A stretch of DNA of 64,000 bases from Sedimentisphaerales bacterium (GTDB taxonomy: Bacteria; Planctomycetota; Phycisphaerae; Sedimentisphaerales; SM23-30), in assembly GCA_028281535.1 (NCBI GenBank), contig JANQJS010000025.1, positions 124,001 through 188,000 on the forward strand. The letters run 5' to 3'. Within the stretch, counting starts at the first letter, position 1. Every line of letters starts with the position of its first letter. Position numbers and translations under genes: made by a program. Below the pieces are notes generated by a model. It saw nothing but the letters and a program-made list of their open reading frames with translations, did not search any database and was not told the origin of the DNA. This document shows, in pieces, positions 1 to 64,000 of the stretch.

Positions 1-744
1 AAGTTCAAAGTCTTCGCCATCATTCATCGCGGATTTGATGGGATCTTCGCTTTGTCGTGCAGCATTACTGAGTGGAATCGCCACTTCATCGATAATCGCC
101 ACTAAATTATTCTCGTCACAAATGTGTTTTAGATCCGCTAATAAGCCATCACTGACATCAATCATGGCATGAAGATTGACATGATCTTTTAATAGGTGTG
201 CTTCTTTCAGTCGCGGTGTGAAGTCTAAATGTTTTCCCTTAAGTGAACCACCTAATTCTCCAGTAACAAGGATGGCATCTCCCGATACAGCGCCAGTGCG
301 TTTGATGGGATTTGGGGTTGTCGAAAGCATTGTCACATTAATCGTAAGATCTTTATCCCAACTGGTCGTATCGCCACCAATAATGGGGCACTGAAATTCA
401 TCACCAGCGGATTGCAGTCCCGCATGCAATTGCTGGGCTTGCTCCATCGAAAAATCATTTGGTAATGATACAGATACCACGGCACCTATAGGCTTGGATG
501 CCATCGCTGCGCAATCGCTCAAACTGCAGCACATCGCTTTACGACCAATTTGTTCAAGACTTGCAGATGAACTATCAAAATGCACACCTTCTAAAAGAAG
601 ATCAGTCGTCACAAGCACATTCTCACTGCCCAATTTTAAGATAGCCATGTCATCACCAATACCGGTGTCCACATGGCCAGGCAAGTTCTCTTGTTGCTGA
701 CGTATCCAGTCAATCAATTCAAATTCAGATTTAATTTGTTTCAT
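1..744 (-). CDS. thiL: Thiamine-monophosphate kinase, C-terminus cut by window edge
   Basis: ThiL phosphorylates thiamine monophosphate with ATP to give thiamine diphosphate, the last step of cofactor synthesis, in the cytoplasm. Translating the minus strand from the ATG at 742-744 gives an open frame to the window edge, about 248 of the usual ~320 residues. It carries the family marks: GIGDDMAIL near residue 28 (nucleotide/Mg binding), TTDLLLEGVHFD near 46, IGGDTT near 120, DVSDGLLADL near 196, and NDGEDFEL at the cut. The start lies 31 bases after the argH stop on the same strand, so the two genes are probably co-transcribed. The frame stays open to base 1 with no disruption. Identification is firm; only the C-terminal part is unseen. 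Confidence 0.93.
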   Translation of the reverse strand, partial: MKQIKSEFELIDWIRQQQENLPGHVDTGIGDDMAILKLGSENVLVTTDLLLEGVHFDSSSASLEQIGRKAMCCSLSDCAAMASKPIGAVVSVSLPNDFSMEQAQQLHAGLQSAGDEFQCPIIGGDTTSWDKDLTINVTMLSTTPNPIKRTGAVSGDAILVTGELGGSLKGKHLDFTPRLKEAHLLKDHVNLHAMIDVSDGLLADLKHICDENNLVAIIDEVAIPLSNAARQSEDPIKSAMNDGEDFEL

Positions 745-775
745 GATTTGTAGGGTGGAGCTATGCCCCACGCGT

Positions 776-2158
776 TTATTTCAATTCGTCTTTCCAAAAT
801 TCAAGTTGCTGATTCAACTGGTCTAAGCCAGCTGAACCTTCAACATTATAATTCTTAACCACATTCTCTGGAGAAAGTGAATCAAAAACATCACTCTCAA
901 TTTTATCGCAAACCTTCTGGTATTTATCCAATTCCAGCTCACTAAGAGCAATGTTTTGATCTTCACATTGATTCACAATTTTGCCAACAATCTGGTGAGC
1001 CTGTCGGAAGGGGACGCCTTTACGTACCAGGTATTCCGCCAGAGCGGTAGCATCCAGGAATCCTTTGTCCAGATCTTTGGCGATCTCTTTCTTATTAAAC
1101 GTTGTATTGGCCACAATCGCCGTTGTCATTGCCAGGCAAGCTTCAATGGTATCAGAACTATCAAACAATTGTTTTTTATCTTCCTGCATGTCACGGTTGT
1201 AAGCCAGTGGCTGTCCTTTGATCATTGCCAGCATCGCCATGAGGTTGCCATATTGTTGGCTACATTTGCCGCGAATGAGTTCCAGCATGTCTGGATTTTT
1301 CTTTTGCGGCATCATGCTGCTGCCAGTCACATAGGCATCTGCAATCGTAATGAAGCTGAATTCCTGCGACATATATATGATCCAATCTTCCGCCAGTCGT
1401 GAAAGATGGGTGGCAATCATGCTATTGCAGAAAATAAATTCCACGCAAAAATCTCGATCACTAATGCTGTCGATACTGTTTCGAGTGACACCCGCAAAAC
1501 CAAGAATTTCCGCTGTACGTTGTCGGTCCAAGCCCAAGCTTGATCCGGCTAATGCACCACTACCTAGCGGTGATACATTCACACGATCCAGCAAATCATT
1601 AAGACGCTCTTTGTCGCGTTGCAATTGTTCGGCAAATACTAGAACCCCGTGACCAGCCAAGATGGGTTGTGCGCGTTGAAGGTGTGTATAACCAGGCATC
1701 ACAATTTGACCTTGTTTTTGAGCCAGCTTGACCAGTGCTTTTTGTAGATCAACAATAAGTTGAATCAAAATCGCAATTTCATCTCGCATCCAAAGTCGCA
1801 TGTCCAGACAAACTTGATCATTTCGGCTTCGGCCAGTATGAAGCTTTTTGCCCACATCACCTGTTTTTTTGATGAGTGCGTTTTCAACGACCATGTGAAT
1901 ATCTTCAAATTCAGTTTTGAATTTGAATTTACCCGCATCGATTTCTTCAGAAATTTCAGTAAGGGCTTTTTTGATCTCCTGGAATTCCGATTTGGTAATC
2001 AACTTTTGCTCGCTGAGCATTTGAGCGTGAGCAATACTCCCGGCGATGTCATATTTATAGAGTCGATTATCGATGGTGATCGATTCCACAAATTCGACCG
2101 CCAGCTCATCTTGCGATTGCTGCATACGGCTTTGCCAGCTTTTGGATGGACCTGTCAT
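776..2158 (-). CDS. argH: Argininosuccinate lyase
   Basis: Splits argininosuccinate into arginine and fumarate, the last step of arginine synthesis; cytoplasmic homotetramer of the fumarase/aspartase superfamily. The 460-residue product has the usual length. Visible marks are HTGRSRNDQV (residues ~107-116), GYTHLQRAQP (~156-165) and the superfamily signature GSSMMPQKKNPDMLE in the second half, which carries the mobile catalytic serine loop. Translation starts at ATG 2158; the ribosome site (AAGAAAG) is weak. It precedes thiL on the same strand and diverges from the GAF/PP2C gene, with palindromic repeats in between. Confidence 0.97.
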   Translation of the reverse strand: MTGPSKSWQSRMQQSQDELAVEFVESITIDNRLYKYDIAGSIAHAQMLSEQKLITKSEFQEIKKALTEISEEIDAGKFKFKTEFEDIHMVVENALIKKTGDVGKKLHTGRSRNDQVCLDMRLWMRDEIAILIQLIVDLQKALVKLAQKQGQIVMPGYTHLQRAQPILAGHGVLVFAEQLQRDKERLNDLLDRVNVSPLGSGALAGSSLGLDRQRTAEILGFAGVTRNSIDSISDRDFCVEFIFCNSMIATHLSRLAEDWIIYMSQEFSFITIADAYVTGSSMMPQKKNPDMLELIRGKCSQQYGNLMAMLAMIKGQPLAYNRDMQEDKKQLFDSSDTIEACLAMTTAIVANTTFNKKEIAKDLDKGFLDATALAEYLVRKGVPFRQAHQIVGKIVNQCEDQNIALSELELDKYQKVCDKIESDVFDSLSPENVVKNYNVEGSAGLDQLNQQLEFWKDELK

Positions 2159-2173
2159 AGTATTCTTTCTTTT

Positions 2174-2232
2174 CAGGTAGGTCAGGCCATGCCTGACATA
2201 AATATAAAATCGTCAGGCATGGCCTGATCTAT
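2174..2232. repeat. Two facing copies of a GTCAGGC palindrome
   Basis: The spacer upstream of argH holds GTCAGGC-CAT-GCCTGAC (about 2180-2196), and a second copy in inverted orientation at 2212-2227 after an AT-rich gap. Each copy can fold alone, and the two can fold with each other. The left copy is preceded by CAGGTAG; the same extended unit (CAGGTAG + GTCAGGCC.AGCCTGACA) recurs at 15343-15367. This looks like a dispersed REP-type element rather than an argH operator. Confidence 0.7.
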
Positions 2233-2301
2233 CAACGAAGCATACCTGTTTTCTATTTATCTGTCAATGGGTTAGGTTGACTTGTAAATGTAATTAATCC
2301 C

Positions 2302-2329
2302 TTGAAATCATTAAAGTTATGACTATAAT
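2302..2329 (+). promoter_or_regulatory. Sigma70-like promoter of the GAF/PP2C gene
   Basis: TTGAAA (2302-2307), a 16-base spacer and a perfect TATAAT (2324-2329) lie 29 bases before the ATG at 2359. A start near 2336 would leave a short leader containing the GGAAGGAACG ribosome site. Confidence 0.6.
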
Positions 2330-2358
2330 ATGTCTTTGCACCATGGAAGGAACGCAGC

Positions 2359-3681
2359 ATGACGAAAGGATTACCCAAAACCCGCAGGAGGCCCACCGTG
2401 CAACGGGGAAAATCTCAGCGAAAAGAACGAAAACTCAAAAAGCTCGATCAGGAGTTTACCGGCGTTTATAAAGCGTCCGCACTTCTCACTGGGCCAATGG
2501 AGCTTCAACAGGTTCTCGAGATTGTCGTAGAAACAATCGCTCAGGCCGTTGATGCTGAAGCGGCAGGTCTGCGCCTCTTGAATAAAGATACCGGCCAGTT
2601 AATCCTAAAAGCCACCTATGGACTAAGCGGTGAATATATCAGTAAAGGACCTGTCACTGCTGGCGAAAGTACGCTCAATCAAAGAGCATTGAATGGCGAA
2701 GTCATTGTCGTTGAAGATATGCGAACTGATGAGCACTTCGTAAAATATCATGAAGAAATCAAGCGTGAAGGTCTGGTTAGTTGCCTGACGATTGGCTTGA
2801 TGTATAAAGACATCGGTATCGGAATTCTACGTTTATACAACCGCAAAAAACGACGCTTTTCTTCTGAAGCAATTTCAACAGCTCGAATTGTTGCGTCTCA
2901 ATCCGCCGCGGCCATTACCAACGCGCGATTGTATGCCGAAGCCTTAGAAGGTGAGCGCATGGCACGACAAATTCGTCTTGCCGGTGAGGTACAACGTCAT
3001 CTTTTACCAGAAAAAGCTCCTGAGCTAAACGGCATGCAACTTCATGGCATTTATGTTCCTTGCTATGATGTGGGAGGAGATTTTTACGACTTCATTGATA
3101 TCGCCAATGATCGCTGGCTCGTACCGCTAGGGGATGTCATGGGCAAAGGCGTTCCTGCATCGCTTGTTATGGCATCTATTCGTTCTGCCTTGCGTGCGTA
3201 TGCCGCTCAATATGAAGATCTTCAGCGTTTCGTGACACGAGCCAATCGTATGTTTTGTCATGATAGCGATCTGGGGGAATTTGCGACGCTCTTTGTTGCT
3301 GAAGTTAATCCGGATGAGTCGACACTTACCTATTGCAACTGTGGCCATGATCCACCTTTTATTGTTCGTGACAAACAAATCATCGAACTAACACAAGGAG
3401 GGACCGTCATAGGCTTGGATGCAGAAAGCGACTATCAAGTTGAAACAGTCAAAATGCAAAAGGACGATATGTTGGTGATGTTTACCGATGGCTTAGCCGA
3501 TGCCAGCAATTTCGATGGCGATCGCTTCGGTTACGACCGAATCATGAAAGCCGCACTCGATTCCGCACACCTTTCTGCCCCTGAAGCTGCAAAAAACATT
3601 CTCTGGACCATGCGAAAATTTGCCGGCCTACAAACTCGAGGTGATGATACCGCTTTAGTGGTCTTGAAAAAGGTTGAGTAA
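2359..3681 (+). CDS. GAF domain + SpoIIE/RsbU-type PP2C serine phosphatase
   Basis: Predicted cytoplasmic signalling phosphatase of 440 residues. A basic N-terminus (1-30) is followed by a GAF sensor domain (about 35-195) and a PPM/SpoIIE phosphatase domain (about 220-438). Metal-binding motifs of the phosphatase are all visible: GGDFYDF, GDVMGKGVPASLVM, NCGHDPPF, FTDGLADA and GDDTALVVL. Such proteins usually dephosphorylate an anti-sigma-factor antagonist (RsbV/SpoIIAA type) in a partner-switching cascade. No anti-sigma kinase or antagonist is encoded beside it, so the partner is unknown. ATG 2359 has a good ribosome site (GGAAGGAACG) and a sigma70-like promoter. Confidence 0.9.
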   Translation: MTKGLPKTRRRPTVQRGKSQRKERKLKKLDQEFTGVYKASALLTGPMELQQVLEIVVETIAQAVDAEAAGLRLLNKDTGQLILKATYGLSGEYISKGPVTAGESTLNQRALNGEVIVVEDMRTDEHFVKYHEEIKREGLVSCLTIGLMYKDIGIGILRLYNRKKRRFSSEAISTARIVASQSAAAITNARLYAEALEGERMARQIRLAGEVQRHLLPEKAPELNGMQLHGIYVPCYDVGGDFYDFIDIANDRWLVPLGDVMGKGVPASLVMASIRSALRAYAAQYEDLQRFVTRANRMFCHDSDLGEFATLFVAEVNPDESTLTYCNCGHDPPFIVRDKQIIELTQGGTVIGLDAESDYQVETVKMQKDDMLVMFTDGLADASNFDGDRFGYDRIMKAALDSAHLSAPEAAKNILWTMRKFAGLQTRGDDTALVVLKKVE

Positions 3682-3713
3682 TTGAGAAATGTATTTGGTT
3701 GTGAAGACTCGTT

Positions 3714-3762
3714 TGTCATTTCGACCGAAGTCAACCGTAGGTTGACGAAGTGGAGAAATCTC
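3714..3762. repeat. Palindromic TCATTTCGACCGAAG / GTGGAGAAATCT element
   Basis: After the phosphatase stop, TCATTTCGACCGAAG is followed by an inner palindrome (GTCAACC-GTA-GGTTGAC) and then ACGAAGTGGAGAAATCTC. Elements of this form (outer TTTCGACCGAAG and GTGGAGAAATC flanking a variable stem) are dispersed in many bacterial genomes. It overlaps the 5' extension of the next frame and argues against that longer start. Confidence 0.5.
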
Positions 3763-3815
3763 AAAACCAGAGGGACGTAAATTGTATCGAGAATAAGAAA
3801 GGTCGATTAGTAAAT

Positions 3816-4253
3816 ATGTCAGATGAATTTAACGAATCAGAGTCAAGGTATATAAATACAGATCTTGAATTAGTTGCACCAATTAATTTAACACCTTTAG
3901 CAAACTATTTTGATTTGCACGCAAGTTTACTTTATTGTAATAAATGGGATGATGGTCAATGGTGTGTATTTGTTGAAGAAAAAGAATCTGGTTGTATTCT
4001 CAATGGTGACCTTAATAGAGATATTACAGGTTTATTAGACGTTATAGATCAATTTGATGATCATTTAGAATCATTATGGAATTCATGCACGAAAAAGGAA
4101 TTTAATATCGGAATAGATTGTGGTGAAACACAGTCATATAACGTGGGTATCCACAAGGAGAATATTCAACGCTTGGCAAAGCTTGGTTGCACTATCAGTG
4201 TTACTGTCTATCCGATTAAAGATGAAGAATATGAAGAAGACGAAAGCGAATAG
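3816..4253 (+). CDS. Small acidic protein of unknown function
   Basis: A 145-residue soluble, acidic protein with no signal peptide or membrane segment. I do not recognise the family with confidence; the spacing of WDDGQW, a central helical part (ITGLLDVIDQFDDHLESLW) and FNIGIDCGE followed by a beta-rich C-terminus (ISVTVYP) recalls small uncharacterised accessory proteins often found beside toxin or immunity genes. I start it at ATG 3816 because the longer frame from 3750 runs through a palindromic repeat. The gene is clearly more AT-rich than argH or the phosphatase, has no operon partner and may have been acquired by transfer. Confidence 0.6.
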   Translation: MSDEFNESESRYINTDLELVAPINLTPLANYFDLHASLLYCNKWDDGQWCVFVEEKESGCILNGDLNRDITGLLDVIDQFDDHLESLWNSCTKKEFNIGIDCGETQSYNVGIHKENIQRLAKLGCTISVTVYPIKDEEYEEDESE

Positions 4254-4338
4254 CTGTTCTTATGTTATGTTTTCAAATATTAATAATTGTTTAATAAGAA
4301 ATGATAATAGTTTCTTTTATGTTGTTTGGGTGTCATGT

Positions 4339-4974
4339 CTAAACTTTTCGTCTTAATTTGGCATATCCCAGAACTAAACTAGTTAAAAGTAATGCACTTG
4401 GTTCGGGGGTGTGTGTTGTCTCAAATCTAAAATCATCCATTTGGAAAAAACCGTTATTTGACAAATTAGAAACAGATAGTGTATTAAACCCATCACTATT
4501 TTCTATGCCAGCAAACACAGAGGGTAAATTTCCTCCTGGTAGAATGTCTTCTGTTGTAAATAATTGTTGTTCTACCAGGTCTGTGTTATCGAATAATTCC
4601 AACAAAATTAATTGTCCAGATGAACTTGTTCCGGAAATGCGAAATCCAATTCTATGTTGTGGCGTTGCAAATTCAGCGATGACCGGATTGGTAGTAACAC
4701 CGTTATATGGATTGTAATTCATCACTTCTTGTGTGTTGCCAAGCTTGGAGGCCGTAAATACATCTTGAAAAAGGCCACCTTGAAACGACACACCTTGAGC
4801 GGCATACTGATTAATGACTTCTTCGGCGAGAGAAAGATTTTCAAAGTCAATGTGTGTTTCTGAGCCCGAAAACTGATCTTCTAAGATAATTACTGCATGC
4901 AAGCTATCGCTCAAAGTAAAAAAACAAAGTAGAACGATAAATGGTTTGGTTAATTTAATATAAGCTGCAGACAT
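4339..4974 (-). CDS. PEP-CTERM sorted exported protein
   Basis: Exported protein of 211 residues with an N-terminal signal peptide (about 1-27, hydrophobic FIVLLCFFTL) and a C-terminal PEP-CTERM tail: TPEPSALLLTSLVLG, then basic KLRRKV. The tail directs export, processing by an exosortase and surface or EPS attachment in organisms with that system. The body (HIDFENLSLAEE..YAAQGVSF..FRISG) resembles PEP-CTERM proteins with a jelly-roll-like domain; no enzyme motif is seen. The frame is open to 5043, but ATG 4974 is preceded by AGGAG at good spacing and begins the signal peptide, so I use it. No exosortase is in the window. Confidence 0.85.
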   Translation of the reverse strand: MSAAYIKLTKPFIVLLCFFTLSDSLHAVIILEDQFSGSETHIDFENLSLAEEVINQYAAQGVSFQGGLFQDVFTASKLGNTQEVMNYNPYNGVTTNPVIAEFATPQHRIGFRISGTSSSGQLILLELFDNTDLVEQQLFTTEDILPGGNLPSVFAGIENSDGFNTLSVSNLSNNGFFQMDDFRFETTHTPEPSALLLTSLVLGYAKLRRKV

Positions 4975-5229
4975 ACTCTCTACTCCTAAGTAAAAGTACT
5001 TTTTTGGGTATATTTTACGTTCCCGGTGGCATGTTTCGACCAATCATTATGTCGGTAAATCCGTAGAGAAAATTAATAAAAAAAGAAAAGATTCTTCTTT
5101 ATCCTGCTTTTTGAGGCTGGTATGAGGATTTTGTTAAAGTGGTTTAGGGGAAAACCCGAAATTTCTTTTAGTAACTGACTAAATAATGTTACGACACCTA
5201 TGAATTGACAACGTGCCTTGGAGTGCGAT

Positions 5230-5496
5230 TTGAGTTACTACCAAAAACAGAGCCCGCTAACGAAATTCTGCTTTGTGATTTTAATCATCATTTGCAGTTT
5301 AGTCGATGTGGCCGTAGGGCAATTTGACCCCGCCTTTGACCCGGCGTTCGATCCCGCCTTCGATCCGGCGTTTGACCCGGCCTTTGATCCAGCTTTCGAT
5401 CCAGTGCCAGAACCTGCATCTTTATCATTGCTTGCTGCCGGAGCCTACATGATATCGCGACGACGCAAAACATATGACCGTGTGCACAGTCAGTAA
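5230..5496 (+). CDS. Miniature PEP-CTERM protein made of FDPA repeats
   Basis: A signal peptide (hydrophobic FCFVILIIICSLV, cleavage probably after DVAVG), then six exact FDPA tetrapeptides and one FDPV, then directly the sorting tail PEPASLSLLAAGAYMISRRRK. There is no room for a folded domain: the mature part before PEP is only about 30 residues. No ATG exists in the frame; TTG 5230 sits six bases after GGAG (5220-5223), so I prefer it to TTG 5218. The 12-base units differ mostly at synonymous third positions, which argues that the peptide is translated and under selection. Function unknown; a spacer, cell-surface filament or exosortase substrate are possibilities. Confidence 0.75.
   Translation: MSYYQKQSPLTKFCFVILIIICSLVDVAVGQFDPAFDPAFDPAFDPAFDPAFDPAFDPVPEPASLSLLAAGAYMISRRRKTYDRVHSQ
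5323..5406 (+). repeat. Seven 12-base tandem units coding FDPA/FDPV
   Basis: Seven consecutive codon quartets: TTT GAC CCC GCC, then variants with TTC/TTT, GAT/GAC, CCC/CCG/CCA and GCC/GCG/GCT. The first six all encode FDPA; the seventh ends in GTG (Val) and leads into the PEP motif. Confidence 0.95.
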
Positions 5497-5519
5497 TTCA
5501 TTGCAGACGATTCATATGA

Positions 5520-7199
5520 TTATTCGTCTGTCACGCAACCTTCAGAAGCGGACTTTACTGTTTTGATATATTTGTAAAGCGTTCCACGATTCGCTCGATA
5601 CTCTGGAGCTTTCCATGCGGCTTTTCGTTTTGCCATTTCTTTGTCAGTGACATCAAAATCAATCGTATTTTTGACAGCATCGATGGTGATTGTATCGCCT
5701 TCTTTGACTAAAGCAATCGGACCACCAACTTGTGCTTCAGGGGTAATGTGCCCAACAATAAATCCATGAGATCCACCAGAGAATCGTCCATCAGTCATGA
5801 GTGCAACATCTTTACCCAATCCTGCCCCCATAATCGCTGAGGTGGGTGTCAACATTTCCGGCATACCTGGGCCACCTTTAGGACCTTCATAGCGAATGAC
5901 AATAATGTCACCTTTTTCAATTTTGTTATCTTCCAAGGCTTTGAGCATTTCTTCTTCGCTGTCATACACTTTAGCCGGACCGCTGAAGAACTCACCTTCT
6001 TTACCCGTGATTTTTGCCACGCCGCCATCCGGTGCAAGATTACCTTTGAGGATTCGAATGTGGCCAGTTTCTTTGAGTGGTTTTTCCATCGGCATAAACA
6101 CTTCTTGTCCAGCTTTTAGATCATCCACATCTTTGAGGTTTTCTTCGAGTGTTTTACCTGTTACTGTCAGGCAATCACCATGAAGTAGGCCTTTGCCAAG
6201 CAGATACTTCATGATAGCAGGGATACCGCCTACGTTATGTAAATCTTCTTGAACAAACTTTCCACTAGGCTTTAAATCCGCTAATAGTGGAATGCGATCA
6301 CTGAACGATTGGAAATCGTCTATGTTTAAATCAATGTCCACCGAGCGAGCAATCGCCAAGAGGTGTAAGACCATATTGGTTGACCCACCTAATGTCATTG
6401 CCGTAATGATGGCATTTTCAAATGCTTTTCGTGTCATGATGTCACGAGGCTTAATATCGTTTTCAATCAAATATTTAATCGCATGGCCAGCATCAACACA
6501 CTCTTGCAGTTTTCCACCATCTTCCGCTGGAGTCGACGAACTGTAAGGCAACGTCATTCCCATGGCTTCGGCTGCGGATGCCATCGTGTTAGCAGTATAC
6601 ATACCGCCGCAAGCACCCGGGCCAGGACAAGCATTTTGAACAACTTCGTAAAATTCTTTTTCATCAATTTTACCAGCAACAAAAGCACCGTAAGCTTGTG
6701 AAGCAGAAATAACATCCAATTTTTCACCCGCATGGCAACCTGCACGAATTGTCCCGCCATAGACCATTAGAGAAGGGCGATTTAATCGTCCCATCGCAAT
6801 CAAACATCCAGGCATATTTTTATCACAACCCGGCAGAGAAATGTTGGCATCATACCATTGCGCTGACATAATCGTTTCAATGGAATCCGCAATTAAATCA
6901 CGTGACTGCAAAGAAAAGCTCATGCCATCGGTTCCCATGGAAATCCCATCGCTTACGCCAATCGTATTGAATCGCATACCGACAAGTCCTGCTTCAACCA
7001 CACCTTCTTTGACCTTGCCTGCCAGGTCCAATAAGTGCATATTGCAAGGATTGCCTTCATACCAAACGCTGGCGATTCCCACTTGCGCTTTGTCCATGTC
7101 TTCGCGGGTGAGTCCGGTCGCATGTAACATTGCTTGCGAGATACCTTGTGATTTGGGTTGAGTAATGCGTTTGCTGAATTTATTCAATGCGTCTGCCAT
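5520..7199 (-). CDS. ilvD: Dihydroxy-acid dehydratase
   Basis: Iron-sulfur enzyme that dehydrates 2,3-dihydroxy-isovalerate and -methylvalerate to the 2-keto acids in valine, leucine and isoleucine synthesis. The 559-residue length is typical. Cluster-ligand motifs [10 protein letters not shown] (about 120) and [19 protein letters not shown] (about 190), and the C-terminal [14 protein letters not shown] and [13 protein letters not shown], are visible. The open frame extends to 7382, but ATG 7199 (MADALNK) has GGAGA upstream and matches the normal N-terminus. No ilvB/C genes are adjacent. Confidence 0.97.
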
Positions 7200-7511
7200 G
7201 AGTTCTCCAAAATGATTAATACTTAATATATAGCGTTTAATTTTTTGCCAAATAAGCAAAAGGGGCATTATAGGATATTGTGCAAAGTTCAGCAATTGTA
7301 ATTCATAACTCGTATAGTTACAAATAGATACGATGTGATCGTGCTTTAATTGGTTTTTGTATAAAAAACTTCTAAAGCACAAAACTACAATGAGTTATGT
7401 TTGATCGGATTTTTGCGGTTACTTGCTAAAATGTTAGGATTCTGTTATAATAGCTCCTTATCCAAAAAAGTGTGGGGATTTATACATACTTCAATTTGGG
7501 AGAAAGACCGA
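7200..7511. other. Divergent spacer between ilvD and the LEPR giant gene
   Basis: About 310 bases. It holds the ilvD ribosome site at its left end and a strong sigma70-like promoter for the rightward gene (listed separately). I see no leader peptide rich in branched-chain amino acids and no convincing attenuator for ilvD. Confidence 0.6.
7423..7451 (+). promoter_or_regulatory. Sigma70-like promoter of the LEPR giant gene
   Basis: TTGCTA (7423-7428), a 17-base spacer and a perfect TATAAT (7446-7451). It lies inside the longest possible reading frame (from 7401), which supports the later start at ATG 7512. Confidence 0.65.
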
Positions 7512-10500
7512 ATGCCTTTGAATGAGAAAAACATCCAGATGAACACTGCGAAAAAAGGTAAAAAAAACCAACTAAAACTCGAGCCATTAGAAACACGTGT
7601 TTTGCTTTCCGCAACGGATCTCACTCAGTGTTTGCGCATAACAGAACTCATGTATAATCCTGCTCCTGATCCAGTTGATGCCAGTCGTGATTTGGAGTTT
7701 ATCGAATTTCAAAATGTGGGTAGTGAATCGATTGACCTGCAAGGTGTTAATTTTACCAATGGAATTAATTTTACGTTTACCAGTTTTACCTTGAATGCGG
7801 GTGATTTTGTTGTTGTTGCCGAAGACGTGAATGATTTTCAAGCAGTCTACGGAAATTCAATCAACTTATTTCCTCAACCTTATACCGGCTCTTTGTCCAA
7901 TGGCGGCGAACGCATAAAAATGGTGGATGCTGGCGGTGTTGAGATTCTTGATTTTACTTATGACGATAAATGGTATGGCAGTACCGACAACGGTGGTAAC
8001 TCATTAACCTATGATGGTGATCTCCCCGGTGTTAAAAGTGATTGGGAGAAAAAATCAAATTGGGCACCCAGCAGTGTCATAGGTGGTACTCCCGGCCAAG
8101 CGGATACCGGATTAAAACAGGGCGATATCGAATTTAATGAAATACTAGCTCATTCCAATATCGGTGATGATTTTATCGAACTGATTAATACGACCTCGAC
8201 AGATATAAATATTGGTGGATGGTTTTTATCAGATGATCCATTAGAGTTAACAAAATATGAGATTCCAGCAAACACGATTTTACCTGGAAATAATGGTCTG
8301 TTGGTGTTTGAGCAATCAAATTTTGGGTTTGGTATTAGCGAGCATGGAGATGATGTCATATTAACCTCAGGTGCAGATGGAGCAACGACAGATTTGTTCA
8401 GTGAATCTATCTTTATGCCAGCATCTGATCAGGATATTTCATGGGGGCGATATTTTAAAGCCAGTACAGGCACTTATAATTTTACGCCACTGCAGTCGCC
8501 GCCAACAAAAGGGTTGGCCAATAACGGTCCCTTAGTTGGGCCGATTGTTATTTCTGAAATTATGTATCATCCTGGTCTGGAAGATCAATCGCAGGAATAC
8601 ATTGTGATTACCAATACGACGAATCAGGTCGTTAATTTATTCGAAACGGTCAGTAAAGAAGTTTCCGAAGGTAACTCTCAAGATATTGATGTTGGATGGC
8701 GATTTACCAGCGGGATTGATTTTCAATTTGCGACAAATCAAACCATTGCTGCTAATGGTTCTATTATTTTATCACGCATGGCAGAAAATGATCTGCGAAA
8801 TGAATTTGATGTGCCTTTAGCCTACGACTATTTGCAAATCCCCTTGGATCCTGTTGATGAAGATGGTGTTCTCATTGTCAATCCAGACACCAGTTTCGGC
8901 AACAGCAGTGAAAAGATAGAATTATCCAAGCCGGGAAATGATCGACCTTTCGGCCAGCCGCAAGCCTATATTCGACAAGATCGCATCAGTTACAGTGATG
9001 GCAATAATGATAGTGATTTTCCAAATACGTCAAATGGTAAAGATCCCTGGCCTCGTCAAGCGGATGGTAAAGGTGCTTCATTAGTGCGAATCGTCGATAC
9101 CGATTATGGTAATGATCCAGTCAATTGGCAAGCGAGTAGTCCATTTGAATCGAGTAACGTTGTTCCTGACAATGTCAAATTAACCTTTGCACCTGGCGAT
9201 AGACCTACGCAGGGCGATGTTGTAACCTTTAATGTTACTGCTACTGACGCCGATGGCACCATTGCAGATGTGCAATTTTATCTCGTGGATGAAAATAACA
9301 ACGATTCCCTTTTAGGAAGTGGGACATTTGCCAATAATGTTTGGAGCCTTCAAGTCGATACAACTTCCTTTCCAGGTGGTCAAAATTCCATCTGGGCACT
9401 TGCGATTGATGATGATGGTGCAAAAGGGCTGGATAATGAATCTTTGCGAGTCAATGCGTCGCCGGTTATTTCAAATATTACTGTTGATCCAGCTTTGGTG
9501 TTGGCCGGAGAGTCATTTTCGATCACATCAACCATTACAGATGAAGATGATGTTGCCTCTGTCAATTTATTTAGAGACACAAATGGTAATGGGCAAGTAG
9601 ATGACGGCATTGATCAGGCGTTAGGGGCAGCAACATTATCTCAAAATGATCTATGGAGTTGGTCTGGATCAACGAGTGGATTTGTCGTTGGAGAAAATAC
9701 AATTTTAATCCAAGCGTTCGATGATAATGACAATGATAGTAAAGATGTGACATTAAGTTCTACAGCATCGGCAACTGTGGATGTTTTTGTTCCAAATCAA
9801 TTACCGACGATTAGTTCCTTACAAGCACTGCCAGATCCTGTTTTGTTTGGTGAAAATGTTACAATCACTGCGTCAGGCGTAAGTGATTCTGATGGTCAGG
9901 TCGTCGAAGTACAATTCTACCGAGATGCCAATAACAATAATAGCTTAGATGTTGGTATTGATAGTTTACTTGGTAGCGATACGGATGGCAATGATGGTTG
10001 GGAACTCACCATTGCGTCTGATAGTTTTTCGGGTGGTTTAAATCGTATTCTTGCAATTGCTTTAGATAATGATTCTGGACAAAGTGCTGAAGTGACCACG
10101 ACGGTGGATGTTAATCAGTTGCCAGTTATCAATGACTTGACCATTCAGCCTACAATTGTTGAATTAGGCCAAGATATTACGCTCACAGCGGGTAGTGTAT
10201 CTGATTCTGATGGCGAAGTTATACGAGTTAATTTTTATCTTGATGAAAATAATAATGATAGTTTGGATGAAGGTGTTGATACACTTCTTGGTTTCGATAC
10301 AGATGGAACGGATGGTTGGGCAATTCTTCAGTCGACCAGTACATTCAATTTGGGTAACAATACCTTTTTGGCACAGGCGATTGATGATGAAAGTTTTGTT
10401 AGTCAAGTTGTTGGTCAGGACTTGAATTTACTAATACCCAATGTGCCACCCACTATAAATTCTCTGTTAGGTCAACCCAATCCTATTACTGTGGATGAAA

Positions 10501-12554
10501 TTCTAACATTAACAGCAAATAATGTCATCGATAGTGATGGTACCGTTTCACAAGTTGAGTTTTATTTGGATGATGGTGACAACCTATTTAATAGTCAGTT
10601 GGATACTTTGTTGGATTCAGATAATACAGGACCTGACTACAGTTGGTCTGGTTCGACCAGTGCGTTTCCAATAGGGCTGAATCGAATTTTTGTTCGAGCA
10701 CAAGATGAGGATGCTGCCTGGAGCGATATCGTAGAAACGACCGTTGAAGTTTTACCCAATATGGCACCAACGGTCGATAGCTTGACAGCCTCTCCAGATC
10801 CAGTGATTCAATCCGTTGATATGTTATTGTTAACAGCAAATAACGTGACTGATGCTGATGGAACAGTAGTAAATAGTGAATTTTATCTCGATGATGGCGA
10901 TCAGCTTTTCGATCCTAATGTGGATGAGTTGCTGGGAAGTGATTCTGATGAATCGCAAGGTTGGTCGCTTGAAATTTCTACAAATAATATTGATACTGGG
11001 CAGTTACTGCTTTTCTCACGTGTTCAAGATGATGATGGTGTTTGGAGCAATGCGGTAAGTACGACCGTTCTGGTTGAACCTCCAAATCAACTGCCTGTTA
11101 TTGATGAATTAATCAATACGCCACGTTTTCTTTCGCCAGGTGGTTTCTTAAGATTGACGGCAAATGATGTTGTTGATACTGATGGCACCATTGCATTCGT
11201 TGAATTTTATGTCGATTCCAATAAAAATGGTTTACTTGATGAAAGTTCAGATCAACTCATCTCAACAGATACAGACGGAAGTGATGGTTGGGATTGGATC
11301 GGACAAACCACTGGCTTTCCTGGGGGAACCGTTTCCTTTTTTGCCAGAGCACAAGACGATGAAGGGGCCTGGAGCGAAACCGTTGCTGCCCAGGGAACTT
11401 TTCAGATAGCAAGCGTCACTTTAGGGGGTGACAGTGGTTTTAAATCACTCAAATACTCAGATCAAGATGGTTCAGACGTGAGTGTCAAAGTTGGTAATGG
11501 CGAAATTGATTTTGTCTTTGATGGCGAGAATGTCAAAACGATTTCAAAAGGCAGTACCGTAACAGTCATTGGATCTGTTACCTCTGTCGCAGCTGATATT
11601 AAAAACGCAACGGAAAAAACTTCGATCTCTATGAGTGCCAAGGGGGGCGATGGCTTGGTTGAACTGGATGGGATTACCGGAGTAGCTTTAGGCAAACTGA
11701 GTGGTAAAGGTCTCATTTTAACGAATAATATTCAATTGGATGGAAGCTTAGGCTCTGTGGCTTTACAAAAAATTAACCCAAATGTCATTATTACGACTGG
11801 GGCAGGAGCTGCCAAAGGATTTAGTTTGAAAGCGAATGAAATCTCTGATGGTGTTAACTTTGATTTAGTAGGAGCCGTTAAAAGCTTTCAAGCCGCACAG
11901 TTTGGAGATGGGGTATTAAGTGCTGATAGCGTTGGCCAGGTGAAAATTACCTCAGCTAATGATTTTTCTGGGGATATTGTAGCAAAAACAGGCGGGATTC
12001 AAGGCGTCAATGCTACCGGAAACATTACGGGTAAATTGATTGCTGAAACATCCATTAGTAAAATTGCGACCAAAGCAGATTTTAAAGGTACAGCCAGAGC
12101 TGGTTCGCAAATAGTATCTTTACAAGCCTTGAACTTGGATCAAGCAATATTAAGTGCAGGCGAAAAGATCGGGAAGGTTAGCTTAAAACAGGACATGCTT
12201 GATTCTTATATCTTTGCCGGATTCGATTTGGGGTCTGATGGGGCTTTGGGTAACACTCAGGCTGGAGGGGCGGATAGTGGCGGCAGTGGGAACGTGGATT
12301 CGCTCGCTGTCAAAGGATCGTTTGCGAGAAGTTATGTTGCTGCAGGGACGCTTCCCTTGTCGCCGCTGACTCAGGATTACCAATTTGACTATCCAGCCAG
12401 TAACGGCACGATTGCCAAAGTGAAGTTTGGCGCGGTTGATTTTCAGGCCAACGACAATTTTGGTTTGTATGCCGCTACGGCCATACAATCTGCCAAAATT
12501 GGCAAAAATAATGCCCAATCTAATGGCCAATTTGAGTTGGAAATCATTACTTAG
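7512..12554 (+). CDS. LEPR-XLL giant surface protein: lamin-tail, Ig-like repeats, beta-helix
   Basis: Predicted 1,680-residue exported or surface protein. Residues ~21-34 carry the planctomycete N-terminal sorting motif LKLEPLETRVLLSA after a basic stretch. Three lamin-tail-like domains follow (about 38-200, 203-345, 345-545; ITELMYNP, IEFNEIL, ISEIMYHP starts). Seven Ig-like repeats of ~100 residues (about 553-1297) share DSDG.V..V.FY.D and a calcium-loop-like DENNNDSLDEGVD. The last ~380 residues are glycine/valine-rich repeats typical of planctomycete beta-helices. No catalytic motif, dockerin or PEP tail is seen. ATG 7512 is preceded by GGGAGAAAG and a promoter. Lamin-tail domains are often found beside extracellular nucleases or phosphatases, but no such domain is fused here; an adhesive or structural role is my inference. 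Confidence 0.85.
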   Translation: MPLNEKNIQMNTAKKGKKNQLKLEPLETRVLLSATDLTQCLRITELMYNPAPDPVDASRDLEFIEFQNVGSESIDLQGVNFTNGINFTFTSFTLNAGDFVVVAEDVNDFQAVYGNSINLFPQPYTGSLSNGGERIKMVDAGGVEILDFTYDDKWYGSTDNGGNSLTYDGDLPGVKSDWEKKSNWAPSSVIGGTPGQADTGLKQGDIEFNEILAHSNIGDDFIELINTTSTDINIGGWFLSDDPLELTKYEIPANTILPGNNGLLVFEQSNFGFGISEHGDDVILTSGADGATTDLFSESIFMPASDQDISWGRYFKASTGTYNFTPLQSPPTKGLANNGPLVGPIVISEIMYHPGLEDQSQEYIVITNTTNQVVNLFETVSKEVSEGNSQDIDVGWRFTSGIDFQFATNQTIAANGSIILSRMAENDLRNEFDVPLAYDYLQIPLDPVDEDGVLIVNPDTSFGNSSEKIELSKPGNDRPFGQPQAYIRQDRISYSDGNNDSDFPNTSNGKDPWPRQADGKGASLVRIVDTDYGNDPVNWQASSPFESSNVVPDNVKLTFAPGDRPTQGDVVTFNVTATDADGTIADVQFYLVDENNNDSLLGSGTFANNVWSLQVDTTSFPGGQNSIWALAIDDDGAKGLDNESLRVNASPVISNITVDPALVLAGESFSITSTITDEDDVASVNLFRDTNGNGQVDDGIDQALGAATLSQNDLWSWSGSTSGFVVGENTILIQAFDDNDNDSKDVTLSSTASATVDVFVPNQLPTISSLQALPDPVLFGENVTITASGVSDSDGQVVEVQFYRDANNNNSLDVGIDSLLGSDTDGNDGWELTIASDSFSGGLNRILAIALDNDSGQSAEVTTTVDVNQLPVINDLTIQPTIVELGQDITLTAGSVSDSDGEVIRVNFYLDENNNDSLDEGVDTLLGFDTDGTDGWAILQSTSTFNLGNNTFLAQAIDDESFVSQVVGQDLNLLIPNVPPTINSLLGQPNPITVDEILTLTANNVIDSDGTVSQVEFYLDDGDNLFNSQLDTLLDSDNTGPDYSWSGSTSAFPIGLNRIFVRAQDEDAAWSDIVETTVEVLPNMAPTVDSLTASPDPVIQSVDMLLLTANNVTDADGTVVNSEFYLDDGDQLFDPNVDELLGSDSDESQGWSLEISTNNIDTGQLLLFSRVQDDDGVWSNAVSTTVLVEPPNQLPVIDELINTPRFLSPGGFLRLTANDVVDTDGTIAFVEFYVDSNKNGLLDESSDQLISTDTDGSDGWDWIGQTTGFPGGTVSFFARAQDDEGAWSETVAAQGTFQIASVTLGGDSGFKSLKYSDQDGSDVSVKVGNGEIDFVFDGENVKTISKGSTVTVIGSVTSVAADIKNATEKTSISMSAKGGDGLVELDGITGVALGKLSGKGLILTNNIQLDGSLGSVALQKINPNVIITTGAGAAKGFSLKANEISDGVNFDLVGAVKSFQAAQFGDGVLSADSVGQVKITSANDFSGDIVAKTGGIQGVNATGNITGKLIAETSISKIATKADFKGTARAGSQIVSLQALNLDQAILSAGEKIGKVSLKQDMLDSYIFAGFDLGSDGALGNTQAGGADSGGSGNVDSLAVKGSFARSYVAAGTLPLSPLTQDYQFDYPASNGTIAKVKFGAVDFQANDNFGLYAATAIQSAKIGKNNAQSNGQFELEIIT

Positions 12555-12833
12555 GTCGATCAGCCTGTTACTTCTTAGAGTATCTCCCTATAAGTTGGTC
12601 TTAAAATTAGATTTACACCTTCACATCTGGAAATGAGGAGAACTCACTACATTTTGTGTGTTTTTCTTGACAAAACCACCATTTCTGGTTCCAATCAAAG
12701 GAGTTAAATTTAAAGATAAATTGATATCTTGATCGTCCGTTGTAGCCATTTCTTGAGTGAAATTCGAGACCGTTTTGCTAACAGCGGAGTCATTTTGCGT
12801 TGGAACCAAATTATTGGCGAAAGGAGTCTGATC

Positions 12834-13652
12834 ATGACAACAACCAAACCATTTACACGTTCTCTGAGTCTAATTGTCAGCTTGTCACTTCTGGCGGCGA
12901 CCTTCACTGGTTGTCAATCTACAAACCAAACCATGGGGCCTGGAAAAGTGATTATGCCTGATGTGAATAAAGACCCTCTCGTCGTTAATACCGCAGGTGA
13001 TCTTGACCGAAATACTGAAGTGCAATTAGTCGAACAGATGGCAGCTTATCGTGCCCGATACAAACAATATCTTGATTTGATGGTACAATTTTATGACCGT
13101 CAGGGAAATCAGCTTAAACATGACTGGGCCATTCAAGAGTTGGCAAACTTAAGCAATGGTCCTGAAAGAGCTTATCTGGTCGTCGCTGAACTTGCCGGGC
13201 CTGATCTCAAAGCCAGCAACATGCATGATTCTGCCGATCAATTATATGAGCAGGGAATTGCTCAAATGAAAAATGGTGCTGGTACTATTGGCAAATTATT
13301 CTATAACAAAAAAGAATTATATGGTGCGATTAATACCTTTAATCAATTGATTTCAGATTATCCAGATTCAGACAAAATAGATGACGCGGCATTTCAGATC
13401 GCTGAAATCTATAATCACTATCTCAAAGATTACACTACAGCCCTGATGTATTATCAACGCGTATGGCAATGGGATCCGCAAACCACCTTGCCTGTTCGGT
13501 TCTGGGTTGCTCGTATTTACGATGAGCAATTCAAGGATCGCGTCAAAGCATTGGAATATTATGAGATGGCCATCAATATGGAATCATCCTATCCTGTGAA
13601 TTTGGTTTGGGCTCAAAATAGAGTGGCACGAATTACCCGTGATATGAAATAA
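12834..13652 (+). CDS. TPR lipoprotein, BamD/YbgF-like
   Basis: 272-residue predicted outer-membrane lipoprotein. The signal sequence (LSLIVSLSLLAATFTGC) ends in a lipobox-like FTGC. The C-terminal half contains tetratricopeptide-type helices (ELYGAINTFNQLISDYPDSD, AAFQIAEIYNHYL, TALMYYQRVWQWDP, ALEYYEMAINMESSYP) as in BamD or tol-pal YbgF proteins, which suggests a scaffold in envelope assembly. ATG 12834 has AAAGGAG eight bases upstream; the open frame from 12729 lacks a signal peptide and is not used. A strong terminator follows at 13691. Confidence 0.75.
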   Translation: MTTTKPFTRSLSLIVSLSLLAATFTGCQSTNQTMGPGKVIMPDVNKDPLVVNTAGDLDRNTEVQLVEQMAAYRARYKQYLDLMVQFYDRQGNQLKHDWAIQELANLSNGPERAYLVVAELAGPDLKASNMHDSADQLYEQGIAQMKNGAGTIGKLFYNKKELYGAINTFNQLISDYPDSDKIDDAAFQIAEIYNHYLKDYTTALMYYQRVWQWDPQTTLPVRFWVARIYDEQFKDRVKALEYYEMAINMESSYPVNLVWAQNRVARITRDMK

Positions 13653-13690
13653 ACTTGTCTAGAATCGACACATTTTCCGATAGTTATTTA

Positions 13691-13725
13691 AAAGAAACCC
13701 ATCATCTTCATGGTGGGTTTCTTTA
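13691..13725 (+). terminator. Intrinsic terminator after the TPR lipoprotein
   Basis: AAAGAAACCCATCAT and ATGGTGGGTTTCTTT pair over 15 positions with one G-T wobble around a CTTC loop. It ends in a T-rich run and lies 38 bases after the stop codon. Confidence 0.8.
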
Positions 13726-13746
13726 TGTCTATAACTTTTGAGGTGA

Positions 13747-15243
13747 TTGGTGCAGGTATCCGTTCTATTAGCCGTTTTTATAGCTTTTCTAGTTACTGGG
13801 ATTGTCCAGGAACATGCTGGAGAAGATTTATTCTGGTTAGGCCAGTGGCAACCCATTCAGGTTGTTTGTTTACTGGTCGGTTCGATTCTAATTTTTGGGG
13901 GAGTTTCGCGGTTTATTTCAAATCTATTACTCAAGCGGCTGGAAAGATTAGGTTGGAAAAATCGGGCAGCAATGAGGTTGCCGGCAAAAATTGATCTGAT
14001 CATACAATTTCTTCTCATTATGCTTTATTTGGCCCAATTGACCGTAGGGGGCTGGTGTAAATTAGTCTTTCAGCAGTGGGATTTAGGTCGGTATATTTTA
14101 GTCTGGGAAATTTTATTATTATTACCATTTTTCTGCTTAGTCATTTTTAAGTGGCTTACCTTTTACGATATTAATTATTTTATCCGCAGTCATGTGGTCT
14201 CAGATCAACTGGCTGGGGGGATTTCAACGAGGCCCGTCTGGACGAGAAAAGAATATTTGATTTTTCAGATTCGTAATAGTTTATTGATAATGATCATGCC
14301 ATTGCTATTTATTTTTGCCGCGAGAGATATTCTCGATTGGGGCATGCCGCAATGGTTTCCAAATGTCGATAACCTTGGTCAGCTAAAAGAGATTATTTCT
14401 TCATGCGTTGTGGGAATTATCTTTTTGTTGTCGCCCTTGATTTTACGCATGGTCTGGTCGACGCGAACTTTTCCAGATGGGCCGCTGCGAGAACGATTAG
14501 AAAAATTTTGCAAAGGTTTAAAATTAAAATACCAAAATATTCTTTTGTGGAATACCTACAGTGCGGTGGCTAATGCGGCGGTGATGGGAATGATCTGGCC
14601 AGTACGCTATGTGCTTTTAAGTGACGCTCTAGTTGAGAATATGGATGATGATGAAATAGAAGCCGTTTTTGGTCATGAAGCAGGGCACGTGAAATACAAT
14701 CACATATTATTTTTACTTCTTTTTGTGATAGGGTTTGGGTCGTTGGCCTTTTTGTTGCTTGAAGGTTTTTTAATGTTGCTGGCAAAGATGTCAGATTCGT
14801 TTAGTTTTATCAATCTCTATAGCGATTGGATCAGTGGCGGGTTTTCTTTGTTGATATTAGCAGGCTGGCTTACGCTGTTTGGTTGGGTCTCTCGCCGCTT
14901 CGAGTGGCAGGCTGATGCCTACGCCGCATTAAGTGTTACCCCTGATCCAGAAGATGGATCAATAAAAGCCATTGACCAGCATCCAGAAATTCTCCACTTA
15001 GATGGTGCAAGGATAATGAAATCTGCTCTGCAAAGGGTGGCACTACTCAATGGCATCTCAGTCTATAGTCGTTCATGGCGACATTCCAGTATCGCCAATC
15101 GAATCGATTTATTAGCAAAATTTGCTAGCCAGCCAGGCCAACTAAAAAAATTCATGAATCAAGTGACCATGATCAAGATCGTGATTTTTGTCGTTCTCAT
15201 TTCATCCATAACCGGCTGGTGGGGCCTGGCCAAGCTTCAGTAA
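13747..15243 (+). CDS. M48 (Ste24/HtpX-like) integral membrane metalloprotease
   Basis: 498-residue multi-pass membrane protein with a zinc protease site: GHEAGHVKYNH with HExxH at residues ~310-314, and a downstream FEWQADAYAAL that supplies the third zinc ligand glutamate as in M48 peptidases. Four or more hydrophobic segments precede the site and two follow it. M48 enzymes cleave membrane or CAAX-type proteins in quality control; the substrate here is unknown. Start codon is uncertain: TTG 13747 or GTG 13750, both just after AGGTG. It is read alone, after a terminator. Confidence 0.88.
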   Translation: MVQVSVLLAVFIAFLVTGIVQEHAGEDLFWLGQWQPIQVVCLLVGSILIFGGVSRFISNLLLKRLERLGWKNRAAMRLPAKIDLIIQFLLIMLYLAQLTVGGWCKLVFQQWDLGRYILVWEILLLLPFFCLVIFKWLTFYDINYFIRSHVVSDQLAGGISTRPVWTRKEYLIFQIRNSLLIMIMPLLFIFAARDILDWGMPQWFPNVDNLGQLKEIISSCVVGIIFLLSPLILRMVWSTRTFPDGPLRERLEKFCKGLKLKYQNILLWNTYSAVANAAVMGMIWPVRYVLLSDALVENMDDDEIEAVFGHEAGHVKYNHILFLLLFVIGFGSLAFLLLEGFLMLLAKMSDSFSFINLYSDWISGGFSLLILAGWLTLFGWVSRRFEWQADAYAALSVTPDPEDGSIKAIDQHPEILHLDGARIMKSALQRVALLNGISVYSRSWRHSSIANRIDLLAKFASQPGQLKKFMNQVTMIKIVIFVVLISSITGWWGLAKLQ

Positions 15244-15271
15244 AATTTAACCAAATAAAAATGTTATCGTT

Positions 15272-15300
15272 TGTCATTCCCGCGAAGGCGGGAATCCATG
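15272..15300. repeat. ATTCCCGC palindrome, left copy
   Basis: TGTC + ATTCCCGC-GAAG-GCGGGAAT-like palindrome + CCATG. It is a near-perfect inverted match (one mismatch in 29) to 20165-20193. The pair flanks the GLUG gene. The core resembles the dRS3-like ATTCCC..8..GGGAAT repeats dispersed in many bacteria. Confidence 0.85.
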
Positions 15301-15309
15301 CCTTTTCTT

Positions 15310-15338
15310 AACCACGAAAAACACTAAATACACGAAAG
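15310..15338. repeat. ACCACGAAAAACAC-type simple repeat
   Basis: ACCACGAAAAACACTAAA followed by TACACGAAAG, a degenerate (A)CACGAAA unit commonly dispersed between genes in AT-rich genomes. It sits directly between two palindromic repeats (15272 and 15343), so this spacer is a cluster of three repeat types. Confidence 0.4.
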
Positions 15339-15342
15339 AATT

Positions 15343-15367
15343 CAGGTAGGTCAGGCCAAGCCTGACA
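15343..15367. repeat. GTCAGGCC palindrome, third copy
   Basis: CAGGTAGGTCAGGCC followed by AAGCCTGACA, the same extended unit as at 2174 upstream of argH, with one change in the loop. Its presence 13 kb away shows a dispersed family. Confidence 0.7.
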
Positions 15368-15409
15368 AAGCCTTTAGTAGTTTGTTTCTTTGTCACTTTG
15401 TTACTATTA

Positions 15410-18400
15410 TTATTCTTGCAACCAATTATCCGAAAGCACGGCAAAGTCCAGCATATTAAAAATCCCATCCCCACCCACAGGAGCAAAATCTGGTAGGGGA
15501 GTGCCACTTTGAAGCCATTCATTTTTAAATTGATTAAATGAATTTTCATCGCCATCAGTGATTGATGCAAAGTCTGCCATATTGACAAAACCATTACCTT
15601 GTATAGGGTGTGAATCATATTTAAGACTTTGTAATAGCCATACATCAGCTAATGTTGATATGTCCATAATATTTACGCCATATGGGCAAGAGATATCTCC
15701 ATCCAGAATTTCCCAGGAAAGTCTCGGGTAATTAGTTCCTTCGCAAATATCCCAAATATCTTCTGTTCCATTTATATTTGTACCTTTAAAATCCCACCCG
15801 GCATTTATAAAGGTATTTATAGATTGCATTTCAGCAGTGGTTTTACCTCCGCCGCTACTACCAAAGAATGTGTCAATTTCATTGTCGTAAAAATTTGTTG
15901 ATGTTGAATTACCATGAGAGCCAATGCCTGTTAAGCCGCCTATAAAAAATCCAGAAGAATGTACCACTGTTGCACTAAAGTTGTTTAGGTAGTTATAGTT
16001 ATTATTGTTTTTACCTGCAATTCCACCGATTTGGGAATCGCCCGTAATGGTAGAAATGACATAAGAATTTTTAATAGTTCCATTATTATTATCTCCCACT
16101 AAACCACCTAGAATAATATTTCCCGAAATGGTACATTTGCTAAAACATTCTAGTATATCTGAAGTGTTTATTCCAACAAGCCCTCCTACATTATCTACGC
16201 CAATCACATTTCCAGAATTATAACTTTGTTCGATCGTATTGGTGTTTGTGGCAACAAATCCACCAGTACTGGATTCTCCTGTAACATTACCTGTATTATA
16301 ACATTGTTTAATTGTTCTGGTATTAGAAGCTGCAAATCCTCCGGTATTTGATCCACCTGTGATATTACCGTTGTTGCCAGAATTTTTAATTGTACCCCAA
16401 TTGACCCCAGCAAAACCTCCTACATATGTATTTCCAAAAACATTTCCATTATTTATGCAAAGCATAATTTCACCATACCTGTTCATTCCAACTAAGCCTC
16501 CAACAGTAGAAGAGGTAAAAGTAGAATAATTAACTCCATTTATTATCCCTGAATTATGGCAATTATTTATAATTTCATGATTTTGGCCATTTATTCCACC
16601 TACAGAAGATGTTCCAGAAATATCACCTGTATTTATACTATTATTAATAGAACTATAATTTGATCCTGTGATTCCACCAATATAAGCATAGCCTTCAATC
16701 TCGCCGGAGTTTTTACATTCACTTATTTCACCCGAATTGTTTCCCGCGATTCCACCAATACTTGTGTTTGAGAAAATTAAATCCCCAACATTACTGGTAT
16801 TTGAGCAATGAATAATCTTGCCAGAATTTGATCCGATTAAGCCTCCTAAACGACTACCAGATCCTGAAATATTACCACCAAACACTCGGCAGTTTTGAAT
16901 GGTTCCATTCGCTAGTTCTCCAATGAGGCTACCAACGTTGTTATGTCCATTGACAATAGGATTTATTATGTCTAAATCTTTTACCTTGACGGTATTAAAA
17001 TATTTGCTCTTGATAATTTTAAATAAACCTACATGATTATGTAGGTTTGTACTAAAACTAAAATTTGAAATAGAAAAGTTGTTTCCATTAAATAGACCTG
17101 AGAATGGAATGTTTATTTCTCCGATTAAATTAAAATCGTCATGGATGATCGAACTTAAATCAATATTGTTAATAAGTTGATAATGTTTATCCCAAAGAGG
17201 GTGCGCTTTTCCTATGCTATTTAATTGAGATGCGTTCGCTATCAAATATGGTGATTCTATTGAACCATTTCCTCCGTTCGTTTCAAGAGGGCAATTGGTT
17301 ATTAGATTGCCAATTTGATTCTCCCATAATAATTTAGGTAATGAGATAGATGCATCAATAGTCCATGATTCAAGACATCCCCAAGTGTCAAATGTTGATT
17401 CGGTCGTCATTTCAAGGTTTGTTTTTCCTTCACCGCCTTGACTTATATTAACTCCTGATTGATCTATGTCCCAATAGGAAGAGAAGATAGTCTTGTTTGT
17501 TGTTTGGCTGTATCCAATTAATCCTCCATATTCTATGTTGCCAATTACTTGGCCTGAGCTGTAGCAGTTTTGTATCACCGTGTTGAAATTTGCCTCACTG
17601 TATTCATCTAGATAACCAATTAATCCACCTATTTTAGAATTACCAGTTACGGCTGAAATGCTGTAACAATTTGTGATTATGCTATTGTCATTTATACCAA
17701 TTAATCCGCCGTAATGATTGGCGTTTCCATTTACAATGCCTGAACTATAACAGTGAGTAATGATGCCACGGAAATTAGCTCCGATTAATCCTCCCATATT
17801 TTCTGATGTACTATGCGTATCGCTTGTGCTTTTACAATATGTAATATTGGCATCTTCATTTGTCCCAACTAAACCTCCTACACTAAAACCTCCACTTACC
17901 ATTCCCGATGAATAACTATTCTGTATTCTTCCCGATTCATAATTTCGGCCTGCAAGACCTCCTGTTGCATAGTTGCCAAATACTGTGCCGTTGAAATAAC
18001 TATGTAATATGTTCCCTTTGCTTTTGCCAACTAATCCGCCTGTATAATTGTCATGTCCATGAATAAATCCATTTTCAATATTGCAATTCGTTATTGTGCC
18101 TTGACCTATTTCTCCAACTAAGCAACCTGCATGGTTATTTCCAACGATGTTTGGATCATCTAAGGTAAGGTGTTCAATTATGATATGATTTGGATCTGCG
18201 TTATGAATATATCCAAATAAGCCAACATGATTTTTGCTAGGTGAATTTATATGAAGGTTGGAAAGAGTGTTGCCGTTTCCATTGAAATTTCCAGAAAATG
18301 GTTTCAATGGTAAACCAACGGTATTTATATTATTACTAAAAAAATATAAATCGAGGTTTTCTTGTAATTTAAAATGTTTGTTCCAATAAGCAGGTGTCTG

Positions 18401-19888
18401 GGAGAAAAAAATATATTGTTCAGTTGTTTCTATAAAAAATGGATTGTTAGGATCTCCGTTACCTGAAGCAAATTGAGGGCAATTTGATATAATGACTCCG
18501 CTATTATTTTCCCAAGAAAGATTTGGTGTGTCAATATTTTCATTTATTGTCCAAATGTGATCCGGACATCCCCATGATGAAAAAGTTGAAGTTTGTTTTA
18601 ATTCATTTGTTGTTTTACCAATCCCACCACTGCTAACAAAGATACCCGTTGTGTCTGTGTCCCAGAACGAGGAGTATGTTCCATGCGATCGTGTAGCAGA
18701 TCCAATTAAACCACCAGTGCTAGAAATTCCCGTAACTATTCCGCTACTATAACAATTTATAATAATCCCGCCAAACGCACGACCGACTAATCCTCCAGTG
18801 CTTGAATTTCCTATAGTGGTACATTTACTATAGCTATTATTTATTTCTCCTGAATTATCTCCAACAAATCCACCAATGTTCGTGTCACCATTTACCTGGC
18901 CTAGGCTGAAAGCTTCAGAGATTAAGCCTGAATTATTACCGACGAATCCACCGCAGCTATGTGTACCTGATATATTTGAATTACAATAACTTTTTATGAT
19001 TGTTCCAGAATTTGATCCTGAAATTCCTCCAGAACTAAAAGATGTTGCGTTAATTATTGATGTGCTATGGCACATTCGAATGACACCTAAATTTCCTCCA
19101 GTTAATCCACCTGAAGTATGTACGCCTGATACGGTGCCGCTGGTACTGCAATTTATAATTCTACCAGTGTTTTGGTTACTACCTACGAGATTACCTACTG
19201 ATAGATTTGTGCCGGTAATTATTCCAGAGCTGGTACAGTTTTCTATTAAGCCATGATTTAAACCGACAAGGCCACCAACTTTTTTCCCGCCAGTAACATT
19301 TGATGAGTTAGAACATGATTTTATTGTGCAGGAAGAATCTACTTTACCGATTAATCCTCCAATGGAATCACCAAAGTTTCCATTTGAATTTATATTACCA
19401 GAAACTGAATGGCAATTAATAATATGACCAGAAATGAGGTGTCCAACTAATGGGGCTGAAAGATTATATCCTTCGATAGATGGATTCAGTAATTCTAAAT
19501 TTTTTATAGTATATTCACTGTTGTTATTTGCTTTAACGTTACCAAACAAGCCAATGCCATGATAATGTATAGCGGGGTGAATATAAGTTAGATTACTAAT
19601 AGTGTGGTGATTGCCATCAAAAGTACCAGTAAATGGATTGTGAAAAGTATCGCCGATAACATTATATTGATTACCTGTAAATTGCGAGAGATCAATATCA
19701 GCCATTAACTTGAAATGTTTATCCCAATCACTTGTGTTTACGCCAATGGAGTTCATTTGGTTTGGGTCGTAGATTAAATATGGCTCGTTTGGATCACCAG
19801 TTCCGCCACCGTATTGGGCTTGGGTTTGGTGGCTACTAATTAATAGTGCTATGATGATGATGAATAATATTGTTTTTATGTCATTCAT
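15410..19888 (-). CDS. Giant secreted GLUG-repeat protein with dockerin-like C-terminus
   Basis: 1,492-residue secreted protein. A signal peptide (about 1-24) is followed by three homologous modules (about 25-470, 470-870, 870-1400). Each opens with GxGDPN-PYLI, W(D/N)KHFKL, (I/L)DLS and PF(T/S)G.F(D/N)G, then runs through dozens of ~30-residue GLUG units (GGLVG.N.G.I..CYS.G.V.G), and modules end in GGxGKTT plus SW.CPD. GLUG repeats form right-handed beta-solenoids in surface adhesins. The tail (1403-1492) has paired duplicated loops (VNIMDISTLADVW, GNGFVNMADFA, GDGIFNMLDFAVLSDNW) like the dockerin-type domains of planctomycete secreted proteins. The gene is visibly AT-rich compared with its neighbours and is bracketed by inverted repeats at 15272 and 20165. 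ATG 19888 has AGGAT upstream. Confidence 0.87.
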   Translation of the reverse strand: MNDIKTILFIIIIALLISSHQTQAQYGGGTGDPNEPYLIYDPNQMNSIGVNTSDWDKHFKLMADIDLSQFTGNQYNVIGDTFHNPFTGTFDGNHHTISNLTYIHPAIHYHGIGLFGNVKANNNSEYTIKNLELLNPSIEGYNLSAPLVGHLISGHIINCHSVSGNINSNGNFGDSIGGLIGKVDSSCTIKSCSNSSNVTGGKKVGGLVGLNHGLIENCTSSGIITGTNLSVGNLVGSNQNTGRIINCSTSGTVSGVHTSGGLTGGNLGVIRMCHSTSIINATSFSSGGISGSNSGTIIKSYCNSNISGTHSCGGFVGNNSGLISEAFSLGQVNGDTNIGGFVGDNSGEINNSYSKCTTIGNSSTGGLVGRAFGGIIINCYSSGIVTGISSTGGLIGSATRSHGTYSSFWDTDTTGIFVSSGGIGKTTNELKQTSTFSSWGCPDHIWTINENIDTPNLSWENNSGVIISNCPQFASGNGDPNNPFFIETTEQYIFFSQTPAYWNKHFKLQENLDLYFFSNNINTVGLPLKPFSGNFNGNGNTLSNLHINSPSKNHVGLFGYIHNADPNHIIIEHLTLDDPNIVGNNHAGCLVGEIGQGTITNCNIENGFIHGHDNYTGGLVGKSKGNILHSYFNGTVFGNYATGGLAGRNYESGRIQNSYSSGMVSGGFSVGGLVGTNEDANITYCKSTSDTHSTSENMGGLIGANFRGIITHCYSSGIVNGNANHYGGLIGINDNSIITNCYSISAVTGNSKIGGLIGYLDEYSEANFNTVIQNCYSSGQVIGNIEYGGLIGYSQTTNKTIFSSYWDIDQSGVNISQGGEGKTNLEMTTESTFDTWGCLESWTIDASISLPKLLWENQIGNLITNCPLETNGGNGSIESPYLIANASQLNSIGKAHPLWDKHYQLINNIDLSSIIHDDFNLIGEINIPFSGLFNGNNFSISNFSFSTNLHNHVGLFKIIKSKYFNTVKVKDLDIINPIVNGHNNVGSLIGELANGTIQNCRVFGGNISGSGSRLGGLIGSNSGKIIHCSNTSNVGDLIFSNTSIGGIAGNNSGEISECKNSGEIEGYAYIGGITGSNYSSINNSINTGDISGTSSVGGINGQNHEIINNCHNSGIINGVNYSTFTSSTVGGLVGMNRYGEIMLCINNGNVFGNTYVGGFAGVNWGTIKNSGNNGNITGGSNTGGFAASNTRTIKQCYNTGNVTGESSTGGFVATNTNTIEQSYNSGNVIGVDNVGGLVGINTSDILECFSKCTISGNIILGGLVGDNNNGTIKNSYVISTITGDSQIGGIAGKNNNNYNYLNNFSATVVHSSGFFIGGLTGIGSHGNSTSTNFYDNEIDTFFGSSGGGKTTAEMQSINTFINAGWDFKGTNINGTEDIWDICEGTNYPRLSWEILDGDISCPYGVNIMDISTLADVWLLQSLKYDSHPIQGNGFVNMADFASITDGDENSFNQFKNEWLQSGTPLPDFAPVGGDGIFNMLDFAVLSDNWLQE

Positions 19889-20208
19889 TTTAATCCTGCT
19901 TACTTATTTTGACCTTGCTTGGTTCTGTTTTGAGATAATTCCATTCTTTTGCGGGGGAAGAGTGACCTGGGGCCCGACTATCTTTTTCCTACAGATTTTA
20001 TTGTAATGGATTGGGGATAAAAGGTCAAAAACAAAGGTTTTGGAGATTTGGGGGAAATTGGATACAATGTGACATTCGAATTGTTTGATTGGAATATAGT
20101 TGTAGGGTAATCCTTTATTTTGTAGAGGGTTATGGTTTTTGGGGTGGCAGAGTATCGTTAAAGACATGGATTCCCGCCTACGCGGGAATGACAATATAAA
20201 GAGTTTAT
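19889..20208. other. Spacer between GLUG gene and acpS
   Basis: About 320 bases. It holds the ATTCCCGC palindrome at its right end and no credible gene. A minus-strand frame here begins SFPRRRES, which is simply the translated palindrome. Confidence 0.7.
20165..20193. repeat. ATTCCCGC palindrome, right copy (inverted)
   Basis: CATGG + ATTCCCGC-CTAC-GCGGGAAT-like palindrome + GACA, in the opposite orientation to the copy at 15272, one mismatch between them. It ends 15 bases before the acpS start codon and could form a hairpin in its leader. Confidence 0.85.
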
Positions 20209-20604
20209 ATGAGTATTATTAATCATGGCATCGATCTGGTGGAATGCGGTCGCATTGAGCAGATGCTTTCCAAACATGATGAGCGGTTTTTGGATCGTGT
20301 GTTTACTGCGGCTGAACAGGCTTATTGTGTTGGGCCGAAGTTGCAGATTGAGCGTTTGTCTGGACGGTTTGCTGTCAAAGAAGCGGTGCTGAAATTATTA
20401 GGTACCGGGCTTCGCGATGGTCTTTCGTGGACAGATATTGAGACGAAAAATGACCCGGCAGGAAAACCGTTGGTAGCATTGTCAGGTCAGTGTGCTGTGA
20501 TTGCTAAAGAGTTGGGGATTGATCGGATTAGTGTGAGTATTACGCATACCAAAGATCTTGCGGTGGCTTCTGTGATTGCGTTAGGCGGTGAAGATGGAAA
20601 CTAA
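20209..20604 (+). CDS. acpS: Holo-[acyl-carrier-protein] synthase
   Basis: Transfers 4'-phosphopantetheine from CoA to a serine of acyl carrier protein, activating fatty acid synthesis. The 131-residue length is typical. Magnesium ligands are visible: Asp9 in GIDLV and Glu58 in RFAVKEAVLK; the C-terminal SITHTKDLAVASVIA strand is also conserved. It overlaps mnmG by 11 bases, so the two are translationally coupled. Confidence 0.96.
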   Translation: MSIINHGIDLVECGRIEQMLSKHDERFLDRVFTAAEQAYCVGPKLQIERLSGRFAVKEAVLKLLGTGLRDGLSWTDIETKNDPAGKPLVALSGQCAVIAKELGIDRISVSITHTKDLAVASVIALGGEDGN

Positions 20605-22429
20605 CTTTGACATTATTGTGGTTGGCGGGGGACATGCTGGATCAGAGGCAGCGCATGCCGCGGTGCGGATGGGTTGTAAGGTCGCACTCATGACGATGAG
20701 CGAAGAGACCATTGCTCAGATGAGTTGCAATCCGGCGATAGGTGGTTTGGCCAAAGGGCAAATTGTTCGTGAGATTGATGCGTTGGGCGGTTTAATGGGA
20801 CTGGCGATTGATAAAACCGGGATTCAGTTTCGTGTATTGAATCGACGCAAAGGACCGGCCGTGTGGGGGCCGCGTGCCCAAGCGGATAAATGGCAATACA
20901 AAGCTGCCGTTCAGCAGATGCTGAAAGAATTAGATAATTTAACGATCATTGAAGATACTATTTCTGATCTGATCGTCGAAGATAATATCGCAACGGGAGT
21001 GCTCGGTGGATCAGGAACCAGGTATACGGGTAAAGCGGTTATTCTTACCACTGGGACCTTTATGCGTGGGTTGATGCATACCGGGCTTGAACAGCAGGCA
21101 GGTGGTCGTGTGGGAGAACAATCTGCCGAAGGGATTTCAGATAGTTTAGCCAAAGCTGGGCTTACCCTCGAGCGTTTGAAAACAGGTACGCCGCCTCGTT
21201 TGGATGCTGAAACAATCGATTTTGAAAAAACCGAAGTGCAGTATGGCGACGACGAGCCGATGCCCTTTAGTTATTTGAACGAAAAAGTGGAATGTGACCA
21301 AATTACTTGCTGGATTACTTATACCAATGCAACGACGCATGAAGCTATTATCAAAGATTTGGATAAGGCGCCCATGTATAATGGTCAGATCGATTCGACT
21401 GGCCCTCGCTATTGTCCCAGTATTGAAGATAAGGTGGTGCGTTTTGCTGATAAAGAGAGGCACTTGATTTTTCTGGAGCCGGAAGGGCGAGGCAGCAATT
21501 CGATTTATTGTAATGGCATTAGTACATCACTGCCGAAAGAAACGCAGGAGAAATTGGTTCACAGCATACCTGGCCTGGAGAATGCCAAATTCTTACGTTA
21601 TGGCTATGCGGTCGAATATGATTATGTGCCCCCAGAACAAATTCGAGCGACCTTGGAATGTAAAAAGATCAATGGTCTCTTTTTGGCAGGTCAAATTAAT
21701 GGCACCAGCGGCTATGAAGAAGCAGGCGGTCAAGGTCTCATGGCAGGCATTAACGCCGCACAGAAACTACTTGGTAAAGAGCCAGTCATTTTATCTCGTG
21801 ATCAAGCTTATATTGGCGTGATGATTGATGATCTGGTGACCAAGGGGCTGGATGAGCCTTATCGAATGTTTACTTCGCGGGCTGAGCATCGCTTAATTTT
21901 GCGTAGCGACAATGCCGATGAGCGTTTGACACCGATTGGCTTTGAGATTGGCCTGGTTACGCAGCAGCGGATGGATCAGTTTAATGCTAAACTAACGCAG
22001 CTGGAAAAAATCCGTGAGTTTTTCGAGACAAAAAAACATCAAGGTAAGAAGCTGGCCGATTGTCTCAAGCAGCATGGCCATGATGAAAATTGGCTAATGG
22101 ATGAAGTTCCAGAAATCAACGAATTTGGTATTCACAAATATGTCATCCTCAAGGCGGTGAATGACGTGCGTTACAGCGGCTATGTCGCCCGCGAAAAACG
22201 ACTGATCGAGAAGTTTCAGAAGGTGGAAGGTTTGCCATTACCAAAGAATTTTGATTATCACAAAATTACCCAGCTCCGCTACGAAGCTCAGGAAAAGCTC
22301 AATAAATTCCAACCTGTCAATCTCGGCCAGGCCTCTCGAATCAGCGGCATCAATCCCGCTGATATTACCGTGCTCATGATCTTTATGGATGGACAACTAT
22401 CTGGAGTGTCAAAAAAGTCATCAAGTTAA
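20594..22429 (+). CDS. mnmG: tRNA uridine-5-carboxymethylaminomethyl(34) synthesis enzyme
   Basis: FAD enzyme that with MnmE modifies the wobble uridine of several tRNAs. The 611-residue product has the Rossmann motif VVGGGHAGSEAA at the N-terminus, SCNPAIGGLAKGQ near 47, the conserved GPRYCPSIEDK segment, NGTSGYEEAGGQGLMAG and a C-terminal ASRISGINPADITVL motif. I start at ATG 20594 rather than GTG 20588, because the FAD fold begins within ten residues. The reading frame overlaps the acpS end. No mnmE or rsmG is adjacent. Confidence 0.96.
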   Translation: METNFDIIVVGGGHAGSEAAHAAVRMGCKVALMTMSEETIAQMSCNPAIGGLAKGQIVREIDALGGLMGLAIDKTGIQFRVLNRRKGPAVWGPRAQADKWQYKAAVQQMLKELDNLTIIEDTISDLIVEDNIATGVLGGSGTRYTGKAVILTTGTFMRGLMHTGLEQQAGGRVGEQSAEGISDSLAKAGLTLERLKTGTPPRLDAETIDFEKTEVQYGDDEPMPFSYLNEKVECDQITCWITYTNATTHEAIIKDLDKAPMYNGQIDSTGPRYCPSIEDKVVRFADKERHLIFLEPEGRGSNSIYCNGISTSLPKETQEKLVHSIPGLENAKFLRYGYAVEYDYVPPEQIRATLECKKINGLFLAGQINGTSGYEEAGGQGLMAGINAAQKLLGKEPVILSRDQAYIGVMIDDLVTKGLDEPYRMFTSRAEHRLILRSDNADERLTPIGFEIGLVTQQRMDQFNAKLTQLEKIREFFETKKHQGKKLADCLKQHGHDENWLMDEVPEINEFGIHKYVILKAVNDVRYSGYVAREKRLIEKFQKVEGLPLPKNFDYHKITQLRYEAQEKLNKFQPVNLGQASRISGINPADITVLMIFMDGQLSGVSKKSSS

Positions 22430-22529
22430 GTGCGTATACAGGCTTGTATGGCTTTAGCGTGGGCGGTGGTTAATTTAGTTGTGATTATTAGGTTGAGAGG
22501 AGTTGTAAGGTGTTTGGTTTGGGCATAAA

Positions 22530-22562
22530 AAAAGCAGGTCTCTAGATGAAACCTGCTTTTCG
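22530..22562. terminator. Bidirectional intrinsic terminator
   Basis: AAAAGCAGGT and ACCTGCTTTT pair perfectly over ten bases around an 11-base loop, with A-runs on the left and T-runs on the right. It can serve mnmG on the plus strand and the PEP-CTERM gene on the minus strand. Confidence 0.85.
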
Positions 22563-22581
22563 ATTTTATCACAAATAATGC

Positions 22582-23235
22582 TTATAGCATGCGTCGGCGT
22601 CTTAGCCATCCAATGCTAGAAACACCTATCGTGCCTAATAGTAAGGCTCCAGGAGCAGGAACTGTAGGAGCGTTACCTGTTTTAACCACGACGTTGTCTA
22701 GGTAAATAGCGGTGTCGTAGATTGGTCCGTCGCCTTCCAATGCAAAAATTAATTCAACCCACTGTCCGCCCATGCCAGTTAGGTCAATGCTAATGGTGTC
22801 ACCAACTTTTGTGCCGGCATTTTCCACATAGCCATTTTGAGTCTGATAGTAAAAATCATCGAAGCCAGGATTGTTCACTAGTGGATCATCGTTGTCATCA
22901 ATAAGAAAAGCGTAAAAGTAATCTTGCTCATTATCATCGACATCGTATGTATCCATTTCAAAGTCAAATGAGAGGCAAACGGCGTTACTTGGAAGATAAA
23001 ATTCTTGCCAAATTTCGCCACCATAGTTAACACCATCAAAAATGATGCCGAAATTGTTTCCGCCATCTTCATCGTGGTCTACATCGCCATCATAATCCCA
23101 GCCAGCATCATTGGAGATGAAGTCAATTTCAAAATCTCCATTGGTTAATCCTGCTGAGGCTGACTGAGCCATCATGAGGGTTAACGAGAGTAAAATGGCC
23201 GCGAAAAAACTTTGTTGTTTTATTAATCTGCTCAT
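22582..23235 (-). CDS. PEP-CTERM (PAPGA variant) exported protein
   Basis: 217-residue exported protein with a signal peptide (FFAAILLSLTLMMAQSASA) and a sorting tail TVPAPGALLLGTIGVSSIGW followed by LRRRRML. The VPAPGA variant is common in Phycisphaerae. The body (FEIDFISNDAGWDYDGDVDHD, GEIWQEFYL, LSFDFEM, YLDNVVVK) looks like a carbohydrate-binding-type beta sandwich with acidic calcium-binding-like loops; no catalytic motif. AGGAG lies at good spacing before ATG 23235. The bidirectional terminator ends it. Confidence 0.85.
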   Translation of the reverse strand: MSRLIKQQSFFAAILLSLTLMMAQSASAGLTNGDFEIDFISNDAGWDYDGDVDHDEDGGNNFGIIFDGVNYGGEIWQEFYLPSNAVCLSFDFEMDTYDVDDNEQDYFYAFLIDDNDDPLVNNPGFDDFYYQTQNGYVENAGTKVGDTISIDLTGMGGQWVELIFALEGDGPIYDTAIYLDNVVVKTGNAPTVPAPGALLLGTIGVSSIGWLRRRRML

Positions 23236-24066
23236 GTTGATTTTCTCCTACATCAATAGAAAATTGTTGTAAACTCCTTCACACTTTAAGTCTTTTTAGA
23301 ATAACATTTTAGCGTCACAAGCTTTATTGAATGCGTACTAAAACATCATAAAAACTATGAACATTCTCTATAATGTGCAAAATAAATACCATCTGATGCT
23401 ATTCTACTTAAATAACAGTTCCGATATTGTTTTAAAATTCTATGGCAACTTGCTTTATCTCAAGATAAAAAAATTATAAATCTTTAATAGAAAATTAGTT
23501 CTAGAAGCCATGATGATGTGAAATTTCAACAGGGCTATGCCCTCTTATGGTGATATCAGAGTCTTGCTTGTCGAAGGGGGCAAGTAAACTCAAGTGAACT
23601 TTTGTATAATTATTAAATTTGTTATCTCCATCCAATATTAGGAAGATGGTAGAGAAAACAATTGAAAGGCTGTCATTTGGTGCTTGGGATTAATTGAAGG
23701 CCGATAAGTTCTCTTAAGCTGCTAATTATTTGAAAATCTTAGTTTGGGTCAAATTTGTCACAGTTGGATTTTTTTCGAGTTATGGCTCTTAAGAAGTTGG
23801 TGAAACGAGCTGATTCTTTAGCAGAATGGATTCTCAGGGCTAATAATGGGGTTTTTTCTGACTGGCAAACTCCTCACAGGTTGATTAATCCTTACTACCG
23901 TTACAATTCTTGTTAAACACCTATCTAGTAGTATTTTACGGTCATTGGTGGATTTAAGTTGACAAAAGTTCCCGTCGATAGTTAGTCTAGGAAAACTAGG
24001 TAAAGTTGATACGTGCATCTTTACATTATATCGACGGATTATGGAAGATGGGAAAATGAGGTTATT
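23236..24066. other. Long divergent intergenic region
   Basis: About 830 bases with no credible gene on either strand; the short minus-strand frame at 23818-24159 has no recognisable features. It presumably contains promoters for the PEP-CTERM gene (left) and the signalling operon (right); a weak TTGATA near 24006 with TATATC near 24027 is the only candidate I see for the latter. No palindromic operator or RNA fold stood out. Confidence 0.5.
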
Positions 24067-24633
24067 ATGAAAAAGGTATTTTCGACAGGTGAAGCGGCTG
24101 CCATATGCAAGGTTAGTCAGCAGACAATCATCCGATGTTTCGATTCGGGTCGGTTGCAAGGGTTTAGGGTGCCTGGTTCTCGTTTTCGACGCATTCCGCG
24201 CGAGAGCTTAATCAAGTTTATGAAAGATAACGACATTCCGCTAGAATTGCTGGAATCTGGTAAACGCAAGGTTTTAGTGGTGGATGATGATCCTGAAATC
24301 GTTGAATTGATGGTTGATGTCCTGGAGCGAGATGGCCGGTTTGAAGTTCGCACGGCCAGCAGCGGTTATGATGCCGGTGTGACCACTCAGGAATATCGTC
24401 CCGATTTGATTATTCTGGATTATATGCTACCTGATGTAAATGGTAGTGTGGTTTGTAAGACCATTCGTGACAACAATGCTTTTGAACATATGAAAATTAT
24501 CATTGTCAGTGGTGTGGTTGATCAGGATGAGATTAGTTCGCTATTGGAAGTCGGTGCCGATGCGTTCATGCAAAAACCATTTAGTATTGATGAGTTGGTT
24601 GGGAAAATTTCGGAACTATTAAGTGTTGATTAA
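24067..24633 (+). CDS. Excisionase-like HTH fused to response-regulator receiver
   Basis: 188-residue regulator. Residues 1-60 are a MerR/excisionase-type winged HTH (FSTGEAAAICKVSQQTIIRCFDSGRLQGFRV). Residues 70-188 are a receiver with the full phosphorylation site: Asp73-75 in VVDDDP, phospho-acceptor Asp118 in ILDYMLPD, Ser in IIVSG and Lys170 in QKPF. Order is reversed compared with ordinary response regulators, where DNA binding follows the receiver. ATG 24067 has TGAGG upstream; the frame from 24013 lacks one. It is the first gene of a three-gene operon with a histidine kinase and is presumably its target. Confidence 0.88.
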   Translation: MKKVFSTGEAAAICKVSQQTIIRCFDSGRLQGFRVPGSRFRRIPRESLIKFMKDNDIPLELLESGKRKVLVVDDDPEIVELMVDVLERDGRFEVRTASSGYDAGVTTQEYRPDLIILDYMLPDVNGSVVCKTIRDNNAFEHMKIIIVSGVVDQDEISSLLEVGADAFMQKPFSIDELVGKISELLSVD

Positions 24634-24684
24634 TTTAAAATCTAATATTTGTGGGTTCATATTGGGGAAAGATAGTTATCTACC

Positions 24685-26964
24685 ATGAGTACCATGCAAG
24701 AGTCTCAAATTAAAAGTAAACGTGTTGAATTGATTCTTCAGCAGTTAAGTAGCTTGCCTACTCTACCAGCAGTCGCGGCACGTTTATTGCAAATTACAGT
24801 AAAAAGTACGACCCAGGCAGACGAGGTGATCAAGCTGATTGAGTCAGATCCTTCTTTGTCGAGTAAAATTATTGCGCTGTCGACACAGGCATCCAAGGAT
24901 GTTAACCGTAAACAGGTTTCTTCGGTAAGTAAAGCCGTTGTTCTGTTAGGATTTGAAAGTGTTCGTAATGCGGTATTGAGTATTAAAGTTTTTGAGACGC
25001 TGAATAAGACGGATAGTGACGAAACAGAATTTGACCGTAATGAATTTTGGAAACATTGTTTGGCCGTTGCCTGTGCGACGAAAAAGTTCATAAAATTGAT
25101 TGATGCTAAAGCCGATCCTGAGGAAGCATTTCTGTGTGGTCTTCTTCATGATTTAGGTAAGGTCGCTTTGGATAGCTGTTTGCCGAAAAGTGTTTCTCGC
25201 GTTGTTCAAATTACCGAATCGACGTTAGAAAACATTGCGGATGTGGAAAATAAAATATTGGGCATAGATCATACTCGAGCGGGTAAACGATTGGCTCAAA
25301 AATGGCAATTGCCTGAGTCGATTATAGAAACGATCTGGCTGCACCATCATCACCCTGATGCTTTGCCAGAAGGTATCCAATACCCATCCATTATCAAAGC
25401 AGTCTATTTAGCTGATCTTTTGGTTCGAGAACAGCGTATTGGGTATTCCGGAAATCATTCTTTTCACGAGAGTGCGATTGCTGTAGGGCAGGAGTTAGGG
25501 ATTGATCAAGCTGATATTGAACAAGTAGCTCGCGAGCTTCGTCAGGAAGTATCTGATCGTGCTTTTATACTTGGCTTGGATGATCTTGAACCAGAAGAGC
25601 TTTATCAGGAGGCTTTGACTGAAGCGAATACTGAATTAAGTGTCTATAATCATAAATTACAGGTTCAAAATAAAAAATTACAGATTCGCAGTAGTTATTT
25701 CGAGTTGCTAAGTCAATTGGGGAGTCGTTTGCAACCGCTGCAGACGGTTGCTGAAGTTTGTGATATCATCAGTGAATTGTGGCAGAGCCGAAGTGATGTG
25801 CTTCATTGTGGTACATTTGTTCATGTACAGGAGTCAGGTATTATTGAAGGAGCTGCTCGCATCGAGAATCAATCAGAACCTATTATTTTTCTGATTGAGC
25901 AATTTGATGATGAGTTGAACAGCGGTGTTTCAGTATCTGAGAATGATGATGTCACATTTGAAGTCGAGTTGGTTGGCCAAAAGCATGAATGGTTCTTTGA
26001 GCAGGTTTCGATTTCATTTGATAAATCACGAACCTACTATATGCCTCTTCGGATTGGTGATCAAGATTTAGGTGGACTTCTTTGGGAGTGCCGCAATGAA
26101 CAAATCAATTATGTGCATCAGTTAAAAGAGATGCAGGCCTTCTGTTCCAGTGCGTCTATGGCAATTAAGCAGTCACAACGTCATGAAGCTTTAACTTCAT
26201 TATGTGAGCAGTTAGCTCAAAGTAATCGTTTGTTACATGATGCTCGCCAGGAAGTGGTTCAAAAAAGTAATATGGCGACTTTGGGTGAGATGGCAGGAGG
26301 AGCCGCTCATGAAATCAATAATCCATTAGCCATTATCGTTGGTCGTTCTGAGCTTATGGCGTCATCAGAACAAGATCCGGAGAAGAAAAAGTCTTTGGAA
26401 AGCATCGCTCGTGAAGGCAACGAAATCACAAAAATAATTACCAGCTTAATGGAATTTGCAAAACCTAAACAGCCACAGCCGCATAGTGTGGATTTGGAAT
26501 CCATCTTTAATCAAGCAATACAAGCGTGTGAGCCTATAGCAAAGAAGCAAAATATTACATTTGAACGAAGTGTTGAAAAAGATTTGCCTGAAGTTTTTGT
26601 TGATGAGGATCAAATTGTTCAGGCTTTCAAAGAAATAGTACTTAATGCTATCGCCGCCTATGAAGGGAAAGGTGGGCATATCGTATTGAAAGCATATATG
26701 AACGAGCATATTGATGAAATTGTTGCAGAAGTGGTAGATGATGGTATTGGTATGGATAGTGTCACATTAGAAAATGCCTTTACGCCATTTTATTCTAGCA
26801 AGCAGGCTGGACGTAATCGTGGTTTGGGATTGAGTCGAAGTGTTCGTCACGTTGAGAAAAATAATGGGCGTCTCAGATTAATTAGTGAGATTGGTAAGGG
26901 AACATCTGCCAGAATCGTATTGCCGATTTCGCAATTGGCATCGGTAGATCATATCATTTCATAA
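24685..26964 (+). CDS. HDOD/HD domain + GAF-like + histidine kinase
   Basis: 759-residue soluble sensor kinase. Residues ~15-280 form an HDOD domain (LPTLPAVAARLLQI; VVLLGFESVRNAVL) that retains HD-type residues: His124, His155-Asp156 in GLLHDLGK, and a WLHHHHPD run near 219. A coiled coil (~305-335) and a GAF-like region (~345-490) follow. The kinase core has an H-box AAHEINNPLAI (His ~542), an N-box EIVLNAIAAY, G1 VDDGIGMD and G2 RGLGLS. No transmembrane segment is visible, so it senses a cytoplasmic signal or partner. It follows the HTH-receiver gene by 51 bases and precedes the degenerate receiver-GAF gene by 31. Confidence 0.88.
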   Translation: MSTMQESQIKSKRVELILQQLSSLPTLPAVAARLLQITVKSTTQADEVIKLIESDPSLSSKIIALSTQASKDVNRKQVSSVSKAVVLLGFESVRNAVLSIKVFETLNKTDSDETEFDRNEFWKHCLAVACATKKFIKLIDAKADPEEAFLCGLLHDLGKVALDSCLPKSVSRVVQITESTLENIADVENKILGIDHTRAGKRLAQKWQLPESIIETIWLHHHHPDALPEGIQYPSIIKAVYLADLLVREQRIGYSGNHSFHESAIAVGQELGIDQADIEQVARELRQEVSDRAFILGLDDLEPEELYQEALTEANTELSVYNHKLQVQNKKLQIRSSYFELLSQLGSRLQPLQTVAEVCDIISELWQSRSDVLHCGTFVHVQESGIIEGAARIENQSEPIIFLIEQFDDELNSGVSVSENDDVTFEVELVGQKHEWFFEQVSISFDKSRTYYMPLRIGDQDLGGLLWECRNEQINYVHQLKEMQAFCSSASMAIKQSQRHEALTSLCEQLAQSNRLLHDARQEVVQKSNMATLGEMAGGAAHEINNPLAIIVGRSELMASSEQDPEKKKSLESIAREGNEITKIITSLMEFAKPKQPQPHSVDLESIFNQAIQACEPIAKKQNITFERSVEKDLPEVFVDEDQIVQAFKEIVLNAIAAYEGKGGHIVLKAYMNEHIDEIVAEVVDDGIGMDSVTLENAFTPFYSSKQAGRNRGLGLSRSVRHVEKNNGRLRLISEIGKGTSARIVLPISQLASVDHIIS

Positions 26965-26995
26965 GTGTGTTGAGAGAATATATTAGGAGAGGAAA

Positions 26996-28048
26996 TTGAG
27001 CTTGAACGAGCAGAAACATTTGTCTATCTTATCCCTGTTGGATTCGGTGCCGCATCATGAACTTTGTGATGTGCTAACAAGTGAATCGTCAATTGTGTTA
27101 CGTCATAACGGGGGAATAGATGCAGGACTTCATGAGATTGCTAAAAAGCAGTTTTGGCAATCATTGGCAGTTCAAGACGTTGATGTCGTGTTTCTTCCTA
27201 TCTCTCAAGATGATATGGTCGAATGCTCTCCTTTGCTGATCAGGCAAAAACTGGTTTGGCAGTATCAACCATTTGCTGTTGTGGCAGTTATTTCAGATCC
27301 AACCATTGATATGATAACGAAAGTATCCCAAATGGGATTTGATGGTATCGTTACAGAGCCATTTGATGTAAATCAAATCATGAATCAGATAACGATTGCT
27401 AAAATAAATTGTCAAAAAAGACAGCGGACGATTACGCGACAGAAAAAATTAAAATCACTTTGCAAGAGTCAAAATCAAAAACGTCATCATCTTCGTCAGC
27501 AGGTTGATATGTTATGTAATGATTTTGTTGGATCTAATAAGAAATTGGCTCAGACGCTCAATGAGTTGAAGTATCTATGTGAATTCCAATCTGAATTAAT
27601 GGGTGAAAATGATCTATATATTATGCTTCATCGTGCGATGCAGTGGTTGCTAAATGATATGACAAATACTTGCGGAGCTGTCTACCATTTTGATAATGAA
27701 CAGTTTGAAGCGCATATCTCAAATGCATGGAGTGATAGCAGTGTCGATGTTGACAGCATTGAATCCTTTCTTAAATTTATGGTAGTGGATGAAGTCAAGA
27801 AAACGAGAAAACCTCTGTTGGTAAAACAAGGACGCGTTAAAACTTCTGATGAAAATGTGACTCAAGATTTAGCTGTCATGGCCATTCCCATTATGAACAA
27901 AAGTAAAATAGTCGGTCTGCTGCTATTTTATCGTGATAGCCAAGTGCCTTTTACAAAGGAGGCTTTGGATCAGGTTCGTCCATTGGCAACGCCACTTGGA
28001 CGTCAAATGACCGCCATTCAAAAATTACAAGCCTTTATAAATTCCTGA
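26996..28048 (+). CDS. Degenerate receiver + coiled coil + GAF protein
   Basis: 350-residue cytoplasmic protein. Residues ~55-140 have the fold signature of a receiver (VDVVFLPIS, AVVAVISDP, MGFDGIVTEPFDVNQI), but the conserved Lys of KPF is Glu (TEPF), and the acidic pair and acceptor Asp are not seen, so it is probably not phosphorylated. A basic coiled coil (~140-200) links to a GAF domain (~205-345). It starts at TTG 26996 with AGGAGAGG upstream, or TTG 27002. As the third gene of the signalling operon it may act as a non-phosphorylated partner of the kinase. Confidence 0.75.
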   Translation: MSLNEQKHLSILSLLDSVPHHELCDVLTSESSIVLRHNGGIDAGLHEIAKKQFWQSLAVQDVDVVFLPISQDDMVECSPLLIRQKLVWQYQPFAVVAVISDPTIDMITKVSQMGFDGIVTEPFDVNQIMNQITIAKINCQKRQRTITRQKKLKSLCKSQNQKRHHLRQQVDMLCNDFVGSNKKLAQTLNELKYLCEFQSELMGENDLYIMLHRAMQWLLNDMTNTCGAVYHFDNEQFEAHISNAWSDSSVDVDSIESFLKFMVVDEVKKTRKPLLVKQGRVKTSDENVTQDLAVMAIPIMNKSKIVGLLLFYRDSQVPFTKEALDQVRPLATPLGRQMTAIQKLQAFINS

Positions 28049-28118
28049 TTTTAGGTTTTTTCAGCGGGCAAAATCGCTATAATGTCTTCTCACATTAAAC
28101 TATGAGAGGAATATATCG

Positions 28119-28934
28119 ATGCTGAAAGTTGAACCGTTAGAAAAATCATATGAAAATCTGGAATTCTTAAATAGCACCTCAGCACGGCCCATTAGAGTCT
28201 TGTGTGAATTTATTGAGCCAGAACATCGTTTTCGCGACCACAATGTAAAAAATACCATCGTCTTTTTTGGTTCCGCGCGAACCCTGGATGCTCAAACGGC
28301 ACAAGCAAACCTCGATGCCATAAAGCAAAAAGTGCAATCTGAAGGTGAATCTAAGTATCAGGCAGAGCTCAATAAAGCTCAAACCGATTTAGCGATGTCA
28401 CGGTATTATGAAGAATCTCGTCAGTTAGCTTTTAAACTTGCTGAGTGGTCGAAGGAATTTGAAAATCTCAAGCATCATTTTACCATTTGCTCAGGTGGGG
28501 GACCTGGAATTATGGAAGGCACCAATCGAGGCGCTAAAGAGGCAAACTGTAAATCGAGTGGTTTAAATATCAGCTTGCCATTCGAACAAGAGCCCAATCC
28601 TTATCAAGATAAAGACATTTCATTCGAATTTCATTACTTTTTCATTCGTAAGTTCTGGTTTGTCTATCTAGCGAAAGCCATGGTTGTATTTCCAGGTGGT
28701 TTTGGGACGTTGGATGAACTGTTTGAATTATTAACTTTGGTTCAAACCCAAAAAATTAAAAAGAAAATACCTATCGTTATTTATGGCGAAAAATTCTGGA
28801 AAGAAATTGTGAATTTTGATGCCTTGGTTAAGTGGGGCACGATTAGTGCTGACGATTTGAATCTATTCAAATTTGTAGATGATGTGGATACCGCATTTGA
28901 ATATTTAAAGCAAGAGCTAAGTAAATTGAAATAG
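28119..28934 (+). CDS. LOG-family (TIGR00730-type) Rossmann-fold protein
   Basis: 271-residue protein of the LONELY GUY / lysine-decarboxylase-like family, whose studied members cleave the N-glycosidic bond of nucleoside 5'-monophosphates, releasing the base. Family motifs are visible: SGGGPGIMEGTNRGA (about 127-141) and FPGGFGTLDELFE (about 190-202). The N-terminal ~45 residues and an inserted helical stretch (KVQSEGESKYQAELNKAQ) make it longer than plant-type LOG. A TATAAT at 28078-28083 and GAGAGGAA precede ATG 28119. It converges with the arsenosugar operon, two bases between stops. Confidence 0.9.
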   Translation: MLKVEPLEKSYENLEFLNSTSARPIRVLCEFIEPEHRFRDHNVKNTIVFFGSARTLDAQTAQANLDAIKQKVQSEGESKYQAELNKAQTDLAMSRYYEESRQLAFKLAEWSKEFENLKHHFTICSGGGPGIMEGTNRGAKEANCKSSGLNISLPFEQEPNPYQDKDISFEFHYFFIRKFWFVYLAKAMVVFPGGFGTLDELFELLTLVQTQKIKKKIPIVIYGEKFWKEIVNFDALVKWGTISADDLNLFKFVDDVDTAFEYLKQELSKLK

Positions 28935-28936
28935 AT

Positions 28937-30424
28937 TTATTTTGATTCTAGTAGTATAAATAGAACATTGTTCGTAAATACTGGGTTCATCGTAAGACCC
29001 AGATGGTCGTTGTTCAGAAATGTCGAATGAGTCCAGGGCACTGGGCTCTTAAGGTGAGGTTGAAATGCTTGGCCAAATCTGTCGTCTGCAACAGCACTGT
29101 AGCGAGGCACGGTGCCATCTCCAGGGTAATATAGTTGGTTTTGTTTAAAATCGAGATATGTTTTATCGTCATCAAGTCTGGCTTTTGTTAATGTGTTAAC
29201 GGCATCACCTGCAAAAAGATATATGCGACTAGGACATGGTTTGTCCGGATATCGATCCAGAGCTTGATGGAATGCTTTGGCTTTTGTTAGGGACCATTTA
29301 ACATATTCATAAGATTTTGTTGCAATGTCTTCATCAGAGACGTCTGGAAGATACATTTTAGTGAATGCCAGACTGTCAGGTGATAGCAATCCCCATTGAA
29401 GATTCTTCCAGTTATCTACATCATATAAGTCAAAATTATTATCAGCATTTTCGATGACCAAATGACGATTTCGCGGCATTAATTGGTAAATGGATGGCAT
29501 TGTTCCCAGAAGGGCTGGGTGATATCTTGGTAGGATTGGAGACATTTGGCTGCCATGCAATAATGTTTGTAATGATTCCATCGCGCCAAAATTTGGTGTG
29601 CCGACAATAATCAACCGGTCAACTTCTTTTGTTCCGGCCCAATTTAATTCAGGGTGAGTGCCATCATTGGGTAGTTGCTGATTACCATAACGTAAATAAT
29701 AACGACTTACCAAGCCTCCCATAGAATGAGCGACAATATCAAACTTAAAGCCTGTGTTAAGCCATTCTTCAAGTTCATCTGCTTTTTTATGTAATGCCAG
29801 ATTAGAACTTGCTCGTAGTTTACGTATTTTATTTTGTGCGGTTTTGTTTATATGCTTACGTGTAGATTTTATGAATTGATCCAGTTGAATGGCGTTGGCG
29901 ACATTGTCACGTCTCCAATCGTAAAAAAATGTAAAGCAGGTGAAATGATCTTCAGAATATTCAGGAGTTTCAGGGTCTAATACAACATTGTCTGTATAGC
30001 CTCCGACACCCAGTGAGGAGAGAATACTATTGTAGACATTTACAGCCAGGATGGGGAAAGAAAATCCAATTTGAAGTTTGTCCAATGGTCCTGATGCGAA
30101 GACATCTTCTGAGGCTGGGTTGTAACTGGTTGACTTAGGAATCGACAATGGCATTGCCATGGCGAGTGCGCCCTCTGGTGTATTCGGTGATATGGTATCC
30201 GATGTAAAAGCACCCCAGATGGTTTTTCCGGTGGATTTTTGAGTTAATTGTGCACCTAAAATTCCATGGATAACAATAACAGGATTTCGAGTTTCAATTT
30301 TTGCAGCATCTTTATAAATGCGTGCAACATTCGGGTTGAGAGTTTTTGATAAAGAGCAGCCATGGAGACATAAAGATAATCCCATGATAAGAAATACAAC
30401 CATTGTTTTTAACAGATGCCTCAT
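28937..30424 (-). CDS. LCAT-like alpha/beta-hydrolase lipoprotein, last gene of arsenosugar operon
   Basis: 495-residue predicted lipoprotein: signal sequence with lipobox LHGC (Cys23). The alpha/beta-hydrolase fold shows an oxyanion strand VIVIHGILGAQL (~49-60), an FFYDWRRDN segment (~166-174) and the nucleophile elbow AHSMGG (Ser234), the arrangement of the lecithin:cholesterol acyltransferase family (phospholipases and lipid acyltransferases). A later Asp/His (PGDGTVPRYSA, HSTFLNNDHLGL) would complete the triad. It is the promoter-distal gene of the minus-strand operon, 17 bases after the triple glycosyltransferase. Context suggests acting on membrane lipids, perhaps in arsenolipid formation; that part is inference. 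Confidence 0.82.
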   Translation of the reverse strand: MRHLLKTMVVFLIMGLSLCLHGCSLSKTLNPNVARIYKDAAKIETRNPVIVIHGILGAQLTQKSTGKTIWGAFTSDTISPNTPEGALAMAMPLSIPKSTSYNPASEDVFASGPLDKLQIGFSFPILAVNVYNSILSSLGVGGYTDNVVLDPETPEYSEDHFTCFTFFYDWRRDNVANAIQLDQFIKSTRKHINKTAQNKIRKLRASSNLALHKKADELEEWLNTGFKFDIVAHSMGGLVSRYYLRYGNQQLPNDGTHPELNWAGTKEVDRLIIVGTPNFGAMESLQTLLHGSQMSPILPRYHPALLGTMPSIYQLMPRNRHLVIENADNNFDLYDVDNWKNLQWGLLSPDSLAFTKMYLPDVSDEDIATKSYEYVKWSLTKAKAFHQALDRYPDKPCPSRIYLFAGDAVNTLTKARLDDDKTYLDFKQNQLYYPGDGTVPRYSAVADDRFGQAFQPHLKSPVPWTHSTFLNNDHLGLTMNPVFTNNVLFILLESK

Positions 30425-30441
30425 GATTCCGCCTTTGGTAT

Positions 30442-32442
30442 TTATGACTCGAATTGTTTGGTTAATTTGTAAAGAAATTTATTGCTGACGCCTAACTTGA
30501 ATCCAATTAAAGCGATAATATTGGATAGGGTCGTTTTTATCAAACCTTGATTTTCCCATTTTCGTGCTGAGGTAATTGCATTAATGGGCAGGTGGCATAG
30601 TTTTCCTTGTTCTTTGAGTTTTTGAATGAAATAATAATCTTCTCCCAAGTCGACTTCTGGGAACCCACCCATTGTTATAAACAGATCCTTTCGAACAAAT
30701 AGTGCCTGATCGCCATATGGAAGTTGAGATACTTTAGAACGAAATTTAACCGTCCATTCTAATAATTGCATTCCGATGGAATTCACTGTAGTTTTAAAGG
30801 AAAACGCACCGCCCACGATGTTAGGATTCGAAAACGTATCAAAAATATTTTCGAAATAGTTATCTGATTGGATGAGGGTGTCGGCATGTAGAAACAATAA
30901 TACATGTCCTTGTGCGATGGATGCTCCTGCATTCATTTGCATGGCTCGGTTTGCCATCGTTTTGATAACTTTTGCTCCTGAGCTGGCAGCAATTTCGACA
31001 GTTTTGTCTTGGCTATTGCCATCGACGACAATAATTTCTGTTCCAGGATGTCTTGCAGAATCAATAGCTCTTCTGATAAACCGTTCTTCGTTCAGCGTTG
31101 GAATGATAATGCTTAAATATATTTTATTCGTTTTTATATTCGGTGGAGTTTTTACCAAGTCTTCTGGTGTGTCTATGTCTGATAATTCTTCAAGTAAATC
31201 ATACTCAATTTTCTGTTGGTTTAATTGATTGATCGTGTCAGGAAATACACTATTCGTTCCCCATCTCATCTGCTTAAATAGATTTAAAGGGCGACGCATA
31301 CCTATGAGCCAATATCCACCATCATGACTCGGACCTATGACAACATCTTTCTGTTCAAGTGCATTGATTGCTTTTGTGATATGTATCGCATTTAGGTCTG
31401 TGCAATCGGTGCCAATGATTATAATGTTTTGATGGCCTTGTTCAAAGCTTTGCAGGAATGCTTGATGTAACTTATGGCCCAGATCACCGGGAGATTGCTG
31501 TTGATAGTCAATGTCAGCTCCCAGCCATTGTTGTAATTTTCTGTGATCACCGCCATGATATTGAACTTCGATATTGAGATCTTCAGAGTTCAATAAAGGT
31601 GAAATGCTATTAATGGTATATTCAGTTAGTTGACGTTGCAAATGTGCTGCTCCGGCATTTCCCAATTTTGGAATCATGCGAGTTTTCGCCTGGCCGGGCA
31701 AAGGATATCGACTGAAGATGATTAATTTATTCTTTTTAGAATGATAAAAACGAGTTGGATTGACTATTTGCTTAGCAATAGTCCAGAGAATAATGGTCCC
31801 GGCACTAAACATGCCTTTGAGTGTGCCAGATATTTTGGAGTACCCGATGCGTTGCCTGTACGAAACGGGGATTTCCATAACGCGTAGTTTAGCACGTAAT
31901 GCTTTAATTTGCATTTCAATGGTCCAGCCAAAATTACGATCTTCCATTTTGATTCTTTTTAATGAATGAAAGCGTATGGCACGAAAGGGGCCCAGATCTG
32001 TGAATTGACTTCGCCAAAAGCATTTCATTAAAAAGCAAGCCAAAGAATTTCCAAATCGCTGTGTCGTGGTTAATACTTTTGAAGAAGCATCATTGGCGAT
32101 GCGAGATCCGATCACCATATCAGTTTTATTGTCCGCAATTGGGGCAACGAGCAAGGGCATTTCTTCTGGAAAATCGCTATAGTCTGCATCCAGGAATACA
32201 ACAATATCACAATAATCCAAATGATCTATGCCCGTTAAGCAAGCTTGCCCATATCCACGGCGTGGTTCATGAACCACTAATGCTCCATGTTCGCTCGCAA
32301 CCTGCGCTGTTTGATCGGTGGAACCATTATCCACTAGGATGACTTGGTCAACCCAGTCTGGTATGTCTGTGAGAACTCTGCCCACAGAGTCTTCTTCATT
32401 GTAGGCTGGGATGATCACTTTTATGATGTGGTTTTTATACAT
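30442..32442 (-). CDS. Triple fusion: GT2 + TIGR04282-type + TIGR04283-type glycosyltransferases
   Basis: 666 residues with three glycosyltransferase-fold domains. Residues 1-235 are a GT2, dolichol-phosphate-mannose-synthase-like enzyme (VIIPAYNEEDSVG, VDNGSTDQT, FLDADYSDFPE). Residues ~237-430 are the DUF2064/TIGR04282 type (IIFSRYPLPGQAKTRM, GTDCTDLNA, GPSHDGGYWLIG, DIDTPEDL). Residues ~437-660 are the TIGR04283 type (SIIIPTLNEERFI, VVDGNSQDKT, FLHADT, GGFPEVDLGEDYYF). The last two families are usually separate adjacent genes and are annotated as arsenosugar biosynthesis glycosyltransferases. No transmembrane spans are obvious. It overlaps the upstream membrane GT gene by eight bases. Donor and acceptor substrates are unproven. 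Confidence 0.9.
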   Translation of the reverse strand: MYKNHIIKVIIPAYNEEDSVGRVLTDIPDWVDQVILVDNGSTDQTAQVASEHGALVVHEPRRGYGQACLTGIDHLDYCDIVVFLDADYSDFPEEMPLLVAPIADNKTDMVIGSRIANDASSKVLTTTQRFGNSLACFLMKCFWRSQFTDLGPFRAIRFHSLKRIKMEDRNFGWTIEMQIKALRAKLRVMEIPVSYRQRIGYSKISGTLKGMFSAGTIILWTIAKQIVNPTRFYHSKKNKLIIFSRYPLPGQAKTRMIPKLGNAGAAHLQRQLTEYTINSISPLLNSEDLNIEVQYHGGDHRKLQQWLGADIDYQQQSPGDLGHKLHQAFLQSFEQGHQNIIIIGTDCTDLNAIHITKAINALEQKDVVIGPSHDGGYWLIGMRRPLNLFKQMRWGTNSVFPDTINQLNQQKIEYDLLEELSDIDTPEDLVKTPPNIKTNKIYLSIIIPTLNEERFIRRAIDSARHPGTEIIVVDGNSQDKTVEIAASSGAKVIKTMANRAMQMNAGASIAQGHVLLFLHADTLIQSDNYFENIFDTFSNPNIVGGAFSFKTTVNSIGMQLLEWTVKFRSKVSQLPYGDQALFVRKDLFITMGGFPEVDLGEDYYFIQKLKEQGKLCHLPINAITSARKWENQGLIKTTLSNIIALIGFKLGVSNKFLYKLTKQFES

Positions 32443-33892
32443 TTGCAGACTCAGTGGGTTGTTGGAAATAATATTGTCTAATGGTCATAGTCCAGAATAT
32501 CCACACTGGTAAGTGAATGATTGCCATGACAATGATTTCCCATTGATCTGGTACGATCCACTTTAGATACGTTAATGGCAAAAGGCCAGTCCAGACTAAA
32601 CTTAGTTTTGATGGTAATAAAACGGCGCATGGAATCAGTGCAAGGTAATACCATGGATAGAGCGTCGGACTCATCAATAACATAAGAAGAATAATCGTTG
32701 TAAAGTAAACCAGGATGTTTTCAGGATGATATAGGATAAAACGAGCCAAAATAAAAGTACTTATAAGAAGCAGCAGTATGATGGTGCAACGAGCGATAAC
32801 TCGACCATCAATTTTTCCTTCTATCGACTTCGAAATTGCCCAGCCTGCTCCATGAAAAGGAAGATAAGCAAATTCATTTGCTTGCCATTCTTTAGAGTAT
32901 TTAACTGTACCACTGCTATTTGAGTGGTTCATCGAATTTGAATAGATCACTAAGATAGGTAATAAAGCTCCAGCACACAATAGGCAAGTTATGATTTTTG
33001 TTTTCAATGCTTGATGTTTGTTTAATAGAAGAATGGGCGACAACAGAATAGGCCATAATTTAAAACCAACTGCGAGTGTTAAACCTGTAATAATTAGCCA
33101 TCTTGATTGGTGTAGTAAGCCTAATAGGAAAATTAAAAGAAATGTCCCAACAATGAAATCAAAATGGCATTTGTAATAGGTCTCATAGATTAACAGTGGA
33201 TTCCAGATAAAAACACTTAGGTAGAGACTGTTGCGTTTAAAATACTTTAGTAAAATAAAAAGAATCAGGATGGTGATTATTTCCAAGAGGAAATAGCCTA
33301 TTCGAAGACCACTAAGGCTAAATGGCTTGATAAAATGGCAAAACGTAAAAAAGGCCTGCGTGACTGGAGGATAAATACTCCTTAGATGGGGATGGTTAAT
33401 CTTTTGTAATATATGTGATTGTTCATTAGTAAGTCGTAGTATTGTTTCGTCGCCTGTACCTTCCAGAATTTCTTTTGGGGCAAAGGCATAGGGATTTTCG
33501 CCGTGTGCAAGAACACCACCATCCCACAGGTAGCGATAAAAATCATCTTCGATGGGAGTGGTTGTAAAAGAGAGGAAACCTCTACATAAAATACCTATGA
33601 GCACTATCCATAGTAATATTATTTTATGAAATTTTCTGGGTGTTTTAGGTAGTAATAAAAAAATAAAATAATAGCTCATGCAAGCGATAAGCAGTAAGCC
33701 AATGACTTTAACTAGAAACCAACCTTCGGAGAGGCTTTCTTTTTCTATATTATCTGGAATGTACGGGATAGTGAGGAATATTCCGAAAAGTAGCAGGCCC
33801 AATAGAAGCCAGCCTGAAACAGGATGTTTCTTTAAGATGCTTAACGGAAACCCGCTTTGTGAAGCTGCTGAATTGTCTGGATCTTCTGTCAT
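32435..33892 (-). CDS. Multi-pass GT-C-like (GT87/mannosyltransferase type) glycosyltransferase
   Basis: 485-residue integral membrane protein with about ten to twelve hydrophobic segments. After the second, a loop has EDDFYRYLWDGGVLAHGENP, the acidic motif and W-D-G pattern of polyprenyl-phosphate-dependent GT-C enzymes (GT87/DUF2029 and related). IYPPVTQAFF and FKLWPILLSPI later are also typical. It would transfer a sugar from a lipid-phosphate donor on the outer face of the membrane. The first domain of the next gene could make that donor. It lies 52 bases after the DUF547 gene in the operon. Confidence 0.8.
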   Translation of the reverse strand: MTEDPDNSAASQSGFPLSILKKHPVSGWLLLGLLLFGIFLTIPYIPDNIEKESLSEGWFLVKVIGLLLIACMSYYFIFLLLPKTPRKFHKIILLWIVLIGILCRGFLSFTTTPIEDDFYRYLWDGGVLAHGENPYAFAPKEILEGTGDETILRLTNEQSHILQKINHPHLRSIYPPVTQAFFTFCHFIKPFSLSGLRIGYFLLEIITILILFILLKYFKRNSLYLSVFIWNPLLIYETYYKCHFDFIVGTFLLIFLLGLLHQSRWLIITGLTLAVGFKLWPILLSPILLLNKHQALKTKIITCLLCAGALLPILVIYSNSMNHSNSSGTVKYSKEWQANEFAYLPFHGAGWAISKSIEGKIDGRVIARCTIILLLLISTFILARFILYHPENILVYFTTIILLMLLMSPTLYPWYYLALIPCAVLLPSKLSLVWTGLLPLTYLKWIVPDQWEIIVMAIIHLPVWIFWTMTIRQYYFQQPTESANV

Positions 33893-33944
33893 AAATGTTG
33901 TGACCTGGAATTAAATGAATCGTTTATTTAGACCGAATCTATTA

Positions 33945-34823
33945 TCAATTTTGTTCATTTAATGTCCAGTCGTAATCCAGGAATTTTACTTTGTACTGGC
34001 CTATTTTGAGATAGGTTGCTTCTTTTGGGGGAAGATGCTGGCTAATATAATTCAAGCTGGAGCGGATTTTATCTTCATGGCCTTTAAATCCTGAGGCTGG
34101 CGTAAAGCCTTTATTGAAATCCTGGCCATACCATTCAAATATTTTGGAAAGGTAAACGATATTCTTTTTTTGATCAATTTTAAATTTTTTTGCATCATTA
34201 ACAAATAATAAGGTTTGGTCTTTAAATTGTTCAGTCAGTTTTTCTCCTTCGAATGGTTCATTTCGAAGAGTCGGGCAGCTCATTGCCGCACAGACTAATA
34301 CCATGTGGATTTCAGGTTGATAGAATTGTTGTCGAAGCACTTCATGCTCCATGGCATTCAATGTGTAATCTTGATGCATGATGGTAAATTTTAATTTGTC
34401 CCATACACCAGGGATATGCCTAATGCTATTTTTGGGAAACTTTAGTTGTTTAAGTTTGTTTGGTTTAATCGGATAGTGATCAAGTATCGCTAATAGAGTA
34501 TAAGCATTATAGGCGTTTGACCAAAACGCGATTTTATCTGGTTCGCTCCATGTTTTATAAACGGCTTCGTCCAGATTCGTAATCAGGGATAAATACTTGT
34601 GCAGAGATTCTGGATTCTTTTTTAATGCTTTGTAATTAACCATACCTTGATCATTGACATACTTAAGTACCTCTGTGTAGGCATGGTTGCTGAAAGTTGT
34701 GATTTTTTCTTGCTTAGCGATGACTGTTTTTTGAATGTCATTATTAGGAATTACAATGGATAGATAAATAATAATGACGATACTGGAGATGCTGGGGATT
34801 AATTTGAGTGTTTTATTTTTCAT
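33945..34823 (-). CDS. DUF547 protein with N-terminal membrane anchor
   Basis: 292 residues. One hydrophobic segment (LIPSISSIVIIIYLSIVI, ~8-25) serves as signal anchor; the rest is the DUF547 domain with its marks VNYKALKK, KIAFWSNAYNAYTLLAI, LNAMEHEVLRQQF, VCAAMSCPTLRNEPF and SKIFEWYGQDF. DUF547 members often accompany arsenosugar and other radical-SAM clusters; biochemical function is unknown. The conserved Cys pair region (CAAMSCP) suggests redox or metal binding. It is 15 bases downstream of arsS. Confidence 0.87.
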   Translation of the reverse strand: MKNKTLKLIPSISSIVIIIYLSIVIPNNDIQKTVIAKQEKITTFSNHAYTEVLKYVNDQGMVNYKALKKNPESLHKYLSLITNLDEAVYKTWSEPDKIAFWSNAYNAYTLLAILDHYPIKPNKLKQLKFPKNSIRHIPGVWDKLKFTIMHQDYTLNAMEHEVLRQQFYQPEIHMVLVCAAMSCPTLRNEPFEGEKLTEQFKDQTLLFVNDAKKFKIDQKKNIVYLSKIFEWYGQDFNKGFTPASGFKGHEDKIRSSLNYISQHLPPKEATYLKIGQYKVKFLDYDWTLNEQN

Positions 34824-34838
34824 GATATTACTAGAATA

Positions 34839-35807
34839 TTAATTAGATGTTTGTGTGAGTTCTCCACCGCAAGATGAGCCACTACCCGCCGTGCAACCAA
34901 AGCAGTGGTTTCCTGTCATAATCCTACGATTTAAAATGGTGGATAAATCCAAAGATTTAATATTATTAGATGCCCCATGATTCATGGGCATCTTCATGGC
35001 ATAATTGAAGTCGCAATCGTAGAGCGTGCCATCCCAGGAAACGTTAATCTGGTGGCGGCACATTAAGCCATCAACAGTCTCTGGGTTGTAAGCTTCACGT
35101 AGAAGTTGCAGGTAATCCTTGTCTTTACCTTGTCGAGCCAGATCTCGTTGGAATCGCCCGATTGGCATATTGGTAATGGTATAAAGTTGTGTAAAAGAAA
35201 TATTAAACAAACGTTTCAATTCACGTTGATAATCTGATTGTAAGTTTTGCTGGCTTGGCGGTAATGATGGCCCAATAGGATTATAGACAAGCGTGAGTGG
35301 TAGGTTCGGTTCTATGCCATATCCTAATTCATTTAATTTCTTGATGACGTCAATGCTTTTGTTGTAAACGCCTTTTCCACGTTGTTTGTCAACATTGGTT
35401 TCAAGATAACAGGGCAGGGATGCTACCAGCTCAACTTGGTGATTTTTCATGAATTCGGCATAATCCTTATAATCTTCTTCAAGTAGAATAGTCAAATTGG
35501 TTCTGACCATAACCTTGTGATCTTGCTTCCGGGCAGCTTTAATAAAAGATTTAAAATGAGGATTCATTTCAGGTGCACCGCCAGTAATATCGATCGTTTT
35601 GGCTTTTGTTTCTTTGGCTGTTTTTAGTACAGCCTCTAAGACTTCCCAGTCCATTGCTTCGGTTCGTTTGGGAGAAGATTCCACATGGCAATGTAGGCAG
35701 GCAAGGTTACATACCAATCCAATATTAATTTGAATCGTATCAATCGAATTTTCGGCATGAAGCCCTTCTGGGCTAGTCTCTGCTATGGCTTTGTCAAATT
35801 CATTCAT
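34839..35807 (-). CDS. arsS: Arsenosugar biosynthesis radical SAM protein ArsS
   Basis: 322-residue radical SAM enzyme. The iron-sulfur motif CxxxCxxC is Cys33-Cys37-Cys40 (VCNLACLHCH), followed by TGGAPEMNPHF. The C-terminus has the family's cysteine cluster Cys302, Cys305, Cys313 (CFGCTAGSGSSCGG), and GTLYDCDFNYAM provides further ligands. This is the TIGR04167 type, which is studied in cyanobacteria as ArsS: it adds the adenosyl group of SAM to dimethylarsenite to give dimethylarsinoyl-adenosine, the precursor of arsenosugars. It lies 26 bases downstream of the DUF3179 gene and one gene after arsM, as expected for the pathway. Confidence 0.93.
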   Translation of the reverse strand: MNEFDKAIAETSPEGLHAENSIDTIQINIGLVCNLACLHCHVESSPKRTEAMDWEVLEAVLKTAKETKAKTIDITGGAPEMNPHFKSFIKAARKQDHKVMVRTNLTILLEEDYKDYAEFMKNHQVELVASLPCYLETNVDKQRGKGVYNKSIDVIKKLNELGYGIEPNLPLTLVYNPIGPSLPPSQQNLQSDYQRELKRLFNISFTQLYTITNMPIGRFQRDLARQGKDKDYLQLLREAYNPETVDGLMCRHQINVSWDGTLYDCDFNYAMKMPMNHGASNNIKSLDLSTILNRRIMTGNHCFGCTAGSGSSCGGELTQTSN

Positions 35808-35833
35808 GAAGTAAATATTCCAAATAGGTAAAT

Positions 35834-36913
35834 TTATGAGTGGCCAGGAGGTGAATAAATTTCAACTTCTGGCAAAAGTGCGTTTAATGAAAACCAAAAC
35901 ATTGTTGCGACAGGAATTGGATGTTCTTTGTTATCCATCAACTGAAATGTAGTGAACTTACTAGCTCTATCGTAATTAATGCAAATCTCATTGTTGGCGA
36001 TGGTGTCTTTAACGTAATCGTTTTCATTTATCTGATTTTCAATATCTTTCAGTGCGTATGCCTTCATGATGTTATTGTATTGGATCAGCACCATGGGTTC
36101 TTTGTTTTTAAAGCGTTTAGGTTGGAGTCCATGTTGTGTTACAGGAAACATGAGTTGGTCTGTACTGAAATAACTCACGTAGGCTTTGCTTTTGTATCTG
36201 CGTTGAAATCCGGTATCTAAAGAGAGTACTTCTGTGTTGTGGTGCATCGTTTTCCATTTTTTCCAAGTGGTAACTTTGCTAGCCAGTAGTTCGAGTGAAT
36301 GATTTTTCTCTGCGGCAGGTCCAGTAACGGCTTTCATTTGAATTTGGCTCCAGAGGCTTTCCTGGTGCGGATCATTTTGCCGATCGTACATAAGGACGTT
36401 GGAATTCCAAAGCAGGCCGCTGACACCAAATTCTAAAGTCTTACCATCGACATGCCTGTCGAAGACCAGGGCCGATTTGCAAAGAGGGCAATACGTCACG
36501 ACAATGGGTTGGTCGTTAATATTGTCATTTACGATTTCATGCCAATCCAGAATCCGAAGGGGATAGGCTTTTGCTTTATTGCCAATTGTTACGCCAATGA
36601 TTTCATCGTCAGGGAGTAAATAATCTACATTGGCGACATTAATAAATTTTGGATTAGTTAGTGCTGGGATGCCATCTTTGGCTGGTCCACCAGATTTAAT
36701 TTCTTCGATATTTATATGTGAAAAATTTGTGTCAAAAGAGGGCGTGATATCTAATTGAGATGCGACCTGTGCGATTGAAACCGATTTGATATTTTTTTGG
36801 TATTCTGTTTTAAGATTTTGGTAACTGATTAATTTGTAAGTCGCGATGATCAAACAAATGCCAGCTAGTAGACCTTTGGAAAAATCTGAATATAGGATTT
36901 TTTTCATGGTCAA
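35834..36913 (-). CDS. DUF3179 membrane-anchored protein
   Basis: 359 residues. An N-terminal hydrophobic segment (LLAGICLIIATYKLISY, ~15-31) is a signal anchor. The DUF3179 domain shows GIPALTNPKF, GNKAKAYPLRILDWHEIVND, VVTYCPLCKSALVFDR (Cys142 and Cys145) and SGLLWNSNVLMYDR. In some species members carry selenocysteine in the CxxC-like motif; here both are cysteine codons. Function is unknown; the motif suggests redox or metalloid thiol chemistry on the periplasmic side. It lies between arsM and arsS, with short gaps, so it is very likely part of the arsenosugar pathway. Confidence 0.87.
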   Translation of the reverse strand: MTMKKILYSDFSKGLLAGICLIIATYKLISYQNLKTEYQKNIKSVSIAQVASQLDITPSFDTNFSHINIEEIKSGGPAKDGIPALTNPKFINVANVDYLLPDDEIIGVTIGNKAKAYPLRILDWHEIVNDNINDQPIVVTYCPLCKSALVFDRHVDGKTLEFGVSGLLWNSNVLMYDRQNDPHQESLWSQIQMKAVTGPAAEKNHSLELLASKVTTWKKWKTMHHNTEVLSLDTGFQRRYKSKAYVSYFSTDQLMFPVTQHGLQPKRFKNKEPMVLIQYNNIMKAYALKDIENQINENDYVKDTIANNEICINYDRASKFTTFQLMDNKEHPIPVATMFWFSLNALLPEVEIYSPPGHS

Positions 36914-36946
36914 TTACCTTAATCTCTTATTTGAATCGACATTCAT

Positions 36947-38158
36947 TTAACAACAATTCGGAGAACTGCAATCGTCGCCTTGGATGGTTTTTATCTGGTT
37001 AATTTTAGACTTTTTCATTTCCTTTGGATTGCGACTTTGGTTGGCTCGACAATTCATGGGTTCAGCATCGTCAAGCGAAATAATCTCAGCAGGTTCCAGG
37101 CCAATGATATCTTTGCTGTATGGGCCTGAAGGATCTGTCAGGATATTTAATGTTTTGTCGCAAACAGCCATGCGTTGTCCTCGGTAATAGGTGTGCCCAT
37201 CGTCATCTTTAACGCTTTTCCAGGGGCCTTTGTAGATCGCGGCTTGATGGCGTTCCAGGCAGGGGCCTTCCTTACCTTTGTAGGCTTGCACGGTAAGTGA
37301 GCGGAATTCGATGCCATCGATGGTTTGCCATGGCTCCGCTTGTCGCTCTAAAATTTGAATGCCATAGAATCCATTTTCAGCAAACATTTCCAGGAATTCA
37401 TCTTCACGGAATGCACCTGAAATGCAGCCGCTCCAAAGTTCAGGATCTTCTAATATTTTGTCGGTGGGAAATTCATCACAGACGATATCTGAAATGACAC
37501 AGCGGCCACCGCGTTTGAGGACGCGAAACATATCTTTAAATAATTCTTTTTTATCTTGAGGTTTGACCAGATTGAGAACGCAATTGGAAACAATTACATC
37601 AATACTGTTAGATTTTATGAGCGGATCTGTTTTGCGAATTTCATCGCAATAGGCTTCATATTTAGCAACATCTTCGACATTTTTGATTGGGTTTTTCTCC
37701 AGCCATTTTTGTGCCTGATCGAGTGACAGGGCAAGATCCTGGATCTTTCCTTTGTGAAATGAAACGTTGCTGTAGCCATATTTTTCGCTCATTTCATTTT
37801 GGTATTTGCGTGCTAAGCTGAGCATCGTGTCATTAAAGTCGACGCCAATGACGTTGCCTGTTTTTCCAACTTTTTGGGAGAGGATGTAGCAGATTTTACC
37901 GCCTCCGCTACCGAGATCGAGTGCTGTCTCTCCCTCATGGACATACTTGGATGGGTCGCCGCAGCCATAATCTTTTTCGATGATTTCCTGGGGCAAAAGC
38001 TTTAAGTCAATATCGTCATAATCTGTTGGACAGCATAGACTTGCTTGAGGCGCCTGGGCACCTGCGGCATAGCGATCGAGTACTTCACTTTCGATTTCGC
38101 TGCTGATATGCTTTTTTTGTATGTCGGTTGACGATGTGTTTGAATTGATACTGGTCAT
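36947..38158 (-). CDS. arsM: Arsenite S-adenosylmethionine methyltransferase ArsM
   Basis: 403-residue methyltransferase, first gene of the operon. The SAM site is ALDLGSGGGKICYILSQKVG (~79-98) with IGVDFNDTML (~104-113). Cysteines known to bind As(III) in ArsM enzymes are all present: Cys42/Cys43 (LCCPTD), Cys66 (YGCGDP), Cys193 (SNCVLNL) and Cys245 (WSGCISGAF). It sequentially methylates arsenite to mono- and dimethylarsenicals. The C-terminal ~110 residues include a second cysteine-rich stretch ending DDCSSPNCC. ATG 38158 has GAGGGA upstream. No arsR repressor gene is next to it. Confidence 0.94.
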   Translation of the reverse strand: MTSINSNTSSTDIQKKHISSEIESEVLDRYAAGAQAPQASLCCPTDYDDIDLKLLPQEIIEKDYGCGDPSKYVHEGETALDLGSGGGKICYILSQKVGKTGNVIGVDFNDTMLSLARKYQNEMSEKYGYSNVSFHKGKIQDLALSLDQAQKWLEKNPIKNVEDVAKYEAYCDEIRKTDPLIKSNSIDVIVSNCVLNLVKPQDKKELFKDMFRVLKRGGRCVISDIVCDEFPTDKILEDPELWSGCISGAFREDEFLEMFAENGFYGIQILERQAEPWQTIDGIEFRSLTVQAYKGKEGPCLERHQAAIYKGPWKSVKDDDGHTYYRGQRMAVCDKTLNILTDPSGPYSKDIIGLEPAEIISLDDAEPMNCRANQSRNPKEMKKSKINQIKTIQGDDCSSPNCC

Positions 38159-38502
38159 AAAAATAAGTCCCTCTGTTGGTCATGCACCCTTGCTAATTAG
38201 AACTGCTTATCATATACGCTTTTACGCACCTTTAAACGGAAAGTATAATTTGTACCACACTCTGAATCAACGAAATTATCATGCCCTTAAGCAGAGCAAA
38301 ATCACTTCAATGTTTCAAAAAAGAGTACGTTGGCTCTACTATTTTTGTTCAATTGAAATGAGCTGTAAGATGCGCTGATTCTTGAGATACTTTACATGGA
38401 TTTCCAATTAAATTGTATGTGGTTTATTATTTAAAAATTTCCTTCTTTGTTAAAAATGAGCAAGTCATTTTCCTTTTTTTAAAAATTGTCTATAATACAA
38501 GT
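38159..38502. other. Divergent spacer upstream of arsM
   Basis: About 340 AT-rich bases. It must hold the promoter of the arsenosugar operon, but I found no clear -35/-10 pair for the minus strand and no convincing ArsR-type inverted repeat. The right end holds the -10 box of the hspQ-like gene. Confidence 0.5.
38491..38496 (+). promoter_or_regulatory. -10 box directly before the hspQ-like gene
   Basis: A perfect TATAAT ends only six bases before ATG 38503. Transcription would start at or next to the A of the ATG, giving a leaderless message; no ribosome site is present. The -35 region is T-rich without a good match. Confidence 0.45.
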
Positions 38503-38859
38503 ATGATTTTACCAATCGATAATACCTTTCAAAATAATAAGCCCGCAAAAAACCCAATGTTTCAGTGTGGCCAACTGGTCAGGCATGTGCGCTATGGTTA
38601 TCGGGGTGTGATTGTGGATTTTGACTCTCAGTGTATGGCAGACGAAAAATGGTATCAATCCAACCACACCCAGCCTGACCGCAACCAGCCCTGGTATCAT
38701 GTGCTGGTACATCAATCGCAACAAGTCACCTATCCGGCTGAGTCAAGCTTGGCTATCGACAATAGCCATGAACCTATTACGCATCCATTGATTGATTATT
38801 TTTTTAGTTCATTCATTGATGGTCACTATGTCCGTAATGAACGTGCCTGGCCTAAGTAA
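38503..38859 (+). CDS. HspQ/YccV-type hemimethylated-DNA-binding-like protein
   Basis: 118-residue protein of the HspQ/YccV family: FQCGQLVRHVRYGYRGVIVD starts the barrel, and QPWYHVLVHQSQQVTYPAES contains the conserved PWYHV and Y-AE motifs. In E. coli HspQ influences DnaA stability and binds hemimethylated DNA. It starts at ATG 38503 (leaderless) or ATG 38557, which lies just before the domain; the choice is open. The C-terminus (HPLIDYFFSSFIDGHYVRN) matches the end of the family. It diverges from the arsenosugar operon. Confidence 0.8.
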   Translation: MILPIDNTFQNNKPAKNPMFQCGQLVRHVRYGYRGVIVDFDSQCMADEKWYQSNHTQPDRNQPWYHVLVHQSQQVTYPAESSLAIDNSHEPITHPLIDYFFSSFIDGHYVRNERAWPK

Positions 38860-39067
38860 AATAGGTTAATAATTAAAATCTCCCCCGATTGCTTCACAAA
38901 AAATTAAACGATGGCATTATGTCTCTCCTTGTGCGCAGTGACGCACGCAAAAATATTAATAAATTAAAAAGGGTTTCGGAGGGACTTGGTAAGTCGGTTC
39001 TGCCCTTTGACCGTACATATTATTATCTATAAAATGATTGAAATGTCAATGGGAATAATAGTTTTTT

Positions 39068-39095
39068 ACCATAGAGTTCACGGAGATCGCAGAGG
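39068..39095. repeat. ACCATAGAGTTCACGGAGA-type simple repeat
   Basis: ACCATAGAG + TTCACGGAG + ATCGCAGAGG: degenerate nine-base ACAGAG/CACGGAG units. Elements of this kind are dispersed between genes in many environmental bacterial genomes. Only one copy is seen here. Confidence 0.35.
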
Positions 39096-39146
39096 GAAAT
39101 CAACAGTCAGTATAAATTTATAGCGTGTAAAAAATGTCCTGAGTAG

Positions 39147-40301
39147 TTAAGTCTGGTTTGCCAAATAGACAATAATAGCACCGAGTGCGATGGCTGCTAC
39201 GGCTGCTAATGTGATCTTGATCCAGCTCCAAGGGCGTTCGCCTTGAACTTCTCCTGTGCGGCCGTTGATGAGAAAGCGATAGACGTTGCTGCCATATCTA
39301 TAAGCACTGATCCATGTGGGTAGTAAAATGTGTTTAAAGGTGACGTTGCTATGTTCTGTTTGCACTGACGTGATTCTTTGAGTGTCGCCACCGATATCTC
39401 GTTTTATTAATTTTCGAATGGTTTCATCCATGATTTCATTGGCGTATATGAATCCTTCATCAAGATCGATGTTATAACTTTCGGCGCTGAAGCCGCTCAG
39501 GTATTCATCTTTGTATGGGGTGAGTTCATGGAGATCCCACGGTTCCAATTTTTCGGTATAATTTCTGGGTAGTGATTTACTTGCTAGGACTAATACGTCA
39601 TCAAAAGAATTCCACACGGTGCCACTGGCAGGGTACCATCGAGTTTTTCTGACCCGGCGTGTGCGTCTGACAGATTTGCCATTGACCATGGTTGTATAGC
39701 TTTGGTTGACATAATAATAGACACCTCTCATGCCGCGATAAAAACTGGTTGTATCGCTATCGTATGTCCAATAGGGTACGTACATGCCGGTGAGTTTATC
39801 TTGTTGTCGAGCTTTGCGTTTTAAGTCATTGGGAGCAAACCAGAGTGTTTTGATCCAATCTTCAAAAGAGGCCCAGCCTTCTTTACGGGTTACTTTAAAG
39901 GGGAGTAACGATTTGGGTTTTATGTGTCGCTTTGAAGTTGCTGTTGTGACCATGGGCATGCCACAAAAACTGCATTCGGTGCTAACAATTTCTTCATTGA
40001 TAATGGTTTCGGCTGCACAGTATTCGCATTTAACTGTTTGGTGTTCTTCGAATTCGCTTTGGTCTGATAGATTTTTTAAATGAGTTTTAAAATCTAATTC
40101 ATGAATGTCATCTTCTGATTTTGGAATCAAAATTTCAGAATCACAATAGCCACAATATTGTGAGTCACTGCCAGGTTTGAATTCTAGCTTGGCACCACAT
40201 TTTTTGCATTTAAAGGTTTGTTGCAAAACACCGGTGACTGGCTCATCAATTATTTCATCATCATCGTCATCGATAATGACATCTTGATCATCTTCTTGCA
40301 T
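39147..40301 (-). CDS. Zinc-ribbon protein with C-terminal membrane segment, SPFH partner
   Basis: 384 residues. An acidic N-terminus (DDDDDE) precedes two zinc ribbons: CKKCGAKLEF..CGYCDSE (~32-54) and CEYCAAET..CSFCGMP (~92-115). The middle region (GMYVPYWTYDSDTTSFYRG, LPTWISAYRYG) is shared with TFIIB-type zinc-ribbon proteins often wrongly labelled PriA-related. One membrane span (ITLAAVAAIALGAIIVYLA) is at the end. It follows the SPFH gene by 30 bases; such pairs recur in bacteria and are thought to form a membrane-associated complex of unknown role. Confidence 0.8.
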   Translation of the reverse strand: MQEDDQDVIIDDDDDEIIDEPVTGVLQQTFKCKKCGAKLEFKPGSDSQYCGYCDSEILIPKSEDDIHELDFKTHLKNLSDQSEFEEHQTVKCEYCAAETIINEEIVSTECSFCGMPMVTTATSKRHIKPKSLLPFKVTRKEGWASFEDWIKTLWFAPNDLKRKARQQDKLTGMYVPYWTYDSDTTSFYRGMRGVYYYVNQSYTTMVNGKSVRRTRRVRKTRWYPASGTVWNSFDDVLVLASKSLPRNYTEKLEPWDLHELTPYKDEYLSGFSAESYNIDLDEGFIYANEIMDETIRKLIKRDIGGDTQRITSVQTEHSNVTFKHILLPTWISAYRYGSNVYRFLINGRTGEVQGERPWSWIKITLAAVAAIALGAIIVYLANQT

Positions 40302-40331
40302 AATTATTCCCCAGAATAATAATTTTATTGA

Positions 40332-41438
40332 TTATTGTGGAATGGGTGGCGGTGTAGAACCAAACAAGTTTTGTAATTCTGCCACTTGCTGAGCTTGTGT
40401 CCATGCTGCCATGCCATCACGCCAAACTAAAGACTCTTTTGTTAGTTGCCCGCTTTGGGCTTGTTGAGTTAAAGTGGCGATATCAAAGGGGCCGGTTTGT
40501 TGGCCATTAACCGCGACGTAAAACATCACGGTTTGCGGAATAGGGGGTGGTCCGCCTGGTGCGGGTTGCGTTTGTCCTTGTCCTGGTGTCATGGCTTGTC
40601 CCATTTGGTTGGCCATGGCAAATCCCATACCCATGCCCATGCCTCCGGCAGCCATACCGCCAGGATTCTTCGCGGCATCTTCCATTGCGTTGGCCGTTTT
40701 GAATTGGGTATATTGATTCAGGTTACCAATAACGCCCATGCTTGTGCGTGTGTCCAGAGCTTTCTCGACTTCAGGTGGAAGTGAAATATTCTCAACCAAC
40801 ATTTTAGTCACTTCAATACCATAGTTGTTAAAATCATCGTGGATGTTTTTTGAAACAAAATCGCCCAGCTCATCATAGTTTGCTGCTAGGTCTAATACTG
40901 GAATTTTGCTTTCACCAATAATATCAGTAAATCTTGATATGATCAGATTGCGCAACTGATCAGTAATTTCGTCAGTAGTAAAATGCCCATCGGTTCCTAC
41001 GATTTCTTTGATGAAGGTTGTTGGGTCTTTTACGCGTATGGCATAGGTTCCAAAGGCACGCAAGCGAACGGGGCCAAATTCAGCATCTCGCAGGGTAATT
41101 GGATGTTTGGTTCCCCATTTCAGGTCGGTAAAACGACGCATACTAACAAAGTAGACTTCCGCTTTAAATGGGCTACTGAACCCATGTTTCCAACCTTGAA
41201 GAGTGGATAAAATCGGCAGGTTGCTTGTTTCAAGTGTGTACATGCCGGGTTCAAAGATGTCGGCGATTTGACCTTGATTGATAAAAATCGCCATTTGGGA
41301 TTCTCGAACGGTTAGCTTGGCGCCCATTTTAATTTCATTGTCATAGCGTTCAAATCGATAGACGAGTGTATCGTTGGTGGGATCTGTCCACTCGATGATA
41401 TCGATAAACTCGCCGCGTATTTTGTCAAAAAGCCCCAT
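40332..41438 (-). CDS. SPFH-domain protein with C-terminal GYF_2-type domain
   Basis: 368 residues. Residues ~1-240 form a stomatin/prohibitin-like SPFH domain of the YdjI/virion-core type (GLFDKIRGEFIDIIEWTD at the N-terminus, LPPEVEKALDTRTSMGVIG at its end). A glycine/methionine-rich linker (GGMAAGGMGMGMGF) leads to a GYF_2 module (FYVAVNGQQTGPFDIATL, LVWRDGMAAWTQAQQV) and a PPPIPQ tail. I start at ATG 41438 because AAAGGAG lies eight bases before it; the open frame to 41459 contains that ribosome site. Together with the zinc-ribbon protein it likely forms a membrane scaffold. Confidence 0.87.
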   Translation of the reverse strand: MGLFDKIRGEFIDIIEWTDPTNDTLVYRFERYDNEIKMGAKLTVRESQMAIFINQGQIADIFEPGMYTLETSNLPILSTLQGWKHGFSSPFKAEVYFVSMRRFTDLKWGTKHPITLRDAEFGPVRLRAFGTYAIRVKDPTTFIKEIVGTDGHFTTDEITDQLRNLIISRFTDIIGESKIPVLDLAANYDELGDFVSKNIHDDFNNYGIEVTKMLVENISLPPEVEKALDTRTSMGVIGNLNQYTQFKTANAMEDAAKNPGGMAAGGMGMGMGFAMANQMGQAMTPGQGQTQPAPGGPPPIPQTVMFYVAVNGQQTGPFDIATLTQQAQSGQLTKESLVWRDGMAAWTQAQQVAELQNLFGSTPPPIPQ

Positions 41439-42043
41439 ACCTTGGTCTCCTTTATGCAAATGATATATCGCTTAATGGCACTTAGAAAGATATTGTAAGT
41501 GCATTTATAAACATTGTAAGGGAACATTTTGAGATGATAAACATAAAATTTTACAATAATTTATGGCTGTTTAAGGTCATCAAAAATGGTATAGAGAGTC
41601 GTTGTTTTAAAACATCAGGATAAACCTCTTGTTTACCCCGATGTTAGTAGGGGAAGTGGAGTATTCCCTGTATGGTGGTTCGCTGAATTTGGGGTAGCCA
41701 TCTCGGTGCGCAGCGACCCATCTCGAGCTGAGTATCAATGAAATTCGTTTCCTTTCCAATTTTGACTGTTTAATTGTATGCTTCTGGACAATTAAAAGTC
41801 AACCAATAAGCGGAAATTAAGCAATTTACTAGAGGAGATGCGTGAATTTCTGAAAAAAAACTATAGAGTGGGCTGGCCAGTTTTGTCATTTTTTATTGAT
41901 TACCTGCCGAGCAAGGGGCTAAGCGTCCTACGATGTTATATAGCAGTTCACTATGAAGTTGTCTTGACGGTAATTTTAAGTGTAGGATAGCCTTAGGTTT
42001 AGTTTTAATCTTTTTTTCGAGATAACTGTGAAGGGATATTTTC
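41439..42043. other. Intergenic region without gene
   Basis: About 600 bases between the SPFH gene and the lipoprotein. Left part is AT-rich, middle (41,630-41,740) is more GC-rich with short runs such as TACCCCGATG and GTGCGCAGCGACCC. I see no tRNA, terminator stem or reading frame of note. Confidence 0.5.
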
Positions 42044-42436
42044 ATGAATAAATTAGGTATTATTGTAAGCGTGCTAGTTTTTTGTTTTAGTTTAGGTTGT
42101 TCTTCTAACCCTCAATTTAATACGAAACATGAGACTCATCATATAACAGTTATCACTGAACCTGCAGGTGCTAAGGTCATACAGGGGCATCCAGTTGGGC
42201 AGCCATCAACCTTGTTGGGAACATCGCCTGTTGTAGATCAACCAGTAGTGATTATTAGTCAGGTTTCAATGAAGAATGTTAATTATACGTTGATGAATGA
42301 TTTGAAGCGTCGTGTGGGACATGTGATGGTGACTATTTCCAAAGAGGGGTATGAAACATACAGGGGTGCTCTAAAAACAACATCTGAAAAAACAGCTGAG
42401 CATAAAATTACACTTGTTCCAAAGAGTGAGAAATAA
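42044..42436 (+). CDS. Small PEGA-like lipoprotein
   Basis: 130 residues. A lipoprotein signal (IIVSVLVFCFSLGC, Cys19) is followed by ITVITEPAGAKVI...GTSPVV and HVMVTISKEGYETYRGAL, the pattern of PEGA-type surface domains, where a prosthetic beta sheet binds cell-envelope partners. Function is unknown. It is read alone and converges with birA. Confidence 0.7.
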   Translation: MNKLGIIVSVLVFCFSLGCSSNPQFNTKHETHHITVITEPAGAKVIQGHPVGQPSTLLGTSPVVDQPVVIISQVSMKNVNYTLMNDLKRRVGHVMVTISKEGYETYRGALKTTSEKTAEHKITLVPKSEK

Positions 42437-42456
42437 TTATTTTGGCTTTTGGGTAA

Positions 42457-43422
42457 TTACTCTTTTTTGATGCTGGTCGTGGCGCTGTCGAAGGTTTTTA
42501 CTGGACCGCTATTGAGTTGTAGGACCAGGCCGTTTTCAAGGCTGATGTCAATAACGCGACCGCTGAAGGGTTTTCCATTTTCGATGACGTCGAGTTGTTC
42601 ACCAACGTTGATGCAGCGGTTGAGCCAGGCTTGATGGATGAGATCGGTTTGGCCTTGTTGTAGTTGGCTGATGCGTTGATCGAGAATGGTCAGTAGTGTT
42701 TGGGCCAAGTGAACGCGATCGATATTTATATTCGTGAGTTGTTTGAGTGAAATAGCTTTTGGCCGGATGTCGTTGGGGTAATCTTTTTCTTCTTGTGTGC
42801 AATTAATACCGATACCTAAAACATAAGCAGACGTGTTTTGAATTCGTCTTGCTTCGACCATGGTGCCAGCTAATTTTTTTTGATCAATAATAATATCGTT
42901 TGGCCATTTTATTCTTGTGGCGGTGTTTGCTACCTGTTCGATAGCTTCGGCAGTGACTAAGCCTGTGAGTAATGATAAAACACTGCCATAGGTATCAAAT
43001 GATTGCAGGAGAATCGAGCAAAGTAAACTCTGGCCCGGTTCGCTCTGCCAGGCACTTCCCATGCGACCGCGACCTTTGGATTGATTTTCGGCAAAAACTG
43101 CCAGCCCATCGAATCCATCTTCATTAGCATGCTGCCAGGCGATGTCGTTGGTGCTTTGTGTGCTTTGGTAGACGAGTATTTTCTTTCCGATGCGTTGGGT
43201 GTTCAGGCTAAATTCCAAGATGTCTGAATCAAGTGTATGTTTTGCCTGAATCAACCTAAAGCCATCGATAGGGGAGGATTCGATTTTGTATCCCAAGTTT
43301 ATGAGGTATTGGAGTTGCTGTTGTATGTCTTGAGGTGTTGTTTTGAGTGACAAGCTTAGCGTTTCAATACTAAGCCAGTGATCGCTATGGCGGCGCAGGA
43401 GATCTAATAGTGTTGTTGCCAT
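42457..43422 (-). CDS. birA: Biotin--[acetyl-CoA-carboxylase] ligase, bifunctional BirA type
   Basis: Attaches biotin to the carboxyl carrier protein of acetyl-CoA carboxylase. The 321 residues include an N-terminal winged-helix HTH (LLDLLRRHSDHWLSIETLSL..), so it may also repress biotin genes; the catalytic core has GRGRMGSAWQSEPGQSLLCS and KWPNDIIIDQKKLAGTMVEAR. A short SH3-like C-terminal domain (GRVIDISLENGLVLQL) completes it. It is third in the uvrB-nadC-birA operon, 18 bases after nadC. Confidence 0.94.
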   Translation of the reverse strand: MATTLLDLLRRHSDHWLSIETLSLSLKTTPQDIQQQLQYLINLGYKIESSPIDGFRLIQAKHTLDSDILEFSLNTQRIGKKILVYQSTQSTNDIAWQHANEDGFDGLAVFAENQSKGRGRMGSAWQSEPGQSLLCSILLQSFDTYGSVLSLLTGLVTAEAIEQVANTATRIKWPNDIIIDQKKLAGTMVEARRIQNTSAYVLGIGINCTQEEKDYPNDIRPKAISLKQLTNINIDRVHLAQTLLTILDQRISQLQQGQTDLIHQAWLNRCINVGEQLDVIENGKPFSGRVIDISLENGLVLQLNSGPVKTFDSATTSIKKE

Positions 43423-43440
43423 ATTTAAGAGCCCCTGGAA

Positions 43441-44325
43441 TTATTCGATCAGATCCAAGCCGATATCAAGTGATTCGATATGATGTGTCAGTGCACCAAT
43501 TGAAATGCGATCCACGCCAATAGCGGAAATCTCTTTGATACGATTGAGCGTTATGCCGCCAGATGCTTCTAGGAGAATATTGGGATTCATTTCGTTTCGC
43601 ATTGCTACAGCCTTTGCAATTTGTTCGTTGTTCATGTTGTCGAGTAAGATTATATGAATATGCTTAAAGTTCAAAATTTGGCTGAGTTGATCGAGGTTAT
43701 CTACTTCCGCTTCAATAAACTTTAGGTCTGGATGATTATCATACAGTCGGTTGACAGCTTCTGCCAGACCTTCGGACCAGGTTTCTTTGTTCAATGCCGC
43801 GATGTGATTGTCCTTAATCAGGCCAGCATCATAAAGGCCCATGCGATGGTTCGTCCCGCCGCCGCAACGTACGGCATACTTTTCCAGTTGTCGCCAACCT
43901 GGGATGGTTTTTCGTGTATCACAAATTTGTGTTTTTGAGCCTTTTGTTTGTTCAACATATTTTTCCGTTTGGGTAGCAATCCCACTGAGATGCTGAAGGA
44001 AATTTAACACCACGCGTTCTGCAGAGAGCATGTGTCGCAGAGGACCGGATATCGTGCCAGTATTTTGTCCCGCATCAATCGATTGTCCGTCAGTGCAGTT
44101 TGACTCTAGTGTTAGTTGTGGATGATATTCTGTTAAGATCGCCTGAGCAACGGGCAGGCCGCATATAATTCCAGGCTGGCGAAAGCAAATCTGAGCTTGG
44201 CCTTTCTGATCTTCTGGGATGGTTGCTTCGCTGGTGACATCGCCGCAACCGAGATCTTCTTCTTTGGCTAGATGAATCAGACTGATGTAGTCTTCTCGTT
44301 TTAGTGGTTTGATGTCAGGGCTCAT
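43441..44325 (-). CDS. nadC: Nicotinate-nucleotide pyrophosphorylase (carboxylating)
   Basis: Converts quinolinate and PRPP to nicotinate mononucleotide in NAD synthesis. The 294 residues have the family length and marks: EDLGCGDVTSEAT near the N-terminus, LNFLQHLSGIAT, CDTRKTIPGWRQLEKYAV, GGGTNHRMGLYDAGLIKDNHI and VDRISIGALTH. It starts three bases after the uvrB stop region and precedes birA. Confidence 0.97.
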   Translation of the reverse strand: MSPDIKPLKREDYISLIHLAKEEDLGCGDVTSEATIPEDQKGQAQICFRQPGIICGLPVAQAILTEYHPQLTLESNCTDGQSIDAGQNTGTISGPLRHMLSAERVVLNFLQHLSGIATQTEKYVEQTKGSKTQICDTRKTIPGWRQLEKYAVRCGGGTNHRMGLYDAGLIKDNHIAALNKETWSEGLAEAVNRLYDNHPDLKFIEAEVDNLDQLSQILNFKHIHIILLDNMNNEQIAKAVAMRNEMNPNILLEASGGITLNRIKEISAIGVDRISIGALTHHIESLDIGLDLIE

Positions 44326-44328
44326 GAT

Positions 44329-46383
44329 TTATTTTTTGACTCGCGTTTTTAACATCTTGGATCGTACGGTTTTGGTTTTGCGTTTTTTCTTGGAACTTTT
44401 AGGTTGGGTGCCGATTTGCGGTGCATCTTTGAGTTCGTTAACTTGGTCGCGAATTTGGGCGGCTTTTTCAAATTCTAAATTTTCTGCCGCTTCGAGCATT
44501 TCTTTTTCCAGGATGCCAATGAGTTCTTCGCGATCATAATTTTTGCCATCCGTCATGATCGCTTCCTGGGCTTTTTTGCGAGCTTTAAATTCTAATTCGA
44601 GACCTGCACGTATTGCTTTTTTAATGGTTTCTGGTTTGATACCATGTTTTTCGTTATAGGCCTGTTGGATCTTGCGGCGACGCTCCGTTTCGTCCATAGC
44701 ATTTTGCATCGAAGGTGTTATCTTATCAGCATACAAAATCACTTCCGCATTCACGTTTCTTGCCGCACGACCAATCGTCTGGATCAGTGATGTTTCACTT
44801 CTTAGAAAGCCTTCTTTGTCTGCATCAAGAATCGTCACCAGAGAGACTTCCGGTAAGTCCAATCCTTCACGAAGCAGATTGATGCCCACCAGGACATCGA
44901 ATTCACCTAGTCGTAGATTTCGCAAAATTTCAACGCGTTCCAGTGTGTCAATTTCACTGTGTAAATAGCTGCATCGAAATCCTTTTTCACGGATGAAACC
45001 ACTCAAGTCTTCGGCGAGACGTTTGGTTAAAGTCGTTACGAGTACGCGTTCATTAACGGCTACACGTTTTTCAATTTCATCCAGCAGGTGAGCCACTTGG
45101 CCACGAGCGGGTACCACAGAAATTTCTGGATCTACCAGTCCGGTGGGTCGAATAATCTGTTCTACCACTTCGCCTTGCGTTAATTCTAATTCATAGGGGC
45201 CAGGTGTGGCAGAAACAAATACCATCTTATTCCAGATGTTTTCAAATTCGCTGAATTGTAGAGGTCGATTGTCCATGGCGCTAGGCAATCGAAAGCCGTG
45301 ATCGACAAGTACTTGTTTTCGACTCTGGTCACCTCCATACATGGCACGGATTTGGGGCAGAGTTACATGCGATTCGTCGATCATGAGTATGAAATCTTTG
45401 GGGAAGTAATCGAGTAGGGTAAATGGGCGGTCACCGGCTGACAAGCCGCCTAGGTGGCGGGCATAGTTTTCTATGCCGCTGCAGTAGCCCACTTCTTGAA
45501 TCATTTCCATGTCGTAACGCGTTCGTGCTGCGAGTCGTTGAGCTTCAAGGAGTTTACCATTGCCACGAAGTTGCAATAGTCGTTCGTCGAGTTCTGTTTT
45601 TATGCCTTCGAGTGCAGAGTCGATACGGTCCTCCGGCATGACGTAATGCTGTGCCGGATAGATAAATGTCTGGTGCTCTTCACTGAGGACTTCGCCGCTG
45701 GTAGGGTGAATGAGTGAAATCTTTTCAATTTCATCGCCAAACATTTCAACGCGAACGGCAATCTCATCGTAGGCGGGCCAGATTTCAACTACGTCGCCTA
45801 TGGCTCGATATTTACCGCGAGTAAATTCGATATCATTTCGTTCGTAGAGTATACCTGTCAGGTCTCGCAGTAAATCGTCGCGATCTATTTCAAGTCCAAC
45901 ACGTAGCGGGACTACCATGCGTTTATATTCTTCAGGTGAGCCGAGACCAAAAATGCAGGATACCGAAGAGACAATGATCACATCTTTACGTGACATCAAG
46001 CTGGTCGTGGAACTCAAACGTAAACGTTCCAGATCATCATTGCGTGAGGCATCTTTTTCAATATAAATATCCCGTTGCGGTATATAAGCTTCGGGTTGAT
46101 AGTAGTCGTAATAACTGACGAAATACTCGACGGCATTATTGGGAAAGAGTTCTTTGAATTCTTCATAAAGCTGAGCGGCTAGCGTTTTATTGTGGCTCAT
46201 GACCAGGGCGGGTCTGCCAAGGCGTTGAATAACGTTGGCCATCGTGAACGTTTTGCCGGAGCCTGTCACTCCCATGAGTGTTTGGCAGCTTCGATCGTCT
46301 TGCAGGCCTGCGCAAAGCTGATCAACGGCTTTGGGTTGATCACCGGATAATTTAAAATCACTGACTACTTCAAATTTTTTCAT
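44329..46383 (-). CDS. uvrB: Excinuclease ABC subunit B
   Basis: DNA helicase-like subunit of nucleotide excision repair. 684 residues with Walker [13 protein letters not shown] near 40, the beta-hairpin [13 protein letters not shown], the DEAD-like DES box ([11 protein letters not shown]), motif [11 protein letters not shown] and the UvrC-interacting UVR motif at ~625-660. The end is an unusually basic tail ([12 protein letters not shown]). It is first in the uvrB-nadC-birA operon. Confidence 0.98.
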
Positions 46384-46488
46384 GTTCGGATCAGATTTAG
46401 TTGGTTAGGTCTTATGCGAGCTCACTAAATTTTAAGCAATCCATTATAGCTTAATTTGGTGATTAGAACAATCAGATAAAGAGGAGCA

Positions 46489-46911
46489 TTAATCATCTGG
46501 GATTAACCGTTTTCCAAGGCTAATGACTTCATCTTGCTTGTATCCCAATGATTGGTAAAAGTCGATCACTTCAGTATTTGACGCTCGGACTTGGAGGTTG
46601 ATTTTAGGGCATCCTTGCTCGAGCAATTTTTTCTCGATGGCTTGCATGATGGCTTTGCCATGACCGTGACCTTGATGATTCGGGTCAACCGCTAAATAGT
46701 GAATCCAGCCGCGATGGCCTTCGTAGCCACCCATGACCGTAGCAATGATTTTTTGCTCGATTTGTCCAACCAGGAAAAGCTGAGGTGCTATCGCAATTTT
46801 GCGTTGAATATCTTTTTCTGGATCATTCCAGGCAACGACAAGATTACATTTTTTCCATAATTGTATGACGGCGTCTTTATCTTGAATTTGATACGTTCGA
46901 ATTTTTAACAT
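46489..46911 (-). CDS. GNAT-family N-acetyltransferase
   Basis: 140-residue acetyltransferase. The acetyl-CoA loop is visible as AVDPNHQGHGHGKAIM (~68-83), and VRASNTEVIDFYQSLGYKQ near the C-terminus is typical of the fold. It resembles YpeA-like predicted acyltransferases; substrate unknown. The frame extends to 46941, but that start would lie in the terminator of the upstream gene; ATG 46911 has GGGAA upstream. Confidence 0.85.
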   Translation of the reverse strand: MLKIRTYQIQDKDAVIQLWKKCNLVVAWNDPEKDIQRKIAIAPQLFLVGQIEQKIIATVMGGYEGHRGWIHYLAVDPNHQGHGHGKAIMQAIEKKLLEQGCPKINLQVRASNTEVIDFYQSLGYKQDEVISLGKRLIPDD

Positions 46912-46925
46912 GTTTATGTTCCCAT

Positions 46926-46954
46926 AAAAAAAGGCTCCCAAGTGGAAGCCTTTT
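46926..46954 (-). terminator. Intrinsic terminator of the SH3b gene
   Basis: AAAAGGCT and AGCCTTTT pair (with CC/GG inside after a mismatch), followed on the minus strand by a run of seven T. It lies about 27 bases after the SH3b gene stop. Confidence 0.8.
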
Positions 46955-46980
46955 GAAAATTTAAGTTATGTTGCTTTAGA

Positions 46981-48282
46981 TTATTTATCTAAGCTCGCTG
47001 GCAATTCCACGATGCTGGTCACGTGGATCAGTCTGATATTACTGTAGGCATCGTAAGTTGCTTTGCCTATTAGAGAGACGCGTTTACCGATCCATTGGCG
47101 TAGGTCTAATCCTGGACGCGTTGCAATGGCATAGTATGAAATACGTTCCATGTCATCCATCACCAAAAAACGTCGATTCTTATTGTTGGATGTAAACACG
47201 GATGAGTTCGCTAAACGACCTTTGACGACAATGTCCTGCAAACGTTTTTCTGGTGGAGCATTTACGGCATAGGTGGTTTGGACTTTATCTTCGATTTTTG
47301 CAAGCGTCATTTTAAGTTGTTCGTCTTGAGCTTTAGATTGCTTCCAGATTTGCAGTGCCATATCAGCACGTCGTACCTGGCGAGAAAGTGATTCACTCGC
47401 TGTCTTAATTGAGCTTGATTCAGTTCGTTTAATAATGGCGTCAAGTGTTTGATTGATTTTTGTGAAATCACGCTCTTGGATGGGTTTGTTCATTTGATCC
47501 TGCATCATTTTTGCAACCAAGTCATAATCTCGACGATCGATATCGAGGGCTGAAAGAACAGGAGCAGCAGGTTTTTCTGGTGCAACCACAAGGGTTTGTT
47601 GAACAGCTGTTTCGGTTGTCGCCGCGACCGTTTCAGTGGTTGTCGCTTCAGGTTTTGGTGCAGTGATGTTTTTTTCTGTAACTGCTGTAAGTGGTTCTTT
47701 TGAGCGTTCGATGAAATCGAGTGAAACCCAAAAATAACATTTAGGTGGGCAAGCAATTTTATAGTAGTTGTCCTGCTCGCCAATGATTTCAACGACGTCA
47801 CCTTGATTGAGAAGCGTTTGTTGCTCATCCGCTTTTTCAGGTGCCACTTTGATGCTCCCGGCACGAACGCGAACATGATCTGTTTTGACCATTCCTTTAA
47901 CTGTCAGGACATGACGTACGGCAGCGCCTTCCGTTGAAGGAGGCGTTACTTCAGTGCTGTTTTCGAGTAGATCCACATATTCTTTTGCAATAAAGCTAAA
48001 GCAATTTTTGGTGGGTTCTACCTTTGCCCAGCCAAACATTTCTTTGTGGACAACCACTTTTTCACCTTTGTTCACATATCCTGATGGATAATAGACCTGA
48101 GCTGGTCCGGCACGGACATAGACTTGGTCACCTGTGATCATGCCAACATAAGGAAATTTAGCCGTTTCAGCCGGTTTTGTGCCCGCTGGTGCGCCTGTTT
48201 GTGCTTCTAATTGGCAAACACAAAGTAGTGTAAAAATAATGGTTAATACGATTTTATAATTTTTTCTCACAGATTTTGACAT
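46981..48282 (-). CDS. Exported protein with two SH3b domains
   Basis: 433 residues. A signal peptide (VLTIIFTLLCVCQLEAQ) is followed by two bacterial SH3 domains (~45-100: GDQVYVRAGPAQVYYPSGYV; ~120-185: KTDHVRVRAGSIKV..GDVVEIIGEQDNYYKI). A Thr/Ala/Pro-rich linker (~205-240) and a helical region lead to a C-terminal OB-like part (FLVMDDMERISYYAIATR, IGKRVSLIGKATYD). SH3b domains usually bind cell-wall or envelope ligands. ATG 48282 is used with GGGAG eleven bases upstream. No catalytic domain is seen. Confidence 0.78.
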   Translation of the reverse strand: MSKSVRKNYKIVLTIIFTLLCVCQLEAQTGAPAGTKPAETAKFPYVGMITGDQVYVRAGPAQVYYPSGYVNKGEKVVVHKEMFGWAKVEPTKNCFSFIAKEYVDLLENSTEVTPPSTEGAAVRHVLTVKGMVKTDHVRVRAGSIKVAPEKADEQQTLLNQGDVVEIIGEQDNYYKIACPPKCYFWVSLDFIERSKEPLTAVTEKNITAPKPEATTTETVAATTETAVQQTLVVAPEKPAAPVLSALDIDRRDYDLVAKMMQDQMNKPIQERDFTKINQTLDAIIKRTESSSIKTASESLSRQVRRADMALQIWKQSKAQDEQLKMTLAKIEDKVQTTYAVNAPPEKRLQDIVVKGRLANSSVFTSNNKNRRFLVMDDMERISYYAIATRPGLDLRQWIGKRVSLIGKATYDAYSNIRLIHVTSIVELPASLDK

Positions 48283-48636
48283 GACTGACAACTCCCGGAA
48301 AAGCTTTTGTTTACTGCATTTAACGAAAGCCGAACCTATCAGAACTTCTTAGAATTGTCAACCTGAATCGCCTGTTAAATGTTATTTTTTCAGTTTATTC
48401 CTTATTTTATATTCTTTGGTTTGCTCCTCAGAGATGTCTATATCTTAATCTTAAACCAGCAATAGATAGCATTTTCAACTAAAATTTGTGTAACACCTCA
48501 GGTCGGCCCGACTCTATATACCATGGACAAGATTTTTCCTAATACGCTTGATTCCGACACCGCAATCGTTACAATCTGATTGCTTAATGTTTCGTGAAAC
48601 AACTAGTTATAAATTTCAAGAAGGTCAAAGCCCTCT
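48283..48636. other. Divergent intergenic region
   Basis: About 350 bases between the SH3b and rhomboid genes, AT-rich; it presumably holds both promoters. I see no repeat, RNA or small gene. Confidence 0.5.
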
Positions 48637-49842
48637 ATGATAATTCCTATCGGTACGAATAACCGACTGCAGCGTAGGCCTACCGCAAACTATGTACTGC
48701 TCGGTCTGAATATTCTTATTTTTATTATTCCGATTTTTTTGCAAGCCATTGATAATCGCTCTGGAATTTCCCCTGGGGGAACAGAATCTTTGGCCATGTC
48801 TGTTGAACGAAAACTTAATTCTTTAAAACTGCATTCCACCGAACCGAGATTGTATGAATTTATTACTTACGCATTTCTTCATGCCAACATAATGCACATT
48901 TTGGGTAATATGCTTTTTCTGCTGATTTTTGGCAACAATGTTAACGATCGTTTAGGGCATACCGGTTACGTGTTGTTATATTTAGGTGGAGCCATATTTA
49001 GCGGTATTGGGCATGTGCTCTTTAATGTAGAGCCAGTTGTGGGGGCTTCAGGAGCGGTGGCGGCCGTGACGGGGGCTTATATGGTGTTGTTTCCCAAAAC
49101 CAATATTCATATTTTCTGGTTTTTTATTCTTATTACGACATTTGAAATACCTGCATTGTATTTTATCCTCTTTAAGTTGATCATTTATGATAACCTGATC
49201 ATGCCAAGCATGTCTGGGCCAACCAATGTAGCCTATGGTGCACACCTGGCAGGTTATCTGTTTGGCGTGGTGGTGCCTATGCTTTTGATTATGATTAAAC
49301 TCATTCCGCATAGCCAATTTGATTTATGGGCATTGACAAAACGTTGGCACAGGCGGCAGCAATATAATACTGCTGTGCATAGCGGCTATGATCCATTTGG
49401 GCACTCTGAGCCCAAGAAGAAAACCGTTTTTTCCAAAGTGAAGAATTCAGGCAATTCCGCTCAGGAACAACAGATCACAGATATGCGTGGAAAAATTGGT
49501 GTATGCTTGCAGCAGGGAAATTATAATGAGGCCTCTCGTCTCTATGTTGAGCTTATGCAGATTGATTCTAAGCAAGTGCTCGCAGAGCAGAATCAATTGG
49601 ATGTTGCCAATAAGTTGATGCAGGATCAATATCACGTCGATGCGGCTCAGGCATATGAGTTGTTTTTGGAAAGTTATCCTCGCTATCCTTTTATTGAGCA
49701 GATTCAATTAATGCTTGGGTTACTTTATAGTCGCTACCTCGAGAGTCCAAAACAAGCTCGGGAAAATTTAGAAAAAGCGATGGATAAGCTTCGCGATCCT
49801 GGCCAACGGCAAATGTGTCAAGAAGAGTTAAATAAATTATAA
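48637..49842 (+). CDS. Rhomboid intramembrane serine protease with TPR tail
   Basis: 401 residues. Residues 1-240 form a six-transmembrane rhomboid core: HANIMHILGNMLFLLIFG, the catalytic serine motif GASGAVAAVTG (~137) and the partner histidine in AYGAHLAGYLFG (~205). The soluble C-terminus (~270-401) has TPR-like helices (IGVCLQQGNYNEASRLYVEL, AAQAYELFLESYPRYP, ARENLEKAMDKL). It would cleave membrane-anchored substrates in the bilayer; the substrate is unknown. Confidence 0.9.
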   Translation: MIIPIGTNNRLQRRPTANYVLLGLNILIFIIPIFLQAIDNRSGISPGGTESLAMSVERKLNSLKLHSTEPRLYEFITYAFLHANIMHILGNMLFLLIFGNNVNDRLGHTGYVLLYLGGAIFSGIGHVLFNVEPVVGASGAVAAVTGAYMVLFPKTNIHIFWFFILITTFEIPALYFILFKLIIYDNLIMPSMSGPTNVAYGAHLAGYLFGVVVPMLLIMIKLIPHSQFDLWALTKRWHRRQQYNTAVHSGYDPFGHSEPKKKTVFSKVKNSGNSAQEQQITDMRGKIGVCLQQGNYNEASRLYVELMQIDSKQVLAEQNQLDVANKLMQDQYHVDAAQAYELFLESYPRYPFIEQIQLMLGLLYSRYLESPKQARENLEKAMDKLRDPGQRQMCQEELNKL

Positions 49843-49878
49843 CTGATCTTTTAATCCTTAGTTGGTTGAGAATAATTG

Positions 49879-50910
49879 ATGATCACAACACTTGCATTTA
49901 TGGACCATTTAATACCCTTTAAACAAATAGCCGAGTCAGGTACAGTCGGCATCATTGGTTTATTTGTGATTATGATTGTCAGTTTAGCTGTCATTGGTAA
50001 GGGGGCAGATTGGCTTGTTGAAGGTACCGCGCAATTAGCCTATCGATTAGGGATACCAAAAATTGTCGTAGGCGCAACTGTAGTTTCGTTGGGCACTACG
50101 AGTCCAGAAGCTGCTGTTTCTGTGATGTCGGCGGTTAAAGGTGAAAGCGGTTTAGCTTTAGGTAATGCGATAGGTTCAGTGATTTGTGATACGGGATTAA
50201 TCTTTGGACTTTGTTGTTTGATTACCAAGTTGCCGATCGATCGATTTATATTGAATCGTCAAGGGTGGGTGCAGTTTGGATCGGGTGTATTATTGTTGGG
50301 GATCATTTATGGACTAAATATAATGCAAGAGCAACCGATGATTAATCGTTGGATTGGTTTTGGATTGCTTGGGTTATTAGTGTGGTACTTATATATTTCA
50401 GTACGGTGGGCCAGGCAGCATCCTACACCTTCTGAGCATGAGCAGGAAGCGTCAAAGTCTGTTGGGTTTTGTTTTTTTATTATTGTCGTTGGATTAGTGT
50501 GTGTTATCGCGAGTGCAGAAGCGTTAATTGGTTCTGCAACAGAAGTGTGTCGTTATTTTGACATTCCTGAAGAAGTGATCGCGGCGACAGTCATCGCTTT
50601 TGGAACATCTCTGCCGGAATTAGTGACAGCATTGGTGAGCATCAAAAAAGGCCATCCTGAAATTCTCATTGGAAATATTGTCGGGGCGGATATCCTCAAT
50701 ATTCTTTTTGTCACCGGGGCTGCTGCTGCCGCGACACCATTAGCAATTCCTGATATTGTTTTAAAAATTCATTTACCTGCGATGATGTTGATTTTACTGA
50801 TTTTTAGAATCTTCATCGCGATGAACAAAACACATTTTCAACGCTGGTGTGGTGTACCATTACTGCTCATATACATCGGATTTATTATTCTTTCCTACAC
50901 GTATAGTTGA
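49879..50910 (+). CDS. CaCA-family Na+/Ca2+ exchanger-like transporter
   Basis: 343-residue integral membrane protein with two inverted homologous halves of five helices. The alpha repeats are visible: SLGTTSPEAAVSVMSAVKGE..GNAIGSVICDTGLIFGL in the first half and FGTSLPELVTALVSIKKGH..GNIVGADILNILFVTGA in the second, with the conserved acidic residues in PE. It is likely a K+-dependent-type or prokaryotic YrbG-like exchanger. ATG 49879 preferred over TTG 49876. It follows the rhomboid gene by 36 bases and may be co-transcribed. Confidence 0.9.
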   Translation: MITTLAFMDHLIPFKQIAESGTVGIIGLFVIMIVSLAVIGKGADWLVEGTAQLAYRLGIPKIVVGATVVSLGTTSPEAAVSVMSAVKGESGLALGNAIGSVICDTGLIFGLCCLITKLPIDRFILNRQGWVQFGSGVLLLGIIYGLNIMQEQPMINRWIGFGLLGLLVWYLYISVRWARQHPTPSEHEQEASKSVGFCFFIIVVGLVCVIASAEALIGSATEVCRYFDIPEEVIAATVIAFGTSLPELVTALVSIKKGHPEILIGNIVGADILNILFVTGAAAAATPLAIPDIVLKIHLPAMMLILLIFRIFIAMNKTHFQRWCGVPLLLIYIGFIILSYTYS

Positions 50911-51146
50911 AGCGAATAGTACTGTTCGATAAATCTTCGTCCGATAAATATGTAATTCAATATTTAAAAAGATTACCGGACCTTGTAACGTCTTTTCTCA
51001 TCGCTATTTCGATCAAATTTACCCAAATTTCATTCATTCAGCCGATAGTTTATACAGTCTCTCTGCGCAAGCTCTGCGAATAGATTGACTGTAATACAAT
51101 GCATTGAATTGCGACTAACCTGAAAACAGGATTGAAATAGTCAAAA

Positions 51147-52001
51147 ATGTTAGACTTATTATTAAGAATTCAGGATGCCGCCTTACAGCTTGATCCTTTG
51201 ACCATTTGGCCATCGGCATTGGTTGGGATCGTCATGGGAATGTTTCTCTGGTTAGGTGGCACGCGCTATTCCTTTTTTGTGGTTGGCATTTTAGGTGCAG
51301 GGTTAGGTGGATGTGCTGGCCTGCTGGTGCATCACTTTTTCCAAACGGAAATCTTGATCTCTGCGGCAATCGGCGCTGTGGTTTTAGCGATCGCTTTTGT
51401 GTTGCTGGAACGTGTGGTAATTGTCTTACTGGCAACGACTATTTTTGCATTGGCCTGTGGTACATCCTATATGGGCTATAGTCTGCAAGATAAAAATTGG
51501 AATGAGTTAATTACCATGCAGCAACTCAAACGTGTTGAAGCGATGCAGCAGGGTATAAATGATGGAACCGCACCAGGCAATTTGGCTGACTCATGGATGG
51601 CTCAGCCTGTGCCAGAGACAGGTGTCAATACAGAAGGTGAATCTCATCAAGCGGGTAAATCCCGTTTAGGTGATATCTTTGATGCGATTAAAGAATCTGT
51701 TGGTGAAAACAAAGGAATGTTAATCCTATGGATTTTGCTGGGAGCGACGATTGGGTTATTCCTGGCTTATGTACTTAAAAAAGTGATCATGGCAATCTGT
51801 TGTAGTGTGGTTGGTTCGACATCAATCATACTCGGTGTGATTGCATTATTTTTAGCAAAAGGTACGGCAGTGATTTCGACACTGGAAACACGGCCCAAGC
51901 TGACACCAACCATCTTTGCCGCGATGGTGATTTTTGGTTGTATTTGTCAGTTAATTTTTGCTCGTAAACCGAAAACTGAATCTAGTGAAGAGGATGAATA
52001 A
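51147..52001 (+). CDS. Multi-pass membrane protein (TMEM198/DUF4203-like), first of pair
   Basis: 284 residues with two hydrophobic blocks: four or five glycine-rich spans at ~20-110 (VGIVMGMFLWLGG, VVGILGAGLGGCAGLLV, ISAAIGAVVLAIAFVLL) and three at ~190-275, separated by a soluble loop (~112-185). The pattern recalls TMEM198/DUF4203-type proteins; no transporter signature is seen. Its stop codon overlaps the start of the next gene by eight bases. Confidence 0.65.
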   Translation: MLDLLLRIQDAALQLDPLTIWPSALVGIVMGMFLWLGGTRYSFFVVGILGAGLGGCAGLLVHHFFQTEILISAAIGAVVLAIAFVLLERVVIVLLATTIFALACGTSYMGYSLQDKNWNELITMQQLKRVEAMQQGINDGTAPGNLADSWMAQPVPETGVNTEGESHQAGKSRLGDIFDAIKESVGENKGMLILWILLGATIGLFLAYVLKKVIMAICCSVVGSTSIILGVIALFLAKGTAVISTLETRPKLTPTIFAAMVIFGCICQLIFARKPKTESSEEDE

Positions 52002-52707
52002 AATGGATATGATAATATTAGCTCAAGCAGCTCAAAATTATGCAGAATCCAATCCTGATGCTGGCCAATCAACCGGCCTGTTTGGATCTTTACCCATCAG
52101 TACCATATGGGAATACATTGTGCGAATTAGTTGGCTGCAGGCCTTTTTTGCTGTTGCTTTCGGTGCGATTTATTTCATCTATGGCTGGCGGGTTTTTAAA
52201 ATGCTCGTTGTGATTAACTTTACGTTGATAGGTATCTTCGTTGGTAAATATCTCGGAACCATTTTGGAAGGTTCTGGGTTATGGGGGGGGATAATGGGCG
52301 CACTCATATTAGGTGCCGTTTCGTGGCCTTTTATGAAATACTCCGTTTCTGCATTAGGTGGTATGGCAGGTGCTGTGATTGGTGCAGCTTTGTGGCGATC
52401 ATTTGGGCTGCCGGATCATTATTTACCAGCAGGTGCTTTGACGGGATTGGTAGCTGGTGGTCTTCTGGCATTTTCATCTTTCAAAATGTCTATTATGTTG
52501 TTTACCTCTTTACAGGGATCGGCATTTTTGGTCATTGGGATTTTGGCACTGCTGCATGATTATCCCAGTTTTAGTATGGCGATATCAGATGCTGTGTTGA
52601 GCCGGGAATATTTACTGCCACTGATGGTTGTCTTTCCAACACTGGGTGGGGTCGTTTTTCAGCAATATCTGCTTCGGCATGAGGAAGATTGGGCGATGCC
52701 AGACTAA
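51994..52707 (+). CDS. Multi-pass membrane protein, second of pair
   Basis: 237 residues with six or seven glycine-rich spans (FFAVAFGAIYFIYGW, VVINFTLIGIFVGKYLG, GGIMGALILGAVSWPF, LGGMAGAVIGAALW, GALTGLVAGGLLAF). It resembles the first protein in span pattern, which suggests an ancient duplication and a heteromeric complex. ATG 51994 overlaps the previous stop and has GAAGAGG upstream; the longer frame from 51958 lies inside the first gene. Function unknown. Confidence 0.65.
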   Translation: MNKMDMIILAQAAQNYAESNPDAGQSTGLFGSLPISTIWEYIVRISWLQAFFAVAFGAIYFIYGWRVFKMLVVINFTLIGIFVGKYLGTILEGSGLWGGIMGALILGAVSWPFMKYSVSALGGMAGAVIGAALWRSFGLPDHYLPAGALTGLVAGGLLAFSSFKMSIMLFTSLQGSAFLVIGILALLHDYPSFSMAISDAVLSREYLLPLMVVFPTLGGVVFQQYLLRHEEDWAMPD

Positions 52708-52791
52708 TTTGTGGTGTCGGAATGGACGATAATAGGAATTAACAGGCTTTCGAGTCCCTTAAATGTCTTAAAATAAATAAATTATAACATC

Positions 52792-52820
52792 TTGACCCTG
52801 TTGGACGAATCGACTATACT
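52792..52820 (+). promoter_or_regulatory. Sigma70-like promoter of the TPR lipoprotein
   Basis: TTGACC (52792-52797), a 17-base spacer and TATACT (52815-52820). The start would be near 52827, four bases before ATG 52831, or with a short leader before ATG 52849. Confidence 0.6.
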
Positions 52821-52830
52821 TTTGAACCTT

Positions 52831-53820
52831 ATGAATTTCCGCATACGAATGAACTTGTTGGGGGCAGTTACCGTGTTGTGCATTTTGGTGGGCTGTGACC
52901 ATCAACGTGCTGTCAACCATTATGTATCTGCCATTGAATTAGAGTCTCTGGACTTACAGGATCAAGCCATCCTGGAGTTGCAGCAGGCGGTAAAGCTGGA
53001 CTATGATTTTTCATTGGCACACTCCAAGCTGGGCGATTTGTATCGCGAAAAAGGTGAAAATGAATCCGCAGCCAAGGCCTATGAAAATGCGGTTCAATTA
53101 GATCCCTGGTCTTATCATGATCATCTCAATTTAGGTCAAGTCTATCAGATTCTCAAAAAGTTTGTCGATGCCATTAAGGCACTAAAACGCGCAACAGTTA
53201 TTCAGCCAGATAGCATTCCAGCTAATTATTCTCTCGGTGTCGTTTATTTTGAAACCGAAGATTATGAAAATGCTCAAACCTATATTGAAAAAGCATCTTC
53301 ATTGGATCCTGACAATGATGAGATTCTCGCTAGCTTGGGTAATGTCTATAGCAAAAATGGCGACGACTACAAAGCGATCAAAGCTTATAAGCAGGCTCTG
53401 GAAATTAACGGGCAACAAACCGATATCATGCTCAAGCTGGGTACGATCTACGCTCGCATGAAACGTTTTGCGCCTGCAAAACTTATTCTGGAAAAAGCGG
53501 TTGAAGCTGATCCAGAAAATCCATCCACACATATTGCCTTAGCCTATTCTATGCTACTGCAAGGTGAACTGCAAAAAGCCATCGATCACTACAATAATGC
53601 GATCGATGTCGATCCAGAAAACCACAAAGCCTACAGCGGCTTAGGCGTTACTTACATGATGGTCTACTTAAAAAATTCCGAAGACCAAAAAATGGCCGAA
53701 GACGCTCTTGCCGCATGGCACACCTCCCTGGAAATCGAAGCTGACCAACCCAAAATCAAACGCCTGGTCGAAAAATACTCTAAGCAGGTTTATTCAGAAG
53801 CTGCCCCAGCAAGTCCTTGA
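52831..53820 (+). CDS. TPR lipoprotein with about seven repeats
   Basis: 329-residue predicted lipoprotein. The signal (MNLLGAVTVLCILVGC) has a clear lipobox LVGC. The mature part is a run of tetratricopeptide repeats from ~residue 25 to 310 (AILELQQAVKLDYDFSLAHSK, AAKAYENAVQLDPWSYHDHL, AIKALKRATVIQPDSIPANY and so on, each with the A..P pattern). It is probably a scaffold in the periplasm or on the outer membrane. Start could also be ATG 52849. Codon use in the last third is more GC-rich than upstream. Confidence 0.8.
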   Translation: MNFRIRMNLLGAVTVLCILVGCDHQRAVNHYVSAIELESLDLQDQAILELQQAVKLDYDFSLAHSKLGDLYREKGENESAAKAYENAVQLDPWSYHDHLNLGQVYQILKKFVDAIKALKRATVIQPDSIPANYSLGVVYFETEDYENAQTYIEKASSLDPDNDEILASLGNVYSKNGDDYKAIKAYKQALEINGQQTDIMLKLGTIYARMKRFAPAKLILEKAVEADPENPSTHIALAYSMLLQGELQKAIDHYNNAIDVDPENHKAYSGLGVTYMMVYLKNSEDQKMAEDALAAWHTSLEIEADQPKIKRLVEKYSKQVYSEAAPASP

Positions 53821-53961
53821 TTTTTTAGTTATTTTAGAATTAATCAAATTTTCTCCTCTTATAATAATAATTATCCATATAGTTGACATTTAGTGATTAA
53901 TCTCCATAAGATAAGTTGTCATGATTATATATTTATGACCGGGAAAAATAGGAGAATACAA

Positions 53962-54687
53962 ATGAGCAATGTTAAAATTTATATGTTAATTTTATTGTTT
54001 GTTGGAAACTTGTTCGCGACGACTTGGGCACCCTCTGAACTTACTGACCCCTTATCAAATGAGAAAGTACCATCTCAAGATGTGATGTCCTATGGCAGTT
54101 ACATATATGACTGGCCATCAAAATATGATTTAGTATTTTGGCCATACACAGCAGAGAGATGGATTACGTTGAATCCTAAAAATGGATACGCTGCGTTTAA
54201 TAGTGATTTTGAAAATTTAAAAAATAACGAAAAAGATCGGCTCTCACGGTGGTTAGCTGAAAATTATGAATTATCGAAAGCTGTAAAAAGTCATATTGAA
54301 AAACTTGAATGGATAGAAAAAATATATAGTAACAGAAATATGGATGATGACTTTTGGGGTAGATTTTACCGTCTAATGGCCTTTAAACAAGAAGACCAGG
54401 AAAAGAGTTTGATTTATGTTGAAAAAGCGATGGTATTGCTAAAGAAAAAGTTAGATGAGAAGCCAAGAGGAATAGATGCAATACAAGTATATTATTTAGT
54501 TGGAGAGTATAGCCGGCGGTTAGGAGATAAAGAAGCTGCGATCTTATATTTTGAGAAAGTTAAAAACACAAAATATAAAGACAAGGATGGCGAAGAAAAG
54601 AAAGGGCATCCCTACTTTGTGTCTTTAGTTGAGGATAGAGAAAAATTAATTAATGGTCAAAAGGGCGAGTTCAATAAAAATAATTAA
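53962..54687 (+). CDS. Exported protein with DUF2225/TPR-like C-terminus
   Basis: 241 residues. A signal peptide (YMLILLFVGNLFATTWA) precedes an N-terminal region with aromatic-rich YDWPSKYDLVFWPYTAERW, then helices AFKQEDQEKSLIYVEKAMVLLK and IQVYYLVGEYSRRLGDKEAAILYFEKV that look like the TPR-type end of DUF2225 proteins. I am not certain of the family. AGGAG lies before ATG 53962; the longer frame lacks a ribosome site. The gene is noticeably AT-rich and stands alone. Confidence 0.7.
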   Translation: MSNVKIYMLILLFVGNLFATTWAPSELTDPLSNEKVPSQDVMSYGSYIYDWPSKYDLVFWPYTAERWITLNPKNGYAAFNSDFENLKNNEKDRLSRWLAENYELSKAVKSHIEKLEWIEKIYSNRNMDDDFWGRFYRLMAFKQEDQEKSLIYVEKAMVLLKKKLDEKPRGIDAIQVYYLVGEYSRRLGDKEAAILYFEKVKNTKYKDKDGEEKKGHPYFVSLVEDREKLINGQKGEFNKNN

Positions 54688-54697
54688 TACTTTTAGG

Positions 54698-56713
54698 TTA
54701 AATACCAATTAATTTCTTGCTCACTATTAATCCAGCGACGCTCCAGGCTTGGGCGATGCAGCCTTTGGGGGTGTGTGGGTAATCGCCGTCGAAGATTTCT
54801 GAGACGTTGCCGATGCAGGCGGTTTCGTTGAGATGGCGTAATAGAGGTTCGATGATTTTTTCTGCTTCGTCTTTTGCTTTATTGGTGTAATCGTTGGCTT
54901 TGAGGAAAGCTTCGATGAATGGTCCCATCAAAAATCCCCAGGTTGTCCCCTGATGATAGGCACTGTCTCGGTTGTATTGATCGCCAAAGTAGTAGTTGCG
55001 GTAACGTGAATCTTTTGGACTCAGGCTTCTCAGGCCATGGCCATTCAATAATTCTTTTTGTGCGATGGCGACAACGCCTTGTTGTTGATATTTACTTAAG
55101 CAAGAGAAGGGCAGTGAGACTGCAAAGATCTGGTTTGGCCGTACGCCTTTATCCACGCCGCCATCTGGGTAGATGCAATCATTTAAGTAATTGCCGTCGT
55201 TGTTCCAGAATAGGCGAGTGAAGCTTTCTTTGATTTGGGTGATTTGTTGGCGATACGTTTCTTTTTCAGATTTCTCTTTTGATGTTTCTTCTAAAATGCA
55301 AATAGCGTTATACCAGAGAGCATTAATTTCAACCGCTTTACCATAGCGAGGCGTAAAAGCTTCTCCATTGCATTTGGCATCCATCCAGGTTAATTGAGTA
55401 TCTGCATCGCCTCCGCTAATCAGACCGTCACTGTCGGCGTGGATATGATCACGTGTTCCTGTGCGATAGCCATTGACGATTTCTTCTATTTTAGGGCGAA
55501 GGTGTTTGTGAAACGTTTCTTCGTCGTTAGTTTCTTTTAAGTAGAGATAAGCCGCATTGATAAACCATAATGAAGCATCGATACTATTGTAGTGGGGAGC
55601 TCCGCCATAATCATCGAAGCGGTTTGGGATTTGGCCGAGGTTGACGACAGATGCGAATGTTAAAAGAACCTGTTTCGCTTCTTCATGTCTGCCTGTTTTG
55701 AGCAGTAAACCAGGTAGTGCAATAAAGGTATCTCGTCCCCAATCAGCAAACCAGTGATAGCCCGCTAAGATGGTTGAGGATTCTTTTGTTTTTCCATCTA
55801 CTTCTATATTGCGTTGAACGATAAATGGGTCTGCCGCGAGTGCCAATGCTTCTTCATCCTCATCTTGGGCATTAGCCAAACGGATGAGCTCATGGCGGCG
55901 TTGTTTGAGTCGGTCGATGAATTTATCCGTATTAATGGGTGAAGTGTCAACCTGTTCATTGGCTGGAGTCACTTCTGCAATGAGCGTGATGCGTTGATCG
56001 CCTTCCACTTGCACACGGAAATGCCCACAATTACAAATGTCTTCCAGGTGATCCTGGCCACGACGTTGATCCGTGCGATAGTGCAATCCGTACCACCAAT
56101 CCGATTTATTGTCGAAGCTGGCTGCAGGACACCAGAGATGAAGTTTAGGACCTTCCGGATGCGATTGAATTTGAGCAGTATTGTTAATATTTTTAATCAG
56201 CATGGTATCAGATGAAGATCGAAGTGCGTGAAAATCCCTCATCACTGCCATGGGAAGCAATTTAAAATCTATCGACTGAGGAAAACCTGAAAAATCATAG
56301 TTGATGATGAGTTGATCTTTTTCATAAGAAAGGTAAATCGATTTATCGATTTGACCTGATCCAATTTGAAATTGAAAATGAACACCATCAGTACGAGAAA
56401 AACTTTTTAAATGCTTGTACCCTTGAGGATGTATGCTACCAGAGAATTCGTAGCTGCTTAGTTCGTATGTCTTACCACCAATGACCAGATGTTCGAGTAC
56501 ATTGGAAAGCGTGACCCATCGTTCGATAGGGGGGTGCATTGATGCGATCAGTAAACCATGATACCGGCGTGTATTGCAGCCGAGAACGCTGCTGGAGCTA
56601 TAGCTGCCACGTTGATTGGTGAGTAGCCACTCTTTTTCTAATAGAGCGTCAATTTGGTTACTGTCAATCGAGATGGAATTTAGCTCAACCTCATGCGTAG
56701 AAAGATCTGGCAT
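54698..56713 (-). CDS. Glycogen debranching enzyme (amylo-alpha-1,6-glucosidase type)
   Basis: 671 residues. The N-terminal GDE_N-like beta domain (~15-270; LLTNQRGSYSSSSVLGCNTRRYHGLLIA) is followed by an (alpha/alpha)6 GH15-like catalytic barrel with GYHWFADWGRDTFIALPGLLL (Asp and Trp of the active site), QLTWMDAKCNGEAFTPR and GTTWGFLMGPFIEA. It removes alpha-1,6 branches of glycogen. It is third in the minus-strand run after the GH57 and glycogen-synthase-like genes. Confidence 0.93.
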   Translation of the reverse strand: MPDLSTHEVELNSISIDSNQIDALLEKEWLLTNQRGSYSSSSVLGCNTRRYHGLLIASMHPPIERWVTLSNVLEHLVIGGKTYELSSYEFSGSIHPQGYKHLKSFSRTDGVHFQFQIGSGQIDKSIYLSYEKDQLIINYDFSGFPQSIDFKLLPMAVMRDFHALRSSSDTMLIKNINNTAQIQSHPEGPKLHLWCPAASFDNKSDWWYGLHYRTDQRRGQDHLEDICNCGHFRVQVEGDQRITLIAEVTPANEQVDTSPINTDKFIDRLKQRRHELIRLANAQDEDEEALALAADPFIVQRNIEVDGKTKESSTILAGYHWFADWGRDTFIALPGLLLKTGRHEEAKQVLLTFASVVNLGQIPNRFDDYGGAPHYNSIDASLWFINAAYLYLKETNDEETFHKHLRPKIEEIVNGYRTGTRDHIHADSDGLISGGDADTQLTWMDAKCNGEAFTPRYGKAVEINALWYNAICILEETSKEKSEKETYRQQITQIKESFTRLFWNNDGNYLNDCIYPDGGVDKGVRPNQIFAVSLPFSCLSKYQQQGVVAIAQKELLNGHGLRSLSPKDSRYRNYYFGDQYNRDSAYHQGTTWGFLMGPFIEAFLKANDYTNKAKDEAEKIIEPLLRHLNETACIGNVSEIFDGDYPHTPKGCIAQAWSVAGLIVSKKLIGI

Positions 56714-56778
56714 GGTTAATCTCCATGGTCTAGGATTTCCGTATCATTACCATGACATGCATGGATTCGTTCGTGCAA

Positions 56779-58005
56779 TTATTGAGGCGTCACCATCTTG
56801 TGTGATTTGTTTTGTTCCACTTTGCCAGCGGCATTGCGACAACGACTCTGTAAGTTATCCATGACATTCATAAAGTTGATGTATGAATCATACGGGCTGT
56901 CGTATGGATTGAAGTACTTATGTACATCACCATCAGCAAACCATTTGGTACACATATAATAGAAATGGTCAGAGGTTTGCAGTTTTCGCCAGTCTTCAAT
57001 CAGGCTTTCGTCCCCCGTGGCTTTGACCGCACCCTCTAATTGATAAATTTCATACAGAGCATTGGACTGCATTGCGTTGCCTAACCAGGCAGATAAATCG
57101 CGTTCCATGTCTGCCCAGCTGATCATGTAGGGCACGTTCAAATCGCCCATGGCATCATAGCTATCAATCACTTCAGATGGGGTTTTGAAATCATTGTCTG
57201 GATGTTTAAGAACTTCACCGGGCATGTGATTTAAAAAGTCAAAGATGCCGGTGTCTTCCCATTGGTGTTCGCCCAATGTTTCGTAATCCATAAATAAGTT
57301 GACGGTAAATCCATTGCCATTGACATCATGGACCCAGTTGGCAAATTTGGGAGCCGTGAGTGGCCATTCGGCCCAATCCTGATTGGAAAAACGAAATGCT
57401 ATATCATCGCTTAAGCGATAATTTTTTGTCAGCATTTTAATATTGTTTTGGCCAGGGGGGGTATAGACATAGTTAGGGCTGCGAAATCCCATAATATGAT
57501 CGGCACCTTCACAGATAATACCTTCATACCCCATGTCGTTGATATATTCGGCCAATTCATTGTTGTATATTAATTCTGTATTTCTGAAAATACGAGGTGT
57601 TTGTCCAAATAGTTCCTGGATACGTTTGCGGTGCATGCGAACCTGATGAGCAAATTCATCCTTAGAATATAAAAAGGATAAACTATGGTAGTAGGTTTCT
57701 GAGATGAATTCGACGCAGCCGGTATCAGCCAGTGCGTGGAATGTACTCAGTACTTCTGGGCAATATTCTTCAAATTGGTCAAGGGCTACGCCTGTGATTG
57801 CGTAAGATACTTTGAACTGACCATTGTAGCGATGGATAAGGTCCAAGATCAAACGGTTCGCGGGTAGATAGCATTTATTAGCAACTTTGCGGCAAATCTC
57901 GCCGTTTTTATAATCATCAAAATAATTATTGTCGCTATCAAATACACTGTAATGTCTTAAACGATAAGGCTGATGAACTTGAAAATAAAAACATACAGAT
58001 GCCAT
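56779..58005 (-). CDS. GH57-family alpha-amylase / glucanotransferase
   Basis: 408 residues. Family marks are VCFYFQVHQPYRLRH at the N-terminus, YYHSLSFLYS, the segment RNTELIYNNELAEYIND holding the candidate catalytic Glu, and LFMDYETLGEHQW with the candidate catalytic Asp. GH57 enzymes cleave or transfer alpha-1,4-glucans. ATG 58005 is preferred (AGGTA upstream); the frame is open to 58026. It lies between the glycogen-synthase-like and debranching genes, suggesting glycogen turnover. Confidence 0.92.
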   Translation of the reverse strand: MASVCFYFQVHQPYRLRHYSVFDSDNNYFDDYKNGEICRKVANKCYLPANRLILDLIHRYNGQFKVSYAITGVALDQFEEYCPEVLSTFHALADTGCVEFISETYYHSLSFLYSKDEFAHQVRMHRKRIQELFGQTPRIFRNTELIYNNELAEYINDMGYEGIICEGADHIMGFRSPNYVYTPPGQNNIKMLTKNYRLSDDIAFRFSNQDWAEWPLTAPKFANWVHDVNGNGFTVNLFMDYETLGEHQWEDTGIFDFLNHMPGEVLKHPDNDFKTPSEVIDSYDAMGDLNVPYMISWADMERDLSAWLGNAMQSNALYEIYQLEGAVKATGDESLIEDWRKLQTSDHFYYMCTKWFADGDVHKYFNPYDSPYDSYINFMNVMDNLQSRCRNAAGKVEQNKSHKMVTPQ

Positions 58006-58135
58006 TTGTCTACCTCGCTGATTCAATCACCGATGTTGGTCGATTGCTTTCCATCAAACGACAACATGTTTTGATCATGCCGGAATCCATCCCGGCTCAA
58101 AAATACCACACAAAACCGCATTTGGGTTTTATTTG

Positions 58136-59455
58136 TTATGCACAGCACAAAACGGAGTCATAAGCTTTGATGCAATGTTCGGCTGCATCTTTCCATGACA
58201 GTTTACGTACTTCAAAGTTTCCGTGTTGCTGAAGGGTGACGCTCAAAGGTGGATGTTTCAAAACAGCAATGATTTTATTTGCCATTTCATTAATATCCCA
58301 GAAGTCGACCTTTAACGCGTGGGTGAGTACTTCGGCCACGCCACTTTGTTTACTGATAATTACAGGAACATCATTACGCAGGGCTTCCAGTGGTACCAGG
58401 CCAAATGGCTCAGAAACACTGGGCATGACAAATAAGTCTGCCATGCGGAAGACTTTGTCCACATCATCACCGCGTAAGAAACCGGTAAAGAGAACTTTGT
58501 GTCCTATTCCCATCTCCGCGGCAAGTTCAATGGTGCGTTTGATCAGATCCCCTGAGCCCGCCATGACGAATTTGACATTGTCCATGACATCGATCACTTT
58601 TTTTGCAGCAGCGAGAAAATATTCAGGCCCTTTCTGCATTGTGATTCGTCCCAGGAATAACACAATCTTTTCATCTTTCGAGATGCGATTGGTTTTAGGT
58701 ACGTTTAAAACGGTGCCGTTTCGCTCAATGGCGTTATAGACAACGCTGATTTTTTCTTCGCTAACAGAATAACGACTCGCAACGATATTTTTCGTCAAAT
58801 GACTTACGGCAATCACTTTGTTGGCGTAATGTAAGCCTTGACGTTCGATATCATAGACCATTTGGTTGACACTCTCGCCACTTCGATCAAATTCGGTGGA
58901 GTGTATATGAGCAACTAAAGGTTTGCCTGACATGGCAGAAACAGCGATGCCCGCAGGGTAAGTCATCCAGTCATGTGCATGAATGACATCAAAGTCTTCG
59001 TCGCGGGCGATGACTGTTGCTAGTCGTGCATAACGCTGCACTTCCTGGTATAGATCTTCGCCATAATGTCCAGGTTGACCATGAAGGTTTTCCATGTTTT
59101 CTTGTCCCGTTTGGACTTGATGCGAAGAGAAAATGGATTGTTTGGTAATATTTTCCAGCATTTCGTTGTATGATTGCGGTGTTTGGTAAGGTTGTAATGA
59201 AGAACGAACCGCACGAAATGTCACGTTGGAAAAATCTTTTTCGTCGAGTAAATCAAAGCTGCTAATGTCAATGCCGAGGTTGGTTGGGCTGGTCATTTTA
59301 ACATGAGTGCTATACTCTGAAGATACAGGGCGGGGTAATACGAAGATAACTTCTGTGCCCAGCTGGCTCATGGCTCGAGTCAAACCGTAGCATGCGGTTC
59401 CAAGTCCGCCAGAAATAAAAGGTGGAAACTCCCACCCAAGCATTAATACGCGCAT
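58136..59455 (-). CDS. GT4/GT5-type glycosyltransferase, glycogen-synthase-like
   Basis: 439 residues. GT-B fold: MRVLMLGWEFPPFISGGLGTACYGL carries the N-terminal GGLG donor motif, VIHAHDWMTYPAGIA is conserved in starch/glycogen synthases, and the C-terminal half has VLFLGRITMQKGPEYFLAAA and SVSEPFGLVPLEALRNDVPVI. It most likely extends glycogen from a nucleotide-glucose donor, since GH57 and debranching genes follow. An alternative is a sucrose- or other alpha-glucan-related GT4. Confidence 0.85.
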   Translation of the reverse strand: MRVLMLGWEFPPFISGGLGTACYGLTRAMSQLGTEVIFVLPRPVSSEYSTHVKMTSPTNLGIDISSFDLLDEKDFSNVTFRAVRSSLQPYQTPQSYNEMLENITKQSIFSSHQVQTGQENMENLHGQPGHYGEDLYQEVQRYARLATVIARDEDFDVIHAHDWMTYPAGIAVSAMSGKPLVAHIHSTEFDRSGESVNQMVYDIERQGLHYANKVIAVSHLTKNIVASRYSVSEEKISVVYNAIERNGTVLNVPKTNRISKDEKIVLFLGRITMQKGPEYFLAAAKKVIDVMDNVKFVMAGSGDLIKRTIELAAEMGIGHKVLFTGFLRGDDVDKVFRMADLFVMPSVSEPFGLVPLEALRNDVPVIISKQSGVAEVLTHALKVDFWDINEMANKIIAVLKHPPLSVTLQQHGNFEVRKLSWKDAAEHCIKAYDSVLCCA

Positions 59456-60037
59456 CTTCTACCAATCCCCAAACTCATAGTTTTCAGCTCAATGATTCCT
59501 TTCATAAGAGCTCGATCGAAATTAATGATCATAATAATTTCCTTTTCACATTCATCTGCCCCTTTTGGCATTGAATATGATTCGCAGATCTGTTCGGCGA
59601 ATAGGCATTGCAATCTTATTATTTTACTTTTTATAAAATTTTACAAGCCCTGATTTTAAAAAAATTATAAAAATTTTAAAAAGACCTTGAAGGCTTTCTA
59701 CAAATCGGTAGAGAAAATGAGATTCACAACTAAAATGTTGTTTTTACCAATGCTTATTAACAACGCCCGCAACCTATTCATGATTCAACACTAACTTTTC
59801 GGGGTGGGTAGAATCTATTGCCAGATGCTGTTATTTCATTTTCTTACTCTAGCATATTTTATCGGTATAACGGTCGATTTTTATGCAGAATAACTGACAG
59901 ATTTGCCTGTTAAAAAAGGTTTTATGAATAAATTGACAATAGATAAGTGTTCGCAAAAAAAAAAAATGGCTTACCGATGTAAGCCATTTAAGGACTAGGC
60001 GAGTTATTTTATTTCTTAAGCTAGCAAATGCAGCTGA
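59456..60037. other. AT-rich intergenic region upstream of the glycogen cluster
   Basis: About 580 bases. It should hold the promoter for the glycogen cluster at its left end and has the aconitase terminator at its right end. A very AT-rich stretch (59,620-59,690) is present. No gene or RNA is recognised. Confidence 0.5.
59955..59989 (-). terminator. Intrinsic terminator of the aconitase gene
   Basis: AAATGGCTTAC and GTAAGCCATTT pair perfectly over 11 bases around a CGAT loop. On the minus strand a run of about twelve T follows. It lies about 50 bases after the aconitase stop. Confidence 0.92.
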
Positions 60038-62302
60038 TTATTTATTCTGTTCCGCGATCATATTCAACGCTGATCCCGCTTTAAACCATTCGATTTGTAG
60101 ATCTGACATTGTGTGGGTTACTTCGAATTGATCTTCGCTACCATCACTGTGCTTAAGTGAAACTGTTAACGGTTTTCCGGGAGCCAGGCCTTTTAATCCA
60201 AGAATTGAGAGCTTATCATCGGCTTGGATTTTGTCATAATCGCTGGGATTTGAAAATACGAGTGGTAAGACACCCTGTTTTTTGAGGTTTGTTTCGTGAA
60301 TTCGGGCAAAACTTCGCACAATAACGGCTCGAGCACCTAAGAAACGAGGCGACATCGCGGCATGTTCACGGCTGGAGCCTTCACCATAATTTTCATCACC
60401 AATCGAGACCCAACCGTGGCCCTTGGCTTTGTAATCGCGGGCAATTGCAGGAATTGACACATTCTTTTCACCTGTCAGAACGTTTACGCCGGTTCCTGGT
60501 TCGTCACCAAACATGTTTTCAGCACCAATGAACATATTGTCACTGATTTTATCCAGGTGTCCTCGGTATTTTAGCCATGGGCCTGCCGCAGAAATATGAT
60601 CCGTTGTGCATTTTCCTTTTGCTTTAAGTAGGACAAACAAGTCGGTGATGTCTTCGCCATCCCATGGAGCAAAAGGTTCCAGGATTTCCAGGCGTTCACT
60701 GTCGACGGCGACTTGAACTTCTGCGTTTGGATCAAGATTTGGTGCAATGAAGAAATCGTCATTTCCTTTAGAAAATCCGCTTTTTGGTAATTCATCAGCA
60801 ACGGGGGCATCTAATTTAACTTCTTCGCCATTTTCGTTTGTGATCGTGTCGGTAATAGGATTAAAAGTTAGTTTACCGGCAATAACCAGAGCGGTTACGA
60901 TTTCAGGACTACTGATAAATGCGAGTGTTGCAGCATTTCCGTCATTTCGGCGTGCAAAATTACGATTGAATGAGGTGATGATTGAGTTTTTGATATTTTC
61001 CCCAATATCCAATCGTTTCCATTGTCCAATACAAGGTCCGCAAGCGTTAGCAAGTACGCAGCCACCAATTTTTTCGAGTGTTTCAAGTTGGCCATCTCGT
61101 TCAATGGTCGCTCGAACCTGTTCAGATCCTGGGGTAATCATGAATTCTGATTTCGCTTTTAAGCCTTTGTTTATAGCTTGTTGGGCGATATGTGCACTGC
61201 GGCCAATATCTTCATAGGAAGAGTTGGTGCAGCTACCAATCAGGCCAACTTTTAGTTCTTCTGGATAATCTTTTTCTGCCGCTTCTGCTTTGAGTGCAGA
61301 GATTGGGCGGGCCAAATCTGGGGTGAATGGGCCAACGATATGCGGTTCAAGTGTATCCAGGTCGATTTCAATAATTTCATCGTAATATTTTTCTGGAGCA
61401 TCGAAGACTTCTGGGTCAGCGGTCAAATGTTCTGTCAAACTTGAAGTCAGATCAGCAAGGTCGTCTCGATCAGTGCTTCTTAGGTAGTCTGCCATGCGAT
61501 CATCGCAAGGAAATACAGAGGTGGTTGCACCAATTTCTGCACCCATATTACAGATCGTTCCTTTGCCTGTACAACTGATTGATTTTGTGCCATCGCCAAA
61601 ATATTCAACGATTTTTCCGGTTCCACCTTTTACAGTCAGAATACCGGCTAATTTTAGAATGACGTCTTTAGGGCTGGTCCAGCCATTGAGTTTGCCAGTT
61701 AATTTGACACCAATCAGGCCTGGCCACTTCAGTTCCCAGGGCATGCCTGCCATGACGTCAACGGCATCCGCGCCACCTACGCCAATTGCCAGCATGCCTA
61801 AGCCACCAGCATTTGGAGTATGGGAATCGGTACCAATCATCAATCCACCTGGGAAACCATAATTTTCCAGAATCACTTGGTGGATAATTCCCGAGCCAGG
61901 TTTCCAGAATCCGATGCCATATTTACGGGAAACGCTACTGAGAAAATCGTACACTTCACGATTTTCATCGATAGCGCGATCTAAGTCTTCTTTTGCTCCA
62001 CTTTGAGCGCGAATAAGGTGATCGCAGTGGACTGTACTTGGTACGGCGACTTGTTTGCGACCAGCTCGCATAAATTGCAATAGTGCCATTTGAGCTGTAG
62101 CATCTTGCATTGCAACACGATCAGGATTTAATGATACATATGTATCCTGGCGTTTTGGTGCTTCAGTCAGATCTTCCGCTAAATGGCAAGCCAGGATTTT
62201 TTCTGCCAGGGTAAGCCCGCGGCCAAATAGTTTTCGTGCATTCGCGATCCTGTCAGCTAACTGGCTGTAGGAAGATTTGATCATATCAAAATCATGTATC
62301 AT
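60038..62302 (-). CDS. acn: Aconitate hydratase, mitochondrial-type
   Basis: Interconverts citrate and isocitrate with a [4Fe-4S] cluster. The 754-residue product is of the mitochondrial ACO2 type rather than the usual bacterial AcnA/Acn[82 protein letters not shown] and [14 protein letters not shown] all match that branch, and the length is shorter than AcnA. Cluster cysteines are in GSCTNS and ACGPC. ATG 62302 is chosen; AAAGG lies 12 bases upstream, while ATG 62314 would overlap it. Confidence 0.94.
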
Positions 62303-62611
62303 TTTTACAAACATCCTTTAAATAAGTACTTATGGTTCATGGAGGTTTTGAATAAATTTACGGCTAACTCCAGCAGGCCCCCATACTCGATAGTCGTAAC
62401 CTCAAGTCATGCCTATGCTAATAAATCCGCCAGGTAAATTCAACCGTCTAATCTCACAAAAATTCTGATATATTTGAGTTTTAGGACTAAATTTCAGCTT
62501 TTTTAATCAAATTTCAATGATTTGTCAGTGTGTGTAAGCTCAATGGTCCTGCTTGTGGTGGGCGTATTCAGGTTGAGTTTAGGTATTATTGGATTAGTAA
62601 TACGTAAAAGA
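62303..62611. other. Spacer upstream of aconitase
   Basis: About 310 bases between the aconitase start and the phosphatase stop. It presumably holds the aconitase promoter. I see no repeat, RNA or small gene. Confidence 0.5.
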
Positions 62612-63166
62612 TTAGTTGGATTGCGAACGTAATTTCTCTTCAAATTTTGTAATCAGGTTAGTTTGCTCGGATGTGATATTGATTTCCATATATTCTTTAA
62701 CGTATTGAATAGCTTGTTTTGCGGTTATATTTTTTGTTATCATGACGACGCTACTGGCCGCTACGGCACTGCGTCCGACACCCGCATGGCAATGGATCAC
62801 AATTCGCTGGTCATCTCTTAGGCGGTATTTAGCATCTTCCACCAGTTGACTTAATACCTCAACAGAGGGCGATTGGTAATCTTTGATAGAAAATTGAGTA
62901 AATCGGATATTGGCATCTTTATAGCTTTGGAACAAATTGCGTCTGGCTTTATTTTCAATTTCCTTGTCGGTTGCGAGGACAAAGACATGCTGAATATGAT
63001 TTTTTTTATAAATTTTTAAAAGCCGGCTGCCTCGATCGTAGGCGCCAAACGGCATGGGACTGGTATAGAGATGGCCAGGAAGGTCTAAGGGAATTTCACG
63101 AAACACGCCCGGGTCCGAATTCGAAAATTCGATGGGGATAAGTTTTTTTAACGCAAGCATAGTCAT
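62612..63166 (-). CDS. Dual-specificity-type protein phosphatase
   Basis: 184 residues of the cysteine-based phosphatase superfamily. The P-loop VIHCHAGVGRSAVAAS holds the CX5R motif with catalytic Cys and Arg (~137-143), preceded by a possible general-acid loop in FSIKDYQSPS. It may dephosphorylate a tyrosine/serine protein or a phospholipid; the target is unknown. Start could be ATG 63166 or ATG 63160. It stands alone. Confidence 0.87.
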   Translation of the reverse strand: MTMLALKKLIPIEFSNSDPGVFREIPLDLPGHLYTSPMPFGAYDRGSRLLKIYKKNHIQHVFVLATDKEIENKARRNLFQSYKDANIRFTQFSIKDYQSPSVEVLSQLVEDAKYRLRDDQRIVIHCHAGVGRSAVAASSVVMITKNITAKQAIQYVKEYMEINITSEQTNLITKFEEKLRSQSN

Positions 63167-63456
63167 TCCATGATGTCAATAAATTGTGTTTTAGTGAATT
63201 TATTCGTTTGGGGTATGCATAGATTTTTCAACAGTAGATTCTCAGAGTAAATGTGTTGAAATTTATTGCATAGCACAAATCGTTTACTAAAAATATCTGC
63301 CCTTGATAATTTTAGTCCCACCTCTTTATAGCTATATCTTATAAACATCAACTGGAAATGCAAGTCAAATTTACCCAAGTTGAATTAGTGTATTTCTGAA
63401 AATCATCTCAAATGTTTAGATTTATCAAGATGTGGGATTGGTAGAAAAGTGCGCAT

Positions 63457-63515
63457 AAAAAAAACTAGCCGCCGAAATACTTCGAAAGAGCCACAAGTTG
63501 CTAAACGGCTAGTTT
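63457..63515 (-). terminator. Long-stem terminator on the minus strand
   Basis: AAACTAGCCG (63462-63471) and CGGCTAGTTT (63506-63515) pair perfectly around a 34-base loop, with eight T following on the minus strand. No gene lies upstream of it in the window, so it would end a non-coding transcript. Confidence 0.7.
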
Positions 63516-63630
63516 ATATCATCTCTGTCTAGACTTACCCAAAACTAAACAGAAACAATTAATTTAGTTTAGCTATTAATCAGATTAGATACCTAGACAC
63601 TTTTATCCAAACTGATTAATAGCTCTTTTC
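63457..63630 (-). ncRNA. Candidate structured RNA
   Basis: Besides the terminator stem, two perfect inverted repeats lie here: AAACTAAA (63542-63549) with TTTAGTTT (63563-63570), and AGCTATTAATCAG (63571-63583) with CTGATTAATAGCT (63612-63624). TGTCTAG (63526-63532) can also pair with CTAGACA (63593-63599), crossing the last stem. I could not match it to 6S, tmRNA, RNase P or SRP RNA. The RNA reading is inference. Confidence 0.35.
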
Positions 63631-64000
63631 TCGCTCTCTGGTACTAAGTGGGTTTTAGTTGGTAAAAGGTTACACTTTTTTTGGAAAAAAATAGGAGCCA
63701 TCGAGTGGTTGTTAAGATTTAATAACATAAATATCTGTATTTCAGGTGATTGTGTAAATATGGCCGCTGGAATTAAAAGATAGGATCCAGGGTGAACTAT
63801 CGGTTATAATAATACGTATACAATGGTAATACATGTATTATGATTGCATTTATTTTCACTACCTGATATAACAAGTACGAATACGTAATAAATAGGGCGG
63901 GCTCTTAGATTTATTTTTTGAAATGAATCGGGTGGTATTTCGTATGCTAACTAGTGTGTAAGTGTGGAACGTTAGGAGACCTCGAATAATGCAATATTCC

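Follow-up and report, generated by a model that had tools for sequence, protein, structure and literature searches.

The forward-strand gene at 5230–5496 of the window (the whole 64,000-nucleotide stretch of Sedimentisphaerales bacterium DNA analysed here) is probably genuine and selected, and its product is probably an exosortase client whose exposed part is a short disordered peptide. This reading of the FDPA gene is based on the match of its tail to the family TIGR02595, on the presence of three exosortases and 61 PEP-CTERM matches in the same genome, and on variation among its repeat units that is exclusively silent. A repeat score above that of Markov controls, a ribosome-binding site, an open frame and an unstructured middle between two predicted helices point in the same direction, as do the existence of other intact miniatures in this genome and its relatives and the occurrence of DPVPEPAS ahead of the tail in three other loci (L019, L025 and L027). 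The reading is weakened by the absence of a homologue from the sequences searched, a Pfam PF07589 score just short of the threshold, the odd codons of the array and the low pTM (0.29) of a single-sequence structural model.

The FDPA gene and its parts

The initial annotation described a signal peptide, six FDPA units and one FDPV, followed immediately by PEP and a sorting tail. Sequence and coordinates were both right, and the tail scored above the TIGR02595 cut-off. The features are as follows.

4339–5043, reverse strand: PEP-CTERM neighbour, divergent from the FDPA gene (TIGR02595, 20.0 bits, cut-off 16)
5220–5223, forward strand: GGAG, likely ribosome-binding site, 6 nt ahead of the TTG (read in the sequence)
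5230–5496, forward strand: 88-residue miniature PEP-CTERM gene with TTG start, stop included (ORF listing, TIGR02595)
5230–5319, forward strand: putative signal peptide of 30 residues, ending in AVG and followed by Q (by eye)
5323–5406, forward strand: six FDPA units and one FDPV unit, 12 nt each (Tandem Repeats Finder, codon comparison)
5404–5469, forward strand: PEP-CTERM sorting signal, consisting of VPEPAS, a hydrophobic helix and RRRK (TIGR02595, residues 59–80)

The gene runs from the TTG at 5230 to a stop at 5494–5496. The automatic ORF listing places the start at a TTG further upstream, at 5218, but the position of the GGAG favours 5230. The encoded protein has a basic and hydrophobic N-terminus, AVG, Q, (FDPA)6, FDPV, PEPASLSLLAAGAYMISRRRK and eight more residues, with PEP directly after the repeat units. 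Its tail matched TIGR02595 with 22.4 bits (this is the genome-wide match G000:C9:129404-129469, G000 being the genome under study) and PF07589 with 20.0 bits, against a gathering score of 20.7. AlphaFold2 run on the single sequence (mean pLDDT 64.3) placed helices at residues 9–31 and 63–87 and modelled the FDPA units as a coil of low confidence without secondary structure. No Rfam match was found in the window, and a PDB sequence search with the FDPA protein returned one match, which was meaningless.

The repeat array and evidence of selection

The FDPA array obtained a Tandem Repeats Finder score of 99; among 60 versions of the window generated by a second-order Markov model, the top score was 63. 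Units 1–6 differ at third codon positions only and all these differences are silent, while unit 7 carries a single replacement, A to V. At least six independent changes are needed among units 1–6, and the chance of all six being silent is approximately 2.4e-4, assuming that a quarter of random changes are silent. A far smaller probability could be calculated from the 14 differences between neighbouring units; that figure is unsafe because units 1–2 and 3–4 resemble a duplicated dimer. The annotated claim that only synonymous change had occurred among the first six units, and that the peptide is probably selected, was thus borne out, selection at the peptide level being suggested by the silent-only variation. 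In one antisense frame (KAGS) nearly all residues are kept as well (one extra state versus none), but this frame is not used by any of the antisense ORFs listed at a minimum length of 50 aa.

The array has a G+C content of 61%, compared with 41%, and its codons are unlike those of the 28 long ORFs of the window. CCG accounts for 3 of its 7 proline codons, against a usual 13% in the window. Codons and G+C content are such that the array could be of recent or foreign origin.

Two other explanations of the array must be weighed here. An open frame that crosses the repeat by chance and is no gene would agree with the TTG start and the lack of a homologue, but it would have to account for the sorting-signal match, the ribosome-binding site and the third-position pattern in combination, and we regard it as very improbable. 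The array might also be a relic without present function, derived from a larger PEP-CTERM gene by loss of the domain and growth of the FDPVPEP stretch through slippage. The deviating codons, the missing homologue and the finding of DPVPEPAS ahead of the tail elsewhere would suit such an origin, whereas the silent-only variation of the FDPA units and the intact start, ribosome-binding site and tail would not; a relic is therefore considered unlikely, though it is the strongest of the competing explanations.

Exosortases and PEP-CTERM proteins of the genome

Three PF09721 matches above the Pfam cut-off identify exosortases in the genome, and 61 PEP-CTERM matches exceeded the NCBIfam TIGR02595 cut-off. 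The median length of the PEP-CTERM proteins is 242 aa, as measured with starts picked by rule and with C45:224460 shortened by the end of the stretch taken. The FDPA protein, annotated as an exported and unusually small protein, is indeed the second smallest intact member. Only four of the 61 are shorter than 150 aa, comprising three intact proteins of 49, 88 and 101 aa (frames of 49, 95 and 120) and a 30-aa fragment. The fragment (G000:C27:24106-24168, L077) has its PEP-CTERM tail in a frame that lacks a start region and is perhaps a broken gene.

The 49-aa gene (G000:C20:165482-165553; L078, L174) encodes little beyond a signal peptide followed by a tail of the PAP type. Its presence is what favours the notion that the FDPA protein keeps the exosortase occupied, as a dummy or competitor substrate; this notion leaves the silent-only variation of the FDPA units unexplained and appears improbable.

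Between residue 31 and PEP, the stretch that would be exposed, the FDPA protein contains neither Ser nor Thr nor Asn. In the 59 measurable PEP-CTERM proteins of the genome, the FDPA protein included, these three residues together make up 24% on average, and the next lowest value is 13.6%. The repeat had been proposed as a possible glycan acceptor, and this suggestion was not supported for Ser, Thr, Tyr or Asn: the stretch QFDPA...FDPVPEP contains none of them, which makes sugar attachment through these residues unlikely. The other two roles put forward in the initial annotation, spacer and dummy substrate, look alike at the level of sequence.

The window also harbours, at 7401–12554 on the forward strand, a gene for a 1717-residue protein with repeated domains and, near its N-terminus, LEPLETRVLLSA, which we take to be a planctomycete-type motif. 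The protein gave no NCBIfam match at E 0.1.

Relatives and other miniatures

Neither a protein search nor a DNA pattern search of 58 relatives detected a homologue of the FDPA protein. None was found either in genome_contigs, plasmids and viral contigs, from which records of the same or a very near genome may be absent. The FDPA protein as query gave matches in all 59 genomes and, besides the gene itself, the matches listed covered mostly the tail region. Seventeen genome_contigs loci were considered as homologues and rejected, as in none of them do an FDPA array and a PEP-CTERM tail occur together. The three loci with DPVPEPAS are unrelated, of planctomycete type and found among the genome_contigs; in L021 from the same set the frame is shortened by a stop, and the remaining FDPA-like runs belong to unrelated proteins or frames.

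Short PEP-CTERM frames were inspected in 20 stretches chosen among the matches listed, of which relatives contributed 16 and this genome 4. At least three intact miniatures with a signal-like start were found in the relatives (the first PEP frame of L067, L072 and L073), with lengths of approximately 71 aa (G014), approximately 75 aa (G017) and 105–110 aa (G015), whereas the other short frames inspected in relatives were cut by contig ends or were frame fragments. Three closed relative genomes contained 198 TIGR02595 matches above the cut-off, a single one of which lay in a frame below 150 aa. The middles of the other very short PEP-CTERM genes are unrelated to the FDPA repeat. The initial annotation suggested looking in related genomes for short PEP-CTERM genes with different repeat numbers; miniatures occur, with unrelated middles, but neither an FDPA homologue nor other repeat numbers were found. 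In one relative (G028:C60, L006, 325–1351) a PEP-CTERM tail lies in a short frame that overlaps the end of a 272-aa ORF in a different frame, possibly a frameshift or an assembly error.

A GAGAGA hairpin ahead of PEP-CTERM genes

GAGAGA was found in 30 of the 61 PEP-CTERM upstream regions (up to 250 nt), against a Markov expectation of 4.7 and a maximum of 11 in 200 runs. A pattern of AGAGAGA, 12–42 bases and TTTTTT returned 41 rows, equal to 23 genomic sites by hand count. Of these, 14 precede a PEP-CTERM start by no more than about 210 nt (one of the genes concerned scores below the family cut-off), two overlap PEP-CTERM coding sequence and one is located about 240 nt upstream. Close inspection took in 19 of the 23 sites, and three of the other four were covered by the scan of upstream regions. 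Long hairpins ending in a T tail are formed by most of the 14 upstream sites; two sites are weak. Examples in this genome, all outside the window, are L114, L122, L131 and L140 (near position 1500), and the 49-aa gene also has a GAGAGA hairpin upstream. The FDPA gene stands apart from this group: the window contains no GAGAGAG, no GAGAGA is present within 250 nt upstream of the gene, and the covariance model R1 gave no nearby match.

A MAFFT alignment of 15 elements was poor, and five were dropped, leaving ten in the covariance model. Among the loci returned from relatives 15 were inspected, and in six (L179, L182, L184, L188, L205, L206) a GAGAGA-type arm precedes a gene with a signal-like start, with the PEP-CTERM tail in view at L179, L184 and L206. 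L192 has the arm without such a gene and L207 has no hairpin. The other seven were rejected as leader elements, being plain terminators or lacking the motif. The relatives in which GAGAGA hairpins were seen ahead of surface-protein genes are G001, G005, G007 and G009. The bare GAGAGA pattern was not enriched across all relatives, and in most genomes its counts differed little from those of the reversed control.

The arrangement suggests a terminator in the 5′ leader of PEP-CTERM genes, a candidate for attenuation judged from sequence; the plain alternative is that the hairpin is the ordinary terminator of the upstream gene. A hairpin ahead of many PEP-CTERM genes may give a handle on how this gene family is switched. 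Haft 2006 (PMC1569441) mentions an upstream motif that is reported solely in proteobacterial genomes. Our literature searches found no work joining PEP-CTERM with a leader and terminator, or with Sedimentisphaera.

Proposed role of the FDPA protein

For the FDPA protein, once expressed, we infer cleavage of the signal peptide, processing by exosortase, a location and a role as follows. The N-terminal signal would export the protein, the PEP-CTERM tail would then hold it in the membrane, and one of the genome's exosortases would cut it near PEP; a stretch of some 30 residues, QFDPA...FDPVPEP, would remain on the outer side of the inner membrane. This exposed stretch would be a disordered acidic-aromatic repeat, most likely serving as a short matrix or surface tether and not as a folded domain. 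That F and D recur every four positions might suit weak sticking or metal contact, which is a guess. With a mature part of just about 30 residues, the cut could alternatively free the repeat as a small secreted signal or matrix component without anchoring; the ORFs listed at the locus revealed no gene for a receptor, for export or for processing, and we hold a freed peptide to be rather improbable.

Beyond the single gene, we tentatively propose that exosortases have dedicated miniature clients which expose solely a short selected repeat, as a peptide brush or sticker in the matrix. Were this true, the sorting system would display bare peptides besides folded proteins. To our knowledge the role of exosortase clients is mostly unknown, and a client that is nearly all repeat would offer a simple test of what the sorting system needs and of the effect that a bare peptide has at the surface.

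Comparison with known systems

A literature word search for FDPA gave no peptide repeat among the matches listed (titles and the abstracts shown). Among named PEP-CTERM families, the flocculation protein PepA (NF033554) was matched weakly by the FDPA tail, with 18.2 bits and far below the cut-off of 80, and matches to the other named families were likewise weak and far below cut-off. PEP-CTERM proteins are enriched in glycosylation-associated residues according to PMC12188702, an enrichment that is usual and not defining, whereas the exposed part of the FDPA protein is devoid of Ser, Thr and Asn. In the relative G038 (L080, L081) a proline-rich low-complexity run similarly stands directly ahead of PEP, although its unit differs and contig ends truncate both frames. 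With the PEP-CTERM/exosortase clients (TIGR02595, PF07589), as characterised in Haft 2006 (PMC1569441), the FDPA protein shares a putative export signal, the PEP motif, the hydrophobic helix, the basic end and the exosortases of the genome, but it differs from them in having no room for a folded domain.

Follow-up and report, generated by a model that had tools for sequence, protein, structure and literature searches.

Association of a predicted polyprenyl-type glycosylation module with ArsM and ArsS in a planctomycete arsenosugar operon

In the cyanobacterial arsenosugar pathway, as described for Synechocystis, ArsM first converts arsenite to dimethylarsenite by methylation, after which ArsS adds the 5'-deoxyadenosyl group of SAM, reactions established for the two families (Xue 2019 and Cheng 2021, cited in PMC8552651 and PMC12159101). 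The arsinothricin operon arsQML likewise pairs ArsM with a radical SAM enzyme (PMC8552651). For the steps past arsenic insertion the enzymes given in a review of microalgal arsenoribosides, a nucleosidase and a transferase, are both proposals (PMC10456119), and according to a 2024 study several arsenic pathways in algae are still unknown (PMC11009773). A third arrangement that bears on the locus described here is the polyprenyl-phosphate glycosylation of ArnC/ArnT and of DPM synthase/PIG-M, in which a polyprenyl-phosphate GT2 enzyme goes together with a GT-C membrane transferase.

The locus lies in the window, a stretch of 64,000 nucleotides from a Sedimentisphaerales bacterium (Planctomycetota; assembly GCA_028281535.1, contig JANQJS010000025.1) with a genome of 4.44 Mb. 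It shares with the cyanobacterial pathway the order ArsM, then ArsS, whereas its TIGR04282 and TIGR04283 domains form one protein with a DPM1-like domain, and GT-C, DUF547 and DUF3179 proteins are added. Unlike arsQML it encodes ArsS (TIGR04167) and not ArsL as the radical SAM enzyme, and ArsQ is absent. As in the ArnC/ArnT and DPM synthase/PIG-M systems a polyprenyl-phosphate GT2 adjoins a GT-C membrane transferase, a resemblance known from sequence profiles, but in the window the GT2 part is fused to two domains named for arsenosugar synthesis. The association of this polyprenyl-type glycosylation module with the operon, as an extension of it, is well supported, while its chemistry is predicted.

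The operon and its ArsM and ArsS

The original prediction had read the locus as a seven-gene operon on one strand with short gaps or an overlap. An ORF check within the window found the seven ORFs where they had been placed, on the minus strand between 28937 and 38158, and in transcription order they are separated by 33, 26, 15, 52, -8 (an overlap) and 17 bases. The features are as follows, in transcription order.

36947..38158, minus strand: arsM, As(III) S-adenosylmethionine methyltransferase, 403 aa, first gene of the operon
35834..36913, minus strand: membrane-anchored DUF3179 protein (PF11376), CPLC motif at 142-145
34839..35807, minus strand: arsS, radical SAM arsenosugar enzyme, 322 aa
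33945..34823, minus strand: DUF547 protein (PF04784) with an N-terminal membrane segment or signal
32435..33892, minus strand: GT-C-type multi-pass membrane glycosyltransferase, 485 aa, EDDFYRYLWDG loop
31735..32442, minus strand: fused glycosyltransferase, domain 1, DPM1/ArnC/AglJ-like polyprenyl-phosphate GT2, DADYSDFPEE
31156..31725, minus strand: fused glycosyltransferase, domain 2, TIGR04282/DUF2064, CofC-like nucleotidyltransferase fold
30442..31116, minus strand: fused glycosyltransferase, domain 3, TIGR04283 GT2
28937..30424, minus strand: LCAT/lipase-like lipoprotein (PF02450), lipobox LHGC, AHSMGG nucleophile elbow

Pfam and NCBIfam searches agreed with the family labels given earlier to the ArsM-type methyltransferase, DUF3179, ArsS, DUF547 and LCAT proteins, and the cysteine motifs claimed for ArsM and ArsS were both found. 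ArsM carries the general features of its family, with Cys 42/43, 66, 193 and 245, which we take to correspond to the cysteines of known ArsM, and a SAM-methyltransferase fold (Methyltransf_31, 99 bits). Its best-matching NCBIfam model is NF040538 (332 bits, under the cut-off of 500), followed by NF008823 (183 bits); in a further difference from the cyanobacterial pathway it misses the cut-off of the arsenosugar-type model NF038099, with 130.4 of 400 bits. ArsS scores 442.5 bits against TIGR04167 (cut-off 300), is the sole copy above that cut-off in the genome and has the radical SAM motif C33-x3-C37-x2-C40 at 33-40. Only one of 14 control genomes passed the ArsS cut-off, that of Synechococcus elongatus, which belongs to a group known as arsenosugar makers. 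From its family the window ArsS is predicted to adenosylate dimethylarsenite, and the arsenosugar assignment of the operon is sound.

Upstream of arsM, beyond an ORF of 148 aa, lies a pair of genes at 39147-41459 (minus strand) encoding a zinc-ribbon-like Cys-rich protein, for which Pfam gave no match, and an SPFH/Band 7 protein with GYF_2.

Fused glycosyltransferase, GT-C protein and exported accessory proteins

The gene following that of the GT-C protein had been described as a triple glycosyltransferase. It is indeed a fusion of three domains, two of them GT2, although the middle domain has a CofC-like nucleotidyltransferase fold and need not be a glycosyltransferase. The PDB matches of domain 1 are ArnC and dolichol-P-mannose synthase, and it falls below the AglJ model TIGR04182 (168.4 bits, cut-off 325). 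Domain 2 scores 209.6 bits against TIGR04282 (cut-off 134), occurs once in the genome and matches PDB 3cgx, labelled a putative nucleotide-diphospho-sugar transferase, with an E-value of 1e-27. This label and the CofC-like family suggest that the domain may activate a sugar and not transfer one; that it may be a nucleotidyltransferase is drawn from the CofC-like family match. Domain 3 scores 269.7 bits against TIGR04283 (cut-off 182) and is the sole copy above cut-off in the genome. Each of these two cut-offs was passed by a single control genome among the 14. In NCBIfam the two families TIGR04282 and TIGR04283 both bear the name "arsenosugar biosynthesis glycosyltransferase", so that two of the candidate glycosyltransferase domains were already recorded as associated families.

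The GT-C protein matched no Pfam or NCBIfam model. A profile built from seven relatives matched, modestly (E about 1e-7), PDB entries for GPI mannosyltransferase 1 (PIG-M, E 1e-7) and the bacterial mannosyltransferase 9dm5 (E 9e-7). The earlier description of a GT-C-like membrane glycosyltransferase thus agrees with a profile match to polyprenyl/dolichyl-P-mannose-dependent mannosyltransferases of solved structure and with about 11 predicted hydrophobic segments. By profile and multi-pass topology the protein is of the polyprenyl-P-sugar-dependent type, its use of such a donor being a prediction. Adjoining a GT-C gene, the fusion of domain 1 with TIGR04282 and TIGR04283 also occurs in loci L016 (HR10), L132, L133, L136, L206, L209, L214 and L217, nine loci with the window counted, and in L130 the GT-C protein is itself fused to domains 1-2. 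This recurrence in eight other loci connects the arsenosugar domains with the pair of polyprenyl-phosphate type. When 47 GT-C proteins were placed on a tree, the window copy fell into a clade of 11 rows with support of 100, eight of which are linked to ArsS; two of the remaining three (genomes G106 and G296) are on short contigs. At least seven changes in ArsS linkage are needed on the tree, indicating that the partnership of GT-C and ArsS was gained or lost repeatedly.

The DUF547 protein (72.5 bits against PF04784, gathering score 27) has as invariant residues N103-x-Y-N, E159, H173, C178 and C183 (alignment A2). A Foldseek comparison of its predicted model (m9dfc18406bab, pLDDT 88.5) with the PDB returned nothing at E <= 0.001, the highest VIA Z being 4.8; a new fold does not follow from this. 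Searching the literature for DUF547 in connection with arsenic gave no relevant match. The DUF3179 protein scores 254.5 bits against PF11376 (gathering score 27), and a PDB search with its model (pLDDT 88.4) likewise gave no structural match, again not proof of a new fold. DUF3179 has been described as a predicted selenoprotein family with a UxxC/T motif, and the available parts of the two reviews do not mention a link to ArsS (PMC13188914, PMC9312934). The window copy is of the same family, with CxxC at the Sec site, but it uses Cys and sits in an arsenosugar operon. The invariant residues and membrane segment of DUF547, together with the CPLC motif of DUF3179 and the presence of Sec in a relative at locus L147, make a redox role outside the cytoplasm likely. 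In that relative (L147:6846-7880, minus strand), which lies beside ArsS, the first Cys of CPLC is replaced by a TGA (Sec) codon, giving UPLC. Many planctomycete DUF3179 genes have a single in-frame TGA.

Neighbourhoods of ArsS in other genomes

The original prediction had proposed a search for conserved co-occurrence of the seven families. We read the ArsS neighbourhoods of 80 loci from many phyla and of about 70 further planctomycete loci, and as a less biased set used 392 Planctomycetota genomes, 131 of them with ArsS, counting a gene as near when within 15 kb. DUF547 was near ArsS in at least 26 of the 131 ArsS genomes (the window's own copy included), GT-C in 14 genomes and DUF3179 in 6 of the 76 searched, with about 0.3-0.7 expected by chance for each. 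With the window left out, Poisson P values were about 1e-13 to 1e-15 for GT-C, 1e-29 or lower for DUF547 and 1e-4 to 1e-5 for DUF3179, values that overstate the case because the genomes are related to one another. The GT-C alignment (A1) included L132, L133, L136 and the window, which are themselves ArsS-linked; without these four, 10 of the 14 genomes are independent of it. Co-occurrence is therefore clear for the triple glycosyltransferase, GT-C and DUF547, weak but significant for DUF3179, and not significant for LCAT.

On the same strand as ArsS in 134 loci, a set enriched for loci chosen for holding GT-C or DUF547, we counted ArsM (55), TIGR04282 (53), TIGR04283-like (44), MerA-like oxidoreductase (36), VTT (31), DUF547 (27), GT-C (11) and DUF3179 (4). 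Near copies of the locus are found at L132, L133, L136, L147 (where GT-C lies past the end of the stretch read) and L214, which run ArsM, (PiT), ArsS, (DUF3179), (VTT-)DUF547, MerA-like, GT-C, triple glycosyltransferase. The order ArsM-ArsS-[VTT-]DUF547-MerA-GT-C-triple glycosyltransferase is repeated in other Phycisphaerae and planctomycetes. Many ArsS loci have TIGR04282 and TIGR04283 alone, with neither GT-C nor DUF547, so that the latter two mark a variant and not the core of the pathway.

Two further gene types recur at these loci. A PiT-type phosphate permease lies inside the arsM-arsS operon at 10 loci, often between the two genes (among them L013:8762-9913, L132:10019-11350, L147:11573-12691, L208, L209, L214, L218 and L219), and is possibly a supply route for arsenate. 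A membrane domain of the VTT (TVP38-like) type, which in many cases forms a fusion with DUF547 and is followed by a MerA-like FAD oxidoreductase (PRK06370 type), is repeated at L136:8925-12252, L132, L133, L147, L149, L204, L206, L208, L214 and L218; the same pair stands beside DUF547-GT-C in G377, a genome in which ArsS was not found.

A proposed route and the alternatives to it

We consider it somewhat better than even (a probability of about 0.55) that the fused glycosyltransferase, the GT-C protein and DUF547 act on the product of ArsM and ArsS. For the steps beyond ArsS, every one of which we infer, the following route may be proposed. ArsM and ArsS would yield dimethylarsinoyl-deoxyadenosine. 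MTA phosphorylases act on 5'-substituted deoxyadenosines, and one encoded elsewhere in the genome (TIGR01694, 301 bits, cut-off 275) could take off the adenine to leave 5-deoxy-5-dimethylarsinoyl-ribose-1-phosphate. The operon has no obvious nucleosidase or other adenine-removing enzyme, and no dedicated nucleoside phosphorylase was seen among the annotated neighbour clusters of ArsS loci; adenine is probably removed by this housekeeping enzyme. The ribose-1-phosphate that it leaves would be a natural substrate for the nucleotidyltransferase-like TIGR04282 domain, which would convert it to a nucleotide sugar. The arsenoribose might then be passed by TIGR04283 to a small acceptor and/or by the DPM1/ArnC-like domain to polyprenyl phosphate, and on the outer side of the membrane GT-C could spend the polyprenyl-linked donor, giving a glycosylated lipid or glyceride. 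DUF547 and DUF3179, with its redox CPLC motif and Sec in relatives, are predicted to be exported accessory proteins, and LCAT has no required role.

Passage of arsenoribose through polyprenyl phosphate to an outer-face acceptor is the parsimonious arrangement, since domain 1 is similar to both ArnC and dolichol-P-mannose synthase and GT-C proteins use lipid-linked donors; ArnC and ArnT carry out a comparable polyprenyl-linked transfer for aminoarabinose. We nevertheless regard the polyprenyl-phosphate route itself as less likely than not, and the fuller proposal that bacteria make a polyprenyl-phosphoryl arsenoribose donor from which GT-C puts dimethylarsinoyl-ribose on envelope lipids as rather doubtful. 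If true, it would make arsenic a deliberate constituent of the cell surface. A membrane arsenolipid product is compatible with the gene anatomy, and algae contain isoprenoid-linked arsenoribosides, which makes such chemistry possible but is not proof for the window (PMC10456119). With the recurrent DPM1/ArnC-like-TIGR04282-TIGR04283 fusion, the dedicated GT-C clade and DUF547, there is a fixed series of named enzymes, each open to separate deletion or expression. The last stages in the making of arsenic-sugars and arsenic-lipids thereby become testable, through a fused three-part sugar-transferase and a membrane transferase that repeatedly accompany ArsM and ArsS in other bacteria.

The DPM1-like/GT-C pair and DUF547 could instead use a normal hexose to make an ordinary glycolipid or a glycan of the envelope, their linkage to ArsM/ArsS reflecting metal(loid)-stress co-regulation, or could add a second ordinary sugar to the arsenosugar, the arsenoribose itself not being transferred. 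The module may indeed handle an ordinary sugar, because DUF547-GT-C pairs exist without nearby ArsS in 15 genomes, nine with ArsS elsewhere and six in which none was found (G347, G423, G447, G098, G377 and G153); the relatives of GT-C are mannosyltransferases and MerA-like and VTT neighbours are frequent. Against this, the DPM1-like domain is covalently fused to both arsenosugar-named domains at all nine fusion loci, the window's GT-C clade is almost wholly ArsS-linked, and one of the six genomes scored as lacking ArsS (G098) holds an ArsS fragment with ArsM and TIGR04282. We hold this alternative to be possible, at odds of roughly one in three or slightly less.

It is quite unlikely that all seven genes form one pathway in which the LCAT lipoprotein is an acyltransferase giving an acylated membrane arsenolipid. 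The gene (38.6 bits against PF02450, gathering score 21) starts 17 bases downstream of the triple glycosyltransferase, its lipobox and nucleophile elbow would suit such a role, and in G390 the ArsM-PiT-ArsS locus also contains an LCAT, 42% identical to that of the window. Yet among the 30 of 392 Planctomycetota genomes with homologues, G390 and the window were the sole cases near ArsS, a linkage that is not significant (Poisson P about 0.06-0.08), at least five genomes (G079, G111, G154, G231 and G293) have a strong LCAT and no ArsS match, and elsewhere LCAT is mostly a stand-alone gene. We therefore rejected LCAT as a pathway gene; it is probably a co-transcribed neighbour and should be left out of the operon claim. 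The original prediction that five accessory genes complete the pathway holds in that the triple glycosyltransferase, GT-C, DUF547 and DUF3179 are linked to ArsS, but is too strong as it stood, given the DUF547-GT-C pairs without ArsS, the mostly stand-alone LCAT and the lack of an adenine-removing enzyme in the operon. With LCAT probably out and adenine removal probably assigned to the MTA phosphorylase, the list of candidates is narrowed.

That ArsM and ArsS act alone beside unrelated genes, as variable synteny and the absence of ArsS from all 12 other genomes of the window's own family might suggest, is very unlikely: the proximity of GT-C and DUF547 to ArsS has a Poisson P of about 1e-13 or lower, and both the fusion and the order of the genes are repeated in Planctomycetota, HR10, Latescibacterota and Akkermansiaceae.

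Some other genes were observed around the operon and its relatives. A LOG/lysine-decarboxylase-family gene (28119-28934, plus strand) is convergent with LCAT at a distance of 2 bases; as an adenine-releasing enzyme it was chemically attractive, but it is near ArsS in the window alone and was dropped. At 14 loci, mostly of methane-oxidising gammaproteobacteria (including L052, L054, L057, L059, L060, L066, L070, L073, L077, L078 and L081), the gene immediately upstream of arsS encodes a DUF3047 protein, and a fatty acid hydroxylase-superfamily membrane protein adjoins arsS at about 9-12 loci (L036, L038, L046, L062, L065, L132).
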